This document shows, piece after piece, positions 1 through 64,000 of a stretch of 64,000 nt of DNA. Origin of the DNA: Ereboglobus sp. (GTDB lineage: Bacteria > Verrucomicrobiota > Verrucomicrobiia > Opitutales > Opitutaceae); assembly GCA_029974595.1 (NCBI GenBank), contig JARKRC010000069.1:1-64000 (forward strand), in the 5' to 3' direction. Every line of letters starts with the position of its first letter. Within the stretch, counting starts at the first letter, position 1. The position numbers and the translations under genes are program-made. The notes below the pieces were generated by a model. The model had not been told where the DNA came from, ran no database searches, and was given only the letters and a program-made list of their open reading frames with translations.

Positions 1-80
1 ACCTCGTATTTGAGGCTGCTCCAAAATGACTCCATGTGGGCGTTGTCATAACAGTTGGCCTTGCGGCTCATCGATGCGTT
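1..80 (-). mobile_element. IS3-family transposase OrfB fragment (partial, runs off left edge)
   Basis: Minus-strand translation gives SMSRKANCYDNAHMESFWSSLKYE, the characteristic IS3/IS150 OrfB segment (MSRxGNCYDNAxMESFxxxLK). Confidence 0.8.
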
Positions 81-300
81 TATCGTTTCGCAACTGACGC
101 TGTCGCTGGTGGCAAAATCACGCCGGAGCGCGAGCAGCACGAGGAAAGGGACGCAGTCAATCGTGCCGGTCTGATACTTCCGAATCAGGGCCATCACTTG
201 CCCGCCCGAAAGTCCGCCATAGGCGGGCGGCGTGAAATTCCCTCGCTTTTAATATATCTATTTTCCGCAGTTGTTGCGAGGTGCATCCTTGCAGTGTCGT
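81..300 (-). pseudogene. Degraded partial paralog of the mobile-element gene at 40819..41580
   Basis: Minus-strand NFTPPAYGGLSGGQVMALIRKYQTGTIDCVPFLVLLALRRDFATSDSVS matches NFAPLTYGGLSRGQVIALIRKYQAGTIDCASFLVLHALRRDLASSGAVG of 40819..41580; upstream homology (LRKIDILKAREF) continues in another frame. Confidence 0.75.
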
Positions 301-469
301 TGCTTTCTCCCTGCTCCACCATCAATAAAATGATAGTCCGTCTTCTAAGACGTTCAGCAATGAACGAGGCCTTTCATAATTTTGAGATTCGAAAGATCAT
401 GAATAACTGTACCTCAGGAGTTTTACCGGGATGTTTTCAAAATGTTAATAATGCCAGAATCTACTACTA

Positions 470-3463
470 TTAGCGTATTTTGTCTTTATTGCCGATTTTC
501 TCGTCGAAAATCTTCAGAAGTTTCTTGATTCCAAAATTCTTATCGCCTTCGTGCCAGCGCGCAAAACCTCCGGTATCTGTAGAACGCAGCAATTCACCTG
601 CTTCGGCAAGCGCGGCGCGCGCGGCAACAAGATGCACGCGCGTCTGCTCGTGAGCGGTTGGCGACTGCGAGTAAGCAATGACAATTTCGTTTAGCATAGT
701 GTTGAGCCGTTCCATGACGAGCGCGGGAATGCGTAGGTTTTGATCGAAGAACCAGCGGCTGTGCTCGGGGATTCCCGAGCGCAGATGTTCTGCTTCGCGG
801 GCGACAGCGGCGAATGCCCGGCCTGATTGCGCTGTGCCGCGCAGGAGCGCGCCGATCTGGCCGTTGTCACCAGGTTCAGGCTCAACACGGAAAAAACCCA
901 CGCTTCCGGTATTCGGATTGTCGAGGCGATGCCCGTCGAGGGGGTTCTGTTTGCGTGCATCGGTTGAGAGTGCGCCAAGAAGCATTTCCGCCGCACGGGC
1001 ATAACGCATGTCCTGAAAAATATACTGGCGCTCGAAGCCTTCAAGGTCGGCCTTTTTCTGGCACCAATAGGCGTAATAATAATCTCGATACAAGCGCGCG
1101 ATTTTTGGAGCGAGCGCAGTGTCGAAATATTGCGCGGAGTATTTTTCGAGAAATGCGCCGGCGTCGAAATCCGCAAAACGCCACATCATCGCGGCATTGG
1201 CCGAAAGTTCGGTGACATGCTCGCGAATGTTGCCTGCATTGACCACGGTGAAGGCGAGCGGACGGGCGTTAAGCGCGTCAAGCACACGATAGTTGGCGGC
1301 CATTTTCCACGGGCCTTCAGCGGCGACGAGATGCGAGCCGGTCGAGGTGAATTGGAAATTGAGATAATAGCCGATGAGCAAATCCGGAGGCGCCTTGAAA
1401 GTGCGCACATCGGCGGCGGGGAAATGGTCGCGGCGCGCGGCGACAAAATTCCAAATCAAAGTCGGCTCGGCCGGCGGACGCAGCAGCCCGGCGGCGAAGA
1501 GGTCGGAGTTTTCGTTGTAAAGCGTCGTGCGCATCAGCGGCGCGGGATTGCCAGTGACCTCCTTCACGATGGCGATTTGACGCGCGAGCATTTCGCCGAT
1601 GATGCGTCCGCGCGCAGCCATATCGCCGGGCGCATCGGCGAATGTTTGCCAGAACGGAATGTCCCCGCCGCCGCGAAACGTCACGGTCCAGATGCATTCG
1701 AATCCGGCGCGCACGGCAGTCTCAACATGATAGCGCCAAAACTCGCGCAGGGCATCCACATTTTTCACGCCAAGTTGCGGAACAGGCTTGTCGGGCGTCA
1801 GCTTTTCCCAAAACCGTTTCCATGATCCGAGACCGCGGCCAATGCGCGAGCCCAATGGAGAGTGGTGATGCGTGGTGATGACCAGACCGTGTTTGTGCGC
1901 ATCAAGCGCGATGCCACCCGGTGTGTAAAGCGGTGTCGTCTTGTCGAGGTCGATCACTGTTTCCGTTTCAAATGTATTATATTTGAGACGGAGTATGGTC
2001 TCAAACATTGCGTCCGTGTTGGCGCGTTTCTCTGCCCTCCAAGGTCCCAGCATGTCCTGGTCGTTGTTAAACCAAGCCCGCCAGCGCACGTAAGGTGCAG
2101 CGTGCAGGCTTTCGAAATCGCCGGGCAGCATGACGCTCGTTTTGCGCTGCGGCTGCCAGTTGCTCCAAAACCAGAGCGGCGGCACACCGAGACATTCCTC
2201 GGTAAACGAGTAAATGGCATAAATGAGTCCGCGCATGTCGCCGCCTTCGAGAACAAGACGCGGGCCGGCGGCAGTCTTGACAAGACGCATGCCATGCGAC
2301 TCCGGCGTGGACAGACGTAAATCACGTTGCCATTCCCCAGCCTGTTCACGCCCGGTAAGGATCACGATGGCGGGCGCGCCGCCGGCTTTTGAGACGTCGG
2401 CGCCCATGAAAAGCGGTGAGGATTTGCCGAGGACTTTTTCCAAATCGCGTAACAGGTGGTTGATTGCGATTTGCTCGGGGCCGGAGAGTTTGCCGACGAC
2501 GAGGACGGGGATGCCGGGTTGGAGAGTGACGGATTTCCCTTTCGAAACCACGGGCTGGAAGCCCGTGCCACTCGACCCCATGGGCGAGACGCCCATGCCA
2601 CCCAACCCAAGAAGCGGAAGCATCGCCTTGGCGTAGGACTGACCGAGCAGGCGCGCAGAGGGGGCATCGTAATGAGGGATGTCATCGGGTTTATTGCGGA
2701 GGTTGTTCTCGAACTCGGGAGCGAGTGTGTCGATGGCTGCGGTGTGTGGCACGCGCGCGGGAAGTTCGAGGTAAACTTGATTGAGCGCGGAACTCGCCGA
2801 ACGGCGCCACGGACCGAGCGTGGCGCCGACAAAAGGCAAATCGGGTTTGCCGAGTGTAGAGCGGAAATCGGCGATGAGCGTGTCGAGTTGTTTGCAATAG
2901 TTGACGCCATTGTCTTTTTGTGCGCGGCGGCTGTCGGCTTCGCCTTGATTCCAGATGATTCCCGCAAGCGTGCCGTCCTTCGATGCGGCAAGCGCGGACT
3001 CCGTGGCCAATTGGAAAAGTGTGCGTCCATCGGGCCAATGGAAATCGCCTTTGTAGTCTTTCTGCCACTGACCGATTGACGTGCCGCCGAACGCAGCCGG
3101 TATCAGTCCAATGGATACATCGTCGGGCAGGGATTTCAGGAGTTCGCGGGCAAATGCGAGACCGGGGCCGACGCCTGCGACTTTCGGTTTGTCCTTGTGG
3201 AGTGGTTCGGTCGCCGGAACCCAACGGTCAGGTGAATCGAAAGCAAGGATGCGCGGATCGGCGGTTTTGTCGGACGCTACGAGTTTGCCCCGCCCCGCCA
3301 TGTTGGATTGGCCGGCGAGAAGAAAAACAAGAAACTTTTTCGCAGGCGGCGGTGTGATGGCTTGCGACGCTTCCGCAGCGCGCAAGATGCCTGTGAAACC
3401 GATAACGGGGATGAGGAGCGCAGGGATGAGGTTTTTGAAAAACATTTTTCTATGGTGATTCAA
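470..3463 (-). CDS. Secreted two-domain enzyme: SASA/CE6-like acetylesterase fused to GH115-like (alpha-glucuronidase) domain
   Basis: N-term FLLAGQSNMAGRG...GGTSIGQW...WNQGEADS (SASA/CE6); C-terminal half EGGDMRGLIYAIYSFTEECLGVPPLWFWSNWQP...GFECIWTVTFRGGGDIPFW (GH115-like). Confidence 0.8.
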   Translation of the reverse strand: MNHHRKMFFKNLIPALLIPVIGFTGILRAAEASQAITPPPAKKFLVFLLAGQSNMAGRGKLVASDKTADPRILAFDSPDRWVPATEPLHKDKPKVAGVGPGLAFARELLKSLPDDVSIGLIPAAFGGTSIGQWQKDYKGDFHWPDGRTLFQLATESALAASKDGTLAGIIWNQGEADSRRAQKDNGVNYCKQLDTLIADFRSTLGKPDLPFVGATLGPWRRSASSALNQVYLELPARVPHTAAIDTLAPEFENNLRNKPDDIPHYDAPSARLLGQSYAKAMLPLLGLGGMGVSPMGSSGTGFQPVVSKGKSVTLQPGIPVLVVGKLSGPEQIAINHLLRDLEKVLGKSSPLFMGADVSKAGGAPAIVILTGREQAGEWQRDLRLSTPESHGMRLVKTAAGPRLVLEGGDMRGLIYAIYSFTEECLGVPPLWFWSNWQPQRKTSVMLPGDFESLHAAPYVRWRAWFNNDQDMLGPWRAEKRANTDAMFETILRLKYNTFETETVIDLDKTTPLYTPGGIALDAHKHGLVITTHHHSPLGSRIGRGLGSWKRFWEKLTPDKPVPQLGVKNVDALREFWRYHVETAVRAGFECIWTVTFRGGGDIPFWQTFADAPGDMAARGRIIGEMLARQIAIVKEVTGNPAPLMRTTLYNENSDLFAAGLLRPPAEPTLIWNFVAARRDHFPAADVRTFKAPPDLLIGYYLNFQFTSTGSHLVAAEGPWKMAANYRVLDALNARPLAFTVVNAGNIREHVTELSANAAMMWRFADFDAGAFLEKYSAQYFDTALAPKIARLYRDYYYAYWCQKKADLEGFERQYIFQDMRYARAAEMLLGALSTDARKQNPLDGHRLDNPNTGSVGFFRVEPEPGDNGQIGALLRGTAQSGRAFAAVAREAEHLRSGIPEHSRWFFDQNLRIPALVMERLNTMLNEIVIAYSQSPTAHEQTRVHLVAARAALAEAGELLRSTDTGGFARWHEGDKNFGIKKLLKIFDEKIGNKDKIR
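2549..2602. repeat. Pair of palindromic REP-like units CACGGGC-TGGAA-GCCCGTG-CCAC / CATGGGC-GAGAC-GCCCATG-CCAC
   Basis: Two adjacent 7-bp stem palindromes, each followed by CCAC, 30 nt apart; translated in frame as GMGVSPMGSSGTGFQPVV. Confidence 0.85.
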
Positions 3464-3493
3464 TTACAACTGATTTTGCGAAGATGCCAAATA

Positions 3494-5281
3494 TTAGAGC
3501 CGCGAAAGCGAGAGTTTGCCAGTTGGCTTTATTTTTCCAGTCAGCACTTCAGCCAATGCGCGAATGTTTTCGCGCCCGGACGGGCAAAAGGAAACCACGG
3601 CGGTGTCGGCCCACGCGGGAACGCCAAACTTTTCGTAAGGTGTGTTGCTCACGACGACGAGCGGCTTGCTGCATACTCGCAGCTCTTCGAGCATCGGCAG
3701 CATGATGGCGTGGCTGCGGTAGTTGTAATAACTCGTGGAAATGATGATGTCGGCCTCGGTCAAACGACGGCGGATGGCAACGCGGTCGCTCTCGGTGAGT
3801 TTTTCGTTCACCGCCACGGTGGCGATGTTCGGCGCGATGGCGCGCAATTCTTGCCAAAGCATGCCGGGGTGCGAATAGCCGTTGTTAATGAAACGGTGGA
3901 AGTGGTGGATTTGCTCGATGAGCAGGATTTTTTTCGTCGATGAAAGCGGCAGCAATCCGGCGCGGTCCCGCAACACGATTGTGGACCGGCGCGCGGCTTC
4001 CTTCGCAAGCGAGATAATGCGCGAGTCGTTGAACAATTCGCCCGCGGCAGATGCATCGACTTTCCCGCCGTTTTCCGCGAGGCCCATGCGCCAGCGCATT
4101 TCGAGAATGCGACGCACCGAGATGTCGAGGTCAGCCTCACGATAGCGTTTTTCGTTCACGGCGGCCTTGATGGCGTTAATTACTTGGAGACGCTGCGGAC
4201 TGTAGGCGCGGCAGAGCACGAGGTCGCAACCTGCAATGAGACAACGCACGACAGCTTCGCCCATATCGTATTTTTCGAGCAAGCCGCCCATCTGGACATT
4301 GTCGGTGGTAACAACGCCTTTAAAACCGAGTTCGTCGCGCAATAAATCGGTGACGATGGCACGGCTCGTCGCGGCGGGAATACCTGCGGCCCCGAGTGCG
4401 GGATAAGCCGTAAATGCAGCCATGATTGCGGGCAGGCCGGCGGCGATGAGCGCCTTGAACGGCGCAAGATGGTCGCGCCAGAGCTCTTCGCGGCTGAGCG
4501 CGATTTCTGGAAGGCCGAAATGCGCGTCGGTGCGCGAGTGCCCGCGTCCAGGAAAATGTTTTCCGGTTGCGATGATACCCGCTTCGTCGAGACCGCGAAG
4601 AGCGGCGAGCGCATAGCGAGTCACGGTGTCGGGATTGTCGCCGTAGGAGCGCGGGCCGATTTCGGGATTCGCGGGTTCGGTGTTCACGTCGAGCACTGGC
4701 GAGTGAATCATGTTGGCACCGAGAGCACGCGCTTGCATGCCGATGGCGCGAGAGACGCGGCGCGCGAAATTCGGGTCGTTATCGACAGTTTGGCCGAGCG
4801 GGAATGGGAAGAGGCGTTGTTCAAAAAGAAAATCAGCGCCCTCGCCTTCCTGGTCAAAGGCCATGTGCAACGGCACACCGCCGGCGCGTTCCATGGCCAT
4901 GTCGCGAAGTTCGTTTAGTTTTTCGGCAAATTCGGATGCGGTGCATGCGATGCGGTCAAGCGATTCGGGGCGGTCGAAGGTATTGACGTCAGGGCGACGG
5001 TGGATGTCGTCCATCGCGCCGTCTTCACGGCTGTCAGTCGCGCCGGGCAGGAACTTTTGCGCGATGCGCAGGCCGCCGACGTGGTGTCTGCGAACGAATT
5101 CCTCCACGTCGGGCGTGATGAACGGGCCGTAGTGCGGGAACACGAGAAGCTGGCCGATTTTTTGGTCGAGATTCAGTGCGCCAAGTTTCTGGTCAACCCA
5201 GCGTCCGGCGGCTTCGTCAATGGGAAGCAGGCCGGATTCCGGTGATGCGACTAGAGCGTCGGTATCTATTATTGTGGACAT
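3494..5281 (-). CDS. Glycoside hydrolase family 3 (NagZ/beta-N-acetylhexosaminidase-like)
   Basis: LNLDQKIGQLLVFPHYG, GKHFPGRGHSRTDAH; start taken at internal MSTIID. Confidence 0.8.
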   Translation of the reverse strand: MSTIIDTDALVASPESGLLPIDEAAGRWVDQKLGALNLDQKIGQLLVFPHYGPFITPDVEEFVRRHHVGGLRIAQKFLPGATDSREDGAMDDIHRRPDVNTFDRPESLDRIACTASEFAEKLNELRDMAMERAGGVPLHMAFDQEGEGADFLFEQRLFPFPLGQTVDNDPNFARRVSRAIGMQARALGANMIHSPVLDVNTEPANPEIGPRSYGDNPDTVTRYALAALRGLDEAGIIATGKHFPGRGHSRTDAHFGLPEIALSREELWRDHLAPFKALIAAGLPAIMAAFTAYPALGAAGIPAATSRAIVTDLLRDELGFKGVVTTDNVQMGGLLEKYDMGEAVVRCLIAGCDLVLCRAYSPQRLQVINAIKAAVNEKRYREADLDISVRRILEMRWRMGLAENGGKVDASAAGELFNDSRIISLAKEAARRSTIVLRDRAGLLPLSSTKKILLIEQIHHFHRFINNGYSHPGMLWQELRAIAPNIATVAVNEKLTESDRVAIRRRLTEADIIISTSYYNYRSHAIMLPMLEELRVCSKPLVVVSNTPYEKFGVPAWADTAVVSFCPSGRENIRALAEVLTGKIKPTGKLSLSRL

Positions 5282-5300
5282 GAAAGTGAAAGGGACGGGA

Positions 5301-6146
5301 TTAGTTTCCGAGCGTCGTGTGAAAGTTTCTGAGCCAGCGTGCGGCATCCGGCGGCGGCCATTGCCCGGCTATAAATGCGGGCAGCGCGTCGAGGCGGAAC
5401 GTCTCCCACGATTCGTGCTCGGAGCCGGGAATCACGGGGAAAAACGCGCATCGGGCGGCGCCAGCGGCTTCCTCGTCGAGGAGTGAATCGCCGAGCATGA
5501 GCACGCGCGATGGCAAGCCTGCGCGCACGGCGAGTTTTTGGAGAATGGCGGTTTTTGAACCGGTTTCCTGTGTAAGATATTCTGAAGCGAATGGCGAAAG
5601 CCCAGCGTGCTGCCACTCGGCGCGGATGGCCGCGTTGTTGCCGCCGGAAACGACGACAATTTCCGCGCACGCATCAGCGTCGCAGAGCGCGGCGGCAGCC
5701 CCGACGAAAGGCGCGGGCGGCGGCAGCGCGGCGCAGCGGCGGTTTACCTCGCGGCTGTAGGCGAGCGCGCGGGTGAGAGCGAGGTCGCCGGGGTGAGTGG
5801 CGAGGGCGCGCGCGAGCGAGAATTCGTTGCGCGGCGCGCCGGAATCGAGCCAGGTGAAAAAAGCATCAAGGCACACGGACTGGCAGCCCGTGCCACCCGA
5901 ACCATCACGGGCTGGCAGCCCGTGCCACTCCCGGAGAAAAATGCCGAGGGCTTCGAAGCGGTTTGCGCCGCGATGGCGCGAGCGGAGGTTGATGTTGAGG
6001 AAGCGTTCGGCGGCCTCGTTTGCGCGGTTTTTTATTTCCCAGATGTCAATGAGCGCAGGCGTAAAGGCGTGCCGGTGCTTTGGAGCCATCGCATCCAACA
6101 CGGTGCCATCTGAGTCTACCGCGATAATGAAAGGTGCGTGCTGCAT
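5301..6146 (-). CDS. HAD-superfamily hydrolase
   Basis: FIIAVDSDGTVLDAM motif I; RVLMLGDSLLDEEAA motif IV. Confidence 0.75.
   Translation of the reverse strand: MQHAPFIIAVDSDGTVLDAMAPKHRHAFTPALIDIWEIKNRANEAAERFLNINLRSRHRGANRFEALGIFLREWHGLPARDGSGGTGCQSVCLDAFFTWLDSGAPRNEFSLARALATHPGDLALTRALAYSREVNRRCAALPPPAPFVGAAAALCDADACAEIVVVSGGNNAAIRAEWQHAGLSPFASEYLTQETGSKTAILQKLAVRAGLPSRVLMLGDSLLDEEAAGAARCAFFPVIPGSEHESWETFRLDALPAFIAGQWPPPDAARWLRNFHTTLGN
5874..5928. repeat. Pair of palindromic REP-like units inside HAD hydrolase CDS
   Basis: CACGGAC-TGGCA-GCCCGTG-CCACC and CACGGGC-TGGCA-GCCCGTG-CCAC; same layout as 2549..2602. Confidence 0.85.
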
Positions 6147-6149
6147 GTC

Positions 6150-8627
6150 TCACCATGTGCGACGATAGCCGAGGCTCACCGCCCAAGGGCGCGTGTAGAA
6201 GTCGGCTTTGTTGTATTCATATCCCAAATACAGAATACTCTGGTCGGAAATGGTGACGGCGATGCCGCCGCCAGCCTCGAAACGCCAGCCCGCATATTGG
6301 GTTTCCCAGGATTGTTTGCCCACATGGACGAGACCTCCGCCGGCATCGCTGCGCACGATGCCGGCCTTCGCGTAAGGATACCAGCGTTTGCCACCCCTGA
6401 AGCCCAAAGACACCTGGCCGCGATATTGCGTGGCCTTGGAACGGTCGATTTCCACATGCATTCCGGTGCTGGTGTCGTAATCGCCGCCGTTAAACCATGC
6501 GCTCGCCATTTGCACGGATGGCTCAATCCAGAAGCGATGCCCAAACGAAAACTTGCGGCCAAACTCAGCAGAGAAACCGCCGGCCCACGTGTTGTAGTCG
6601 CCGGTGGTATGGACTTTGGCAATGGATGTGACGGCGAAGCTGCTTTTGTATTGGTTCCCCTTAATGACAAAATCCGCGAACCACCCGGCATCGTGCAGCC
6701 AGGTGACATAAACGCCGCCGTTGTGATCGATGGTGTTGCCCTCGCCGAAAGTATCGTAGGTGCGGTCGGAACGGTTTATTGAAACATACGCGCCGAAAAG
6801 AACGCGCGACTCGGCGCGCGGGATGATGCGATCAACGCCGAAGATGCCGCCGTAGGTGTTCTGCTCGTAGGGAACGGTGGTAAGCTCTTTCTGCGTTTCG
6901 AGCCGATAGGCGGAAGCTTGATACCATGTGCTGGTGAGGGCCTTCTCGGGCTTGGGCAGCGCGCGGATTTCGCCAAAGCGATTGCGAAGCGAGTCGAGAC
7001 TGTAGTGCCATTCAGTGCCGAGCGAGGCGGCAGTGCTGATGATGGCATCGGCGGCGATGCTGTTGTTTCCCGTGGCCGCGAGTTTGTATTCGGTGGCACC
7101 GCTGCTGGCGTTGATTTCGGGCACGAGGAAAAAGGTGCCCATGCCGCCATCCACGTCGTTGGCGGTTATCAACGCATCACCGCCTTTGTTGATTGTGAGA
7201 ATCGTGAGTTTTTTCTCCGGGTCAATCGAGCCGCCGATATTCTGGAGCCGAAGTTCGTGGTCTCCCGTCGCGGAGCCGGTAACAAGTATTTTGTCGCCGG
7301 TCTCATTGCCGAGATGCACGGACATTTCGATGACGCCGAAGCCTGACATGTCGCCGTCAATCGTGAGGGTGCGGCCAACGGTATCCTGGTCCGTGCCGAA
7401 GCGCACGGCGCCGCGATTTTCGAGCTTTTTGATGGTCTGGTCGAATCCGCCCATGTCGAAAGCCGCGCCTGAATCTATCGAAATGCGGCTGTGCGCAAGG
7501 ATGTTCGCGGTGCCGCTCAAAAGCACGCCTTCGGCGATGTGTGTCACGCCATTCATGGTGTTTTCGGCGTAAAGAATGAGCGTGCCTGCGCCGATTTTCC
7601 TGAATGCGACCGTGTCCTCGGCGCCGTTGTATCCGAAGGTGCTGCTCATGATGACTTCGTTCGTGCCGGTATCGACGGTAAAGGCGCTTTTGTCCGCGGC
7701 GACGCCGGTTGCATTGATAGTGAGTTCGCCAAAGCCGCCAAAGAAATCCCCGATGTCTGCGATGGCGCGCACACCACCGCCGTTGAGGTCGAGTTCGGCA
7801 AAACCGTCGCCGCGCGCAATGCCGGCGGAGGCAATGACGCCGCCTTGAAGATGGACAGTGCCATGTCCGCTAACCTCCCTGCCGATATAAACTATCGGAG
7901 CTTCAATCGTGGCATCGTCCGTGATGATAAGCGTGCCCGTTCCCGTGTGCCCGATTGTCAGATATTGGGTCGCCGATTCATAACCCACAATCAGATGCGA
8001 ACTGCCGCTCAGCAGCAACGTGCCCTCCCCACCGGTACCGCTCTGCCCTCCGACTCTCATGTAGCTACGGGTTGTGAATGTTGCATTGTCACGAAGGCTC
8101 AAGGTTCCAGATGCAGGGAACGTTCCGGTAACACCTATGCGCACGGATACTGTTGTGAAAATCGAAGAGTTTCCAGACATGTCCACCACGCCCACATTCT
8201 CGGAGCCGATTTGAAATGAACTGCCTGCCGTATTCATTGATGCGTTTTCCGACAGGATGAGCCGTCCGCCCCACCCCGTGCTTCTTCCCACATTCATCGA
8301 ACCAGCCTCCAAGTAAGCCGAGCCTGTGATTTCCATCTGTCCGCCTGCGCCTGATATTCCGAAGTTCATCGCGCCAATTGCGAGGCTTCCTGAAGCAAAA
8401 ACCGGCGCATTGGTTCCATACGAAGCGTCCGTGATATAAACGTTGTCTTCAGTTGTAGGAGGTGTCGTGCCCACCCCGGCACTCGTCGTCCAGTTGCCCG
8501 TGCCGGTGAAATCATTGCTATCACTACCGGAAAAATACTTATTTGCGGCAAAGGTGGCTGGGGCGCAGGCAAGCGCCAACGTTCCGAACACTGTGGCGAG
8601 AATATTGAAATTTTTGTGCGAGTGCAT
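6150..8627 (-). CDS. Autotransporter with beta-strand (PATR-type) passenger repeats and C-terminal barrel
   Basis: Signal peptide; repeated G-A/T-L-x-L strands; barrel ending YEYNKADFYTRPWAVSLGYRRTW. Confidence 0.85.
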   Translation of the reverse strand: MHSHKNFNILATVFGTLALACAPATFAANKYFSGSDSNDFTGTGNWTTSAGVGTTPPTTEDNVYITDASYGTNAPVFASGSLAIGAMNFGISGAGGQMEITGSAYLEAGSMNVGRSTGWGGRLILSENASMNTAGSSFQIGSENVGVVDMSGNSSIFTTVSVRIGVTGTFPASGTLSLRDNATFTTRSYMRVGGQSGTGGEGTLLLSGSSHLIVGYESATQYLTIGHTGTGTLIITDDATIEAPIVYIGREVSGHGTVHLQGGVIASAGIARGDGFAELDLNGGGVRAIADIGDFFGGFGELTINATGVAADKSAFTVDTGTNEVIMSSTFGYNGAEDTVAFRKIGAGTLILYAENTMNGVTHIAEGVLLSGTANILAHSRISIDSGAAFDMGGFDQTIKKLENRGAVRFGTDQDTVGRTLTIDGDMSGFGVIEMSVHLGNETGDKILVTGSATGDHELRLQNIGGSIDPEKKLTILTINKGGDALITANDVDGGMGTFFLVPEINASSGATEYKLAATGNNSIAADAIISTAASLGTEWHYSLDSLRNRFGEIRALPKPEKALTSTWYQASAYRLETQKELTTVPYEQNTYGGIFGVDRIIPRAESRVLFGAYVSINRSDRTYDTFGEGNTIDHNGGVYVTWLHDAGWFADFVIKGNQYKSSFAVTSIAKVHTTGDYNTWAGGFSAEFGRKFSFGHRFWIEPSVQMASAWFNGGDYDTSTGMHVEIDRSKATQYRGQVSLGFRGGKRWYPYAKAGIVRSDAGGGLVHVGKQSWETQYAGWRFEAGGGIAVTISDQSILYLGYEYNKADFYTRPWAVSLGYRRTW

Positions 8628-8666
8628 GATGAATGTGGGCGAGGCGGATTGCGGTGTTGATTGGGT

Positions 8667-11600
8667 TTACCAGAAAAGGCGGTAGCCGAGATTGAACGAC
8701 CAGGGTCGCGTGTAGTAATCGGCGCGCGCGTATTCGTAGTCGAAGTAAACCTGGCTTCGTTTGGTCAGCGCATAGTTTGCACCGAGACCGGCTTCCATGC
8801 GCAGGCCGTCGATGTCGGCGCGCAGGCTGGCGTCGCTTCCGTAGAAACGGACTTCGCCGTCGTCGTTGTTCGTGCCGACGAGCGCCGCTTTCATCCACAG
8901 CGAGAGGCGGTCCTTGAAGATTTTGCCCCAGCGGACGGAACCGCGATACTGCGTGGCCTCGCTGTCAAAAATGACAACGCGCGAGCCGGTGCTCGTGGTG
9001 AAGCGGGCTTCGTCGATTTTTGCATAGGCAAACTGGCCGGCAACCTCGACCCACCAGCCGGCGCGGCTCTGGAAAAGGCGGCCAAACTCGAATGAGGCGC
9101 CGCAGGCTTTGTTGTCGTAGGCGGCTGTCGAAAGCAGGCTGCCGTCGGCGTCGCGCGCGGCGAAGTCATTGTCGTATTTGTTCATCTTGACAGTGGCATC
9201 GACATACAATCCGGACTTGTGGAACCAGGTGATGTAAAGGCCGGCGGACAGGCTGTCGGTGGAACCGTCGCCACGATTGTCGAAACTGCGCTCGATGGTG
9301 GTGAAACCGGCAAATGCGCCGGCGAGAACGTGTGCGTTTTGACCAAGGCGGAAGGCCTTGTCGCCGCCGACCGTCACGCCGTAGGCATCCTGGGAGAAAG
9401 CGTAGCCGCCGAGTTCGGCATCCGCATCAACATGGTAGGCGCTGCCGCGCGCCCAGACATTGCCACCGGGCCGCTGCCCGCCGGACGCGGCGAACTCGCG
9501 ACGGACGTCGCCCATGCGGCTGCCGAGGCTATCGAGCTCGAAGTGCCAGTCGGCGGACATGACCGCGGCGGTGTTCAACACGGCGTCGGCTTCGTGGCTG
9601 AGGCTGTCGGTCGCATACAAGTAGTGCGTGCCGCCATCCTGACGAAGTCCGTAAGTATAACCGGTGCTGCTGGCGATTTCGTTGGCAAGCGTGAAGCGGG
9701 CCTGCGGGTCGTTGCCGGTAATGATGTCGAGACGTTCGACACCCCAATAATTCGGAGTGTCCGTATTGTTCACGATGACCTTGTAATTGGACGCAACACC
9801 TGCGGGCTCCCCAAGGGTCAACCGGTCGCCGAGGCCGCGGGAAAGGTCGGTGCGGAAGACGATGACACCCGTGCCGGTGGACGTGAGTTTCCGTCCGATG
9901 GCGACGTTGCCGTAACTGCCTGTGCCGGCAATGGCGGGGTCGCTGATCCAGAGCGTGCCGCTGAGCGCGAGTGACGGAATCGCGAGGCTGGCCCGGCGAT
10001 TGACGAGGCCGGATGTCGCGTCAACCGAAACCACGGCGTCGGGGCCAAACGGATTGGCGACGGATGCAGCAACATAAAGATTGGAACCGTTGTTCACGCT
10101 GACCGTTGGAATAATGTTCGTCTGCGTGAGGATGATGGACGTGCTGTTGCTGACAACGAGCCCGCCTGTCGTGCCGGTACTGACAATCGGATGCGCAAGC
10201 GTGACGGGTGTTGCGCCGCCGGAACTGTATTCGAGGGTGGCGTCATCGCCCATTGTGATGCTTTTTGCGCCGGTGATGAGGTTCGAAGAGCCCGAGGCAA
10301 TGATGCGACCGGCTTCAATCGAAACCGCGCCGCTGAATCCGCTGTTGTCGCCAGTAAAGGCAATGGTGCCGCCGCCCGCCTTGATAAGTTGTCCCGCGCC
10401 AGTCGCCGCACTGACAAGATTGTTGGACATGGTGTCCGCGCCGGAGATGTCCAACGAGAGCACGCTGCCCGTGCCGCCAAACGTGATTGCGCCGCTGCCG
10501 AGACCCGTGGCGTTATTGAGCAAAACCGCGGCGGTATTGGCGATTGTGGTGGATGCGGTGAGGCCGGTGTTCGCGCCGTTGATGGCGAGCGTGCCGCCCG
10601 CGATGCTGAGCGCGCCCGCTCCGGTGAGCACGCCGTTTGCAAGGCCGCCCGTGTTGATTTTGAGGGAACCGCCGGCGAAATTGAGTGTGGAGCCCGCGGC
10701 AGTCGTGAGATTGCCGACCGTCTGCGAACGAGCGTTGAGATCGATTTCGGCACCCGCCGAGAGATCGAGCGCAACGGTCTGGCTGAGGGCGTTGTTGACG
10801 CCGAGTATGAGCTTGCCCGCAGTGATACTGGTCGTGCCGGTGTAATTGCTGGCGACGGCGAGCGTGACCGGGGCATTGGCGGCATTGATGGCGAGATTCC
10901 CGCTGCCGCCAATGGCCGCCGAGAAAACCGTGCCGACGCCGGTCGCTCCAGCGTCGGGCGCGAGGGTTAGCGTTTGCCCGTCCAGAATGGAAACACTGAG
11001 AAGCCTGAAGTTCACGCCGAGTCCGCCATCGGTGACAAAACCATAATTGTAGGTGCCGGTGGCGACGGCGCTGCCGCCTTGCGTGATGTCCACGGTGCGC
11101 GCAGTGGCGGCACTCACAGCATGACCGTCCTGATCAACAAGCGTAAGTCCGCCCGTGCTGCCGGTGACAGTCGTGGCGTTGATGAGGCGCGTGACGGCGG
11201 CTCCATCGTCCTGCGCGAGAAGATTCGCATCAGGCATCTCGGCGGCACCGTCAGACGGGAAGGAAACCTGAATCGTGCCGGTGCCGAGTGTCAGCGTGTT
11301 GGTGGAGATGATTCCGGCGGCGGCGGTGTCGGGTGGAATCGTAACGGAGAAAACAAGTTTGCCGCCATCGAGCGACAGGCTGCGGATGTTTTGCGTGCCC
11401 GTGCCGACGGTGGTGACGTTGCCTGCGGCGAGCTGGAGCGCGGTGTTGGCGAGGGAGCTCGTGTTCTGGCCGGAGAGGTTGAGCGTGCTTTGTCCGAGAC
11501 GAACAGTGCCTGCGAAAGCGTTTCCGGCGGCAGCGGTAAAGCTCACGGCGGATGCAGGCGCATCAAGAGAGATGAAAAGCGTGCCTGCGCCGCTAAGCGC

Positions 11601-14081
11601 GTTTTGAACGGTATAGGAAGCGCCATTTGTGATGCGAAGCGCCGCGCCGGCGGCGATGTTGACGGCGCCTTGGGTGGCGACGCCGCTGTTTTGGAGTTCG
11701 AGCGCGCCGCCCGCGACGCTGATACCGCCCGCATAGGAATTGGCGGCATTGTTGAGTGTGAGCGTGCCGGTGTTGATTTTGGCGAGGCTGCCGTTGCCTG
11801 TGATGGCGGCGGTGTAGGTGGCGGCGCCAGCCTGGTCGAAGATAAGCGCGGCGTTGTTGGCGATGTCGGCATTGCCGAGCGTGCGTGCGTTCCCTTGAAG
11901 CGTGCCGCCAGCGAGGACGATGCCGTGCTGGAAGTAATTCGAACCGGAGTTTGCGAGGATGAGCGCGCCCGCGCCGGTTTTTGTGAGCTTTCCCTCCGCG
12001 CCGGCAGCAGCGGGAGCAACGGTGCTGGTGCTAATGGCGTAATTGCCCGTGAACGTGTAGCCGGTGGCGGTGTCCACTGTCATATCGGCTGCATGGACAT
12101 CGACATCCACGGACACAGTGTGCGTGCCGGCTGCGGTATCGTCAAAGATAACGGAATCGCCGCCAATGAACAAAGTGTCGGCAGCCTGCCAGTTGGCGAA
12201 ATTGTCTTTCCACGAACCGGTATTGGTGCCGCTCCACTTGTTGTCGGCGATGTTGCTGCTGGCCACGTCAAGCCAGAGTTCATTACCGTTGAGAATTGAA
12301 TAGCTGGCCGTCGTGCGTCCGCTGAGCGCGCCGGAGTTGATGGTGGTGTTGAGGGCGCTGGTATCGCTGAGGGAAAGCGGCGTGCCGGTGGCGGTGATGA
12401 GCTTGTAAGACCCGGTTAATCCAGAACTGAGATCGATGGTGCTGGAGCCGCTGCGGACAAGAGTGCCGACGATGAGACTGTCGTTCGAACCATCGAAGAG
12501 ATCGTAGCGAAGCGTGGTGTTGTTCACCAGCGCAAGCGTGCCTGTGATGGTAAGCGTTTCAGCCGAGGGAGCGCCGTGTGTTGCGCCGATGGTGATGACG
12601 CTGCCACCGGCAGTATTCACCTTGGCAAGCGTGCCGTTGCCGCCGAGTCCGGCACCGGCGGCGAGGTTGACCGTGCCGCCGAGCCTGGCATTCGCGCCAT
12701 TAAGGATGAGGCTGCCGGCATTGACATTGGTGACTCCGGCAAATGCCGAATGGTTGGCGGCGAGCGTCAACGCTCCCGTGCCGGTTTTCGTGAGGGAGGT
12801 CATGCCGTTCAGCGTGCCGCTAAAAACGGTGTTGGCTGCATTGGAGAGCGTGAGCGCGCTGCCGGCTGCGGCGACATTGCCGGCGCCGGAAAGTCCGTTA
12901 AGCGTTTGGGCCTGTCCGTTGGCATCGAGTATCGCGCCTGCCGCGATGTCCATGCCGCTGCTGCTCGCGAGAGCATTGGCAACGTTTAGTTTGAGCGTGC
13001 CCGCGCCGACGCGGGTCGCACCGGCATAGGCGCTCGCCTTGCTGAGCGTAAGCGTGCCGCTGCCGATTTTTGCGAAGGCGACCGAGTCACTGGCACCGTT
13101 GTAGGCGAAGGCGTTTGTCGCGGTGACATTGAATCCATTGGTGTCGAAGGTGAACGCGCTCTGGCCTGCGGCGACTCCCGTGCCGTTGATGGTCAGATTG
13201 CCAAGACTCGCGAAGAAATTGGTGCTGGCGGCGGCGGCGCGCACGGTGCCGCCGTTGAGGTCGAGCGTGCCGTCGCCCGCGCCCTTCGTTATGCTGGTTG
13301 TGACAAGCACGCCGCCCTTGAGCTGGAGCGTGCCTTTGCTGCTTGCCCCAACGGCGATAGTCGTGCTCTCTACAGTCGTGAGTGTGGCGGCGTCATTGAT
13401 GACAAGCGTGCCAGTTCCACTGTTTCCGACGACGAGCCCTCTATTGATAGTCACGCGTGAGCTTCCGCTCAGTAGCGCCGTCCCCAAGGATGCCATTGCG
13501 GCGGTCGTGTTTGTCCCTCCGATGAGCATAAATCCATTTGTGGATAATTGCGCATTATCACTGATCAACAAGGTGCCGCTTGCGGTTGGACCAGCCCCGA
13601 TTGTCACATTGGCCTTTGCAATAAGCGAGCTGTTTTCAAACATGTCAAGCACGCCGACAGACTCATGCCCGATAAAGACAGTTGTATTGTGGGTGCTGCT
13701 GAAAACAGCCGAGCCTGACATTACAAGTTTTCCACCCACCGTGCTGCGTCCAATTTGGAGTGCTCCAGTCTGAAAATAAGCCGATCCATTCAGCCATAGT
13801 TCGCCATAAGTGCTGCTCATTCCAACATTCACCGCCTGGGCTGCAGTAAGGAAAGTGCCCGAACTAAGAATTGCATGGAAATTGTCACCATTGAGGACGT
13901 ATAAAGTTGTATATATTCCCTCTACCAATGGCACGTCGGCTCCTTCAGAACTCCAATTGGCCGGATCATTCCAATCGGAACTATTGGTCCCCAGCCAACG
14001 TGCTGCGGCCTGAGCTTGGGCTGGAAAAATGAAAGTCGCTAGTATTGCGATAACGCTGAGAAGGATTTTGCTCGGATGCAT
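8667..14081 (-). CDS. Large autotransporter (1804 aa) with extensive PATR-type repeats
   Basis: Repeated KIGSGTLTLSKASAYAGATRVGAGTLKLN-like units; barrel ending YEYARADYYTRPWSFNLGYRLFW, paralogous to 6150..8627. Confidence 0.9.
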   Translation of the reverse strand: MHPSKILLSVIAILATFIFPAQAQAAARWLGTNSSDWNDPANWSSEGADVPLVEGIYTTLYVLNGDNFHAILSSGTFLTAAQAVNVGMSSTYGELWLNGSAYFQTGALQIGRSTVGGKLVMSGSAVFSSTHNTTVFIGHESVGVLDMFENSSLIAKANVTIGAGPTASGTLLISDNAQLSTNGFMLIGGTNTTAAMASLGTALLSGSSRVTINRGLVVGNSGTGTLVINDAATLTTVESTTIAVGASSKGTLQLKGGVLVTTSITKGAGDGTLDLNGGTVRAAAASTNFFASLGNLTINGTGVAAGQSAFTFDTNGFNVTATNAFAYNGASDSVAFAKIGSGTLTLSKASAYAGATRVGAGTLKLNVANALASSSGMDIAAGAILDANGQAQTLNGLSGAGNVAAAGSALTLSNAANTVFSGTLNGMTSLTKTGTGALTLAANHSAFAGVTNVNAGSLILNGANARLGGTVNLAAGAGLGGNGTLAKVNTAGGSVITIGATHGAPSAETLTITGTLALVNNTTLRYDLFDGSNDSLIVGTLVRSGSSTIDLSSGLTGSYKLITATGTPLSLSDTSALNTTINSGALSGRTTASYSILNGNELWLDVASSNIADNKWSGTNTGSWKDNFANWQAADTLFIGGDSVIFDDTAAGTHTVSVDVDVHAADMTVDTATGYTFTGNYAISTSTVAPAAAGAEGKLTKTGAGALILANSGSNYFQHGIVLAGGTLQGNARTLGNADIANNAALIFDQAGAATYTAAITGNGSLAKINTGTLTLNNAANSYAGGISVAGGALELQNSGVATQGAVNIAAGAALRITNGASYTVQNALSGAGTLFISLDAPASAVSFTAAAGNAFAGTVRLGQSTLNLSGQNTSSLANTALQLAAGNVTTVGTGTQNIRSLSLDGGKLVFSVTIPPDTAAAGIISTNTLTLGTGTIQVSFPSDGAAEMPDANLLAQDDGAAVTRLINATTVTGSTGGLTLVDQDGHAVSAATARTVDITQGGSAVATGTYNYGFVTDGGLGVNFRLLSVSILDGQTLTLAPDAGATGVGTVFSAAIGGSGNLAINAANAPVTLAVASNYTGTTSITAGKLILGVNNALSQTVALDLSAGAEIDLNARSQTVGNLTTAAGSTLNFAGGSLKINTGGLANGVLTGAGALSIAGGTLAINGANTGLTASTTIANTAAVLLNNATGLGSGAITFGGTGSVLSLDISGADTMSNNLVSAATGAGQLIKAGGGTIAFTGDNSGFSGAVSIEAGRIIASGSSNLITGAKSITMGDDATLEYSSGGATPVTLAHPIVSTGTTGGLVVSNSTSIILTQTNIIPTVSVNNGSNLYVAASVANPFGPDAVVSVDATSGLVNRRASLAIPSLALSGTLWISDPAIAGTGSYGNVAIGRKLTSTGTGVIVFRTDLSRGLGDRLTLGEPAGVASNYKVIVNNTDTPNYWGVERLDIITGNDPQARFTLANEIASSTGYTYGLRQDGGTHYLYATDSLSHEADAVLNTAAVMSADWHFELDSLGSRMGDVRREFAASGGQRPGGNVWARGSAYHVDADAELGGYAFSQDAYGVTVGGDKAFRLGQNAHVLAGAFAGFTTIERSFDNRGDGSTDSLSAGLYITWFHKSGLYVDATVKMNKYDNDFAARDADGSLLSTAAYDNKACGASFEFGRLFQSRAGWWVEVAGQFAYAKIDEARFTTSTGSRVVIFDSEATQYRGSVRWGKIFKDRLSLWMKAALVGTNNDDGEVRFYGSDASLRADIDGLRMEAGLGANYALTKRSQVYFDYEYARADYYTRPWSFNLGYRLFW

Positions 14082-14170
14082 GGCAGGATTGGGTGAAGAG
14101 AGAGGGGCTGAGTGCAGTGTTGATGCTTAAAAGATGCGGGGTTGCAGGGCAAAGTCACGTCATGCGAATG

Positions 14171-14182
14171 CTAACTCGTTAG
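14171..14182. promoter_or_regulatory. Candidate LacI-type operator CTAACTCGTTAG upstream of autotransporter
   Basis: CTAAC-TC-GTTAG dyad about 90 bp upstream of ATG 14081; shares CTAACGR with three other upstream regions. Confidence 0.4.
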
Positions 14183-14234
14183 ATACGTCATGGCTTAAAC
14201 TTTTTCCAAATGCTCTGCCGTTTGTGTGAAATAC

Positions 14235-15923
14235 TTATTGAGTCGCAGATGATACCGTGAATCTTCGTCCGGTGGCGGTTTGCAGCGTGGTACCGTCCGC
14301 GCCAGGCGCGCCCTTGGACACTTTCACCACATAGCATGTGCCAGATTCGAGTTTTTCCCCGGAAGCAAATGTGAACGTGGTGTTGCGCATCGTAGGCGTC
14401 CATTTCCCGAAAACCGCCTTGCCGGTCTGCGTGTTTACCAAGCTCAGGTAATCGGCGATTTTCGAGACGTCCATCGCCGAGAGGAAACGCACGGTTACGG
14501 GCGCGTTGACCGATTGCGTTCCCAAGTCTTTCGGAAGAATTGCATCGTCGGGAAGCACGCGGAATGTGCCGTCGGCGCTCACGTTGTGTTCACCTTCCTT
14601 GGGCAAGATATAAAATACTTCCGGGTTAGTGTGTTCCTCCGGCTTCAGATGGCGGTCAAAAAAAGTTTTCATGAGCGAGTAACGGCGCAGGCCGGTCGCA
14701 AGGTCGTCGCCAATGGCGGGATAAGTGTGGCCGAGCTCTTCCATCCAAAGGCCAAGGTGGTTGTTATCCACTTTGTCGAGGTGGCTGAGAATCAGGGGAA
14801 ACTGCGTCCAGTGATGCGTGAATTTGTCGAACTTGCCCATGGAAACGACCATCGGGACGGTGTCGGCATCGACGAGTTTGGGAATATGGCGTGTGCCCAT
14901 GCCCGAAGCGGCGTAGGCGACTTCCACCTTGCTGCTGTAGCCTTGGTATGGCTGGAGCGCGGCAGGCTGCCCGTAGCGGGTGGATGCCTCGGGCTGGCGG
15001 TCATTGTGAATTCTGGCGGAGATCACCGCGGAGTAGGATGCTTTCGAAATGCCCATTGTGCCGATGCGTCCGTTAAGATTATATTTGCCCGCAACGGAAC
15101 GTATGTAACGGATGCTTGAGGTCACATAGGCGACAGCGGTGTAGTTATCGAGAGAGTAAGGCTGAACGAACCCGTAAACGCCGGTTCTGGCCATGGGGAT
15201 GAAGCAGTGGTCGAGATTTGCGAAAGCGTAGCCCGAGATGAGAAAACCGATCGGAAAAATAACACGGCAGGCGACTTCCTTTTTCCCCTCGGGCGAGAAG
15301 GGCGAAAAGCGCGGAGAGCCCGATGCGAAATTAAGCAGGAGCGGAACTTTCTCCCTCGGCGTCCCGGATGGATATATAAAATCCATATACATATTGTAAT
15401 CAAGCGGCCCGCCGTCCCGAGCGACCATTTCGGCGGCGGTTTTGACGGGTTTGATTTTGAATTTTTTCGCGATGGCCGTGTTATAGGTTTCCAGAATGTA
15501 ATCCTGGATGCGAGGCGGGCCGTGTTTAAGGATGTTCCAAACGGGAATGTTTCGCGCGACACGGTAACCGGCGGGCACGTAGAAGATCGTGCGAAAATCG
15601 ATTTTGACGTCCGCAGGCACGCGCTCTTTGAGCCAGGCAGGCGACGCGAGATGAAACGCCGCAAGGCGGTCTTCGAATGCAGGAGATGTCTTCGGGTAGC
15701 CGACGCAATCAATTTCGAAGACCAGAAAACCGTCGGCACGCAGGTCCCTGATGATGTCTTCGTCCGAATCGGTGCCGATGCGCGGACAAGGCGGATTTTT
15801 GAGATAAAAGGCGACGGGACTTTGCGCGGTGGCAACGCTTGCGCCGGGCAATGCGAGCAGGAATGCGGCGAGAATGATTGGAAATGCCTTGTTCATAAAG
15901 TCGGTGTCATTGCTTCTCTGCAT
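14235..15923 (-). CDS. Secreted alpha/beta-hydrolase-like protein
   Basis: Signal peptide; GTMGISKASYS nucleophile-elbow-like segment, late ELGHTYPA segment; C-terminal Ig-like tail. Confidence 0.5.
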   Translation of the reverse strand: MQRSNDTDFMNKAFPIILAAFLLALPGASVATAQSPVAFYLKNPPCPRIGTDSDEDIIRDLRADGFLVFEIDCVGYPKTSPAFEDRLAAFHLASPAWLKERVPADVKIDFRTIFYVPAGYRVARNIPVWNILKHGPPRIQDYILETYNTAIAKKFKIKPVKTAAEMVARDGGPLDYNMYMDFIYPSGTPREKVPLLLNFASGSPRFSPFSPEGKKEVACRVIFPIGFLISGYAFANLDHCFIPMARTGVYGFVQPYSLDNYTAVAYVTSSIRYIRSVAGKYNLNGRIGTMGISKASYSAVISARIHNDRQPEASTRYGQPAALQPYQGYSSKVEVAYAASGMGTRHIPKLVDADTVPMVVSMGKFDKFTHHWTQFPLILSHLDKVDNNHLGLWMEELGHTYPAIGDDLATGLRRYSLMKTFFDRHLKPEEHTNPEVFYILPKEGEHNVSADGTFRVLPDDAILPKDLGTQSVNAPVTVRFLSAMDVSKIADYLSLVNTQTGKAVFGKWTPTMRNTTFTFASGEKLESGTCYVVKVSKGAPGADGTTLQTATGRRFTVSSATQ

Positions 15924-15988
15924 CCAATGGTTTCAGCATATTTATATTCTCAAAGCATGCCGGGCAGCGTCGCCGCCCGGCTCTGCCG

Positions 15989-17302
15989 TTATATCAATTT
16001 CATCACGCCGGGAATTGCGATTTCGACCTCTGGCGCGTCGCCAAACTCATATTTCGGAGGTGTCAGATCCATCTTCGACACGCCGAGCATCCACGCGAAG
16101 TTGATTTCCTTTCCGGTGTAGGCCGAGGTGCGCCCGAGTATCGCCGTGAGCGTGCTCTCGGCGACGGTTTTGGCTTCATTGATCGGTCTGCCCGCGCGAA
16201 TGCTGGCGATGAGGTCGATGTGCTCCTGCCGATACGCGCTTATCTCGTTGCCGTCGTATTTCCACGCGTTGGCTCCGGTGATTTTTCCGTCGCCTTGCGC
16301 AACGCCTTTCGCGCCGACGATGCGCTCGCTGTTGCGGCTGGATGCGCCGGGAGCCTGACGGCAGAAACTCTGCACGCGGGTGCCATTGGCGTATTCAAAC
16401 TCGACGGAAAAATGGTCGAAAACATTTCCATATTTTGGATCGGTGCGGCTCTGGCGGCCTCCCATGCCGATGGCTTTCACCGGCGGGCCGCCGAAGGCCC
16501 AGTTCATCACGTCGATATTATGGACATGCTGCTCCACGATATGGTCGCCGCTGAGCCAGGTGTAATAAAGCCAGTTGCGAATCTGGTATTCCATGTCCGT
16601 CCAATCCGCCTGACGCTCGCGATGCCAGAGTCCCTGCGTCATCCAGTAGCATTGGCCGCCGACAAGCTCCCCGATGGCGCCATCGTGGATGCGTCTCATT
16701 GTTTCAATGTAACTGGCGGCATGGCGCCGCTGCGTTCCGGCGCCTATGGCGAGTTTTTTCTGCGCGGCAAGCTCGCCAACCGAGATGACCTTTCGCGCCC
16801 CAACAGCATCCACTGCGACGGGTTTTTCGGCAAAGACGTGCAGGCCGGCGTTGATCGCAGCTTCGAGGTGCAGAGGACGAAATTGCGGCGGCGTGGCGAG
16901 AATGACAAGGTCCACGCCGGAGTTGATGACGCGCTTGTAGGCATCGAAACCGGTGAAGCAGCGTTCGCGAGTGACGGCGAAGCGATCCCTCGCAATCGGT
17001 TTCGTGGGTTTGCGCGCCTTGGGGTTGCCTTTGGCGCTATTTTCAAAGGCGGCGTCAATACGGTCGGCGAAAAGATCACCGAGCGCCCAGATTTGCACGG
17101 AAGGGTCGGCGTCGATGCAGTTGCGCATGGCGCCGATGCCGCGACTTCCAGTGCCAATGACGCCGACCTTGATGCGGTCGGAACCGGAGGCAAATACAGC
17201 CCCGGGAAGCTTTGAGAGGAGCGGCGCGGCAGTGAGCGCGGTGGCAGCTCCGATGAAGTTGCGACGCGTGAGGACGGAGGCCGAATTGGAGATGGACGAC
17301 AT
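15989..17302 (-). CDS. Gfo/Idh/MocA family oxidoreductase (Tat-type signal)
   Basis: TRRNFIGAATALTAAPLL; KVGVIGTGSRGIGAMRN; AEKPVAVD. Confidence 0.85.
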   Translation of the reverse strand: MSSISNSASVLTRRNFIGAATALTAAPLLSKLPGAVFASGSDRIKVGVIGTGSRGIGAMRNCIDADPSVQIWALGDLFADRIDAAFENSAKGNPKARKPTKPIARDRFAVTRERCFTGFDAYKRVINSGVDLVILATPPQFRPLHLEAAINAGLHVFAEKPVAVDAVGARKVISVGELAAQKKLAIGAGTQRRHAASYIETMRRIHDGAIGELVGGQCYWMTQGLWHRERQADWTDMEYQIRNWLYYTWLSGDHIVEQHVHNIDVMNWAFGGPPVKAIGMGGRQSRTDPKYGNVFDHFSVEFEYANGTRVQSFCRQAPGASSRNSERIVGAKGVAQGDGKITGANAWKYDGNEISAYRQEHIDLIASIRAGRPINEAKTVAESTLTAILGRTSAYTGKEINFAWMLGVSKMDLTPPKYEFGDAPEVEIAIPGVMKLI

Positions 17303-17338
17303 GGCGGGCGGATGCGGGTTGGAGGTTGCCGGTTTTGA

Positions 17339-18088
17339 TTAATCGAGCGGTGTCAGGGCAATGTTGCGAAACTCGGCAGGCGAACCCTCGGCCTGAAGGC
17401 AGATATGGCCTTCGCTTACGGTCACGCTGGTGACGCGGTTTTGTTCCACGCCGTTGACGCTTGCGACGATGGTGTCACCGCGACAGACGATTTCGTAGCG
17501 GTTCCATTCACCGGAGGGGTTTTCGGAGGAGATTTTAGGCTTCGGCAGACGGCGGCTGGTCCCGGCTTTTTTCTTTGCGGCGGCATCGTTGCCAGCAGCG
17601 GCGATGGCTTTGGCGCGGCTGGATTTGTGTTCGTTGGTATCAACACCGCCGATGATCCAAAAATCTCCGGCGTCATCTTCGCGGAGCTGCGCTTCGATGG
17701 ACTTGGGCCAGACGGCATCCTCGCCATGCATGTGCAGAAGCACGCCGCTGTTGCGCGGCTTGGGATTGCCCTTGGCATCGAGCGACGGGGCCTTGGGCCA
17801 GCGCCATTCAAGCGTGAGACGATAATTGCCGTAACGTTTCCCGGTTCGCAAATAGCCGTTGGGTTTGCCGGTGCTCGTAATGACACCGTTGGCAACGCTC
17901 CACGTTTTCATGGCTTGGGACGGACTCACGCCCTTGCCGAATGCCGTCCAGCCGAAGAGGTCCTTGCCGTTAAAAAGTTCGACAGAGGCTTGGCCGGCCT
18001 TTGCGTCGCAGGCATTGAGCAAAAATGCGGATGCGAGCGTGAAAGCGGAGGTGAACGTGAAAAAGGCGCGCAGGTGAAAAGTCTTCAT
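17339..18088 (-). CDS. DUF1080 / 3-keto-disaccharide hydrolase domain protein
   Basis: ELFNGKDLFGWTAFG...NYRLTLEWRWP...NSGVLLHM. Confidence 0.85.
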   Translation of the reverse strand: MKTFHLRAFFTFTSAFTLASAFLLNACDAKAGQASVELFNGKDLFGWTAFGKGVSPSQAMKTWSVANGVITSTGKPNGYLRTGKRYGNYRLTLEWRWPKAPSLDAKGNPKPRNSGVLLHMHGEDAVWPKSIEAQLREDDAGDFWIIGGVDTNEHKSSRAKAIAAAGNDAAAKKKAGTSRRLPKPKISSENPSGEWNRYEIVCRGDTIVASVNGVEQNRVTSVTVSEGHICLQAEGSPAEFRNIALTPLD

Positions 18089-18097
18089 CGGATTTGC

Positions 18098-19720
18098 TTA
18101 TGATTTTTGCGAAGTGGCTGATGAGCGTTTAGCGGCTGACGGGCGTTTGAGTCCACTCCCCTCCAAAGGCCGCGGCATTGGCATCGCGTCTTTGTTTGTG
18201 GGCATCGAAGGATACGCAGGACGCTCAAGACCTGTCACGAGACTGGCGATGCTGACGGTCTTGCCGGTCTCGAAGCTGATATTGGCTGCCGCGCCAACCA
18301 GTATCGAGGCCGCGCCGCCGCGCTCGTCGGAATCGCGCTGATATTTGTCGGCAGGCGGATTTGGGAGAAAGATGTCATCGAGCATGACCGAGTCGCCGCC
18401 ACCGTGGCTGCCCGATCCGCGCCAGGTCTTGTATGCGATGGCTTCGTCGCGCAATGGGATGACACGCGTGCTGGTGCCGCCGGCCTTGATTGCCCCCTGC
18501 GCGTCGTCGCTGTCGGCTCCGTTGACATAGATTTGCTCGGCGACGGAATGCTCAAGGCGGCCCTTGGTGCCGTTGAAGGCGATGTTGTAGCCCTCCCATG
18601 CGTTGAAAGCATTGAGCGAATAATTCAGCGTCGCGCCGGTGTCGTATTTTACGATGACGTTCATCGTGTCTTCGATGTCGATGTCGGGGCGGAACACGCA
18701 GCGATCGCGCATGTAACCGTCGTATTTTTCGTTGTCGAGGTAGAGCGATTTGAGCCCGGAGTTGCCGGCGAGGTCCGTGAAGAAGCCGCACTTTTTTGAC
18801 TCGGGGCAGGTCAGGCAGCGCTCGTGCGCGCCGGAGAGTCCGAAACGCCTGGCCATCGCGGGAGTATAAAAATCGCGTTTGCCGACGGCGGTGACTTCGA
18901 CCGGCATCGCGCTGAGCCACCAGTTGACAAGGTCGAAGTGGTGCGTGGCTTTGTGAATCATAAGGCCGCCGGAGTTTTTCTTGTTGCTATGCCACCGGTG
19001 GAAATAGTCGGCGCCGTGACGGGTATTGAGCAGCCATGCAAAATCAACCGAAAGCACATCGCCAATGACGCCCGACATGAGCAAGTCCTTCACCTGCGTG
19101 CGGGACGGCGAGTAACGATAATTGAAAGTGACACGCACATTTTTGCCGGTGCGTTTTTTCGCATCGAGAATACGCTGGCATTTTTCCGGTGTGTTGGTCA
19201 TCGGCTTTTCGCTGATGGCATCGCAGCCGAGCTCCATGGCGCGGACGATGTAGTGATCGTGCGCGGCATCGGTGGTCGTCACGATGACAATATCCGGACG
19301 GGTTTCTTTTATCATTGTTTCGAACTCGGGGATGGCTCGGTCGAAATCGGGCGTCTTGGGATTGGCGCCCATCTGCGGATGATAGCCCTTGATTTTGACA
19401 CCAGACTTGGCGGCGGCTGCGACAGCGCGCGCAACCCGGCCTTGATTGCTGTCGCACAGGGCCACGAGCTCGGCGACTTCCTTGTATTTTTCCAGAATCG
19501 CATGGAAATACATGCGATGCCGGCTGCCGCAGCCAACGATGGCGTAGCGCTTGCGCATGCCGCTGACGGATGAGGTGGCTTTGGCTACGGTGCCGATTGC
19601 AGAACTCATCGCGAGTCCTGCGCCAGCAAGCGCGGCAGTTTTGACGAAGGTGCGGCGGTCGATGCCATTTGTTGCCGCCAACGAGGAATTACCAGCAGTC
19701 TGTGGTTTTGAAGTGTTCAT
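18098..19720 (-). CDS. Gfo/Idh/MocA family oxidoreductase (Tat-type signal)
   Basis: DRRTFVKTAALAGAGLAMS; RYAIVGCGSRHRMYF; CDAISEKPMTNT. Confidence 0.85.
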   Translation of the reverse strand: MNTSKPQTAGNSSLAATNGIDRRTFVKTAALAGAGLAMSSAIGTVAKATSSVSGMRKRYAIVGCGSRHRMYFHAILEKYKEVAELVALCDSNQGRVARAVAAAAKSGVKIKGYHPQMGANPKTPDFDRAIPEFETMIKETRPDIVIVTTTDAAHDHYIVRAMELGCDAISEKPMTNTPEKCQRILDAKKRTGKNVRVTFNYRYSPSRTQVKDLLMSGVIGDVLSVDFAWLLNTRHGADYFHRWHSNKKNSGGLMIHKATHHFDLVNWWLSAMPVEVTAVGKRDFYTPAMARRFGLSGAHERCLTCPESKKCGFFTDLAGNSGLKSLYLDNEKYDGYMRDRCVFRPDIDIEDTMNVIVKYDTGATLNYSLNAFNAWEGYNIAFNGTKGRLEHSVAEQIYVNGADSDDAQGAIKAGGTSTRVIPLRDEAIAYKTWRGSGSHGGGDSVMLDDIFLPNPPADKYQRDSDERGGAASILVGAAANISFETGKTVSIASLVTGLERPAYPSMPTNKDAMPMPRPLEGSGLKRPSAAKRSSATSQKS

Positions 19721-19810
19721 TGACTGAAGTGATTATTTTTTCTGCGAAGGGACACGGCGGACAAAATGCAAACGTCCGCCGCGTCAGCTAATCCATTGAT
19801 AAAATCCGCT

Positions 19811-22800
19811 CTAGCGGCGGAATCTTCGGCTCAAGATGAGCGCGGCGATTGCAGCCAGCATCCAGAACGAAGGCGCGCCACCGCCGCCGCTGCTGCCGTT
19901 GCCGTGATTGTAGAAATCATCAATCGGCGGGGGCTGCGGTTTCGTCGAGGCCGGCAGCGTGGTCACGTTGTCGTCGAGGTCGATGACGCGAATGACGCCG
20001 TTGCCGGTGTCGGCTATGTAGAGCTTTCCATCAGCACCGAGTGCAAGCGATTCGGGGTTGGAGAACCATGCGGATTCGCCTTTGCCGTCTTTGTAGGCGG
20101 CGAGACCGGGCACGGCGTCACTGCCGGAAAGCCCCGCAATGGTGGTCACGGTGCCGCCTGAGATGGCGCGGATAAGCGAATTGCCCGTGTCGGCCAGATA
20201 GATTGTGCCATCTCCATCAACAACCATGCCACGCGGTTCGCGGAAGCGGGCGGAGAGCGATGGACCGTCAGAACTGCCGGGGGTCGCAGGCGCGCCGGCA
20301 AATGTGGTGACTTGTCCGTTCGCAGAGATTTTGCGGATGGTGTGATTTCCAGTGTCGGCAACATAAACCACAAGATTCTCACCCGTTCCCATGACGGCGA
20401 TGCCCGCAGGCAAAGAGAAGAGCGCCTGCGTGCCGAGGTCGTCGCGCGCGCCGTATATGCCAGGCGTGCCGGCAATGGTTGTAATGGCGCCGCTGACGGC
20501 GATTTTGCGAATGGTATGATTTTCGGTGTCGGCAACGTAAATATTGCCCTCGGCGTCGCTGGCAACGCCTTCAGGATGATTGAAACGCGCCGCGGCTCCG
20601 AGTCCGTCGGCATGGGCATGCACGCCGACCCCGCCGGCATACGACAGAACGGTGGCGTCGCCGGAAACGGAGCGGATGACGGCGTTGCCCGTGTCGGCTA
20701 CATAGAGTTTGCCACCGCACACAGTCAAACCGGTGGGATTGCGGAATTGCGCGACAGTGCCGACGGCATTTCGCGCGCCGGCGGTTCCGAAACTCCCGAC
20801 AAATGTGCTGACGTAATTTGTGGGCGCGACACTGCGAATGATATGCTGCGAATAATCGGACACGTAGATATTATTGGCCGCATCAACGGCAATGCCGACG
20901 GGCTGGGTGAAAGGGCTGACGGGCGTTGTGGCAGGTTTAATCACCACAATGGCATCCTGACTGGTAGCGTTACCGGAGCCGTTGGTCACAATGACGTAAT
21001 AAACACCAGCGTCAGCAAGCGCGCCCGGAAGTGTCAGCGTGGCAGAGCTGGCGCCTGTGATTTTTTGGCCATCCTTATACCATTCATAGCTGGCGCCCGC
21101 CGTGTTTTCCAATCCGACGGAAAGCGTCACCGGCGTGCCTTCGTTTACTTGCGTGCTCATTGGCTGCGCGGTAAGCGTGGGGCCGGAGGGCGGCATTGTC
21201 GCTGCGACAAGCAGGCGAGGTCCCTTGAGCACGCCGGACCCTCCTTCGCGCGACACGATGCTGATGCCGCAGTTTTGGGTGTCGCCGGGTATCAGCGGTT
21301 CCTCGTCACCGCTCACATTGGGATCGCCGGGGCTCGGGGATGTGACGCCGAGGGTGATGTCCCAGCGAAAATCCTGCACGATGAGGAATGATGCGAAGCC
21401 GTCGGTTTGCGCGCGCACGAAATCAGTGACGTTGACCATTTTTTCCGAGGGCGTCGTCGATGTCACAATGAGCTGGCCGAGAATCTTGGTGAGGCTGCCT
21501 TGGTTGGCGATGACGTTGTTGTTGATTTTGTTTCCGACGGCTACGTTCTGTTTCAAGCCGGATGTGAGCGACGCCCAGGTGACGGTGCCTTCGTCCCAGT
21601 TGTCATCCTCCAGTCCGTAAACGTGCGTGTGCGCCCAAGTGCCACTGTTGGTCGTGGCTGCGAATATGTCGAGCAGGGCGACCTGTATGTCTCCGGGCGC
21701 GATTGCGGGCATGGGGATCTTGATGAGCGTGACCTGGCGTCCGTCGGCGGTGAGTCCGTCGCTGCGAACAATGATCGAGTCTCCGGCGCCGTTTGGCACG
21801 GACTTGAGCGCGCCGTCGGCGAGCTGGGCGGCGGCGGCGGCATTTATTTCCAAAATACGCGAGCCACCGTCGCCCATGGATGCCTGGGGTTTGGTCGGGA
21901 TGGTGATGAGCGTGACGGCCGAGCCGGGAAGCGTGGCCGTGATGATGCCGTTCGCGGCGGTTGTGCCGCGCGCGACAACGCCGCCGCGACTGCGATCGCT
22001 GACCTCCTCAACCGTATAGAGATTGCCCTCCGGAATATTGAATACGGATAGGTCGAAGTTCACATCGACATTCGCCGAGTTTCTGCTGGCGGCGAAAATA
22101 TGCACAAAGCCGTTTGCCTCGTCGCGGGTGACAAGCATGTAGCGCTGGGTTGACTCGCTGGTGATCGTGTAGCTGTCACCCGTGCATTTGAAATAGGGGC
22201 GGGCGGCCTTGGACGCCTTGATAAAGAGCCGGTAAACCTCGGCTGTTTGCGCGGCGCCGCCATAGGAATTCAAGCTGCCGGATGCCGTGTCATTGTTCAC
22301 GTAGTGTGTGCCGTTTTTCTGGATGGGGTAGTTCACTCCATCATAAGAAGACATTGCGAATTTGAAGAGATACATCTGCGGCGTGCGCACATTTGTGAGA
22401 CCGATGAGGACGCAACCGAGCGATGAGAAATGCAAGGAGTGGTCGGCGGTTTCGGGAACCTGATCCCAAAGGCGCGCGGTCCAGGTGTTAAATTCCGTTG
22501 GAACAAACTCGACGGGCGTCTCGCCAGCGAGGATTGCGTTGAACGTGTTTCGCGAAGTGGTGACGCTGGTCACATACTCATTCGCGTTTCTGGCATATCT
22601 TTGATAATTATAGACATGAAAATTGCGCCACTCCGGGTCGATTGTGCCGTCATAACGGCGGTGGATGTTTTGTGCGGAAGGTATTCCCCAGGTGTTCATC
22701 AACCCGGCATCAATGCCGGAGACATTGGGAGCGACGATTTCGGGAACGAGATTCTTTCCATAGCGCGCATTGACGTCGGCGATTCCGCATTGGATGGCGT

Positions 22801-23467
22801 CGGAAGCCAGTTCCAGACGCATCTGCCACTCCTCGACCGTCACTCCGGAAGCCAGATTCGGCTCGTTAAACATGCCATGACGATGAACATCGAAATCGCG
22901 GGCAAAATAAAATGCGTGTGTGTAATAATACTGCCAGAGCATCCATTTGCCGGCCCAATCATCATTGCCGGTTATGACAAACCGGGTGATGCTCGCCGAG
23001 GAATTGATCAGGATGTCAACTCCCTGCCGCCGAAGCTCGGTGAAGGTCGGGACCACGACAAAGCGGTTGTCCGTCATCTGGGAGTTTTTGTATCTGTCCT
23101 CAAAGTAAGGGAGGTTGATGTAGTCGGTGTTTATCGGCCTGGCGGGATTGGAGACATTGGCGCGCACCAGTTCGCGGCGGGCGTTGAAGGATTCGAGGTC
23201 GGTCACATTGCCGGCATTGCCCGAGGCCGCATCGGCGGCGCTCGGCGTGATGAATGCGCGCGCGCCGTTGGGTCCTGTGTAGCGCCACCAGTCGGCGGCG
23301 TTGGAGCCTTGCATGAAATGCCCGAGGTTATACGCAAGCACCGCGGGCGTGGCGCCCTCCTGCTCGGTTGTAACAGTAATGTTCAGCGGCGCGGCGTATG
23401 CGGAAAGCGCGCCCAGGAAACTGCCGGCGGCGAGCGCGATGCGAAATAATGGCATGTGGGTATTCAT
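19811..23467 (-). CDS. Secreted multidomain protein: GH clan-A-like catalytic region, DNRLRE/CBM-like region, Ig-like domain, NHL repeats, C-terminal sorting-like tail
   Basis: MFNEPNL and PTEFNTW acid/base-nucleophile-like motifs; repeated GNIYVADTENHTIRKI NHL units; GGGGAPSFWMLAAIAALILSRRFRR tail. Confidence 0.65.
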   Translation of the reverse strand: MNTHMPLFRIALAAGSFLGALSAYAAPLNITVTTEQEGATPAVLAYNLGHFMQGSNAADWWRYTGPNGARAFITPSAADAASGNAGNVTDLESFNARRELVRANVSNPARPINTDYINLPYFEDRYKNSQMTDNRFVVVPTFTELRRQGVDILINSSASITRFVITGNDDWAGKWMLWQYYYTHAFYFARDFDVHRHGMFNEPNLASGVTVEEWQMRLELASDAIQCGIADVNARYGKNLVPEIVAPNVSGIDAGLMNTWGIPSAQNIHRRYDGTIDPEWRNFHVYNYQRYARNANEYVTSVTTSRNTFNAILAGETPVEFVPTEFNTWTARLWDQVPETADHSLHFSSLGCVLIGLTNVRTPQMYLFKFAMSSYDGVNYPIQKNGTHYVNNDTASGSLNSYGGAAQTAEVYRLFIKASKAARPYFKCTGDSYTITSESTQRYMLVTRDEANGFVHIFAASRNSANVDVNFDLSVFNIPEGNLYTVEEVSDRSRGGVVARGTTAANGIITATLPGSAVTLITIPTKPQASMGDGGSRILEINAAAAAQLADGALKSVPNGAGDSIIVRSDGLTADGRQVTLIKIPMPAIAPGDIQVALLDIFAATTNSGTWAHTHVYGLEDDNWDEGTVTWASLTSGLKQNVAVGNKINNNVIANQGSLTKILGQLIVTSTTPSEKMVNVTDFVRAQTDGFASFLIVQDFRWDITLGVTSPSPGDPNVSGDEEPLIPGDTQNCGISIVSREGGSGVLKGPRLLVAATMPPSGPTLTAQPMSTQVNEGTPVTLSVGLENTAGASYEWYKDGQKITGASSATLTLPGALADAGVYYVIVTNGSGNATSQDAIVVIKPATTPVSPFTQPVGIAVDAANNIYVSDYSQHIIRSVAPTNYVSTFVGSFGTAGARNAVGTVAQFRNPTGLTVCGGKLYVADTGNAVIRSVSGDATVLSYAGGVGVHAHADGLGAAARFNHPEGVASDAEGNIYVADTENHTIRKIAVSGAITTIAGTPGIYGARDDLGTQALFSLPAGIAVMGTGENLVVYVADTGNHTIRKISANGQVTTFAGAPATPGSSDGPSLSARFREPRGMVVDGDGTIYLADTGNSLIRAISGGTVTTIAGLSGSDAVPGLAAYKDGKGESAWFSNPESLALGADGKLYIADTGNGVIRVIDLDDNVTTLPASTKPQPPPIDDFYNHGNGSSGGGGAPSFWMLAAIAALILSRRFRR

Positions 23468-23513
23468 GGCGGGAATGCGTTAAATGTTTTCGAGGAAGAA
23501 CGTGACTGGCCGT

Positions 23514-26357
23514 TTAAAATGAGAAGCTGTTTGTCCATGTGAAGGTGCGAGGTTGGACGAGTTGATAGCGGTCAACCACACCGTCGGCGCGCGCGCGGCC
23601 TGCCTGCAGATCGGTATTATCAAGGAGATTGCGCACACCGAGCTGTGATTTCCACCTGATGCGCCGCTTGAAAAAGGTGCGTTCGTAAGAGATGAATGCA
23701 TCCGTTTGCCAGAGATAACCACCGTAGTAAGTAATATCGCGGTTGATGGTGTTATCCGAATTTGTCCCGAACCCGATGATACGGCGGTCACGGAATCGCA
23801 ATGAACCGCCGATGGAGAAACCTTTCAACCAGGAGGGCTGGCTAAAACGATAACGGGTGACGAGCGTGGCCGACCACGGACGAATGAAGGCCGCCGTGTC
23901 GCCTTCCTGCGCTTTGACTTCGTAGTAGGATGGCATCAGGTCTTGATTGATAATGTCGCCAACGGTGCCAGCCGGAGCGGGCCAATCGGCTTTGCTGCGC
24001 CATTCGTCCATGTATTTGGCCATGTATGTGTCCACTTCCGGAACGAGATTTGAATACACGGTGTTGTTATAAGCGCCCGTGAGCGAAATGCGCCAGTTGC
24101 GCGTCGGATTATAGGTGAGCTCAAGCTCGACGCCCTTTGCCTCGAAATCACGCGTGAATCTGTAACTGCCGTATCCCGCGCCGATGCGGCGTATGGAATT
24201 GGTGGGCTCGCCTATGCTGTCCCATATATCCTCTATGGCGCCTCTTAATCCTGAAAGGCCGCTGGTGGCGGACACCATGTTCGTGGGGGCATCGTGTTCT
24301 TTGCTGTTTTTATAAGCACCGAGCGAGCCGGCGAGCTTCCCGCCAAAGAATTGAAACTTGATGCCGGCATCCTGCCCCTCGCCAACCGAGATGGGAATCA
24401 TGCTGCCGTTGATATCGCGTCGGGTTGTGGACGGGGAGAAATTGTCGGCCCGGTTGTAGAAAACAGAGAGCCATTTGGTGATGTGAAGCACCGCGCCCAT
24501 GCTTTTGGTTATTATGCCATCGTCAGTATCGTAGACGACGGGAACCATTTCGGACTGGACTGCAGGGGTGTATTGTTGCGTGACGGGGTTATAACCGCTG
24601 TCAAGCGCCCGCTCGTAGGCCTCCGTTGTGTCGCGGCGAATGCCCGCAATGGTGACCAGGCGGCCCTTCAGCCAGAAGCTTTGGATGGCGCCGAAGAGGG
24701 AATCCGCGTTCAGCTTTTCGGCAGTGGGCATGTCAAGCAACGCGAGCCCGGAATTTATGCCGCCTTTGCCTTCCTTGATGGGGTCGAGATTCGGGCCCGT
24801 GGTGAGAATGCCCTTGTCGCGATAAACATAATGACGGCGATAAATATAGTTGGACGCGTCGTTCAGGGCGGCGGGATAACCACCCAGCGGCGTGAGATTC
24901 ACCTCGCGATAGCTGCTGACATAATAAGCTGTTTTGCGCCGGTCGAAAGAACCGACAATCCGGTGCAGGCCGAGCCATTGATTGGCCTTGCGCAGATCGA
25001 GCTCATACGTAAGCGAGGCGCGGAACGTGGATTCCTCGCGGTTGTATTCCTGCGGACGCATATTCTTCTCAAAATAATACTGCCCCACGTTGGGGTTATA
25101 GGGAGCGTTGGCGTCCTGCATGCCGCTGCGGCTGGGGAGCTGCTCATTGACATCGACACGCAGTTCCGTGAAACCGCTGTTGGACCAGGTGCGGTATTGC
25201 TCCCACTTGTAATCGTTATAGGCGAGCTGCACATAAAGGTTCTTTCCGACACGTTGCTCGATATAGATGGTGCGATAGCGTTGTTTTTCATCGTCCAGGG
25301 AGGCGCCAAGCCCCATCGAGTTGATATACATCGGCCAGGTTTCTTCACTGGCAGGCAAAATACCGCTCGGATCCGCCGCGCCGCGCGCAGTATTGCGCCA
25401 GTTCAAAACCGGAATGGGCGTGAGGCTTTGGTCAACCTTTACGAGGTAATTGGTGGAGCCCTGCCGTGTCGCGCCTGCCGGTGTGGTTGAGCTGCCAGTG
25501 ACACTGTTGCCATAGGGCGCGGTGATGCTGCCTTTCGATTTCCAATAGTTTACGGACTCGGTGATGACGTCCACACGGGCACGATTACGCAAGCGATGCA
25601 GTTGCTCGTAGTCGAAACGCACTGTGAGTTGATAGTTTTTCTTATCCACGAGAATTGCGGTTCCAGCTATGTAGAAAGCCTTCCAATCATCATAGGCAGG
25701 CTTGCGAAAGCCTTTGAGGTTTTGGTCGAGTCCATCCACGCGAATTGCGACGCGTTTGGGCACAATCACATGATTGATGCCGGCGGTGACACGCCACGCG
25801 TCCTCGCTGTCAAAACGCGTGCTCACATTGTAACGATTGCGAGAGGCATTCGCCATTTTGGTGGACTGATTGACGATGCCGGAGGGGTCGGCATTACCAA
25901 AGAGAATGGAATTGGGACCGCGGGAGAAAGTCGCACGGTCTATATTATAGGAGTCGCTCGGGCCAATGCTGCGCATGAAGTTATTGCGCCCGTAGTTCCG
26001 GCTGCGGATGCCGCGCACGCGGTAGCCTTCGTCGTCATTCTCTGTATGGGTTTCGGTATTAAGGCCGTAGTTGAGCGCATCGTCGATATTAACGGCGCCG
26101 ATGTCGTCCAAAAAATCCATCGTCATAATGGTGATGGCCGCCGAAGTATCGAGCAGACGTGAATTCAACCGGCTGCCGGCTTCGGTAAGAGTGGCCTGAT
26201 AGCCTTGATCGCTCGCACTGGTGACGACAAAGGGCGACATTTCCACGATATCCTCAGCAGGAGCTTCAGATTCGACTGGCTGGACGGATTGAGCCGTCGC
26301 AACGGCGCCGGAGATGGTAAACGAAAACAATGCGACGAAGGCGTGCTGGAGTTTCAT
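23514..26357 (-). CDS. TonB-dependent receptor
   Basis: Signal peptide, EMSPFVVTSASDQGYQATLTEAGSRLNSRL, plug and 22-strand barrel-like sequence ending TFTWTNSFSF. Confidence 0.9.
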   Translation of the reverse strand: MKLQHAFVALFSFTISGAVATAQSVQPVESEAPAEDIVEMSPFVVTSASDQGYQATLTEAGSRLNSRLLDTSAAITIMTMDFLDDIGAVNIDDALNYGLNTETHTENDDEGYRVRGIRSRNYGRNNFMRSIGPSDSYNIDRATFSRGPNSILFGNADPSGIVNQSTKMANASRNRYNVSTRFDSEDAWRVTAGINHVIVPKRVAIRVDGLDQNLKGFRKPAYDDWKAFYIAGTAILVDKKNYQLTVRFDYEQLHRLRNRARVDVITESVNYWKSKGSITAPYGNSVTGSSTTPAGATRQGSTNYLVKVDQSLTPIPVLNWRNTARGAADPSGILPASEETWPMYINSMGLGASLDDEKQRYRTIYIEQRVGKNLYVQLAYNDYKWEQYRTWSNSGFTELRVDVNEQLPSRSGMQDANAPYNPNVGQYYFEKNMRPQEYNREESTFRASLTYELDLRKANQWLGLHRIVGSFDRRKTAYYVSSYREVNLTPLGGYPAALNDASNYIYRRHYVYRDKGILTTGPNLDPIKEGKGGINSGLALLDMPTAEKLNADSLFGAIQSFWLKGRLVTIAGIRRDTTEAYERALDSGYNPVTQQYTPAVQSEMVPVVYDTDDGIITKSMGAVLHITKWLSVFYNRADNFSPSTTRRDINGSMIPISVGEGQDAGIKFQFFGGKLAGSLGAYKNSKEHDAPTNMVSATSGLSGLRGAIEDIWDSIGEPTNSIRRIGAGYGSYRFTRDFEAKGVELELTYNPTRNWRISLTGAYNNTVYSNLVPEVDTYMAKYMDEWRSKADWPAPAGTVGDIINQDLMPSYYEVKAQEGDTAAFIRPWSATLVTRYRFSQPSWLKGFSIGGSLRFRDRRIIGFGTNSDNTINRDITYYGGYLWQTDAFISYERTFFKRRIRWKSQLGVRNLLDNTDLQAGRARADGVVDRYQLVQPRTFTWTNSFSF

Positions 26358-26492
26358 GGGGACAGTGTGAACGGTTTTGGCAAAGATTGTGGGGAGAGAT
26401 TTTCAGGTGAGGCCGCGCTAAGGAACGGGATTTGGTGCTTGAACAAGCCCACACATTGGCGAACAAAATAAAAAAATCACGCTGCACGTTAT

Positions 26493-26504
26493 CTAAACCG
26501 TTAG
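26493..26504. promoter_or_regulatory. Candidate LacI-type operator CTAAACCGTTAG upstream of TonB receptor
   Basis: 10/12 identical to site 14171..14182; located about 136 bp upstream of ATG 26357. Confidence 0.4.
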
Positions 26505-26580
26505 CAGCAGAGCGAAAATAGCGCCGATGCACAGGCGCAGGAATCGTTATTCATCCCGCGAAAAAAGAACTTACCCTTAT

Positions 26581-26592
26581 GCTAACGATAGC
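26581..26592. promoter_or_regulatory. Candidate LacI-type operator GCTAACGATAGC upstream of MFS transporter
   Basis: GCTA-ACGA-TAGC dyad in the divergent TonB receptor/MFS intergenic region. Confidence 0.4.
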
Positions 26593-26732
26593 AGCATATG
26601 CCGGTATTGCTTTGAGCCAGCGCACGCTTCAGAAAATGTAGTTATCGGTCATCTGTTACAAAGCCTACGCACCGCCGTCTCCGGCAGCACATGCGCCCCA
26701 CCCCGCACTTGCAGCCCTATCCACGCTCCGCC

Positions 26733-28160
26733 ATGCCTCAAAAGCCCTCTCAGCCCAAAAAAACACTCTCCTTCACAACCAAGCTCGGCTACGGGCTGGG
26801 CAATCTATCAGTGATGACCGCCAAGCAGGCGCCCAAACAACTTTCGCTCCCTATCTACAACATCGCGCTCGGCGTGAATCCCGGCATCATTGGCACGCTG
26901 CTCGCGCTCGGGCGCGTATGGGATGCATTTACCGACCCGCTCGTCGGACATTGGTCTGACAAACTCGTGTCACGCTGGGGCCGTCGCAAACCCTTCATCG
27001 CCATCGGCTCTTTTTTGACTGCGTTGTTTTTCGCCGCCATATGGATGTTCCCGCGCGGACTAACGCCGGCGCAATACGTCGGATATTACGCCGTCTCATC
27101 GGCCCTGTTCTATCTGGCGCTCGGCGCGTTTTCCGTGCCGTGGTATGCGATGGGGTACGAACTCGCCGAAAGCTACGATGAGCGCACAAAGCTGATGGCA
27201 TTCCCCGCCATCTTCGGCCCTGTAGGGCAAATTGTTGTAGGCTGGCTTTACTGGTTCACCCAGCGCAGCTTCTTCGCGGACACAATAGAAGGCGTTCGCT
27301 ACACCGGCATCGGTGCGGGCGTCATCATGTTATTCTTTGGTATGATGCCTGTGTTGCTGGTCAAAGAGCGCTCCATCCCAACAGCAACCACAAAAGTACC
27401 AGCACAGGCGAAAAAACGCACCTCGTTTTTCGCAGGCGTGAAAGCCGCGGTGAAAAACAAGCCCTTCCGAAAACTCACGATCGCTTTCACGCTGATAATC
27501 TGCGGCACATCACTCGTCGGCGGCCTCGGCTTGTATGTGTTTGTTTACTGCCTGCACGGCGGCAACAAGAACGCCGGCTCGCTGCTCATGGGCACACACA
27601 CGACCATCTGGCTCGTTTCCTCGATGCTCATGACGCCGCTCGTGACGAAGCTCTCCCTAAAGTTTGGCAAAAAAGAAATCTTCGTCGCCGCCCTTGTGTG
27701 GAGTGTATTTCGCATGATTCTGCTCTGGTTTCTGCTCACGCCCAGTTACCCGTGGCTGGCGCTGATTAATTCTGCACTGAGCGGCGTAGACAACGCCGCC
27801 ATCTTCATGCTCTGCCACGCGATGATTGCCGACGTGTGCGACTTCGACGAACTCGAAAACGGCACACGCCGCGAAGGCCTTTTCGGCGCGCTTTACGGCT
27901 GGTTTTTCAAGACCGGCATCGCCCTCGCCTTCGCTGTCTCGGGCTACATGCTCGTACTGGCAGGCTTCGACTCCAAACTTGGGGGCGCGCAAACGGAAAG
28001 CACGCTGCTGCTCATGAAAATCTGCTACTGCGGCATCCCTGCGCTCATGTTCATCGCGGCCATCGCCGTGTTCGCGAGCTACCCACTCAGCCGCCGCATG
28101 GCCGACAACATTCGCGAGCAACTCAAAACACGCGCTCTTTCACAAAACACAACGACCTGA
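26733..28160 (+). CDS. MFS sugar:cation symporter, GPH family
   Basis: GYGLGNLSVMTAKQ...DAFTDPLVGHWSDKLVSRWGRRKPFI; start taken at MPQKPSQ. Confidence 0.85.
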   Translation: MPQKPSQPKKTLSFTTKLGYGLGNLSVMTAKQAPKQLSLPIYNIALGVNPGIIGTLLALGRVWDAFTDPLVGHWSDKLVSRWGRRKPFIAIGSFLTALFFAAIWMFPRGLTPAQYVGYYAVSSALFYLALGAFSVPWYAMGYELAESYDERTKLMAFPAIFGPVGQIVVGWLYWFTQRSFFADTIEGVRYTGIGAGVIMLFFGMMPVLLVKERSIPTATTKVPAQAKKRTSFFAGVKAAVKNKPFRKLTIAFTLIICGTSLVGGLGLYVFVYCLHGGNKNAGSLLMGTHTTIWLVSSMLMTPLVTKLSLKFGKKEIFVAALVWSVFRMILLWFLLTPSYPWLALINSALSGVDNAAIFMLCHAMIADVCDFDELENGTRREGLFGALYGWFFKTGIALAFAVSGYMLVLAGFDSKLGGAQTESTLLLMKICYCGIPALMFIAAIAVFASYPLSRRMADNIREQLKTRALSQNTTT

Positions 28161-28171
28161 ATCAAGCACAC

Positions 28172-30274
28172 ATGAAAACGATATTTTCACAACGCACGGG
28201 TGCTCTCACCGTCCTTGCCGCATTCCTGCTTTTATGCGTCACCGCGCCCGCAGGTAGCGTAAATTTCAAGACATGTTACGCGCGTTGGGGCGATACCGAA
28301 CTCGTCATCGGCAACAGCCACATCGAACGCAAATGGCGGATTCAAAACGGACTGCTTACGGCGACTTCGCTCCGTGACATCAGCACGGGCATTGAGTGGA
28401 TTCGCGAGCCTGCAAAACGTCCCGCGCCCATCCCCGGCGACACCTTTCCCGAAGAAGCGCGTGTCCTCACAGTAAACACAAAAACCGGACGCGCCGCCGT
28501 TACCGAAGAAGAGTCACTCGTGCTCGAACTAACCGCGACCGGACAACGGACATTCTCGTATCGTTTTCAAATTTTCCCTGACGCACGTGGCATCGGAATA
28601 CGATTCCATGGCGGTGAAGGGGCAGCAGGCAAAATAAATGCAAACCCCGCCAGCGACCAGTCGGCCGCTGAGCGACTGACGGGTGTCGAAAGTTCCCGGC
28701 CAAAAAAAGCCATCAATACAGCCGGCGATTCGTTGGAGCACCTGCTGCTTGCGCCGCAACACTTGCGCTTCACCCAGATTCACATGCTCGACCGCACGGA
28801 CGCGCATAGCGAATTGGTTTTCGAAAACGAATGGCTCGTGCGCAAGGAAAACCCGCTCGAAGCGCCGGGCAATGTGTTTTTCGTTGAGAATCCAGAGAGC
28901 GGCGCGGGTCTGATTTTTGTGAAATTCGCCCCATTGCCCCATGCGCGTCCGGAGCCAACCGCGTGGGATGCTCGCATGACCGGTTCGGCGCGCGAACTGC
29001 GTTTCGCGGGCCAGGGCTATCAATTCGCGCTGCTTGCATATTCCGGCGGACGCGCCGGACGCATCGAAACACTCCAGACCTACCAACGCCAGTTGCGCCG
29101 CTACGTGCCCGGGCGCGACGGCTTATTCTTGAGCAACACGTGGGGCGATCGCTCGCGCGACGCGCGCATCAACGAAACCTTTATGCTCAAGGAAATCGAG
29201 GCCGGCGCAAAACTCGGCGTGGAAGTCATCCAAATAGATGACGGCTGGCAAAAAGGCGTGTCGGCCAATTCCTCCCGCGGTGAAAAAGGCAGGAAAGGCG
29301 CGTGGGCCAGCTATTGGGACAAATACCCCGACTTTTGGGACATTGACACAAAACGCTTCCCGCGCGGCATGACGCCGCTCGTCGCACTTGCGAAGGAAAA
29401 CGGAGCGAAGCTCGGACTCTGGTTCAGCCCCGACTCCACAAACAAGGGCGCTTACTGGCAACGCGATGCCGACTTCATTTTGAAAATGCACCGCGAGGAA
29501 GGAATCGACTACTTCAAGGTTGACGGAGTTCGCACCCGCTCGGTCGAAGCCGAGGCGAACATCCGCCGCTTCTTCACCAAGGTGCTCGAAAATTCCGACG
29601 GCAAAATCGTCTGCGATGTGGACGCCACCGCCGACCGTCGGCCAACCTTTTTCGGCGTGCCTGATGTCGGCCCCATCTTTGTCGAAAACCGCTACACCGA
29701 CTACCATAATTACTGGCCGCACATGACGCTCCGCACCCTATGGAAATTGGCACAGTATGTGGATCCGCTCCGCCTGCGCATGGAATTCCTGAACAACACC
29801 CGCAACACCGACAAATATGAAGGCGACCCGCTGGCGCCCGCCTGCTACACGCCCGACACCCTGTTCGCCACGGTGATGTTTGCCAACCCTCTCGGCTGGT
29901 TCGAAGTCTCCAATCTCCCCGACGATTATTTCCGCTTGCTCGGCCCGCTCGTCAAAACATGGAAACAGGAACGCGCGAGCATGTTCTCCAACACCATCAT
30001 TCCCATCGGCATGGCGCCGGACGGCGTGTGCTGGACAGGTTTTGCATCAGTGAGCAAAGATCGCCGTACTGGCTATGTTCTCGTCTTCCGCGAGCTCAAC
30101 CAAGCCGCCGAGTGGACTGTTGATCTGCCACTCTTCAGCGGCAGCCACCGCCTCACCGTGCTCGCAGGCAAAGGCACCGCGCAGATTGCCGCAAACAAAC
30201 TCACCGTGCGCATCGCGGAAAAATTGCAATATCTCTGGCTGCGCGTGGAAGATGACACCGCGCAAGCAAAATGA
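28172..30274 (+). CDS. Alpha-galactosidase, GH36-like, secreted
   Basis: Signal peptide MKTIFSQRTG...; VEVIQIDDGWQKG, GLWFSPDS, IDYFKVDGV; longer ORF start overlaps upstream gene and is unlikely. Confidence 0.8.
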   Translation: MKTIFSQRTGALTVLAAFLLLCVTAPAGSVNFKTCYARWGDTELVIGNSHIERKWRIQNGLLTATSLRDISTGIEWIREPAKRPAPIPGDTFPEEARVLTVNTKTGRAAVTEEESLVLELTATGQRTFSYRFQIFPDARGIGIRFHGGEGAAGKINANPASDQSAAERLTGVESSRPKKAINTAGDSLEHLLLAPQHLRFTQIHMLDRTDAHSELVFENEWLVRKENPLEAPGNVFFVENPESGAGLIFVKFAPLPHARPEPTAWDARMTGSARELRFAGQGYQFALLAYSGGRAGRIETLQTYQRQLRRYVPGRDGLFLSNTWGDRSRDARINETFMLKEIEAGAKLGVEVIQIDDGWQKGVSANSSRGEKGRKGAWASYWDKYPDFWDIDTKRFPRGMTPLVALAKENGAKLGLWFSPDSTNKGAYWQRDADFILKMHREEGIDYFKVDGVRTRSVEAEANIRRFFTKVLENSDGKIVCDVDATADRRPTFFGVPDVGPIFVENRYTDYHNYWPHMTLRTLWKLAQYVDPLRLRMEFLNNTRNTDKYEGDPLAPACYTPDTLFATVMFANPLGWFEVSNLPDDYFRLLGPLVKTWKQERASMFSNTIIPIGMAPDGVCWTGFASVSKDRRTGYVLVFRELNQAAEWTVDLPLFSGSHRLTVLAGKGTAQIAANKLTVRIAEKLQYLWLRVEDDTAQAK

Positions 30275-30334
30275 CCGTCTGGCTTTACCCAAGACAAGGA
30301 GCGTGTTATTGTGACACAAAAAATTACAGGCATC

Positions 30335-31411
30335 ATGGGGTCGGCTGTCACCATTGCTCAAATTGCAAGACATTGCAATGTTTCTACATTCACCGCGTCG
30401 CTTGCGCTGCGCAATAGCCCGCGCGTCGCCGTGGCCACGCGCGCGCATGTGCAGGACGGCGCGCGCGAACTCGGCTATCGTCCGAATCCTCTCATCAACG
30501 CCCTCATGGCGAGCGTGCGCAGCCGCCGCAATCGTCCCTCTGGCGACATGATTGGGTTTATCATTTCCCGCGAAAAAGTTGTCCACCCGGGTCAACTCGA
30601 CCACCAAACCCGCATGCTCAAAGGCGCCGCGGCCCGCGCTCTCGAACTCGGTTATAAACTCGACCCAATCCGCCTTTCATCCGTCAAAGGATGCGGCAGC
30701 CGTTTGCAACAAGTCATTGAAGCCCGCGGCATCCACGGCCTCATCATCGCGCCTGTGTCGGGCCACGATTTCAAACTCAACTTGGATTGGAAACGCCTCG
30801 CCTGTGTGACCATCAGCTATTCGTTTTCCGAAGTGCCCGTGCATCGTGTCACACACAACCACTTCCGCTCGATGCGCCTAGTGCTCGACACCTGTCATGC
30901 GCGCGGCTGGAAGCGCCCCGGCATTCTTCTCAGCCAGCACGTGCTCGAAGCCGTTGATCAAGGATTCCTCGCCGGCTATCTCACCGGCACATACAACCGC
31001 CACCAAAACATCCCTGTGCCGCCGCTCCTGTATGCCGACGACACCTTCAACCGCAAAACGCTCCTGGACTGGATAAAAAAGCACGACGTGGACGCCGTCC
31101 TTTCGCTTCGTCACGATACCCATACCTGGCTAACAAGCGTAGGCTATAAGATCGGACGGGACATCGGACTGGTCATGCTCGACTGCAATGAAACAGCCGA
31201 TGAAATCTCCGGCATCAACCAGCATCAATCCGACATCGGGGCCGCCGCTGTCGAAATGCTCGCGAATGCGATGCAGAACGGCGAATATGGAATCCCAAAG
31301 CTGCCCCGCATCATCGGCATCGACGGCATCTGGCACGAAGGCGGAACACTTCCGCCGCGCAAAAAAACGCCCATGAGGCAGCCAAAAATAATCTCCAATC
31401 CTTCCGGCTGA
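30335..31411 (+). CDS. LacI/GalR family transcriptional regulator
   Basis: VTIAQIARHCNVSTFTASLALRNSPRVAVATRAHVQDGARELGYRPNP HTH. Confidence 0.9.
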   Translation: MGSAVTIAQIARHCNVSTFTASLALRNSPRVAVATRAHVQDGARELGYRPNPLINALMASVRSRRNRPSGDMIGFIISREKVVHPGQLDHQTRMLKGAAARALELGYKLDPIRLSSVKGCGSRLQQVIEARGIHGLIIAPVSGHDFKLNLDWKRLACVTISYSFSEVPVHRVTHNHFRSMRLVLDTCHARGWKRPGILLSQHVLEAVDQGFLAGYLTGTYNRHQNIPVPPLLYADDTFNRKTLLDWIKKHDVDAVLSLRHDTHTWLTSVGYKIGRDIGLVMLDCNETADEISGINQHQSDIGAAAVEMLANAMQNGEYGIPKLPRIIGIDGIWHEGGTLPPRKKTPMRQPKIISNPSG

Positions 31412-31414
31412 TAT

Positions 31415-31466
31415 CGGTTATCATTTGCGCAAAGAAAAGCATAACCGGACGATGAAGGGCCGGTTA
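31415..31466. terminator. Overlapping hairpins between convergent genes
   Basis: TAACCGG(31442-31448)/CCGGTTA(31460-31466) followed by CTTTTT; alternative CGGTTAT(31415-31421)/ATAACCG(31441-31447). Confidence 0.55.
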
Positions 31467-34400
31467 CTTTTTGGCTTTGTTTATAAAGACGAGATACATG
31501 TTCGGCTGAACTGCGGCTTCGGATTTTATCTCAACATTGTCGCCCATGGTGACGTTTTCATTTGATTTTGCGGTGCGCGCAAAAAGCGTCATCGGCTGGC
31601 CGAGGATGATGATTTTTTGCGGCGTGGCCTCAAATTGAGACGTGAGCCAGCTCGGACGCGAAAGGCGGTCATCGTGGGCGACCATGATGGTTACACCGGC
31701 GGGCACGACAATTTCGACAAAGTCAACCGCACTGTAGAGCGCGTCGGCATTGGCCGTTTGTATCCAGTCTGCGGATTTAAGCGATGCAGGCAAGTCGGTG
31801 GAAAACGGCGAGCTTTTGTCCGCGTAGGCGTTGCGCCCCGGTTGCGCATCGTTTGCAAGCTCCACAATGGCCGCTCCCGGGCCGGAGTAGGAAAAGGTTT
31901 TTGTAAAGCGTCCGAGCATTTTCCCGGCGGATGCGGTAATCTTTACAAGCGCGGGCTGTGGAGTGGCGAGCGAGGGAATGGATTTCCAGTCGGGGGCTTT
32001 TTGCAGTGCAGAGGTCCAGCCTGCATGGACGCTGTTTTTAATGGGAGAGTCAGGCAGGCTGGAAACCGGTCTCGATACCAAAGGCAGCCTCGCACTCTTG
32101 AGAGTCGCAGCACATGCCATAAGCGTAATTTTCCCCGGTTTGAGGGTGCTTTTTATTGCGATGCGGTTGATGCCGCATTCGAGGTCGAGCCAGGTGTTGT
32201 TAATCGTATCCGTTTTCCCGCTATTATAGCCACCGCGCCAGATTGCCGGGCCTTGAAGCGTGAAATCCACACGCCCCTGCCAAGTGGGACAGCGGTTGCC
32301 TTCGGCATCAATGGCTTCCACGTCAATGAGCGCGATGTCGGAACCGTCTGCGACAAATCCAGTGTCGGGATTTGTGATGGCTGTCATGCGCAACGCAACC
32401 GCGGGACCGGCGGTGCGAAGCGCATGAGCAGCGAGTTTTTGGCCGTCGCGATACGAGACGGCTTCAAGCTCGCCCGGCGCAAAGGCGATTTCAGCAAATG
32501 AAAACAAATAGGTTTGCTCCGGTTTTGCGCAATCAAGGGGTTTTCCATTCAGAAACAGTTCCACGCAGTCCGCTTCGTTGTTTGCAACCACATATACGGT
32601 TTTCTTTGTGCCGGGAGGATATGTCCAATGGCCGATGATATGCACACGCGGCTCGGCTGTCCACATGACCTGGCAAACATAATAGGCTTCCTTCGGCAAA
32701 CGCACGCCATCGACTTCGCCTGATGCGCGGGCAACTTCGGTTTCAACGCGACCGCCGCTTGTGGAGTCGGAGAATATCCAATTCGCGCCGCCACTGTGTG
32801 CTTTGGGACCGAGTTTATTTATCCAATGTCTGACTTGGTTGACGGCAAATTGCTCTGAATTGAGACGGTAGGTTTGCACTTTGTCAGGAACGGGCGCATA
32901 GCCAAAAGTTGGAGGCGATTGATCGTCCCACACGCGACGCGGAGATTCCTCGCGATTATATTCTCCTTCCACGACGGGCATGCGCGCGATTTCACGCCTG
33001 CCTTCGGTGCCGATGCCTATGTCCATGGATTCGGCGGTGATTTCATCGGCACGACGATGGGCGTAGGCGCGGCCTCCGTGCGGATCGTATGTGTCCATGT
33101 AGCCGCGCAACTCGGCGGCGTGTTCGCGGGTGACCTTTTGATTGCCGCCTTCCCATATGAGGATGCTGGGGTTGTTGCGATAGTAGATAATGATGTCGCG
33201 AAAGAGCGAGGCGCGGAGCTTCCAAGCGGCCCCAGCGGTGTCTTTTTCACCGTCAGCGCCGGGTTGAAGCGCGATGATGCCAAGACGGTCGCCTGCTGTA
33301 ATCGAGGCGGGCCCGGCGGCGGCGTGCCCCCAACGCACGAAATTGGCGCCGGCATCGCGCATGAGGCGCATGGTGTAGGCGTGGAGCCAGTCGGGTTGCG
33401 CAGCGCCGAGGCCGGGCCATTCGTCAGTGGGCTTTTGTCCCCAACCACGAAGCTTGAGATGGTGCCCGTTGATGAAAAATCCTTCGTCGGCAGTCCATCG
33501 AACAGTGCGAATGCCAAGGGGAATCTCCACGCAATCGATGATTTTGTCACCAATGGCAAGCGAGCAGACGACACGATAAAGGTGCGGATAATCCGGTTCC
33601 CAAAGGCGCGGGCTGGTAATGTCGCCGCAGAGGTTGAGCTTGGCAGCACGCCCCGGCGCGAGGTAACGGGTGACGTTGTCCGCAAAAACACATTTTCCGT
33701 CGGCATCGTAGATTTCGACGCGAGCAAAAACATTTTCGCCTTCGGCACGATCGTTGCGGATGGGAATGTCGATGCCGATGGTCGCTTGAGCAGCGCTGAT
33801 GTAGGTGGCATAGGCGTAAGGGCCTTCTGTTTCAAGGAATGAGTAAAGGGGAAGCGTGATATGGAGCGGGTCGGCAATGTGAAGGCGGACGTTGCGATAA
33901 AGCCCGCCGTGGGCGGGATGCCAATGCGGATTATTCCAAGGGATTTGCCTTGCCTGCAGGTCTTCGATATTCTCAGGCATGTCGCGTTCCATTTTGCTGA
34001 GCATGTCGTGAAGCGAGCCGACACGATCCTGCCCGGGGACAAGTTTTGCATTTGGATCAGGATCCTTCATGAACCGGTTGTCCACCATGACGGCGAGCAC
34101 GTTGGACTGCCCGTCGGAATGCAAGTGAGGCGTGAGGTCAAAACCGAATGGGCTGAATCCGGTTTTCGACACGCCGAGTTTTTTGCCATTAAACCAGACT
34201 TCGGCGATTTGACGGGCACCCTCAAACTCGATGAAGACTTTTTTGCTGCGCCAAGCGAGGGAGGTCGGGAAAGTCTTCCGATACCAAGTGCAACCGCTCC
34301 ACTGTTCGCTTTCGCCGCGATGGCCGGAAGGCGACCAGTTGTCGAAAGTATCAATGTCATTAAAAGTATGCGGCACGGAGACGCATTCCCAGGCGACATC

Positions 34401-34574
34401 GTCAAAAGCGGGTGTTGCAGCGTCGGCGACATCGGATCTCGTGAAGCGCCAATCTGCATTAAAATCGACGGTGTCACGCGCCTTGAGAGCTGCGGATGAA
34501 CTCGCAACGAAATAACAAGCGAACGCAAACAATCCAAAAGTTCCAAGGTGCGCGAAAGTAAAACGCATTGTCAT
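31464..34574 (-). CDS. Glycoside hydrolase family 2 (beta-galactosidase-like)
   Basis: VDFNADWRFTRSDVADA...VSVPHTFND; VFIEFEGARQIAEVWFNGKKLG; start at MTMRFTFAHL. Confidence 0.85.
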   Translation of the reverse strand: MTMRFTFAHLGTFGLFAFACYFVASSSAALKARDTVDFNADWRFTRSDVADAATPAFDDVAWECVSVPHTFNDIDTFDNWSPSGHRGESEQWSGCTWYRKTFPTSLAWRSKKVFIEFEGARQIAEVWFNGKKLGVSKTGFSPFGFDLTPHLHSDGQSNVLAVMVDNRFMKDPDPNAKLVPGQDRVGSLHDMLSKMERDMPENIEDLQARQIPWNNPHWHPAHGGLYRNVRLHIADPLHITLPLYSFLETEGPYAYATYISAAQATIGIDIPIRNDRAEGENVFARVEIYDADGKCVFADNVTRYLAPGRAAKLNLCGDITSPRLWEPDYPHLYRVVCSLAIGDKIIDCVEIPLGIRTVRWTADEGFFINGHHLKLRGWGQKPTDEWPGLGAAQPDWLHAYTMRLMRDAGANFVRWGHAAAGPASITAGDRLGIIALQPGADGEKDTAGAAWKLRASLFRDIIIYYRNNPSILIWEGGNQKVTREHAAELRGYMDTYDPHGGRAYAHRRADEITAESMDIGIGTEGRREIARMPVVEGEYNREESPRRVWDDQSPPTFGYAPVPDKVQTYRLNSEQFAVNQVRHWINKLGPKAHSGGANWIFSDSTSGGRVETEVARASGEVDGVRLPKEAYYVCQVMWTAEPRVHIIGHWTYPPGTKKTVYVVANNEADCVELFLNGKPLDCAKPEQTYLFSFAEIAFAPGELEAVSYRDGQKLAAHALRTAGPAVALRMTAITNPDTGFVADGSDIALIDVEAIDAEGNRCPTWQGRVDFTLQGPAIWRGGYNSGKTDTINNTWLDLECGINRIAIKSTLKPGKITLMACAATLKSARLPLVSRPVSSLPDSPIKNSVHAGWTSALQKAPDWKSIPSLATPQPALVKITASAGKMLGRFTKTFSYSGPGAAIVELANDAQPGRNAYADKSSPFSTDLPASLKSADWIQTANADALYSAVDFVEIVVPAGVTIMVAHDDRLSRPSWLTSQFEATPQKIIILGQPMTLFARTAKSNENVTMGDNVEIKSEAAVQPNMYLVFINKAKK

Positions 34575-34657
34575 AAAGATGGAAGCAGACTTGTGCTGGT
34601 ATAATGGCATGTCTGCCAATACGTGGATGCGAACGCTAAAAGCAATACCACCATATT

Positions 34658-34672
34658 GGTTATCGTTAGATT
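34658..34672. promoter_or_regulatory. Candidate LacI-type operator GGTTATCGTTAGATT upstream of GH2
   Basis: Reverse complement ATCTAACGATAACC shares CTAACGATA with 26581..26592; about 85-95 bp upstream of GH2 start. Confidence 0.35.
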
Positions 34673-35018
34673 GGCATCGCGACATAAACAAAGCCGTCTG
34701 TGACACATGCTTCATCAGCACCGTCCTATGAGGGGAATCCCCACCGAAACCATCCACGGAAACACGCTCTCCATGAAGTTCTCCGCGTCATGGAAAAACA
34801 TCCACTGGATCACTCGCGGTTATATGCACTTGCTCGTGTCTAGACCAAACGACGGCAACACCGCCAACAGTCCACCGAACTCGCCAGAACCCACACAGAT
34901 TCCGCAATCATTTCTCGGCACAGTCGCCATTGAGCAAGGCAGGCCTCCATTACGCGAGACCATTAAAAAATCAAAGCTCACTGCGAACAGCAGTTTTTTA
35001 ATTTTGCATAACACGGCA

Positions 35019-35472
35019 TCATACCGTGACTGAGCGCAAAAGCGATCCTGCCACACGGTCCTGCAAAAATCGTTCGACCGCAGAGCGCATGGGGCGGGCG
35101 CCAAGTGTCTTGTGGAATCCCGCACGCAACATCGTCTCAACGTCGTCAGGGGAAATTTCCAGACTGTGTCCGAGCTTGCGCAGCCGTGCCAATTCACCGG
35201 CAATCATGGATTCGCAAATCTCGCGCTGCACCGCATATGGCAAGCGCGCAAACACCACTTTTTCAGTCATGCGCCCCACCAACTCAGGCCGCAGGCTTTG
35301 CCCGACTCGGGCCAGCACCGTGCGCTCAATGGACGCAAACGGCGCCGATTGCATCCGCATCGCTTCCGCCGCGCCGATGTTCGATGTGCAGACGATATAG
35401 AAGCCGGACAGATTTTTCCGCTCGCCGCTCGCAAGCGTGATGCTGGCGTCGTCCAATATCTGCAAAAATAAA
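35019..35472 (-). pseudogene. C-terminal fragment of Clp-type AAA+ ATPase
   Basis: LFLQILDDASITLASGERKNLSGFYIVCTSNIGAAEAM...LGARPMRSAVERFLQDRVA; no Walker A region; 5' end fused to another gene. Confidence 0.75.
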
Positions 35473-35635
35473 CGAAATGCCCAAGCCGGTGATATGGAAT
35501 GCAGCGCAGTTTTATCCATTCGCGCAATGTGTGAATTAAGAGTTCGCACCCTTCTGGGAATATTCCACGCAGTCCGACAAGGTCTGTGCGTGAAGCGATG
35601 GGATTTTTTGATGTATTTGATGTAGCGGTTTTCAT
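35465..35635 (-). pseudogene. 5' part of excisionase-like small DNA-binding protein, paralog of 40148..40417
   Basis: MKTATSNTSKNPIASRTDLVGLRGIFPEGCELLIHTLREWIKLRCIPYHRLGHFVYF vs SGIFPKGKEPSIRTLREWTRQRRIPCHRLGHFVYY. Confidence 0.7.
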
Positions 35636-35720
35636 ACCTATAGTAAGAAATCGGTCGAAACGAAAAACGCTTCGCATCAGAGCCGATGTGAGGTGCTTCA
35701 ATATATTATTCGAAAATATA

Positions 35721-36260
35721 TCACGCAGCCTTGGGCATAACCTCGCCTCGACATGTGACGGCATCTCGATTTTTGCATGGTGCCGGACTTTTGTATGGCA
35801 CGCACACTTTGGAAACATACGCGGATATCCTGATCGCACCGGCATTCAAACCGCTATCCTCCGGCTTGAGTTTTCTGATTTCACCGTAAGGCACGCCGGG
35901 ACGAACGCCGACGAACAGGAAAAGCGCAAAATGAGGTATCCAACGGCCTCCTTCGAGAGCTTCAAAGTGTTCCATTAGTTTCTGCGCTTGTTTAACACTG
36001 AATGTTTCCGCCATGCCACCACGGCGCCGAATGCGATACTGGGATGCCTTGAGGATAGGGTTTTCCGAATGCGAACATCGCGGAGGCGTCCATTATCGAC
36101 GCGCCAAGCAGGCGTTCCGTCACTATTTTTGAACTGAGAAACGACAACTTTTCCGTTTTTCACGTAAGAGTTACCCAATCGGTTGGATAACTTTTCAAAT
36201 TCGCCAAAGGAAAATCTGCTAGATTCCATTAGATGCTCCAACCCTTGAATCACTTGTGCA
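35721..36260 (-). pseudogene. Decayed tyrosine recombinase/integrase remnant
   Basis: IPHFALFLFVGVRPGVPYGEIRKLKPEDSGLNAGAIRISAYVSKV in one ORF, further piece (35975..36307) in another frame. Confidence 0.5.
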
Positions 36261-36271
36261 ACTCCAAGAGT

Positions 36272-36296
36272 TGGCGTCCCCACGGGGATTCGAACC
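36272..36296 (-). other. tRNA-Glu 3'-end fragment (candidate attachment site)
   Basis: Minus strand GGTTCGAATCCCCGTGGGGACGCCA resembles the T-arm/acceptor/CCA end of bacterial tRNA-Glu; no tRNA body upstream. Confidence 0.65.
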
Positions 36297-36716
36297 GCTC
36301 CTGACAAAATCGTTAAGTTTCCGAAAGATCGGGACTTAGTTGATTGTTAATGGTTTAGAACGTGCTGATGAGAACAGGTTGGTGTGGAAAAGTGAAGCCA
36401 AAAACACGTTTTTGGGCAACTTTTGGGCAACTTTTATGCGATGGTAAATCACACTGTATCCTAAAAACGGATACGCAAGCCACATGCCCTTGTTGAAGCC
36501 TTCATCATGCCATGCAATCGAGAGGTTCGCTTTTGATTGTCGTTCGCGTGCTGCGCTTGTCACGCAGGAAAATCAACATGCAGGACTTGTCTGCGCCCTA
36601 TTCGCAACTACGGCAGCTCTTTGAGGCGCAGGCACCGTCAGACACCGAATAAATCGGACGCCAAATAACAAAACAAAATGCCCTTGTGTGCTCGCATGCG
36701 TGCTTGGCATTTCGAT

Positions 36717-37562
36717 TTATTTGGGCGCGTCTTGGAATTCGATCATGTCCGCAAGCTGGGAAAAATAATCCACTGACCAAATATCCATGACCTTGGCATC
36801 TTTGATGAACGGGCGCACATCCGCTTTCACGGAATCGATGTTTGTTACGGCGATTTTTTCCTTTAGCAGGCGTATGAATGATTCCTTCGTCAGTTCGCTT
36901 TTCTTGAGCGATCCGAATTGATATGCGCGCTGGAGGAAATGCGCGAAGTGCAGTTTTACTCCGTTGCGGACATACCACTCAAAATCATACCAATCGCGAC
37001 CTTTCACCCGATTTTTCCAAGTGCGAAACAGAAGCGCGTGCATTTTGCCAGCATACAAATCCGGCAGCGAGTAGCATCGCGTCATGAACGAAAAGGGCAG
37101 CAGGAGGAGTTTTTGTTCCGTCGAAAAACCGGGAGGCGGGTGAATATCCACTTCGAGTTTGATTTTTACATCATGCTCTTTTTTGAAGCTAAGGTCATAC
37201 ACGGCGGTGTCGTCTTTCAAGAAGGCCGACTCGATATTGGTCTGTTTCGCCTTCCGTTTTTTGCTGATGACGATGTCGCGGCCCAGCGCCTTGAACTCGA
37301 CGGTTATCGCGTCAAAATAGTGCTCCAGCGAAAACGCGGCATCCTCTTTCAGGAGCGAAAAATCCATGTCCTCGGAGAAGCGTTGCATGCCGTAAAAAAT
37401 GCGAAGGCACGTGCCGCCGTAAAACGCCGCCTTGTCGAAAAAACCGCCTCTGTGCAAACCGGCCAATGCGATTTGCTGCATGACTTCATGAAGCGCGTTG
37501 GTGTAATCGTCGTTTGTTTTCACCTCATAGCGGGAAAACATTTGGTCAAAGATGGCGGTCAT
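36717..37562 (-). CDS. AbiEii/AbiGii-type nucleotidyltransferase toxin
   Basis: AAFYGGTCLRIFYGMQRFSEDMDFSLL (GGT..R......SxDxDF). Confidence 0.85.
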   Translation of the reverse strand: MTAIFDQMFSRYEVKTNDDYTNALHEVMQQIALAGLHRGGFFDKAAFYGGTCLRIFYGMQRFSEDMDFSLLKEDAAFSLEHYFDAITVEFKALGRDIVISKKRKAKQTNIESAFLKDDTAVYDLSFKKEHDVKIKLEVDIHPPPGFSTEQKLLLLPFSFMTRCYSLPDLYAGKMHALLFRTWKNRVKGRDWYDFEWYVRNGVKLHFAHFLQRAYQFGSLKKSELTKESFIRLLKEKIAVTNIDSVKADVRPFIKDAKVMDIWSVDYFSQLADMIEFQDAPK

Positions 37563-38206
37563 TTTTTGAGGAGTTTGTAAAGATGCGTGAGTTCAATTTT
37601 CTTTTTTCCGCATGCAGCGCATTGCCCGATGATTTCGGTGTCAAACGCGCTGAGGGCGTCGGGATCGATGCGCATGTCTTCTTCGAGCCAGACGCGCACC
37701 GCCTTTGGCGACTGCAAACGAAGCCCTCGCGTGGTGACAATCATGTCGCATATCGCCTTTTCCGGGGACGCCATGAGCCAAGCGTATTGCTTCCCGATGA
37801 TTTGCTGTCTGATGCCGATGGCGTAATAATCACCGGGGACAGTTATGTATTCAAAATCGCCAAGCAGCGTGGCGATTTTTTTGCCGCGTTTGGCGGTCAC
37901 AGAGCGAACCACATGCACACGTTCCGGTATCAACCCGTAGTGGGCCAACGCGCTTTCAAGCGACACATACGACGGGCCGTAGAGATGATTCGCGACCAGT
38001 TCACGTGAAAATATTTGCCCGTGAATATCCCCTGAAACGAGGTAAACGCCCTTCTTTAGCCGGACAAGCGATCCCTCTTTTTCCAGCGATGCGATTTTAT
38101 TTTGAGGGGATTTGTAGTCACCGAGAATGTCCGCAAGCGTGCCGAAACCAACGGGGACGATTCCAAATTGGGTCAGAGGATTCGTTTTTTGTCTAAGTCG
38201 CTTCAT
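37559..38206 (-). CDS. AbiEi-like antitoxin
   Basis: 4-bp overlap with AbiEii-like gene; winged-helix N-term, RLKKGVYLV, SPEKAICDM. Confidence 0.8.
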   Translation of the reverse strand: MKRLRQKTNPLTQFGIVPVGFGTLADILGDYKSPQNKIASLEKEGSLVRLKKGVYLVSGDIHGQIFSRELVANHLYGPSYVSLESALAHYGLIPERVHVVRSVTAKRGKKIATLLGDFEYITVPGDYYAIGIRQQIIGKQYAWLMASPEKAICDMIVTTRGLRLQSPKAVRVWLEEDMRIDPDALSAFDTEIIGQCAACGKKKIELTHLYKLLKK

Positions 38207-38348
38207 CTAGCAAAATTTGACGCGATAATTTAAATTAATTCAATTATCTTCTCAAAAATCACTTAAATTGGTCTTGAGTCAATACAAATCCTTATCCGGC
38301 ATCCGCCCAGCCAATGGTTGAAAAAACCTTTGAAGAAGCGGGACTGCT

Positions 38349-39668
38349 TTATTTTTTCGACGAGCGTTGCGCGTCTTCGCGCAACCGACGGGTTTGAACC
38401 AGCATCTCCTTTTCCCAAATCCCCGTGATGCTTTCAGGGACACCGGCATATTTTGCAGCAGCGCGCCAGCCGCCGATAGTTGCATCCTCGACTTGCGCGT
38501 AGATTGATTTTGCGGCACGGCGGTCGATGCCTCCGAGTTCGGCGAGTTTTAAGATTTGATCAAAGCGTGTTGGTATTTCCACGCTGCCGAGCCATGTGAG
38601 GGCGATGAGCACCGTCGCCACGTTTGGGTTCATGTCGTAGGCTGGCGAGAGCATCCAGGTGCGGTCGGTTTCGTTGTAGAGAAATGCGTGATTGCGTCCG
38701 TGGTCGTCGCGATTGGTCGTGAGCAAATTGAAAACGGCGCGGCGGAAACATTCGCGCGCTTCCTCGGCCCCGCCCAAGGCACGCGAGAGTCGGATGAAAT
38801 CCTCGTAGTCGATTGCACCGTCAGACGCACGGCGGTGCAACATGCCGCTGAGTGTGTGGACGTGCCTGCGTGTCCAAGTGCCATCGGCGCGTTGGTGGCG
38901 GTCGAACCGGGCGCTCGCAAAATGCCGGCGCTCGCCATCATGCACGAGACATGCGTGTGGCACGCGAATGCCGGCATGTTTTGCCATGAGCCAGAATGCA
39001 AACTCGACGCTTCCGCCGCCTTCGTCATCCAAGGGCGATAATTTCAGAATGCTTGGCGCATGGCCGGGTGGGGTCGCCCCTCCGATGAGGATATTTTTGA
39101 GCTCCAAAAAATCTCCGCCATCCGGAATGTGCGCGGATACTTTGGGAAATGCGCCCCCGAGGCTTCCGCCGCCGCGAGCGAGCGCGGCGTCAACTGCGCT
39201 TGGAGTGAGGACAACCGGCACTGTGGAACGTTTCGCTAACTTGGCAGCATCGCGCGCCAGTTCGGCAAGGTTTGCCTCAACAGTTTCCGTGTCCGCACCT
39301 TTTCCCAAGACGGGCTCGAACGTGATGGCACCAGGACCACGTTCGCCGATGGCGGCGAGTTTCCCCATCACTGAATTCAAACCGGGCACTTCCAGTTTCA
39401 ACATGCGCTCGCCCCATGAGTCCGGCAACGAGTCGGTGATGAGGCCGGGCAATCCCCCGTCGAAGGGCGAATCGCCGGGGCGAAATACACGCGGGCCGCG
39501 CGCGAAGCTGTCGAGCGGGAGATTGAGCGGCGAAAGTTCGTGCCGCAGCGCCATGAATTCGCGCTCCAATTCGAGGGCGTAGAACGGCCCGTCGGGACGA
39601 TATGCCAGCACGCCCATTGGAGCGCCGAGAAAACGCAAACGCAGGAGGTTGGGTTCTATTTCGGACAT
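38349..39668 (-). CDS. hipA: HipA-type Ser/Thr kinase toxin
   Basis: PGHAPSILKL, HFASARFDRH, FNLLTTNRDDHGRNHAFLY, LSPAYDMNP. Confidence 0.85.
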   Translation of the reverse strand: MSEIEPNLLRLRFLGAPMGVLAYRPDGPFYALELEREFMALRHELSPLNLPLDSFARGPRVFRPGDSPFDGGLPGLITDSLPDSWGERMLKLEVPGLNSVMGKLAAIGERGPGAITFEPVLGKGADTETVEANLAELARDAAKLAKRSTVPVVLTPSAVDAALARGGGSLGGAFPKVSAHIPDGGDFLELKNILIGGATPPGHAPSILKLSPLDDEGGGSVEFAFWLMAKHAGIRVPHACLVHDGERRHFASARFDRHQRADGTWTRRHVHTLSGMLHRRASDGAIDYEDFIRLSRALGGAEEARECFRRAVFNLLTTNRDDHGRNHAFLYNETDRTWMLSPAYDMNPNVATVLIALTWLGSVEIPTRFDQILKLAELGGIDRRAAKSIYAQVEDATIGGWRAAAKYAGVPESITGIWEKEMLVQTRRLREDAQRSSKK

Positions 39669-39686
39669 GGTGAATAACGATAATTT

Positions 39687-40007
39687 TCAGGTGGTTTTCC
39701 TACGACGCGGTGCACGCTGGCGGGCTCGCGTCGGTACGGACGCGAGGAATTCGTCGATGCTTTTTGGTGCTGGTTTCGGCTGTTGCAGTCCTTCGATAAA
39801 TTTGTCCGCAAGCCCAAGTGCTACGAGCAATTTGGCCAATCCGGAAAAGCCGATTCGTCCAGTGTTCTCAAAGCGTCGAAGCGTGGCGATTCCAACGCCG
39901 CTTCGCTGTGCCAAATCATCCTGCCGCCACGACAGAGCCATACGGTGTGCGCGAATTAACTCGCGTACTTCACGGAGAATATCGGCTTCATTTTTAAGTG
40001 ATAACAT
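39687..40007 (-). CDS. hipB: HipB-type HTH antitoxin
   Basis: RMALSWRQDDLAQRSGVGIATLRRFENTGRIGFSGLAKLLVALGLA; immediately upstream of hipA. Confidence 0.8.
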   Translation of the reverse strand: MLSLKNEADILREVRELIRAHRMALSWRQDDLAQRSGVGIATLRRFENTGRIGFSGLAKLLVALGLADKFIEGLQQPKPAPKSIDEFLASVPTRARQRAPRRRKTT

Positions 40008-40147
40008 TCGAGCGTTAAATCCTTATTTTTATAGATAAGCAATCATTTTTAATATTTAAATTGAAGCCATAATTTGTGTTCTTCAACCCACCGAGCTCGG
40101 CAAAACGTGTGTGCATTTTCTCTCCTTGCCAAGTTCACTCGACGACA

Positions 40148-40417
40148 ATGCTACAAAACATGCAAACAACACCCACCAACATCCAAACACCTTCTTTGCA
40201 CGATGGCTCAGCAAACCGGGTCAATTCGCTTGCTGACATCAACGGTTTGCGCATGAGCGGAATATTCCCGAAAGGAAAAGAGCCGTCCATTCGGACGCTC
40301 AGAGAGTGGACGAGACAACGGCGCATTCCATGCCATCGCCTTGGCCATTTTGTTTATTACGACATCGCCGAAGTGGAAGCGCACATCCGCACCAAACTTC
40401 TCGTGCCAGCTCGATAA
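40148..40417 (+). CDS. Excisionase-like / small HTH DNA-binding protein
   Basis: SIRTLREWTRQRRIPCHRLGHFVYYDIAEVEAHI. Confidence 0.6.
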   Translation: MLQNMQTTPTNIQTPSLHDGSANRVNSLADINGLRMSGIFPKGKEPSIRTLREWTRQRRIPCHRLGHFVYYDIAEVEAHIRTKLLVPAR

Positions 40418-40441
40418 GCAACGGCATGCGCAAATCACTCA

Positions 40442-40478
40442 GCCGGACGACACGGTCACCAAAGCCGTGTCGTCCGGC
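40442..40478. terminator. Bidirectional hairpin terminator
   Basis: 14-bp perfect stem GCCGGACGACACGG-N9-CCGTGTCGTCCGGC between convergent genes. Confidence 0.65.
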
Positions 40479-40500
40479 ACTAGCTTGAAGCGAGGGGATA

Positions 40501-40773
40501 TTAGGCGGCAGTGGCGGCATGTTGATTGAGACGGCGCAGGAGTTCTTTTTCGGCCCAGTTGCGTTCGCGGGCACGTCCGATACGGATGGCGTCAACCAGC
40601 GCGAGCAAATCATAGAGCCGAGGTTCGTTGCGCGCGGCATGCGGCACACTCGGATAAAGCGGTTTCACGGCGGCACCCTGCAACATGCCCTCAGCGTCGG
40701 GCCAAACGGGAGAAACCTGCCCGTCCCCATTGAACTGGTTCTGCATCACCGGCGCGGCCCAAGCTGTGGGCAT
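40501..40773 (-). CDS. Hypothetical mobile-element protein (possibly truncated)
   Basis: ORF with coherent charged C-term RNEPRLYDLLALVDAIRIGRARERNWAEKELLRRL. Confidence 0.45.
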   Translation of the reverse strand: MPTAWAAPVMQNQFNGDGQVSPVWPDAEGMLQGAAVKPLYPSVPHAARNEPRLYDLLALVDAIRIGRARERNWAEKELLRRLNQHAATAA

Positions 40774-40818
40774 CCCCCGTGTGATTTGTGGGCTGTTTCA
40801 GAGATGTGCCGACGTTTG

Positions 40819-41580
40819 TTAAATTTTCGGATTCTTCTTGGGCCTGCCACGGCGGGAGTCCCTGGCAATTTTGTGCTGTCGGCAGAATCTGCGAATGTCT
40901 GAAGGATCGACTTGCAGCTTCAGTCCGGCCAAGTGCCTCAGCAACTCACCAGTTCGATATGTTGGTTTCGGATGGTGGAGCATGTAGCCGAGGAGATTCA
41001 ATTTCCACCACGCCGAGTAACCGAAGTGAGAGCTTTTGATGGCGCCAATTTTTTGCCCGTCAAAAAATTCCGCCGCACGCGCGAGTTGGTGAATGAGTTT
41101 CGGTTCTTCGCCCGACACAGCGCCTTTCAACAGGCGCATCGCCGCATTTGCTGTGGAGAGTCCAACCGCGCCGCTGGAGGCGAGATCGCGCCTCAGCGCG
41201 TGCAGAACGAGAAACGACGCGCAATCAATCGTGCCGGCTTGGTATTTTCGGATCAAGGCGATGACTTGTCCGCGCGAGAGCCCGCCGTATGTGAGCGGTG
41301 CGAAGTTCGCTTGCTTCAATTTTTCGATATCGTGGCGCGCGTTGTCCTTTGCGCCTGCGATCCAACGAAGAAGCGGACGCCCCGAAGACACATTGATTGT
41401 CGGCGTCATTTTCCCGTCGAGATAGGCGTCGAGTTTTTGGCGGGCCATCGGATCGAGGGTGACCGAGCGATACCACTGACGCAGGCCGGGGACGTGTCGC
41501 AGCAGCGTCATGAATTGCTCCACGCCGGCAACGTCATCGCCAGTCGAAAGTATTGCGAAGATTTCTTCTGTGAGGGACAT
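40819..41580 (-). CDS. Hypothetical mobile-element protein; second degraded copy at left edge
   Basis: 253 aa ORF with a partial paralog at 81..300. Confidence 0.6.
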   Translation of the reverse strand: MSLTEEIFAILSTGDDVAGVEQFMTLLRHVPGLRQWYRSVTLDPMARQKLDAYLDGKMTPTINVSSGRPLLRWIAGAKDNARHDIEKLKQANFAPLTYGGLSRGQVIALIRKYQAGTIDCASFLVLHALRRDLASSGAVGLSTANAAMRLLKGAVSGEEPKLIHQLARAAEFFDGQKIGAIKSSHFGYSAWWKLNLLGYMLHHPKPTYRTGELLRHLAGLKLQVDPSDIRRFCRQHKIARDSRRGRPKKNPKI

Positions 41581-41682
41581 GGGGGGTGCTTTCGTTTAGC
41601 AGAAAACAAAACACGGATAACCCAGCGTGAGCATTCGCCGGATTATCCGTGCGCAGTCATCCAGAACCTAACGCCAAATGTT

Positions 41683-42069
41683 TTAGTATGGATTGCCCGC
41701 CGATGCGGTCTGCCCCTGTCGCATCCCGACGGTGGCGATGACGCCACGTGCGATGCGCGTGAACGCGCCTTCGCGTTGTGCTTCGGGGATGCGTTGCATG
41801 CGGCGTTCGACCTCTTGCTTGATGTTCGGGTTTTCCTCCACGTATTTCCGGACTTCCTCGCGGTAGCCCTGCCGTTGTTCGTTCGTGCGCATGATGTCAT
41901 ACATGCGTTTGCGCACGAGTTCGTCGTGGGAATAGCCCGAAATCCTGGCGAAAAGTTCCGGGTTCTCTTTTATGAAGGCGTCGATTTTTGCGTCGATTTC
42001 AGGGTTGTGGCGAATGCCGGCTTCGCCGTCCTGCTGTTTCTTTTTAGCGATTGCGTCTTTGAGTGCCAT
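41683..42069 (-). CDS. Hypothetical conjugation-associated protein
   Basis: 128 aa charged ORF collinear with T4SS genes. Confidence 0.5.
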   Translation of the reverse strand: MALKDAIAKKKQQDGEAGIRHNPEIDAKIDAFIKENPELFARISGYSHDELVRKRMYDIMRTNEQRQGYREEVRKYVEENPNIKQEVERRMQRIPEAQREGAFTRIARGVIATVGMRQGQTASAGNPY

Positions 42070-42122
42070 GATGGGTGTCGTTATGTTTGATTTTTCGTTT
42101 GTTGGCCGATGTGCGGCGTTGG

Positions 42123-42452
42123 TTAGAGAGCCAGGAGGCTTTGGTTGTAGTCCTCGCCGGGGAGCGGCATCAGGTCGCTGCCTGCGATATCGAGGACGGC
42201 GCTTTCAAATGTGCGGGCGACATCCCACGCGGTGGCGGTTGCGAGCCAGAGACGCATGAGGTCGTCGGTTGTCGGCGACTTACCGAGCGATTTTTCGAGT
42301 TGCTGGCGGGCTTGCTCGAAGATGGTGCGATGGCGCTCCATGACGGGCAATGACTCGGCAGATTTATCGCTGCCATGACTGGCGACGACGCGGTCTTGAG
42401 CGGCGGAAGCTGCCGTAGCAGGAGGAGTGACGGGAGGTGCGGATGTATTCAT
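42123..42452 (-). CDS. Hypothetical protein
   Basis: 109 aa ORF, 4-bp overlap with next upstream gene. Confidence 0.5.
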   Translation of the reverse strand: MNTSAPPVTPPATAASAAQDRVVASHGSDKSAESLPVMERHRTIFEQARQQLEKSLGKSPTTDDLMRLWLATATAWDVARTFESAVLDIAGSDLMPLPGEDYNQSLLAL

Positions 42453-42970
42453 TTTTCCTTTGTGTTTTGTGGTTGTGCCTCGCGCAGGCGGGCGAGTTCG
42501 CGGTTGAGCCGAGCGAGCTCGGCGACAAGGGTTTCGTTTTGCTCGGTGAGCGCGGCCATCAACCGGGTTTGCGCATTCATGCGCTGCTCGATGTCGGCAT
42601 TTGTAGGCGCGGGTTTTTCAGCGGGATCGGAAACCGCCAGCACTGGGCCGAGGGGGACAACGGTCGGGGCGTGCGGGGAAAGATTCCAGCCGGCGGATGC
42701 TTCCTTGCGATAAACCAGATGCGCCTCGTGAAGCAGGTTCGGATCCTTGGGATCAACGTATCGGTTTATCGGATACGCTTTCAAAGTCTCGCCGAGGCGG
42801 ACTTTTTCGAGATTGGCCTGGTCGAGTTCGGTGCCGGAAACGGGCACGGCCACGGTGACGGGTGGCTGCGCGGGAGGCGGAGCTTTTTTGCGGAACATCG
42901 AGCAGCCGCCGAGCAGCGTGGCTGCGATGAGCAGAGCGGGAGCGAGTTTGAGGAGGTGTTGTGTGTTCAT
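42449..42970 (-). CDS. T4SS-associated lipoprotein with coiled-coil
   Basis: Lipobox LLGGCSMF; heptad-rich QTRLMAALTEQNETLVAELARLNRELARLREA. Confidence 0.6.
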   Translation of the reverse strand: MNTQHLLKLAPALLIAATLLGGCSMFRKKAPPPAQPPVTVAVPVSGTELDQANLEKVRLGETLKAYPINRYVDPKDPNLLHEAHLVYRKEASAGWNLSPHAPTVVPLGPVLAVSDPAEKPAPTNADIEQRMNAQTRLMAALTEQNETLVAELARLNRELARLREAQPQNTKEK

Positions 42971-42978
42971 GGTGGATT

Positions 42979-43026
42979 GGAAGTAGGAGTCAGGATGGAA
43001 GGAGTAAGGAGTCAGGAAACGGAAGG
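42979..43026. repeat. AGGAGTCAGGA-type short repeat in T4SS gene junction
   Basis: AGGAGTCAGGATGGAAGGAGTAAGGAGTCAGGAA between the 42449 and 43030 genes. Confidence 0.6.
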
Positions 43027-43029
43027 GCG

Positions 43030-44142
43030 CTATCGCGCCAATGGGAGGGCAGAGTTAAATGTCTTTTCTTCCGGCTCCTTTTCGCTGCTTTTTTGCCAGA
43101 GTTTCGCGCCGCTGTTGCCGCGCACGGCGCGGGCTTTGTCGAGGGTTTGCGTGACGTAGAGGTAGAACTGTTTTCCAGCGGGCACGCGGATATAAAAACC
43201 GTCCTCGGCTATCATTTTGGCGATTTGCGCGGCATAGGTGTTCAGCACGTCGGCGGTGCCCGCGAGGGCTGCGTTTTTGGCTGTTGTTTTGGGGACTTGG
43301 GTCGTCGTTCCAAACGCGGTCGTCTGGTCCTGCATTTCCTGCAGGCCGCCCGCCATGCCGGCAAGAAACGTGGAGGCGAAGAGTTTTATTTCCTGCCAGT
43401 CGTCGGTTTTGATGATGTGCCCGACGAGGCCGGCGGAGCCGTCGCGCAGGCCGTATTCGCCGGAAACCTCGTCGCGCTGGCGGTCGAGTGCGATGCCGTT
43501 GAGCGTGAGTTCGATTCCGTTGTCGGTTGTGCGGTCGCGCCAGACGATCACCCATTGGCCGGAAGCGGCGATGCGTTCGCGTGAGCGGTCTTGCGCAGCG
43601 CGTCCGTGCACTTCAGCGCCAGCGGGAATGATGAGCCGCCCGTTGTGCCAGACGTCCTCGGTAACGAGCCCGATGATCGGGGTGTCGGTTTTAGAGGATT
43701 CGAGGGTGATGATGGTTTCACAAGGGATCAGACGGCCATAGGGCGCGTAGTTCTGCGAGATGGGCTCGCCAGCCACCGAATTTGTAGTTGGAGCGAGGAG
43801 GCTGATCGGGAGAACTGGCGGCCCCTTGGTATTCCGGGTCGGCGTGTTGTTTTCCTGACGCGCCGCACGCGGACGGGAAATCGGCTCGCCATCGCCTGCA
43901 TTTTCCGGCTTCGGCTCGGATCGATTTGGTTGGGGCATCGCTGGCGCGGGGATTTTAAGCGGCTGCCCTTCCCTCGTAATCGTGTGCCGCTCCATCGGCG
44001 GCGGCGGTGTCGATGCAGCTGGCACAGGGCGCTCGCTGCGATTGCCGCCATGAATAAGCAGCGCGCCCACGATCACAAACACGATAATGGAAAGCACGCT
44101 GCCCAGCGGCGTTTTGACGAATTTGATGACGCGTTTGATCAT
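43030..44142 (-). CDS. trbI: VirB10/TrbI-like T4SS protein
   Basis: Single N-terminal TM, proline-rich linker, ITLESSKTDTPIIGLVTEDVWHNGRLIIPAGAEVHGRA. Confidence 0.85.
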   Translation of the reverse strand: MIKRVIKFVKTPLGSVLSIIVFVIVGALLIHGGNRSERPVPAASTPPPPMERHTITREGQPLKIPAPAMPQPNRSEPKPENAGDGEPISRPRAARQENNTPTRNTKGPPVLPISLLAPTTNSVAGEPISQNYAPYGRLIPCETIITLESSKTDTPIIGLVTEDVWHNGRLIIPAGAEVHGRAAQDRSRERIAASGQWVIVWRDRTTDNGIELTLNGIALDRQRDEVSGEYGLRDGSAGLVGHIIKTDDWQEIKLFASTFLAGMAGGLQEMQDQTTAFGTTTQVPKTTAKNAALAGTADVLNTYAAQIAKMIAEDGFYIRVPAGKQFYLYVTQTLDKARAVRGNSGAKLWQKSSEKEPEEKTFNSALPLAR

Positions 44143-45053
44143 TTCGGGGCGATCAGGCGCGCGTCGCGGGAGACGCGCGGCACGATGATATTGAAATTAT
44201 TCCTCACGCTCAGATTCGCGCGTCCGCCGTCGGGCGTACCGGTGATGGCAAAATAGGCGACCGTCTCCGCGCGCGGAGGAATCAGCCCTGACGCGTCCGC
44301 GATGGATGCCGGGTAAAGACGGCTGCCAATGCGCACGGCGAGACTTTGCGGCTGGTAGGCGATTTCCGAGTCGCCGGTGTTTTCGAGTTTTATTTTGAAA
44401 ACGAGCGTGTCCTCGGGATCAAAGCGATACACCTCCTCGACGGTCGCGGAAAAATCCCTGTATTGTGTTTTGTTTTCCGGCGCAGACGGCGCGCGGTGCT
44501 CGATTTGCTGCACGGCCTCGGGATACTGCTGGTTGACGAGGCGGAAACTTTTTGCGCGGTCGAGCAGCGCGAGGAGCATTTCGGGAGAGGCGCGCCTGGC
44601 GAGCGCCGCGCTTTTCCCGGTGATGCGATCCTCATAAAACGTGACCGAGCCATAGGGATTCGCGGCGACGGCAAAGCGGATGATGTAGGTGCGGTTCTGC
44701 AAAATGACGTTGAGTGTCGCGCGGGCGTCGGGTGTCAGCGCGCGCACGCTGAAATAATACCGACCGGCGACATGCGAGAGGAGCACCGGCGCGGGCGTTT
44801 CGGTGTTTGTGGTGAGTCCGGCCCCTTCGAGCGCGGAGGGCGCGCTCGGAAACATGAGTGTCGTCGGTGCGTCCGCGCTGATGGGGATTTGATAGACGAT
44901 GCGCTCATCGAGCGGCAGTTGCTTGACGACGGGCGCACTGTTCGCGGAAAGGATCGGATTCACCACAAAGGCACAAAGGACACAAAGAGAATACATGATT
45001 ATTATATAACTCCTTTGTGATCTTTGTGCCTTTGTGGTGAATAATGTATTCAT
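44139..45053 (-). CDS. trbG: VirB9/TrbG-like T4SS protein
   Basis: DERIVYQIPISADAPTTLMFP; PYGSVTFYEDR; position between TrbF- and TrbI-like genes; start taken at MNTLFTTKAQ. Confidence 0.75.
   Translation of the reverse strand: MNTLFTTKAQRSQRSYIIIMYSLCVLCAFVVNPILSANSAPVVKQLPLDERIVYQIPISADAPTTLMFPSAPSALEGAGLTTNTETPAPVLLSHVAGRYYFSVRALTPDARATLNVILQNRTYIIRFAVAANPYGSVTFYEDRITGKSAALARRASPEMLLALLDRAKSFRLVNQQYPEAVQQIEHRAPSAPENKTQYRDFSATVEEVYRFDPEDTLVFKIKLENTGDSEIAYQPQSLAVRIGSRLYPASIADASGLIPPRAETVAYFAITGTPDGGRANLSVRNNFNIIVPRVSRDARLIAPK
44958..45042. repeat. MITE-like inverted repeat (30-nt arms, 28/30 complementary)
   Basis: ATTCACCACAAAGGCACAAAGGACACAAAG (44958-44987) / CTTTGTGATCTTTGTGCCTTTGTGGTGAAT (45013-45042), 25-nt AT-rich loop. 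Confidence 0.95.
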
Positions 45054-45727
45054 AAAATCGAGAGTTCGTAATTCCATACGGCGAGTGGATAGCGTTTGTT
45101 GGCGATCATATCCGGGTTGCGGACGAGCGTGAGAATGAGCGTGAAACGCGGGGACTCGGTGAAGGCCTGCCGCTCAAATACGCCGGTGCGCACAAGCTGG
45201 CCCTCGACCTTGGCGATGACCTGATCCTCGCGCGTGCGCAAAACATCCACTTTGAAAATTTCCGGTTTTTGATGGATTTGCTTTACCTCGAACTCCTCGC
45301 GGTTTTTCAGCACATCGTCCTGCGTGCGGGCGCAGGCGTCGGTGAGGTAGAGGCGTTGCAGCAGGTCGGGAAAATCGAAGTTTTTTGGATTGCGCTGAAG
45401 AAATGCCAGCGTCGCCCAAATCGTCAGGGTTTCATGCAACGTCTTCGCCTCCTCGAAACCGAGCAGCGGAGAAATGGAAAACGTGCCCGCGCCGTCGAGA
45501 ATGACCACACGCTCGCGCGTGCGGTAGGCTTCTATTATTATGAACGGCTGGATGACCGCGAGCACGACCGCGCCGATGGCGACAAGCGCCCATGCGCGCG
45601 CCGCGAAGGCGTAATCGGCAAACAGGCGCGCAGGATTCCACGAACGACGCGGCTTTGCAGACGGCGGCAGCGGCTTCGCCGTATCGACGGACGTGGTTCG
45701 CAGTGGAGATGGTTCGTCAGCGTTCAT
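45050..45727 (-). CDS. trbF: VirB8/TrbF-like T4SS protein
   Basis: N-terminal TM then VirB8-like domain; VWNYELSIL end; operon position. Confidence 0.75.
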   Translation of the reverse strand: MNADEPSPLRTTSVDTAKPLPPSAKPRRSWNPARLFADYAFAARAWALVAIGAVVLAVIQPFIIIEAYRTRERVVILDGAGTFSISPLLGFEEAKTLHETLTIWATLAFLQRNPKNFDFPDLLQRLYLTDACARTQDDVLKNREEFEVKQIHQKPEIFKVDVLRTREDQVIAKVEGQLVRTGVFERQAFTESPRFTLILTLVRNPDMIANKRYPLAVWNYELSIL

Positions 45728-45730
45728 AAA

Positions 45731-46648
45731 TCAGAGTCCCGGTGTGTGGCGCGCGGACGGCGGCGGAGCGGATGCGGGAGTCATCATCGCAGGGGCGGCG
45801 AGCATGCGCGTGGCGGCCGTCGCGCGGCTGGCGAACTCCGACGCGCCGCGACCGATTGCAACCGGCGATGCCGATTGTCCGGTGAACGCATAACCGTGCG
45901 CAAAGAGCATCTGGCAGACGACCGGCGTCGTGAGCGTTCCGATGAGCAGCGTCAGCGCTGCAATGATGCCGCCCATGTTGACGAGTGTCGGCGCATAGAC
46001 CGCAGCGCCCAGTTCGCCGGGGCCTGGCGCTGCGACCTGCACAAAGTCGCGCCAGATTGCGATGGTGAGAAGATTGGTGATCGCGAATCCGACCGGCCAC
46101 GCGAGCACGGCAAGAACTTGCTGAAAAAAGCGCACGGCCATGCCCTGCAATGCCGGAACCATGAAACAGCCGAGCGCAAACGGCGTGAGCAGATAAAGAA
46201 TCCAGCGCAGCACGTATTGCAGGAGCAGCATCGGCGCGGTGATGAGTGTGCTGATTTGAATAAACACCCACGACACGCCATCGACGACCGCATTATAAAA
46301 TGACTCGGCGAGTTTTCTCCACGACCACTCGCGGCCCTCGGCGTTCGGATTCGCGGCCTCGCGAATGGTGTCGGCGGCGCGCGTGGGGTTGTCCGAATAC
46401 TCCGGGTTGATGTAATCGGCGGCGCCGGTCAGCGTGTTTTCGACAAGCGGAAACCACCAGCCCATCGAGGCGATGAGCGCGGTGATCGTGATGGCGCGGG
46501 CGACGGGCCGGATGAAATCCGTGCTGTGATACTGCGGCCGGTTCACCTGCACGACGAGTCCGGCCACCATCATCGCAAACACAACAAACCGGAACGCCGT
46601 GATGAGCGTCTGGATTTTGTTTTCGAGGAGTGGGAGTATGAAGTTCAT
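45731..46648 (-). CDS. trbL: VirB6/TrbL-like inner-membrane T4SS protein
   Basis: Polytopic protein; start MNFILPLLENK; Pro/Ala-rich C-term. Confidence 0.8.
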   Translation of the reverse strand: MNFILPLLENKIQTLITAFRFVVFAMMVAGLVVQVNRPQYHSTDFIRPVARAITITALIASMGWWFPLVENTLTGAADYINPEYSDNPTRAADTIREAANPNAEGREWSWRKLAESFYNAVVDGVSWVFIQISTLITAPMLLLQYVLRWILYLLTPFALGCFMVPALQGMAVRFFQQVLAVLAWPVGFAITNLLTIAIWRDFVQVAAPGPGELGAAVYAPTLVNMGGIIAALTLLIGTLTTPVVCQMLFAHGYAFTGQSASPVAIGRGASEFASRATAATRMLAAPAMMTPASAPPPSARHTPGL

Positions 46649-46656
46649 TTGTATTG

Positions 46657-46756
46657 AACAGCAAAGGCGCAAAGTTCGCAAAGATTCGGAAAGATATTAT
46701 GACTATTATAATTATTCCTTCTGTCTGATCTTTGCGAACTTTGCGCCTTTGCTGTT
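46657..46756. repeat. MITE-like inverted repeat (29-nt perfect arms)
   Basis: AACAGCAAAGGCGCAAAGTTCGCAAAGAT / ATCTTTGCGAACTTTGCGCCTTTGCTGTT, AT-rich 42-nt centre. Confidence 0.95.
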
Positions 46757-46763
46757 TATTCAA

Positions 46764-47567
46764 TTAACGGCCCGCTTTGCGCGGATTGAACGACTGCATG
46801 AATACGGTCACGCGCTTGTTCGCCAGATGGTCGTCCTTTGCGCGAAGCTCGGCGGCGGCGAGTTGCTCGACCTCGCGGCGGTTTTCGTTCGCGAGCTTTT
46901 GCAGGATCACCTCGTCCACCTGGCGGCGGCGCGTCGATTCGAGCTGCGAAAGCTGGCCATTGAGGACGACGAGCTTGGCATTGAGTTTTTGCACCTGCGC
47001 ATCGGTTGTGGCGGAGCGCAGGTCGATAAGCGTCAGGGCGATTTCCTCCTGAAGCTCGCGTTCGCGGGAGCGCGTTTCATCGGTGACGGCGCGGGCGTTG
47101 TCCTGACGGGTATCGAGCACCGAATATCTCCGGTAAAGCTGCGCGTCGTGCCGCACAAGGCCGCCGTCGAGATCGGCAAGATCGACGGGGCGATAGGTGT
47201 TTTGATCGTCGCGGTTGAGCGCGCCAAGACTGTCCACGGTGCGCGTGATCGTGTCGCGCGCGTGTCCAAACTCGCGCGTCAAATCGCCTTCGCGCAGCAC
47301 GTCGAGCGCGAGGGAGCGTGCGGCCTTTGCCGGATCGCCCGCCCATGCGCGCAGGTCGTTCTGGATCGCGACGCTTTGCTTGAGTTGCGTGATCTGCGCT
47401 TTCAGTTGCGCGATGTTTTCGACCCACTTCGCGATGGTCGCGATATGCGAAATCTGGCTGTTCGCGAGATTGGCGACATCGACCACGGGAATGCCGGAGG
47501 CGACAAGCAGCGCCGTGCCCGCGATGCCGGCGGACAGAAATGAGAATATGCGTGTGATGGTTTTCAT
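46764..47567 (-). CDS. trbJ: VirB5/TrbJ-like T4SS protein
   Basis: GIPVVDVANLANSQI...AQLKAQITQLKQSV; operon position. Confidence 0.75.
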   Translation of the reverse strand: MKTITRIFSFLSAGIAGTALLVASGIPVVDVANLANSQISHIATIAKWVENIAQLKAQITQLKQSVAIQNDLRAWAGDPAKAARSLALDVLREGDLTREFGHARDTITRTVDSLGALNRDDQNTYRPVDLADLDGGLVRHDAQLYRRYSVLDTRQDNARAVTDETRSRERELQEEIALTLIDLRSATTDAQVQKLNAKLVVLNGQLSQLESTRRRQVDEVILQKLANENRREVEQLAAAELRAKDDHLANKRVTVFMQSFNPRKAGR

Positions 47568-47571
47568 GGAG

Positions 47572-47982
47572 TCATTCGGTGCGGATGGTTGCGGTTGAGG
47601 GACGGATCACGACGCCGTCGGCGGTGACGGTTTCGGGAAGCTGGACGGTGACGTAGCGCGGCTCGGACGCGGACACGCCGTCGCTGCGCTGATGGTTTTG
47701 GATGATCCAGTATTGCTGCTTCACGGACTGGTTAATGGCGTGGTCGAAGCCTCGCTTCTCCGCGTCGGCAATCGCAGCGTCGATTTCATTAAGGGCAATT
47801 TTTGAGGCGATGTAACCGGCGCCCGCGCCGATTGCCGCGCCGCCGATTTTTTTGCCGCTTGCTTCGTAGCCAATGTAGCCACCGGCGCCGGTGAGCACGA
47901 CATCGGTCGCCGGCTGGCGCATCGTGCCGCAACCTGAAAGCATCAAACATGCGATGATAATAAACGAAGGGATTGTTTTCAT
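47572..47982 (-). CDS. Glycine-zipper lipoprotein
   Basis: LSGCGTM lipobox; GAGGYIGYEASGKKIGGAAIGAGAGYIASK. Confidence 0.65.
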   Translation of the reverse strand: MKTIPSFIIIACLMLSGCGTMRQPATDVVLTGAGGYIGYEASGKKIGGAAIGAGAGYIASKIALNEIDAAIADAEKRGFDHAINQSVKQQYWIIQNHQRSDGVSASEPRYVTVQLPETVTADGVVIRPSTATIRTE

Positions 47983-47984
47983 AA

Positions 47985-48020
47985 TTTCTAATTCCTACTT
48001 TCTACTTTCTACTTTTTCCC
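47985..48020. repeat. CTACTTT-type tandem short repeat in gene junction
   Basis: CCTACTTTCTACTTTCTACTTTTT; minus strand reads ...KVESRK. Confidence 0.65.
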
Positions 48021-50608
48021 GGTTGTATGTTGCGCACGGTGCCGCATAGCGGCGGATCGGTGACGGGCGTGAAAAAGCAAATGGAAGAAAACTTCTGTCC
48101 ATCGGGCTGCTGTTCGGGCATGGGGTAATTCTGGATCGCCGAGCACACGCTCTCGGGAAGGCCGATGTCGTGCGCGATGTCGTCGATGTCCGTGCGGTCG
48201 AACTGCCGCATGAGGAAGAATTGCTTCGAGTTGCCGATGACGACGGGCCGGATGCGCGAGGATTTGAAGCGGCTGTATTGCTGGACAATCGAAGCCGTCC
48301 AGCACGAAAACTTGCGCAGTTGCGCGTAGGCTTCGGCGACGACTTTCTCGCCGCCGGGAACGTCGAGAAAGCGTGCCAGCTCCTCGTAGAGGATGCGTTT
48401 TCGCAGATGGCGCGGCAGCGAAATAATATGCTGGCGCGAGAATCCGCTGATAAGCAGGCCGGCGGCGGTTTTGAGTTCGATGGATTGCTCGGGGATGTAT
48501 CCGAGTTCAAAATGCGCGATCTGCCCTGTGAGAGAAATATTCGTGATGCCGTCGAAGAGCCGCCCGTATTGTCCATGCGCGCACCACGAGGCGAGAAGCG
48601 TCGCGAGGTGATCGACGGTTTCCTTTTTGTGCTCGGGAAAGCGGGAAAATTGCATCAGCTCCACGAGGCTCGCGTGCTGGGGATAATCGGCGGGCTCGTA
48701 GAAGGCATGCGCCATCGCCATGACGGCGCGCTCGGTTTGCGAGTCTTGCAGAAACGCTGTGATGTCCGCCTCTGGAATCGCGGCTATGAATTGCTGCGCC
48801 TCGTCATCGTTTGCCGCGATGCGGTCGCGCAGATCGGCGTAGGATTCGAGATCCGTCGCGCCTTGCTGCATTTTTATATACTTCCAACGATGCGCGGCGC
48901 AGGCCATGCGCTGGATTTGCGGGAGCAAATCGCGATGCCGTTTCGACCAGTCCTCGAATGCGTCCTGATAAAGCTGGTTGATATACTGGCCCAGCATCGC
49001 CTGGCGGATTTGCTGTGTTTCCTCGTCGGAGGCCTCGCCGATCATGCGCGACACGAGCGCGACGGCGGTGGCAATTTGCAGTTGGTTGAGCGGCAGTTTT
49101 CTCGTGTCGAGATAGTTGATGGTCAGGTCGCCGTCGGGATGGAGAATGATCGGACGCTCGCCCATCGCCTCCGTGAATTTTCCATAGGACAATCCCTCCT
49201 CGATGATGACGGTATAGTGGTAGTAGGCGGCGGTCTGTTCGAGCAGATCGCACATGTGCACGGATTTTCCCGCGCCGGTCGCGCCGAGGAGCACGGCGTG
49301 CTGGGGCGTGGGCGGATTGCCAATAAACGTGCGCAGGCCGACGAGATTGCCTTGCTGCGCGCCGTCGTAGATTGCCTCGGCTCCGTCGAGCAATCCGGTG
49401 AACGTTGCCGAGAACGGCAGCAGGTCGGCAAGGTAGGTGTCCTCGGCGTAGAGATTGCGGTGGCGATACGGCGAATGCGTCCATCCCGGCCATGAAGCGA
49501 AGAAGAGTTTTTTGGCGGTCGAGGGCAGCGCGCACTCATTGTATTGCGCGCCGTTGAGATTGTTGATGGCGTTGCGAACGGCGGCGCATTTTGTGGAGAG
49601 GCCCGATTCGGTGTCATCCCATACGCGAATCATGTAGCAGACGGAAAACGGGCGGATGAAACCGGATGAGAGTGATTCGACTTTGCGCTCCTTTTTGTTG
49701 ATGGCGACGACGAGCGAATGGCGTTCGCTGTCGCGGTATTCGCCGCGCAGCCGTTCGATGGCGCGCTCCTCCTTTTCGACTTCGCCTTTTGTCGGCAGCG
49801 GTTCGAGGTTGACCGTGACTTGATAGTCGAGAAACGGCAGCGTGGTGAGTCGCAAAATGATGCCCGGATAGGTGCGGCTCGGCCAGCGTTTGAACGTGAA
49901 GACCGCGTGGTAGCGCCCGTCGAGATAAAAACCGGTGCCGGTATTCACGCCGTCGGAGCACCAGCAGTTTTCATGGATGGTTTGCTGCGGGTTGAAGCGC
50001 TCGGCGAAGTCGATGTCAAAACCGTCGGCGAGCGACGGGCTCATAAATTTTGAGACATACGTGAAGTGCGCGAGATCATCCATTGGCGTGACCGTCGTGT
50101 CGCCGCCGAAAAGCGTGCGCAGGGAATGGGTGATTTCGTCGAAACGCGCGCGCAGTTGTGCGAGCACTTTCGAGTAACTGGCATCGAGTCCGCTGCGGCT
50201 GGCGGCGAGCGGCGCATAGCTCGCGAGCGAGGTTGATATGAACATCACCAGCTGCTCGCGGCGCAGTTCGCGCCGGTGCATTTTTTCCCAATAGCGTTCG
50301 AATCGTTCCGTCCGCACGCGGCGAACATGCGGATGCGTGCCGATGGCTTCGGTGGCGCGGTGATACCGGGTTAATTCCTGGCGGTAATCGCAGTTGCACG
50401 TCCACTGGAATTGCGCGCGCAGGCCGTCGCCGAGAAGTGAGAGCAGCGCGCGGATTTTGTCCTGATAGGCGTTGAGCTGCGCGGTTGTGCCGCCGCGCAG
50501 GTCGGGCGGATGCAGGATGTAGCCCTTGCCCGCCACGCCTTTTTCAAGCGTGCCGTAGAGGATCATGCCCTCTGCAAAGTAACCGTTCGGTGCGCTGCTA
50601 TTGAGCAT
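48002..50608 (-). CDS. trbE: VirB4/TrbE-like T4SS ATPase
   Basis: Walker A LLGATGAGKSVH; VirB4-like length and C-terminal ATPase. Confidence 0.9.
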   Translation of the reverse strand: MLNSSAPNGYFAEGMILYGTLEKGVAGKGYILHPPDLRGGTTAQLNAYQDKIRALLSLLGDGLRAQFQWTCNCDYRQELTRYHRATEAIGTHPHVRRVRTERFERYWEKMHRRELRREQLVMFISTSLASYAPLAASRSGLDASYSKVLAQLRARFDEITHSLRTLFGGDTTVTPMDDLAHFTYVSKFMSPSLADGFDIDFAERFNPQQTIHENCWCSDGVNTGTGFYLDGRYHAVFTFKRWPSRTYPGIILRLTTLPFLDYQVTVNLEPLPTKGEVEKEERAIERLRGEYRDSERHSLVVAINKKERKVESLSSGFIRPFSVCYMIRVWDDTESGLSTKCAAVRNAINNLNGAQYNECALPSTAKKLFFASWPGWTHSPYRHRNLYAEDTYLADLLPFSATFTGLLDGAEAIYDGAQQGNLVGLRTFIGNPPTPQHAVLLGATGAGKSVHMCDLLEQTAAYYHYTVIIEEGLSYGKFTEAMGERPIILHPDGDLTINYLDTRKLPLNQLQIATAVALVSRMIGEASDEETQQIRQAMLGQYINQLYQDAFEDWSKRHRDLLPQIQRMACAAHRWKYIKMQQGATDLESYADLRDRIAANDDEAQQFIAAIPEADITAFLQDSQTERAVMAMAHAFYEPADYPQHASLVELMQFSRFPEHKKETVDHLATLLASWCAHGQYGRLFDGITNISLTGQIAHFELGYIPEQSIELKTAAGLLISGFSRQHIISLPRHLRKRILYEELARFLDVPGGEKVVAEAYAQLRKFSCWTASIVQQYSRFKSSRIRPVVIGNSKQFFLMRQFDRTDIDDIAHDIGLPESVCSAIQNYPMPEQQPDGQKFSSICFFTPVTDPPLCGTVRNIQPGKSRK

Positions 50609-50945
50609 GATTTTTTCTCCCTTGTTTCATGCTGCGTTGTCCGGCAGGCGCATGGCTGAACCCTTCGCGATTCAGCAGATGGTCAAAAAAGTCCTCCGCA
50701 TAGCCGTCCGGCTTGTTGCGGCGGAACAGCATCACCCATGCCGTGGGAATCGCGAAGATCGGCATCGCGCACGCGCAGGCCGCCAGCAAGCTCGTGTGAA
50801 ACATGCCGAAGAGGAGCAGGAACACGCCAATCGCCCCGACGATCCCTCCAATGATAAAGAGAAAATCGTTTCCCTCAAACCCCAGCGCGCGCCCCTTGCT
50901 GTCGTTGGCGCTGTTGGTGTCGGTGATGCGCAGTTCGCCGCTCAT
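50598..50945 (-). CDS. trbD: VirB3/TrbD-like T4SS protein
   Basis: Small two-TM protein immediately upstream of VirB4-like gene. Confidence 0.7.
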   Translation of the reverse strand: MSGELRITDTNSANDSKGRALGFEGNDFLFIIGGIVGAIGVFLLLFGMFHTSLLAACACAMPIFAIPTAWVMLFRRNKPDGYAEDFFDHLLNREGFSHAPAGQRSMKQGRKNHAQ

Positions 50946-50987
50946 GGCCGTCCAATTAGTAATTCGTCATTTGTAATTGGTAATTTT
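50946..50987. repeat. ATTAGTAATTCGTCATTTGTAATT-type short repeat filling trbC-trbD gap
   Basis: AATTAGTAATTCGTCATTTGTAATTGGTAATTTT. Confidence 0.65.
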
Positions 50988-51329
50988 CTAAAACTGCGGT
51001 GTCAGCGCGCCGTCGCTCATGCCGAAGATGTAGAACATCGCCGCCATTATGGATGCGGCGCCGGCAATGATGATGCCCGAGACAATGCCCATTTTCCCGT
51101 CGGCATCGCCTTTCTTGAGGCGGTCGGCCCCGCCCCAGATGTTTATGACGCCCCAGATGAACCCGATCATGAACAGCAGGCCGAGGCCGTATTGGAAGCC
51201 GGTCTTCACCTGCGAGGGAACTTGCGCGACGACTGATGGAACTGCTGACGCAGCGGACATTCGAGCGCACGTGAGCATCATGCCGGCAAATACAATGGCG
51301 ATTCGGAGCAAAGAGAGGATACTTTTCAT
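50988..51329 (-). CDS. trbC: VirB2/TrbC-like pilin
   Basis: Signal peptide plus two TM segments, start MKSILSL; first gene of T4SS block. Confidence 0.75.
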   Translation of the reverse strand: MKSILSLLRIAIVFAGMMLTCARMSAASAVPSVVAQVPSQVKTGFQYGLGLLFMIGFIWGVINIWGGADRLKKGDADGKMGIVSGIIIAGAASIMAAMFYIFGMSDGALTPQF

Positions 51330-51403
51330 GACGGAGATTGTGATCCCTCCGCGCTCCACGCCGCGTGGAGTTATCCGAAAGAATCATGCCCCATCATGCC
51401 CGA

Positions 51404-52348
51404 TCATCCCTCATCTGCATTGGAAGATTCTGCGCCGGTTGGTAAAATGCCGTGGTAATTTTTCAAATCATCCCGACAAAATTGCTTTATCGCATGGTAA
51501 AGATGGCTCTCGTCATAGAACCCTGATTCCGCCGCAATTTGCGCGTTTGTCATAGTGCCCATGTTTTTCAGGCGCCGAACATAAGCAAGACGAAGCGCTA
51601 TAATATAACGATGAGGAGAAAATCCCGTTGATGTTTTGAACAAATGCGCGAAATGGTCTTTTTTAAGACCTGCAACTACGGCTAGATCATTAACGGATAT
51701 GCGTTCGCTAAGATTCTCTTCAATGTAAATTTCCACGTTTCTAAGCTGAAGAGGTGTCAACCCGCCGAATGTTGTAGCCTTGGAATTTTTATCAATTGCG
51801 AGAAGGTGAGACACCAAAGCCTGCGCATGTCCTTTGAGATCGTGCGGATGAGGCAAATCCGCCATATAGCAGTATGAGCGCAACACTTGTATGATGCTCC
51901 AAACAAATGGATCCAGCCTGAGCGTTTTCCACCACTGCGCGACTCGGACAGACTTCCATAGATTGCCTAAAGTTATTCGTTTCGCTTCATCGTCGGAAAC
52001 GCCGAGGCTGATAAATACACCACGATTCCCAGTGCGAAATGCATGGATTGTCCCAGCTTCCACATAAATTATATTCTGTCCATTCAATAGCGCGTTTTTT
52101 CTCACACCCGAAGCCAAAATCCATGATATTTCGCACTCTGACTTCGGCTCCAACATTAATATGATTTGATGTTTATCATGAATATGATCCGTCCAAACAT
52201 GATTTTTTTTCGTAGTATAATGAAGACAAACATCGCCGTCCCCGATATACGATGGAATAGGAACCAATTTTGCGTCCGATTGTTTGTAAAAAATCTCGGG
52301 ATTTTCTATGCTCACCATATGATAACAACATAAGGATATAAATTGCAA
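51404..52348 (-). CDS. AraC family transcriptional regulator
   Basis: C-terminal HTH ISVNDLAVVAGLKKDHFAHLFKTSTGFSPHRYIIALRLAYVRRL. Confidence 0.9.
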   Translation of the reverse strand: MQFISLCCYHMVSIENPEIFYKQSDAKLVPIPSYIGDGDVCLHYTTKKNHVWTDHIHDKHQIILMLEPKSECEISWILASGVRKNALLNGQNIIYVEAGTIHAFRTGNRGVFISLGVSDDEAKRITLGNLWKSVRVAQWWKTLRLDPFVWSIIQVLRSYCYMADLPHPHDLKGHAQALVSHLLAIDKNSKATTFGGLTPLQLRNVEIYIEENLSERISVNDLAVVAGLKKDHFAHLFKTSTGFSPHRYIIALRLAYVRRLKNMGTMTNAQIAAESGFYDESHLYHAIKQFCRDDLKNYHGILPTGAESSNADEG

Positions 52349-52542
52349 TTTGATTGCAAATATCTGGGATTTCAGGAAAAATCTGCTTTAAAAATAAAGT
52401 CATTTTCTGCTGCACGAATTCCACACGACAGACTTTATAACTGATGAAGATTTAAGCGAAATTCACATGGATATATATAAATACATATATATCGCCCTTG
52501 CGGGTCGATCCTTGATCCACCTCATTGCTGGAGCATTACAAA

Positions 52543-53601
52543 TTACCCTACATGCGGATGCGTTTTCAACATGCTCAGAGTGGAGCCCTCGTTCCAATGT
52601 GGAGAAACTCCCATCCTTATTGGTTGCTCAGGAATGCCATATTCACCCCGCTGCAATTGAGCAATAACCTGCTCAATGCCACGGATGCCAATCAAACGTG
52701 CCTTCCAATCTAAACCTGCGCAGTTAAAATCTGCCTTCTTTGTGATATTAAGGCAGCAAAAACCATGTGTTTCAGGAACGCGCGCCCCTTGATCAATCAT
52801 CCATTGCATGACTTCGACGTTATGTGCAATCACGACATCAGGTTTGTATTTTTGAAACCAGAGAGCAAAATCGAGACACATCCCCTCAGACACGGTGAAA
52901 ATGGATTCTGGCGTCTTTTGCACATGACCGCATTCAACATCGAAAAAGGCCGCGCTCCAACGATGCTGTAAATAACGCTCCTCCGATTGTTCCAGCACAA
53001 GACCAGGACGGCGATAGCCAAGTTCGCAAAGCCGACGTAGTGCCATCCGTATGGCTGCAAGTTTATCAAAACATACATTATGCAACGCAGGTAAACCATC
53101 ATTATAATCAGTGTAAACAATGGCATATCGCGACCAATCAATACTGACAATCGTCTGCGCATCATGCACCGGAAGGATTAACCCACCAAGGATTCCGTTC
53201 GATTGCAGTATATTCTCAATGTTCACACCGGCATGCTGTCGCAGCGCGAGAAGCTCGGTCCGGAATCCCAGATCAAGCGCGCGTTCAGTGGCTCCCTTGA
53301 TAACTTCGTGACGGTAGATGGCAGCAGCGCGGGAGTGCAGTTTCGAGCTGTCGAGGTCGATGATTCCGAGAGTGCCGCGAAACGCATGTCCGGATTTCAA
53401 ACGCATCCCTGCCATCACCAAGCTCGCAAGCGGGTTGCGCTGGTAACCAATTTTGCGAGCCGCTTTATGCACGCGTTCACGCGTTGCAAGTTTCACCCGC
53501 GGATTGTTGCGGAGGGCTTGCGAGACCGTCGTATGCGAGATACCAAGCACACGCGCGAGATCGCGCAGAGACCGATGGGCCGATCGTTTTGTCAAAACCA
53601 C
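52543..53601 (-). CDS. LacI/GalR family transcriptional regulator
   Basis: SLRDLARVLGISHTTVSQALRNNPRVKLATRERVHKAARKIGYQRNP. Confidence 0.9.
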   Translation of the reverse strand: MVLTKRSAHRSLRDLARVLGISHTTVSQALRNNPRVKLATRERVHKAARKIGYQRNPLASLVMAGMRLKSGHAFRGTLGIIDLDSSKLHSRAAAIYRHEVIKGATERALDLGFRTELLALRQHAGVNIENILQSNGILGGLILPVHDAQTIVSIDWSRYAIVYTDYNDGLPALHNVCFDKLAAIRMALRRLCELGYRRPGLVLEQSEERYLQHRWSAAFFDVECGHVQKTPESIFTVSEGMCLDFALWFQKYKPDVVIAHNVEVMQWMIDQGARVPETHGFCCLNITKKADFNCAGLDWKARLIGIRGIEQVIAQLQRGEYGIPEQPIRMGVSPHWNEGSTLSMLKTHPHVG

Positions 53602-53643
53602 GTTCGACGTTGGAAGACGATTTTTTGCGTATGTTCTCGCCGA

Positions 53644-56600
53644 TTACTCCTTTGGCATCGAACCCACGATGCGCGACGAGATTTCCGGGTTGCCGAGCAC
53701 GGTCTGAAAAACCTCGGGCCATTTGCCGGCGACGAGTGGCAACAGGCGCAAGCTGCCACTGACAGGTTTCAGGTCTTTGGCCGGAATATTGGCTCTCGAT
53801 ATCGTGCGCTTTTCACCATGACCGGCGGAAAGGAGGATGTGGCTGAGGTAGGCTGCACTAGCTTCGGATTCGAGCGAGAGTGTTGCCGACTGGCAGACGA
53901 TTCCCAAGCCGTTGCCCTTGGTGTCGGTCGCAGCAGCAATATCAACTTCCGTGCGATCTCCCCCATACATGCGATTGGCCGAATCGAAATCCTCCCGTGG
54001 TTCGACAGTATAAACACCCCGCTCCATTCCTTCCGCTTGGATCGGATAAACGGCATAGGGGCCTTTGCCGAGCCAAGTCAGGCGCGTCGCTGTTTTTGGC
54101 AAGGGGAATGCAAGGCCGAGTTCGAGCAGGTGGTCCCGCGCGTTTACCGGGGTCAGTGTGTAGCCAACGTCAAGCCAGCCTTGTTTGGAGAACGTCAGAT
54201 GGACGTCGGCAGCGAAGCCCTGATCGCTGACATTGCCGCGCGATTTGTCCGCGGAGACCCGGGTGAATTGAAGTTTCAGCCTGACTTTCACGCTGTCGTT
54301 CGCCGACGCATTTACAGAGACCAGTTTCATTACAGGCTTGGTCAGGAGATACGGCATCCAGTAAGCAGAGCCTATTGCCTTGTAAGCGCGGATTTCCGAC
54401 ATTTGCGGCTCGCGACCCACACGCAGGGCAAAATCCCTAAAGGCGAAAGAGCGCGCGTCGGCGGCGCTGAATTGCACGTCGCCGGTTTCTTTGTTCACTT
54501 GCAAACGACTTTTGCCTGCGGTGTAGGTGACGGTCGCACCGGTTTCCGAAGTTTTGATGCCGTTGCCCGGAGCACGCTCCGTCCATGCTTTATAGATGTT
54601 GCCCCGCATCGTATCAGGCATGAGACGGATAGTGCGCTGCGTGATTTCCGCGCCTTTGGCATCGGTGAATGTGAAACGCAGGAACTGGTCGTGCATCGCC
54701 GGATTTTCGGGAATATCAACCGTGAAATCGACCGACACATCGCTATGAGGCTTGGCCTGCAATTTGAGTTCGCCGCTTTGCGCAATCTGGCCGTCGATGC
54801 GCAATTCCCACGAAGCGCGCACGTCCGACAGGTCCGTGAAATCGTAGCGGTTTTCAACGGGGATGTGCAGAGCCTGTCTGCCGGGCTTGACGGAAAGCGT
54901 CTCGATCGGAATCACGACAGGGGAATAGATTTTCTGCACCGCCCAATAGTCGCTTTGCGGCACGCGGTCGGCATCAACGATTCCGTCGGCGCCATCCTGC
55001 CCGTTGGTGTCGATCACGCGGTCGGGGGCGACCCATGTCTTTGCATTCACTTTGCCGATGATGATCGGCGCGGTGTCGGTTTCCTTCGGAATACCGGGAT
55101 AGGTGCCGACGGGGACAGTGCGATAAACACCTTGATCCTGAAAGTGCCAGATACATCCGCCGATAAAGCGGTCATTCTTTTGCATGATTTCCCAACTTTC
55201 CTTGAGCATTTCAATGGAGGTTCCAGCCGCGTGAGCATATTCGGTTATGAGCACCGGACCGTTGAGCTCGGGACGATCCAGAATATCATCGAGATAAGCA
55301 GAGGCTTTGCGCCTTTGGAATTGAGACCAAGAGCGGGGAACCAAATAGTGGGGAGCGAGGATATCCAGTTCCGGCGGCAGCTCGAAATAATATTTTCCGG
55401 TGGGATGCGCGAGGCAGCGCGAGCGGAAAGGATCCAGCGCTTTCACGATTCCAGCCGTGCGCACAACCATCGGTGTATAGGGATTTTCGTTGCCAATCGT
55501 CCAGATGAGGACGGAGGTCTGGTTTTTATCACGGGCCACAGTCGCCCTTGCGCGCAAGGCGAGGTTGTCCTCGTAGGAATCATCCGTAAGGTGCTTGTCG
55601 CCAAAGCCAAAAGGCACTTCGTCGATGACATACATGCCGTATTCGTCGCAGAGATCGAGGAACATCTTTTGCGGCGGATAATGCGACATGCGGATCGTGT
55701 TAATATTAGCGGCCTTCATCATGATGATGTCCTCAATATATTGATCGCGAGTCATGGCGCGGCCTGTTTCCGGGTGCATGTCGTGGTGCGTGATTCCGCG
55801 GAATTTTACAGACTGACCATTCAGCTTATAGACATTGTTCTCTATCGTGGCGGTGCGCAGGCCGATGCGCTGGGTAATTTGGTGAACGGGCTTGCCGTCG
55901 ACCATGAGCTGGACGTCAAGACGGTAAAGGTTGGGCGTCTCCGCATTCCAAAGCTTTGGATTGGCGATGGGCATCTCGTCCTCGACCATCGCGAGGCCGG
56001 GGCCAGTGAATGTCACGGGCTTGGAGAGCGAACCCACAATATTTCCGCCTGCATCGACAACATTGACGTTAAGCGCCGCCTGGGCGGTCTTTTTCGAAAA
56101 GGTTTCCATCCATGCCTTGATGCGAACGGACGCCTGCGTAGCTGTCGCGGTGACAGTAACCGGCGTGACGACGGTATAGTCTTTCACGTGTGTTTCGGGC
56201 ATCGAGAAAAGGACGACATCGCGGTGAATGCCAGAGAGCGCCCAATCATCGTTGGTATCGAACTCCCAGCCTTTTTCGCGGCGCATCACACGCACAGCGA
56301 TGACGGCCGGCTTGTCCGGCGTCACGAAACCGGTAATGTCGAATTCGCTCCGGTTAAAGCTGCTGGCGAACGAGCCGACCCGTTTGCCATCGATAAAAAA
56401 CTCGAATGCAAAACCGACGCCCTCGAAACGAATGAACGCGCGTCTGTCCTTCCATGCGCCGGGCACGGTGAAGGTCGTGCGATAATACCCGTCCTTGTCG
56501 CCGGGCTTTGTGTAGCTGGGGTTTTCAAAACCCTGAAGCTCCCAGTTACCCGGAACGCGAATCCGCTTCCATGCGCCGTCGTTGTAAGAAGGTTGAGCGT

Positions 56601-56790
56601 AGTCGGCATCGACACCTCCGAGCTTGAATTTCCACACGCCGTTCAGCGATTTTGAAAATTCCGCACGTTGATCCACTGGATAATACGTCAACGGGAGCGC
56701 TGGAATTGGCTGCTGACTTGCTTGTGCGGCACATGCCAAGCCGATGGCGGCAAGGGCGATTCCGAGAATTTTAGGAAACTGCATTTTCAT
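53644..56790 (-). CDS. Glycoside hydrolase family 2 beta-galactosidase
   Basis: RVPGNWELQGFENPSYT; FRGITHHDMHPETGRAM; IGNENPYTPM; start at MKMQFPKIL. Confidence 0.9.
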   Translation of the reverse strand: MKMQFPKILGIALAAIGLACAAQASQQPIPALPLTYYPVDQRAEFSKSLNGVWKFKLGGVDADYAQPSYNDGAWKRIRVPGNWELQGFENPSYTKPGDKDGYYRTTFTVPGAWKDRRAFIRFEGVGFAFEFFIDGKRVGSFASSFNRSEFDITGFVTPDKPAVIAVRVMRREKGWEFDTNDDWALSGIHRDVVLFSMPETHVKDYTVVTPVTVTATATQASVRIKAWMETFSKKTAQAALNVNVVDAGGNIVGSLSKPVTFTGPGLAMVEDEMPIANPKLWNAETPNLYRLDVQLMVDGKPVHQITQRIGLRTATIENNVYKLNGQSVKFRGITHHDMHPETGRAMTRDQYIEDIIMMKAANINTIRMSHYPPQKMFLDLCDEYGMYVIDEVPFGFGDKHLTDDSYEDNLALRARATVARDKNQTSVLIWTIGNENPYTPMVVRTAGIVKALDPFRSRCLAHPTGKYYFELPPELDILAPHYLVPRSWSQFQRRKASAYLDDILDRPELNGPVLITEYAHAAGTSIEMLKESWEIMQKNDRFIGGCIWHFQDQGVYRTVPVGTYPGIPKETDTAPIIIGKVNAKTWVAPDRVIDTNGQDGADGIVDADRVPQSDYWAVQKIYSPVVIPIETLSVKPGRQALHIPVENRYDFTDLSDVRASWELRIDGQIAQSGELKLQAKPHSDVSVDFTVDIPENPAMHDQFLRFTFTDAKGAEITQRTIRLMPDTMRGNIYKAWTERAPGNGIKTSETGATVTYTAGKSRLQVNKETGDVQFSAADARSFAFRDFALRVGREPQMSEIRAYKAIGSAYWMPYLLTKPVMKLVSVNASANDSVKVRLKLQFTRVSADKSRGNVSDQGFAADVHLTFSKQGWLDVGYTLTPVNARDHLLELGLAFPLPKTATRLTWLGKGPYAVYPIQAEGMERGVYTVEPREDFDSANRMYGGDRTEVDIAAATDTKGNGLGIVCQSATLSLESEASAAYLSHILLSAGHGEKRTISRANIPAKDLKPVSGSLRLLPLVAGKWPEVFQTVLGNPEISSRIVGSMPKE

Positions 56791-57007
56791 TTTTATGGAA
56801 TTGTTGGGAGATGCGTAAGCGCGGAACTGTTTTTTGCTTCGGGTTGTGAGGAGCACTTTTTTACCAAGATAACGAAGTGGATTAAACCTCGGCATCACCA
56901 ATTATGGTGATTCTTGCGCGTGTATTTTGCAGCAAATGTCTCCAACTTGCACTGGTATCCGCACACACAAAACATCCAGGCAACAGCTAAGCCTGCGTTG
57001 CCAAAAG

Positions 57008-59863
57008 CTATTTTCGCCGGCTGGCCACGGAAATGGACGCAGGTAATCTGTCTCCCACGAGCGCGAGGCACTCGATGGCGGCAAGCCCCCACTGGGCGCT
57101 GAGATTGGTGCCAACCCATGTCGCTTCGTCAACCGGGTTGAGCACCGCAGGACCCTCGATTCGATTGGTCGCGAGAACGACCTCGGCCCAATCGCCGGAA
57201 TATCCGGGATAATCGGCCGTGGCGAAATTTTTCCATGCGCGCGCGGCAAGCGCGGGGTCATCAGCCATTTTTGCTGCATAGGCAATGAGCCGGGAGTGCG
57301 CCTGCACGAGAGCGCCGTTTCTGATGTCCATGCCAAGCGCGGCGATGCGTTCTTCCTTGGGCGCAGAGTAAAGCGTGCAATATTGGAGCCATGCCTTTTT
57401 GAAGCCTTCATATTCGCCCTGCCCCGCAGTAAGCTGGATGAGTTCGGCAAAAATTTCAACGGCCCCAAAAACGGAGTCGAGATGAGAAACGGAAATCGGC
57501 TTGTTGCCGCCGTCTCCAAGTGGACGCACAATAAGCGGTTCGATGCTGCCGTCGGCAATTTTGTAGCCGTAGCGGTCGCTCGTGAAAAAGCCCAGCGGCA
57601 TTTTGCCCCAATCGCGCATGCCCCGCAGAAGCTTGTCTCGATATTTCGGATCGCCGCCACGCTCCCACTCGGTAAGCCACGCGGCAGCGAGGTTGGCCCA
57701 GTCGGTGCCGAAGCTCACACGCGCATCATACGCGCCGAGCGGGGATGCATCCCCAAGTTTGCGCGCCGGATCGATGTCGTTCAGTTTTGCATCAACATCA
57801 AGAAGCTCGCGCATGATGTCGCCAACGCGTTCGTCGGCAGTGAGATAATAATAGATGCGGCGATAGGCGGCGGTGCTGATGCGCACCTGCTTCGCCGAGC
57901 AGCCCCAATGTTGCACATTATGGCGCGTGCCAAGTCCCGCGAAACGCCCGGCATGGTAGGTATCCACCTCGCTGGTGTGACGCGTCATCGCCTCGGCGAG
58001 ACGGAAAACGTCCGCGCGGCCTGTCCGCAGGTAATATTTCCAAAGCCAGAGGTCGGTGGAGAGCTCGGAATTGTCCCACGCATTGCCGCCGATGTCGTAT
58101 TTCCAGACATGGCGGTCACGGTCATAGCTGTGCATGACGTCGCCGTGATTCCAGAAACCATACCAGTGTCGCTGGTCTATTTGGTTTTGATAATACGCAA
58201 ACGACCATTCGAGACGGTCTTCAATCGCGGCCTTGGCAGGCGTAGAGCGATCGGGGAGCGACCAGATGGGACCGAAAACGCCCGCTGAAAGCAGGCGCTT
58301 GGGAGGACAAACAAGACGCGCCGGCTCGCGCACGAGCGCGGCCATGTTCACGATTTCGTCACGCGAGGGCGTCGTGGCGAATGCCCAAAGGCAGATTTCG
58401 CTCGTGCGGGCAATGCCGTGGGCATCACCAAAGCCGGGCTCGTAATCCTCATATGTGATTTCGAGCCCTCCCTTATATTGTTTTTCAAAGGTATCCATGC
58501 CCATGCCGTCATGGTAGAAACGGAGGTCCATCGCGGGAGCCTCGGGCGAATAAAGCCAGATGGTCACCTCGGCAGAGTCGGTATGGGCGTTGCGAATGTC
58601 GAGTTGCGCAGGATGACGCTGCCAGAAATCGCGCAGGCCAAAAACAACACCGCCGCCTTTTGCGCCGCCGATGTAGCCAACACCAGAAGCGCGTTTGCCT
58701 TGGTCGACATCAATCCAGCCATGCTCGGCCTTGGTGCGTTTGCGAATGCTAAAACCGTTTGCCGTCGGTTGCGAGAGCGTCGTGTCGCCCCAAGCCGGAA
58801 TGTATTGCAAGCGCTCTCTGACTTGCGGATTGAAGGTTTCGACGGGCGGGCACGCAAGACCGGCAATCTGGGCTTTCTTAATGGCGTTGCCCGGAGTCTT
58901 CGCGTCGGGATCGCGACGGATGCCAGTGAGGCCGCGCACAGCCTCGGCCCAGAGGCCCCTGCCCTCGCCCACGTAGCGCACATGACGGTCATGCATGTGA
59001 TCGCTCATCGGCACTTCGAAACGAAGGCCTAGTCCGCGAATAAAATCATTCTCCGTGTCGCCGTCGAAAACAAAGGTATGCATCACGCGAAGCGCATCCC
59101 CACCCGCGTAAAAGTAGAGGCGCAATGTGAATGGGAGCCACGCGCGCCCGTTGCCGGAATGGCGGCCTTCAATTTTTATGACGGCACGCACAGGACCGCC
59201 CTGCTCGACGGTTACGGCGGCAATGTCACTTTGAAATGCGTTCGTACGCCGGCTATGTGACACATTGTCGAGGTCGGGTGTCGGCGAACTGAGCGCGATC
59301 AGACGGCCATTTGTCAGAACTGTTTTCCCATCGCGCACGATGCTGCGAACAAGCGCGCCGCCCGCTTTTGGGATTATGCAACGAATGACGCCCGTATCCA
59401 CTTCGACGGTGGCGTCATTGTCGCGAACACTGACGGGGGTTTCTGGCGGTTTAGGCGCGCCTCGCGTCACCGTAAGATTGTTACCAACAGCGATGCCCGC
59501 GGGCACGGCGTGCGCAGTCCATTTTATTGAGCCATCAGGCCACCATGCAGTGGGCCAGCTTTGCATCGGAAGCGGTTTTCCGAAAGCATTGGTGAGCGCG
59601 AACGTGGAGTCTTTCGACGCGCCACCCATAGGCCACGGCATGCCCCATGTGGCGCCGATATTGAGCGCGGGCGCGTCATCGTCGAGCCACACGGTATCAG
59701 CGGTCGTTTTGAGTTTTGCGTTTTCCTTGTTTGATGCATCCGGCGGAGCGGAACCATCTTTTACCGCGCGCATGAGCGATGCGACAAATGGCGTCGAAGC
59801 AAAAGCGAGCGCTGTGCTTTTGACAAATGAACGTCGTGAGAGAGCTGAAGTTGTTTTTGCCAT
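57008..59863 (-). CDS. PcRGLX/YetA-like exo-rhamnogalacturonan lyase family (PL26-like), Tat signal
   Basis: RRSFVKSTALAFA; NIGATWGMPWPMGGASKDSTFALTNAFGKPLPMQSWPTAWWPDGSIKWTAH. Confidence 0.75.
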   Translation of the reverse strand: MAKTTSALSRRSFVKSTALAFASTPFVASLMRAVKDGSAPPDASNKENAKLKTTADTVWLDDDAPALNIGATWGMPWPMGGASKDSTFALTNAFGKPLPMQSWPTAWWPDGSIKWTAHAVPAGIAVGNNLTVTRGAPKPPETPVSVRDNDATVEVDTGVIRCIIPKAGGALVRSIVRDGKTVLTNGRLIALSSPTPDLDNVSHSRRTNAFQSDIAAVTVEQGGPVRAVIKIEGRHSGNGRAWLPFTLRLYFYAGGDALRVMHTFVFDGDTENDFIRGLGLRFEVPMSDHMHDRHVRYVGEGRGLWAEAVRGLTGIRRDPDAKTPGNAIKKAQIAGLACPPVETFNPQVRERLQYIPAWGDTTLSQPTANGFSIRKRTKAEHGWIDVDQGKRASGVGYIGGAKGGGVVFGLRDFWQRHPAQLDIRNAHTDSAEVTIWLYSPEAPAMDLRFYHDGMGMDTFEKQYKGGLEITYEDYEPGFGDAHGIARTSEICLWAFATTPSRDEIVNMAALVREPARLVCPPKRLLSAGVFGPIWSLPDRSTPAKAAIEDRLEWSFAYYQNQIDQRHWYGFWNHGDVMHSYDRDRHVWKYDIGGNAWDNSELSTDLWLWKYYLRTGRADVFRLAEAMTRHTSEVDTYHAGRFAGLGTRHNVQHWGCSAKQVRISTAAYRRIYYYLTADERVGDIMRELLDVDAKLNDIDPARKLGDASPLGAYDARVSFGTDWANLAAAWLTEWERGGDPKYRDKLLRGMRDWGKMPLGFFTSDRYGYKIADGSIEPLIVRPLGDGGNKPISVSHLDSVFGAVEIFAELIQLTAGQGEYEGFKKAWLQYCTLYSAPKEERIAALGMDIRNGALVQAHSRLIAYAAKMADDPALAARAWKNFATADYPGYSGDWAEVVLATNRIEGPAVLNPVDEATWVGTNLSAQWGLAAIECLALVGDRLPASISVASRRK

Positions 59864-59880
59864 GGGTCCAATACCGGCCT

Positions 59881-62847
59881 TTATTTTGCGGCTTCGTAAA
59901 ACTCGGCTTCGATAATGCTCAGTGCTTTGCCGCCGATTTTTTCATCGCCGGTGGATGCATTTTTCTGATTCGCGAGTTCTTTTATTTTCAGTTCGTCGTT
60001 CGACTCAGATGAGGCGATGAGACTGACGCGCACGGTTTTTCCCGCGGCTGCCGGTTGCACCGGAAGAGTGACGTAACCGAGCGTTTTATCCGTGGAGCCG
60101 TTGTAGATTTCCGCTCCGTCAAGAGTGATGCGAATCGGATAGCTGCGACTCTTCCATCCCGAAAGTCGGAGGGTGATTTCGCTGAGTTTTGCGGAGCGTT
60201 CGAACGTGTATTCAATCCATGCGGCGGCGGTTTCGTTGGCACTGGTCCATTCCGTGGTTTCATCATCATCGTAACTTTTCGCGGCGTTCGCATTGTTGGA
60301 ACCAGCCCGCGCCGAGACAACCTCAACAGGGATGCGCGTAACCTTGTAAGAAGGTGTCGATGGCGTCGGGCCACGGTCAATGCGCGGGATGCCGGGAGCG
60401 GCGGGAACGGAGGCAAGTCCGTTGACAGACGGATATGCGATTGACTGAAGCGTTAGCGTGGCGGGTTCCAACACGCCGGATTTTGCGCTGAGCATGATTG
60501 TGCCGGGCTGGCGTGTGGTGCGGACAAGAACGCGATTCACACCACATTCCAAGGGAAGGTTTTTCGAGAGGATGCAATTGTCCGGACCTTGCGCGATGCC
60601 ACCGCGCCATTCTGCGGGGCCGTCGAGGGTGAAGTGGACGGTGTCTAGCGCGGTCGGACAACGGCGGCCATAGGCGTCGATCATTTCGACTTCGATTAGC
60701 GCGAGATCGTGCCCATCAGCATCGTAGGATTTTTTCCCGAGATTGGTGAGGCGCAGCGCCACAGGATCGCCTGCGGTTTGCCTGGTGTCCTCACACACGG
60801 GCAAGCCGCCCGTGCCACTCAAACCGACCGCGCGCAGTTCGCCCGGCTGCCATTGCACATTCTTAAAGGTGAAGAGGAATCGTTTGCTTTGCAGGCCGTA
60901 TCCGAGTGATTTGCCGTTGAGGAAAAGTTCAACGGTGTCGGCGCTCGAAACGACATGGACATCTTTCACGGTGTCCGGGGCATAATTCCAATGACCGATG
61001 ATGTGTGCGCGCGGTTTTTCGACATCAACCCAGCCGTCCCACATGACTTGGTGCGCATAGAAGCCGTCCTTCGGAATGCGCATCGCATCCACCACGCCTG
61101 TGCGGCGGTAGTTTTCGGCGCCTCGATGATGCGTGTTGGAATCGGAAAAAATGATTTTCGCACCACCACTGTTCACGCGACGTCCAGTGCCGGGGCGTTC
61201 GAGCCAGTAGTCATGCCAGCGCACGACATTTTCCATAGCGAGCGAGTCCTGATTCCGATTGTATTCATGCGCGGGCTTGCCCCTATGCTCAGGACCGTCA
61301 CCATCCTTATGATAAGGTGGCGAGAAATCGTCCCAGTATTTGCGCAAACCTTCGTCGCGAGAATACTCCATCATCCAGTAAGGGATGCGAGCGCTTTTAT
61401 TTATATAAAGCATGTGGCCGCCATATTCCGCCACTTTGCTGTTGAGCATGTCGCGACTGCCGCTGGCGCGTCCGCCATGGGGATCGTATTTATCGCGCAG
61501 CGCTTTCATCTCCGCCATGTGCGCCTCGCTAACGCCGGCATTGCCGGACTCGTAAAAGAGTATGCTGGGGTTGTTGCGATTGTAGATGATGGCATCACGC
61601 ATAAGCTCAACGCGCTGTCCCCACCAGCGTCCCTTTGCATCCTTTTCGGAGTCGCCGGCGGGCATTGCCTGGATGAGGCCGACACGGTCGCACGACTCCA
61701 CATCCTGCTTCCAAGGTGTGATGTGCATCCAGCGCACGAGATTGCCACCGCTCGCAACCATGAGGCCGTTGCTGTAATCGGTAAGCCATGCGGGGACGCT
61801 TGCGCCGACGGCGGGCCATTCGTTCGAAGTGCGTTGCGCATAGCCGTGCATCTGGATGACCCGGTCGTTGAGTTTGATCATGCCATTGGAAAATTCGGTC
61901 TTACGAAATCCGGTGCGCGTGGTGACCGTGTCGGCGGGCTTGCCGTCAACGATGAGCATGGTGCGCACGTCGTAGAGCGCACCGTGGCCCCAGCTCCAGA
62001 AATCGATGTTCGAAACGCGGACACTCGTTTTGACGAGGGTGGTTTTTCCAGGAGCGAGTTTGACGGCAGGCCCGGCGCCCTGGGCCACGCCAAGCGCGGG
62101 TATTTCCAATGTGTAAGAAAACGTCTGCGTTTCCCCGGTATCGTTGCGCACTTCGGATTCGGCGTAAATCGTGGCGGTTCGTTTCGCCATGTCGAAATCG
62201 GCGGCATATATATAAACACCCGTCGTCTGGAAATTCGAGTAGAGAGGCAGTGTTTGATATAATTCGCCCGTTATATGCAAACGGACGTTTTTTGTGATGC
62301 CGCCATAGTTGGCGTTGAAGTTTTTATCCGACCACTGATATCGCGAGCCGGTGGCTTTTTCCTTGTAGGCCCAGTCGTTGTCAATACGCACGGCGATGGT
62401 ATTTTCGCCGGTCTTGATATTGGATGTAAGGTCGAAACCAAAGGCCATGACGCCGTTTTCGCTGAGGCCGACATGCTTGCCGTTTACGTAAACCTCGGCT
62501 ACCTGCCGCACGCCCTCAAACTCGATGAACACCTTCGATCCCTTGAGCTGGGCGGCTGTAAGCGTAAAATGCTTTCGATACCACGCGATGCCGGTGGAGT
62601 GGTCTGCGATGTCCTTGCAAAACGCGTCATCCTCATTCCATGCGCGCGGAAGCGTGACGAGCTTCCATTGCGAGTCGTCGAAGCGCGTTTCGCTTGCGCC
62701 CGCGGGATCGCCGACGTGAAGATGCCAGTCGAGGTTGAGGTTGTAGGTCGCGCGTTCAACAGCTTTGACAGCGATCGCAAAAAATGTCGCGAAAAACGCG
62801 TTTGCTACACAGAGAAACCTTCCTATTTTCATAAAAATGTCACTCAT
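59881..62847 (-). CDS. Glycoside hydrolase family 2 with C-terminal discoidin-like region
   Basis: Paralogous to 31464..34574; C-term WTSANETAAAWIEYTFERSAKLSEITLRLSGW; start among MSDIFMKIGRF. Confidence 0.85.
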   Translation of the reverse strand: MSDIFMKIGRFLCVANAFFATFFAIAVKAVERATYNLNLDWHLHVGDPAGASETRFDDSQWKLVTLPRAWNEDDAFCKDIADHSTGIAWYRKHFTLTAAQLKGSKVFIEFEGVRQVAEVYVNGKHVGLSENGVMAFGFDLTSNIKTGENTIAVRIDNDWAYKEKATGSRYQWSDKNFNANYGGITKNVRLHITGELYQTLPLYSNFQTTGVYIYAADFDMAKRTATIYAESEVRNDTGETQTFSYTLEIPALGVAQGAGPAVKLAPGKTTLVKTSVRVSNIDFWSWGHGALYDVRTMLIVDGKPADTVTTRTGFRKTEFSNGMIKLNDRVIQMHGYAQRTSNEWPAVGASVPAWLTDYSNGLMVASGGNLVRWMHITPWKQDVESCDRVGLIQAMPAGDSEKDAKGRWWGQRVELMRDAIIYNRNNPSILFYESGNAGVSEAHMAEMKALRDKYDPHGGRASGSRDMLNSKVAEYGGHMLYINKSARIPYWMMEYSRDEGLRKYWDDFSPPYHKDGDGPEHRGKPAHEYNRNQDSLAMENVVRWHDYWLERPGTGRRVNSGGAKIIFSDSNTHHRGAENYRRTGVVDAMRIPKDGFYAHQVMWDGWVDVEKPRAHIIGHWNYAPDTVKDVHVVSSADTVELFLNGKSLGYGLQSKRFLFTFKNVQWQPGELRAVGLSGTGGLPVCEDTRQTAGDPVALRLTNLGKKSYDADGHDLALIEVEMIDAYGRRCPTALDTVHFTLDGPAEWRGGIAQGPDNCILSKNLPLECGVNRVLVRTTRQPGTIMLSAKSGVLEPATLTLQSIAYPSVNGLASVPAAPGIPRIDRGPTPSTPSYKVTRIPVEVVSARAGSNNANAAKSYDDDETTEWTSANETAAAWIEYTFERSAKLSEITLRLSGWKSRSYPIRITLDGAEIYNGSTDKTLGYVTLPVQPAAAGKTVRVSLIASSESNDELKIKELANQKNASTGDEKIGGKALSIIEAEFYEAAK
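60796..60818. repeat. Single palindromic REP-like unit inside GH2 CDS
   Basis: CACGGGC-AAGCC-GCCCGTG-CCAC, same family as 2549..2602 and 5874..5928. Confidence 0.85.
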
Positions 62848-62858
62848 CGGAGCGCAGT

Positions 62859-62918
62859 TTTTGTAGCGCAACCCGTCCCCTTTGACGATTTGTCAAACTA
62901 AAAGGCTGCGCTACAAAA
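62859..62918. repeat. 60-bp nested palindrome
   Basis: TTTTGTAGCGCA...TGCGCTACAAAA enclosing TTTGAC-GATTT-GTCAAA. Confidence 0.85.
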
Positions 62919-62930
62919 TGCGAACGACTG

Positions 62931-63329
62931 TTATTTTTGCTCAATCGCGATGGGACCGATTTCAAGCGGTGCCTTATTGGTGCGCGTTGCTTTCAGCCAA
63001 TACCAGTATTGTTTATTCGAATCAGGAACACTATCGACATAGCTGCTGGTTTTTCTGGGATTCACCTCTTTCACCTTTTCGCGCCCCTTGGGGCTGGCTT
63101 TGTCGTTGCGGCTCACAATAATCATACGCCAATCATCCTTGGGGAGCGCCCATGTGATGGCAACCTTATCGCCGTCTTGCACCGCCTTGACCTCCGCGCC
63201 CTCTGGTTTCGCAACATTTTGGACGGTTGTTTTGGGTTTCCTTGCCGCATTGTCCCTGTCGGGAGCAGCGGGTGCGGCGGTGGAAAACGTAACAAAGATA
63301 ATTGCGGCTATAATAAAAATGTATCTCAT
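62931..63329 (-). CDS. Small secreted FnIII-like protein
   Basis: Signal peptide; DKVAITWALPKDD...YVDSVPDSNKQYWYWLKATR. Confidence 0.5.
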   Translation of the reverse strand: MRYIFIIAAIIFVTFSTAAPAAPDRDNAARKPKTTVQNVAKPEGAEVKAVQDGDKVAITWALPKDDWRMIIVSRNDKASPKGREKVKEVNPRKTSSYVDSVPDSNKQYWYWLKATRTNKAPLEIGPIAIEQK

Positions 63330-63361
63330 AATACTATGTGATTGATTTTGAGTTTTATGTC

Positions 63362-64000
63362 TTAGAAGCGGTATCCGACACCTGCGCGGATGGCGACGGT
63401 TTGGTCCACGATTATATTGCTGTCATTGCCATAACTGGCGAAAATTGAGAGGCCGCTATGGAAATCGACTGATGCACCGGCCTCGATGTGCCAGCCGTTG
63501 CGATTCGATTGGGCAGCCTTCACTGTGACCGTTTCGCCCATGACAGTGGCCGTGAGGTCGCGGTTGTCGCGGCTCATTGTGTATGCCCAATAGGCGTTCA
63601 AAAACGGGCGAATCACTGCCTTGCCCTTGAGAATGCCAAAATTGCGGGAAAGCTGCGCGCCGAATGTGCCAATCGTCGAATCCGCGTTTTGCTTGGCAAC
63701 GAAGAGCGTGGCCTCGTTGGCGTTTCCGCCTTCGGTGAATCCGTCAACTTTCCATTTCAAATACTGAAGGCCCAGCGTCGGGGCAAAATCTAACCAACGG
63801 AGCTTGAAGGTGTGGCTGATCTGCGCACGCGCGCCATAGCGCGTCCCGTCGGTATCGGCAGTTGCGTGGGAACCGAGATGAGTGAGACTCACGTCGCGGT
63901 TTGCCGTGTAATTGTCGGTTCCGTAGAAACCGATGAGATTCGCTTGAAAAGCGCCGTTGCGATAGCGGAGATAGGCGCCGTAGATGTGACTTTTGGAATC
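63362..64000 (-). CDS. Autotransporter beta-domain protein, partial (runs off right edge)
   Basis: Barrel strands; C-term VDQTVAIRAGVGYRF; frame open to window edge (DSKSHIYGAYLRYRNGAFQANLIGFYG). Confidence 0.75.
   Translation of the reverse strand, partial: DSKSHIYGAYLRYRNGAFQANLIGFYGTDNYTANRDVSLTHLGSHATADTDGTRYGARAQISHTFKLRWLDFAPTLGLQYLKWKVDGFTEGGNANEATLFVAKQNADSTIGTFGAQLSRNFGILKGKAVIRPFLNAYWAYTMSRDNRDLTATVMGETVTVKAAQSNRNGWHIEAGASVDFHSGLSIFASYGNDSNIIVDQTVAIRAGVGYRF

Follow-up and report, generated by a model that had tools for sequence, protein, structure and literature searches.

The MITE-like repeat RU-2/YAPL of Yersinia forms nucleotides 1-90 of YPO1552 and part of its predicted signal peptide (Delihas 2007, PMC2759123; PMC2229807). 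YPO1552 is an uncharacterised protein of 144 aa, and its signal sequence is unrelated to those of its homologs in other genera (PMC2759123; PMC2229807). In Rickettsia, the accounts available describe palindromic elements (RPEs), dispersed palindromes fixed in frame in many conserved proteins (Ogata et al. 2000; PMC2229807, PMC10969869), and the passages on REP/MITE-type intergenic palindromes describe hairpin-forming repeats dispersed near gene ends (PMC3733652, PMC10969869).

The trbG leader presented here is likewise built from a repeat and, as for RU-2/YPO1552, the leaders of its homologs are unrelated. In Yersinia a single gene, YPO1552, is concerned. Here the gene codes for a T4SS component, other members of the genus have orthologs of it that lack the repeat, and repeats of different families have inserted independently two to three times at one site; two further genes are also affected. 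The locus resembles the RPEs as described in those accounts, a dispersed palindrome lying in frame in a protein-coding gene, by functional analogy only; it differs from them in that the insert is a putative export signal, a role that the passages on RPEs in PMC2229807 and PMC10969869 do not mention. With the REP/MITE-type palindromes, as those passages present them, our repeats share hairpin formation and dispersal near gene ends, but their lengths and loops vary widely and their flanks show no obvious target duplication. Because of the Yersinia and Rickettsia precedents (PMC2229807, PMC10969869, PMC2759123), the phenomenon is of a kind already known; what these data add is the recurrence at one site, a set of orthologs within the genus that are free of the repeat, and a rationale in terms of composition.

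The window, i.e. the whole stretch of 64,000 nucleotides of Ereboglobus sp. that was analysed, carries on its minus strand a T4SS operon in the order virB4-5-6-(8)-9-10, with TrbL and TrbI profile matches and with virB8 assigned by position only. It comprises a virB4/traC-like ATPase gene (48002..50608; PF19044; TIGR02746, E 1.3e-24, below cut-off), trbJ/virB5 (46764..47567; TIGR02791, E 1.8e-6, below cut-off), trbL/virB6 (45731..46648; PF04610, E 6.5e-9), an ORF in the trbF/virB8 position (45050..45727), the trbG/virB9-like ORF (44139..45077, MELRTLDFMNTLFTTKAQRSQRSYIIIMYSLCVLCAFVVNPILSANSAPVVKQ..., from the ancestral start ATG 45077) and trbI/virB10 (43030..44142; PF03743, E 1.7e-23). The trbF-position ORF, whose stop lies inside the trbG leader, was placed by synteny and had no match in the Pfam profile search. 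A second palindrome (46657..46756, minus strand; 29-nt arms, 100% paired), different in sequence from the one in the trbG leader, occupies the intergenic region between trbJ and trbL, 7 nt past the trbJ stop and a short way ahead of the start of trbL.

The trbG gene lies between virB8- and virB10-type genes, as for the VirB9/TrbG/TraK component. Its protein had no significant match in Pfam/NCBIfam, CagX (PF03524) and TraK included, and a PDB sequence search was empty; a distant homolog matched TraK_C with an E of 2.4e-4 (below cut-off) and CagX with an E of 0.18. The best PDB match of the AlphaFold model (mean pLDDT 45) was 7spb_C1 (E 1.1e-3, TM 0.17-0.23), a chain of the F-plasmid T4SS outer-membrane core complex that we take to be TraK, the VirB9 counterpart. 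Since the model is poor, owing to too little alignment depth, this match is no more than supportive. The gene order, together with the fold match of this low-confidence model and the sub-cut-off TraK_C hit of the distant homolog, weakly suggests that trbG is VirB9/TrbG-like.

The 85-bp inverted repeat in the trbG leader lies where the initial annotation had placed it and with the same pairing, its 30-nt arms (44958-44987 and 45013-45042) being complementary at 28/30 positions (93%) around a 25-nt loop. The first arm begins at the 8th nt past the trbF stop (TGA 45052-45050). Pairing of 30-nt arms reached 28-29/30, whereas 20 shuffles of the window that preserved dinucleotides gave 20-22/30 at best; the predicted RNA fold of the trbF/trbG junction is -57 kcal/mol, and shuffled sequences averaged -29 (z -7.4). 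No stop interrupts the arms or the loop, which are continuous with the 312-aa trbG ORF, and the in-frame translation is identical to the peptide first reported. On the minus strand, the mRNA 5' arm (45013..45042) encodes the basic stretch FTTKAQRSQR, the AT-rich loop (44988..45012) encodes YIIIMYS, and the mRNA 3' arm (44958..44987) the hydrophobic core LCVLCAFVVN. These are followed by the host-derived c-region PILSANSA (44934..44957), with a candidate cleavage site between LSA and NS.

Three candidate in-frame start codons lie on the minus strand. In close orthologs, the MELR... start overlaps the trbF end by about 28 nt in a different frame, and its homologous codon here, ATG 45077, also overlaps the trbF end. 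The ATG at 45051..45053, in an ATGA overlap with the trbF stop, gives MNTLF...; this start, chosen in the initial annotation, is still a candidate but not the sole one, the MELR of the orthologs corresponding to ATG 45077. The third, at 44994..44996 within the loop, gives MYSLCVLC... and is preceded by an AAGGAG, the end of which also lies in the loop, 13 nt ahead of the ATG as originally described. We infer that trbG is translated from the MELR or the ATGA start. In the sister Ereboglobus genome G001, which bears another palindrome at this place, the ancestral MELR start is out of frame with the mature protein and runs into a TAA in the second arm, so that an ATG in the first arm is the only plausible start of the mature-protein frame, no other being far enough upstream; the repeat thus supplies the start codon there.

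In the window leader the ancestral hydrophobic core is gone, and KAQRSQR and YIIIMYSLCVLCAFVVN come from the repeat. As had been proposed, the trbG leader was invaded by a repeat, a dispersed one, which now accounts for both the basic stretch and the whole of the hydrophobic core; repeat-free orthologs have unrelated leaders. The further claim that the whole signal peptide is repeat-encoded was too strong, because host sequence makes up MELRTLDFMNT, with the probable start, and PILSANSA, with the cleavage region. The features of a Sec signal peptide, as scored in this analysis, are present: a basic n-region, a hydrophobic core and small residues at -3/-1. The best 12-aa Kyte-Doolittle value is 2.66 (2.08-2.88 in orthologs) and the n-region charge is +3/+4 versus +1/+2 in orthologs. 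The putative cleavage site, with L at -3 and A at -1, is only fair, mainly due to the -3 residue. The core has a mean Hessa score of -0.14 over 16 aa and exceeds every tabulated close ortholog in hydrophobicity, so that it might act as an uncleaved anchor. From these sequence features we infer that the protein is exported by the Sec pathway through its chimeric leader, which would then be cleaved off.

Searched against the host genome, the 111-bp query gave 31 matches, corresponding to about 15 loci including that of the window, i.e. about 14 further ones. The arms of this family read ATTCACCACAAAGGCACAAAG..., the loops range from 25 to more than 200 nt, and some copies consist of a single arm. 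Most copies of the three repeat families found in trbG leaders lie at most about 40 nt from a stop codon, often between convergent genes, as judged on fetched loci with a simple codon-usage gene caller. The window's family had no match in G001 or in G003 (Ereboglobus sp. PH5-10), and exact copies of the window arm were present in only 5 of the 384 genomes of a class-wide survey; with the repeat-leader peptide as query, 57 relatives yielded only the window itself and weak, stop-broken matches. The term MITE-like, used in the initial annotation, fits in that the repeat is short, dispersed and has terminal inverted repeats, but the name is an analogy only, the flanks inspected showing no obvious target-site duplication. 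At three loci (L004, L011 and L018), the arms adjoin a further palindromic element (GGACAACTGGCCAAGCCCCGAGGAGTC...GGCCAGTTGTC), in many cases close to the end of a contig.

We compared 61 homologous trbG loci with readable leaders, either orthologous or distantly homologous. No inverted repeat is present in 58 of them, which have ordinary-looking signal peptides; 11 of these are close orthologs, all with a MELR start upstream of the position of ATG 45053. The leaders of the repeat-free orthologs are unrelated to that of the window and lie in the same reading frame; thus the contrary finding named in the initial annotation, an ortholog leader in another frame, is not what the orthologs have. 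The palindrome-bearing leaders (3/61) are those of the window, of G001 (G001:C1:687092-687187, CGCAGATGAACGCAGATGGACACAGAT family) and of G003 (G003:C5:51001-51102, ACCACGGAGACACGGAGG family). The three genomes belong to one genus, the two sister genomes having one repeat-bearing trbG copy each, and the three palindromes belong to different families, each with copies scattered through the genome that carries it. All begin 6 to about 15 nt past the trbF stop, the first stretch where an insertion changes the trbG leader alone. In G003 and G001 a hydrophobic stretch is kept downstream of the repeat, which lengthens or replaces the n-region.

In the protein tree, the window trbG clusters (98/94) with six repeat-free copies of the related genome G048, and the repeat-bearing copies of G001 and G003 sit apart from it, in an Ereboglobus clade (98/94) that also includes repeat-free paralogs. 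The G001/G003 pair is the closest by DNA identity (94.8%; dS 0.19, dN/dS 0.08) and carries different repeat families, with flanking leader residues far more diverged than the mature part. Two insertions are required, and three are the simplest account unless one repeat replaced another. Contig C1 of G048 contains ten or eleven trbG-like matches. Six are full-length and 79-83% identical to the window gene, which suggests that a single chromosome carries many conjugative elements related to one another.

In the genetic code, purine-rich codons are opposite in hydropathy to their complements. When 105 arms of the window's family were read, the 5' arm was strongly hydrophilic whatever the frame (mean KD -2.0 to -3.0, with an average net charge of +0.8 to +3.0), and the 3' arm was hydrophobic in every frame (mean KD +0.7 to +1.9), with the best value in the frame used by trbG. 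The other two families present the same hydropathy contrast in all but one frame, with a less consistently positive charge. This contrast follows from the complementarity of the arms: as the purine-rich 5' arms are hydrophilic and their complements hydrophobic, the palindromes resemble ready-made signal peptides.

Taken together, these data lead us to favor, with a probability of roughly 0.8, a dispersed palindrome that inserted in the trbG leader, was tolerated and became its functional n- and h-regions. A repeat of a class usually found just downstream of stop codons landed 7 nt past the trbF stop, in the overlapping 5' end of trbG that codes for the signal peptide only. Signal peptides demand a composition and not a sequence, and the purine-rich 5' arm would give basic or polar residues, the pyrimidine-rich 3' arm hydrophobic ones, so that the insertion could be tolerated. 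The ancestral core was lost or displaced, the MELR start and the host-derived c-region remaining.

The palindrome may also act as RNA, and it is rather unlikely, although conceivable, that this is its main role, as a stabiliser or terminator of the trbF 3' end or as a trbG attenuator, with the coding capacity a passive by-product. The clustering of copies just past stop codons, the second palindrome between trbJ and trbL and the z of -7.4 are in line with such a role, but arms and loops alike differ among the three trbG insertions, and the search for regulatory signals gave no match to any Rfam family. An RNA hairpin is compatible with the leader role, and hairpin control of T4SS expression, as raised in the initial annotation, is a candidate function based on the stable predicted fold.

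Translation from the internal ATG 44996 (MYSLCVLCAFVVNPILSANSA), in which the second arm alone would be the leader and the hairpin a regulatory 5' structure, appears improbable. The spacing between the AAGGAG and this ATG is long, the AAGGAG is paired in the predicted hairpin, the resulting n-region is without any basic residue, and the ancestral MELR, at which orthologs start, precedes the hairpin in the same frame. In favor of this start are the presence of the AAGGAG itself, the strength of the hairpin, the GTG codons of the G003 arm that could serve likewise and the two G048 genes described below, which have the 3' arm only. That the insertion damaged the leader, trbG being a decaying or poorly exported copy whose frame is open by chance, is very unlikely, since against the facts that this trbG is the sole copy found in the genome and that a T4SS can decay stand a 268-aa mature region and adjoining T4SS genes that are intact, mature-region dN/dS values that are low (0.03-0.21 for pairs within the genus, about 0.12-0.21 for the window gene versus relatives in its genus and in the sister genus) though they pool the selection that preceded the insertion with that which followed it, a leader that retains signal-peptide properties, and three loci with three repeats that all ended as open, export-like leaders.

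The reading of the repeat as a source of leader sequence extends to two G048 proteins of exported type, unrelated to TrbG, whose signal-peptide cores are encoded by this 3' arm, read as in trbG and present as a single arm only: a TonB-receptor-like protein (MKNSRLFCVLCAFVVGSLAAFA followed by QNE; CarboxypepD_reg and Plug domains), the orthologs of which have unrelated leaders in the window's genus, and an autotransporter-like protein (...ALLCALCAFVVNLLPLHA followed by ATYTW; PATR repeats). These two and trbG are the in-frame cases retained; trbG and, with its single arm, the TonB-receptor gene lack the repeat in relatives. Many other in-frame arm matches were judged by eye to be antisense shadow ORFs and were dropped.

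A second palindromic element, read as GSGGMGDSPVGSDRMADPAMLSEHGRVARATQPA, was seen in frame in many proteins of the window's genome (G000), G003 and G001. Its loci include, in G000, L297 (G000:C18:13695-13802), L301 (C12:78353-78454), L305 (C22:17979-18086), L311 (C13:88076-88180) and L308 (C44:32464-32562), in G003 L298 (C17:21508-21612), L302, L306, L309 and L312, and in G001 L299. The hosts, named by eye from sequence without family searches, include PurL, MetH (twice in one protein), PurH, a dihydrolipoamide acetyltransferase linker, a sensor histidine kinase, a CobN-like protein, an RND transporter (twice) and a TolC-like protein; the PurL of the sister species is without the element. By analogy, this spread looks like an invasion of coding genes of the Rickettsia RPE type in Verrucomicrobiota.

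The ordinary leaders of close orthologs, set beside different palindromes at the same place in three related genomes, provide a before-and-after series for a targeting signal arising from repeat DNA. The opposite hydropathy of complementary codons is a suggested reason why palindromes would be pre-adapted to this role, an idea testable by simple reporter fusions. Tentatively, and at somewhat less than even odds, these palindrome families may be a mobile source of ready-made signal peptides, by which leaders have been rewritten repeatedly in these Opitutaceae. If so, an insertion in a leader could regenerate an export signal in either orientation, because the purine-rich 5' arm, with its basic and polar codons, necessarily precedes the pyrimidine-rich 3' arm with its hydrophobic ones. 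The data also point to Ereboglobus, beside Rickettsia, as another lineage in which proteins widely contain fixed palindromes.
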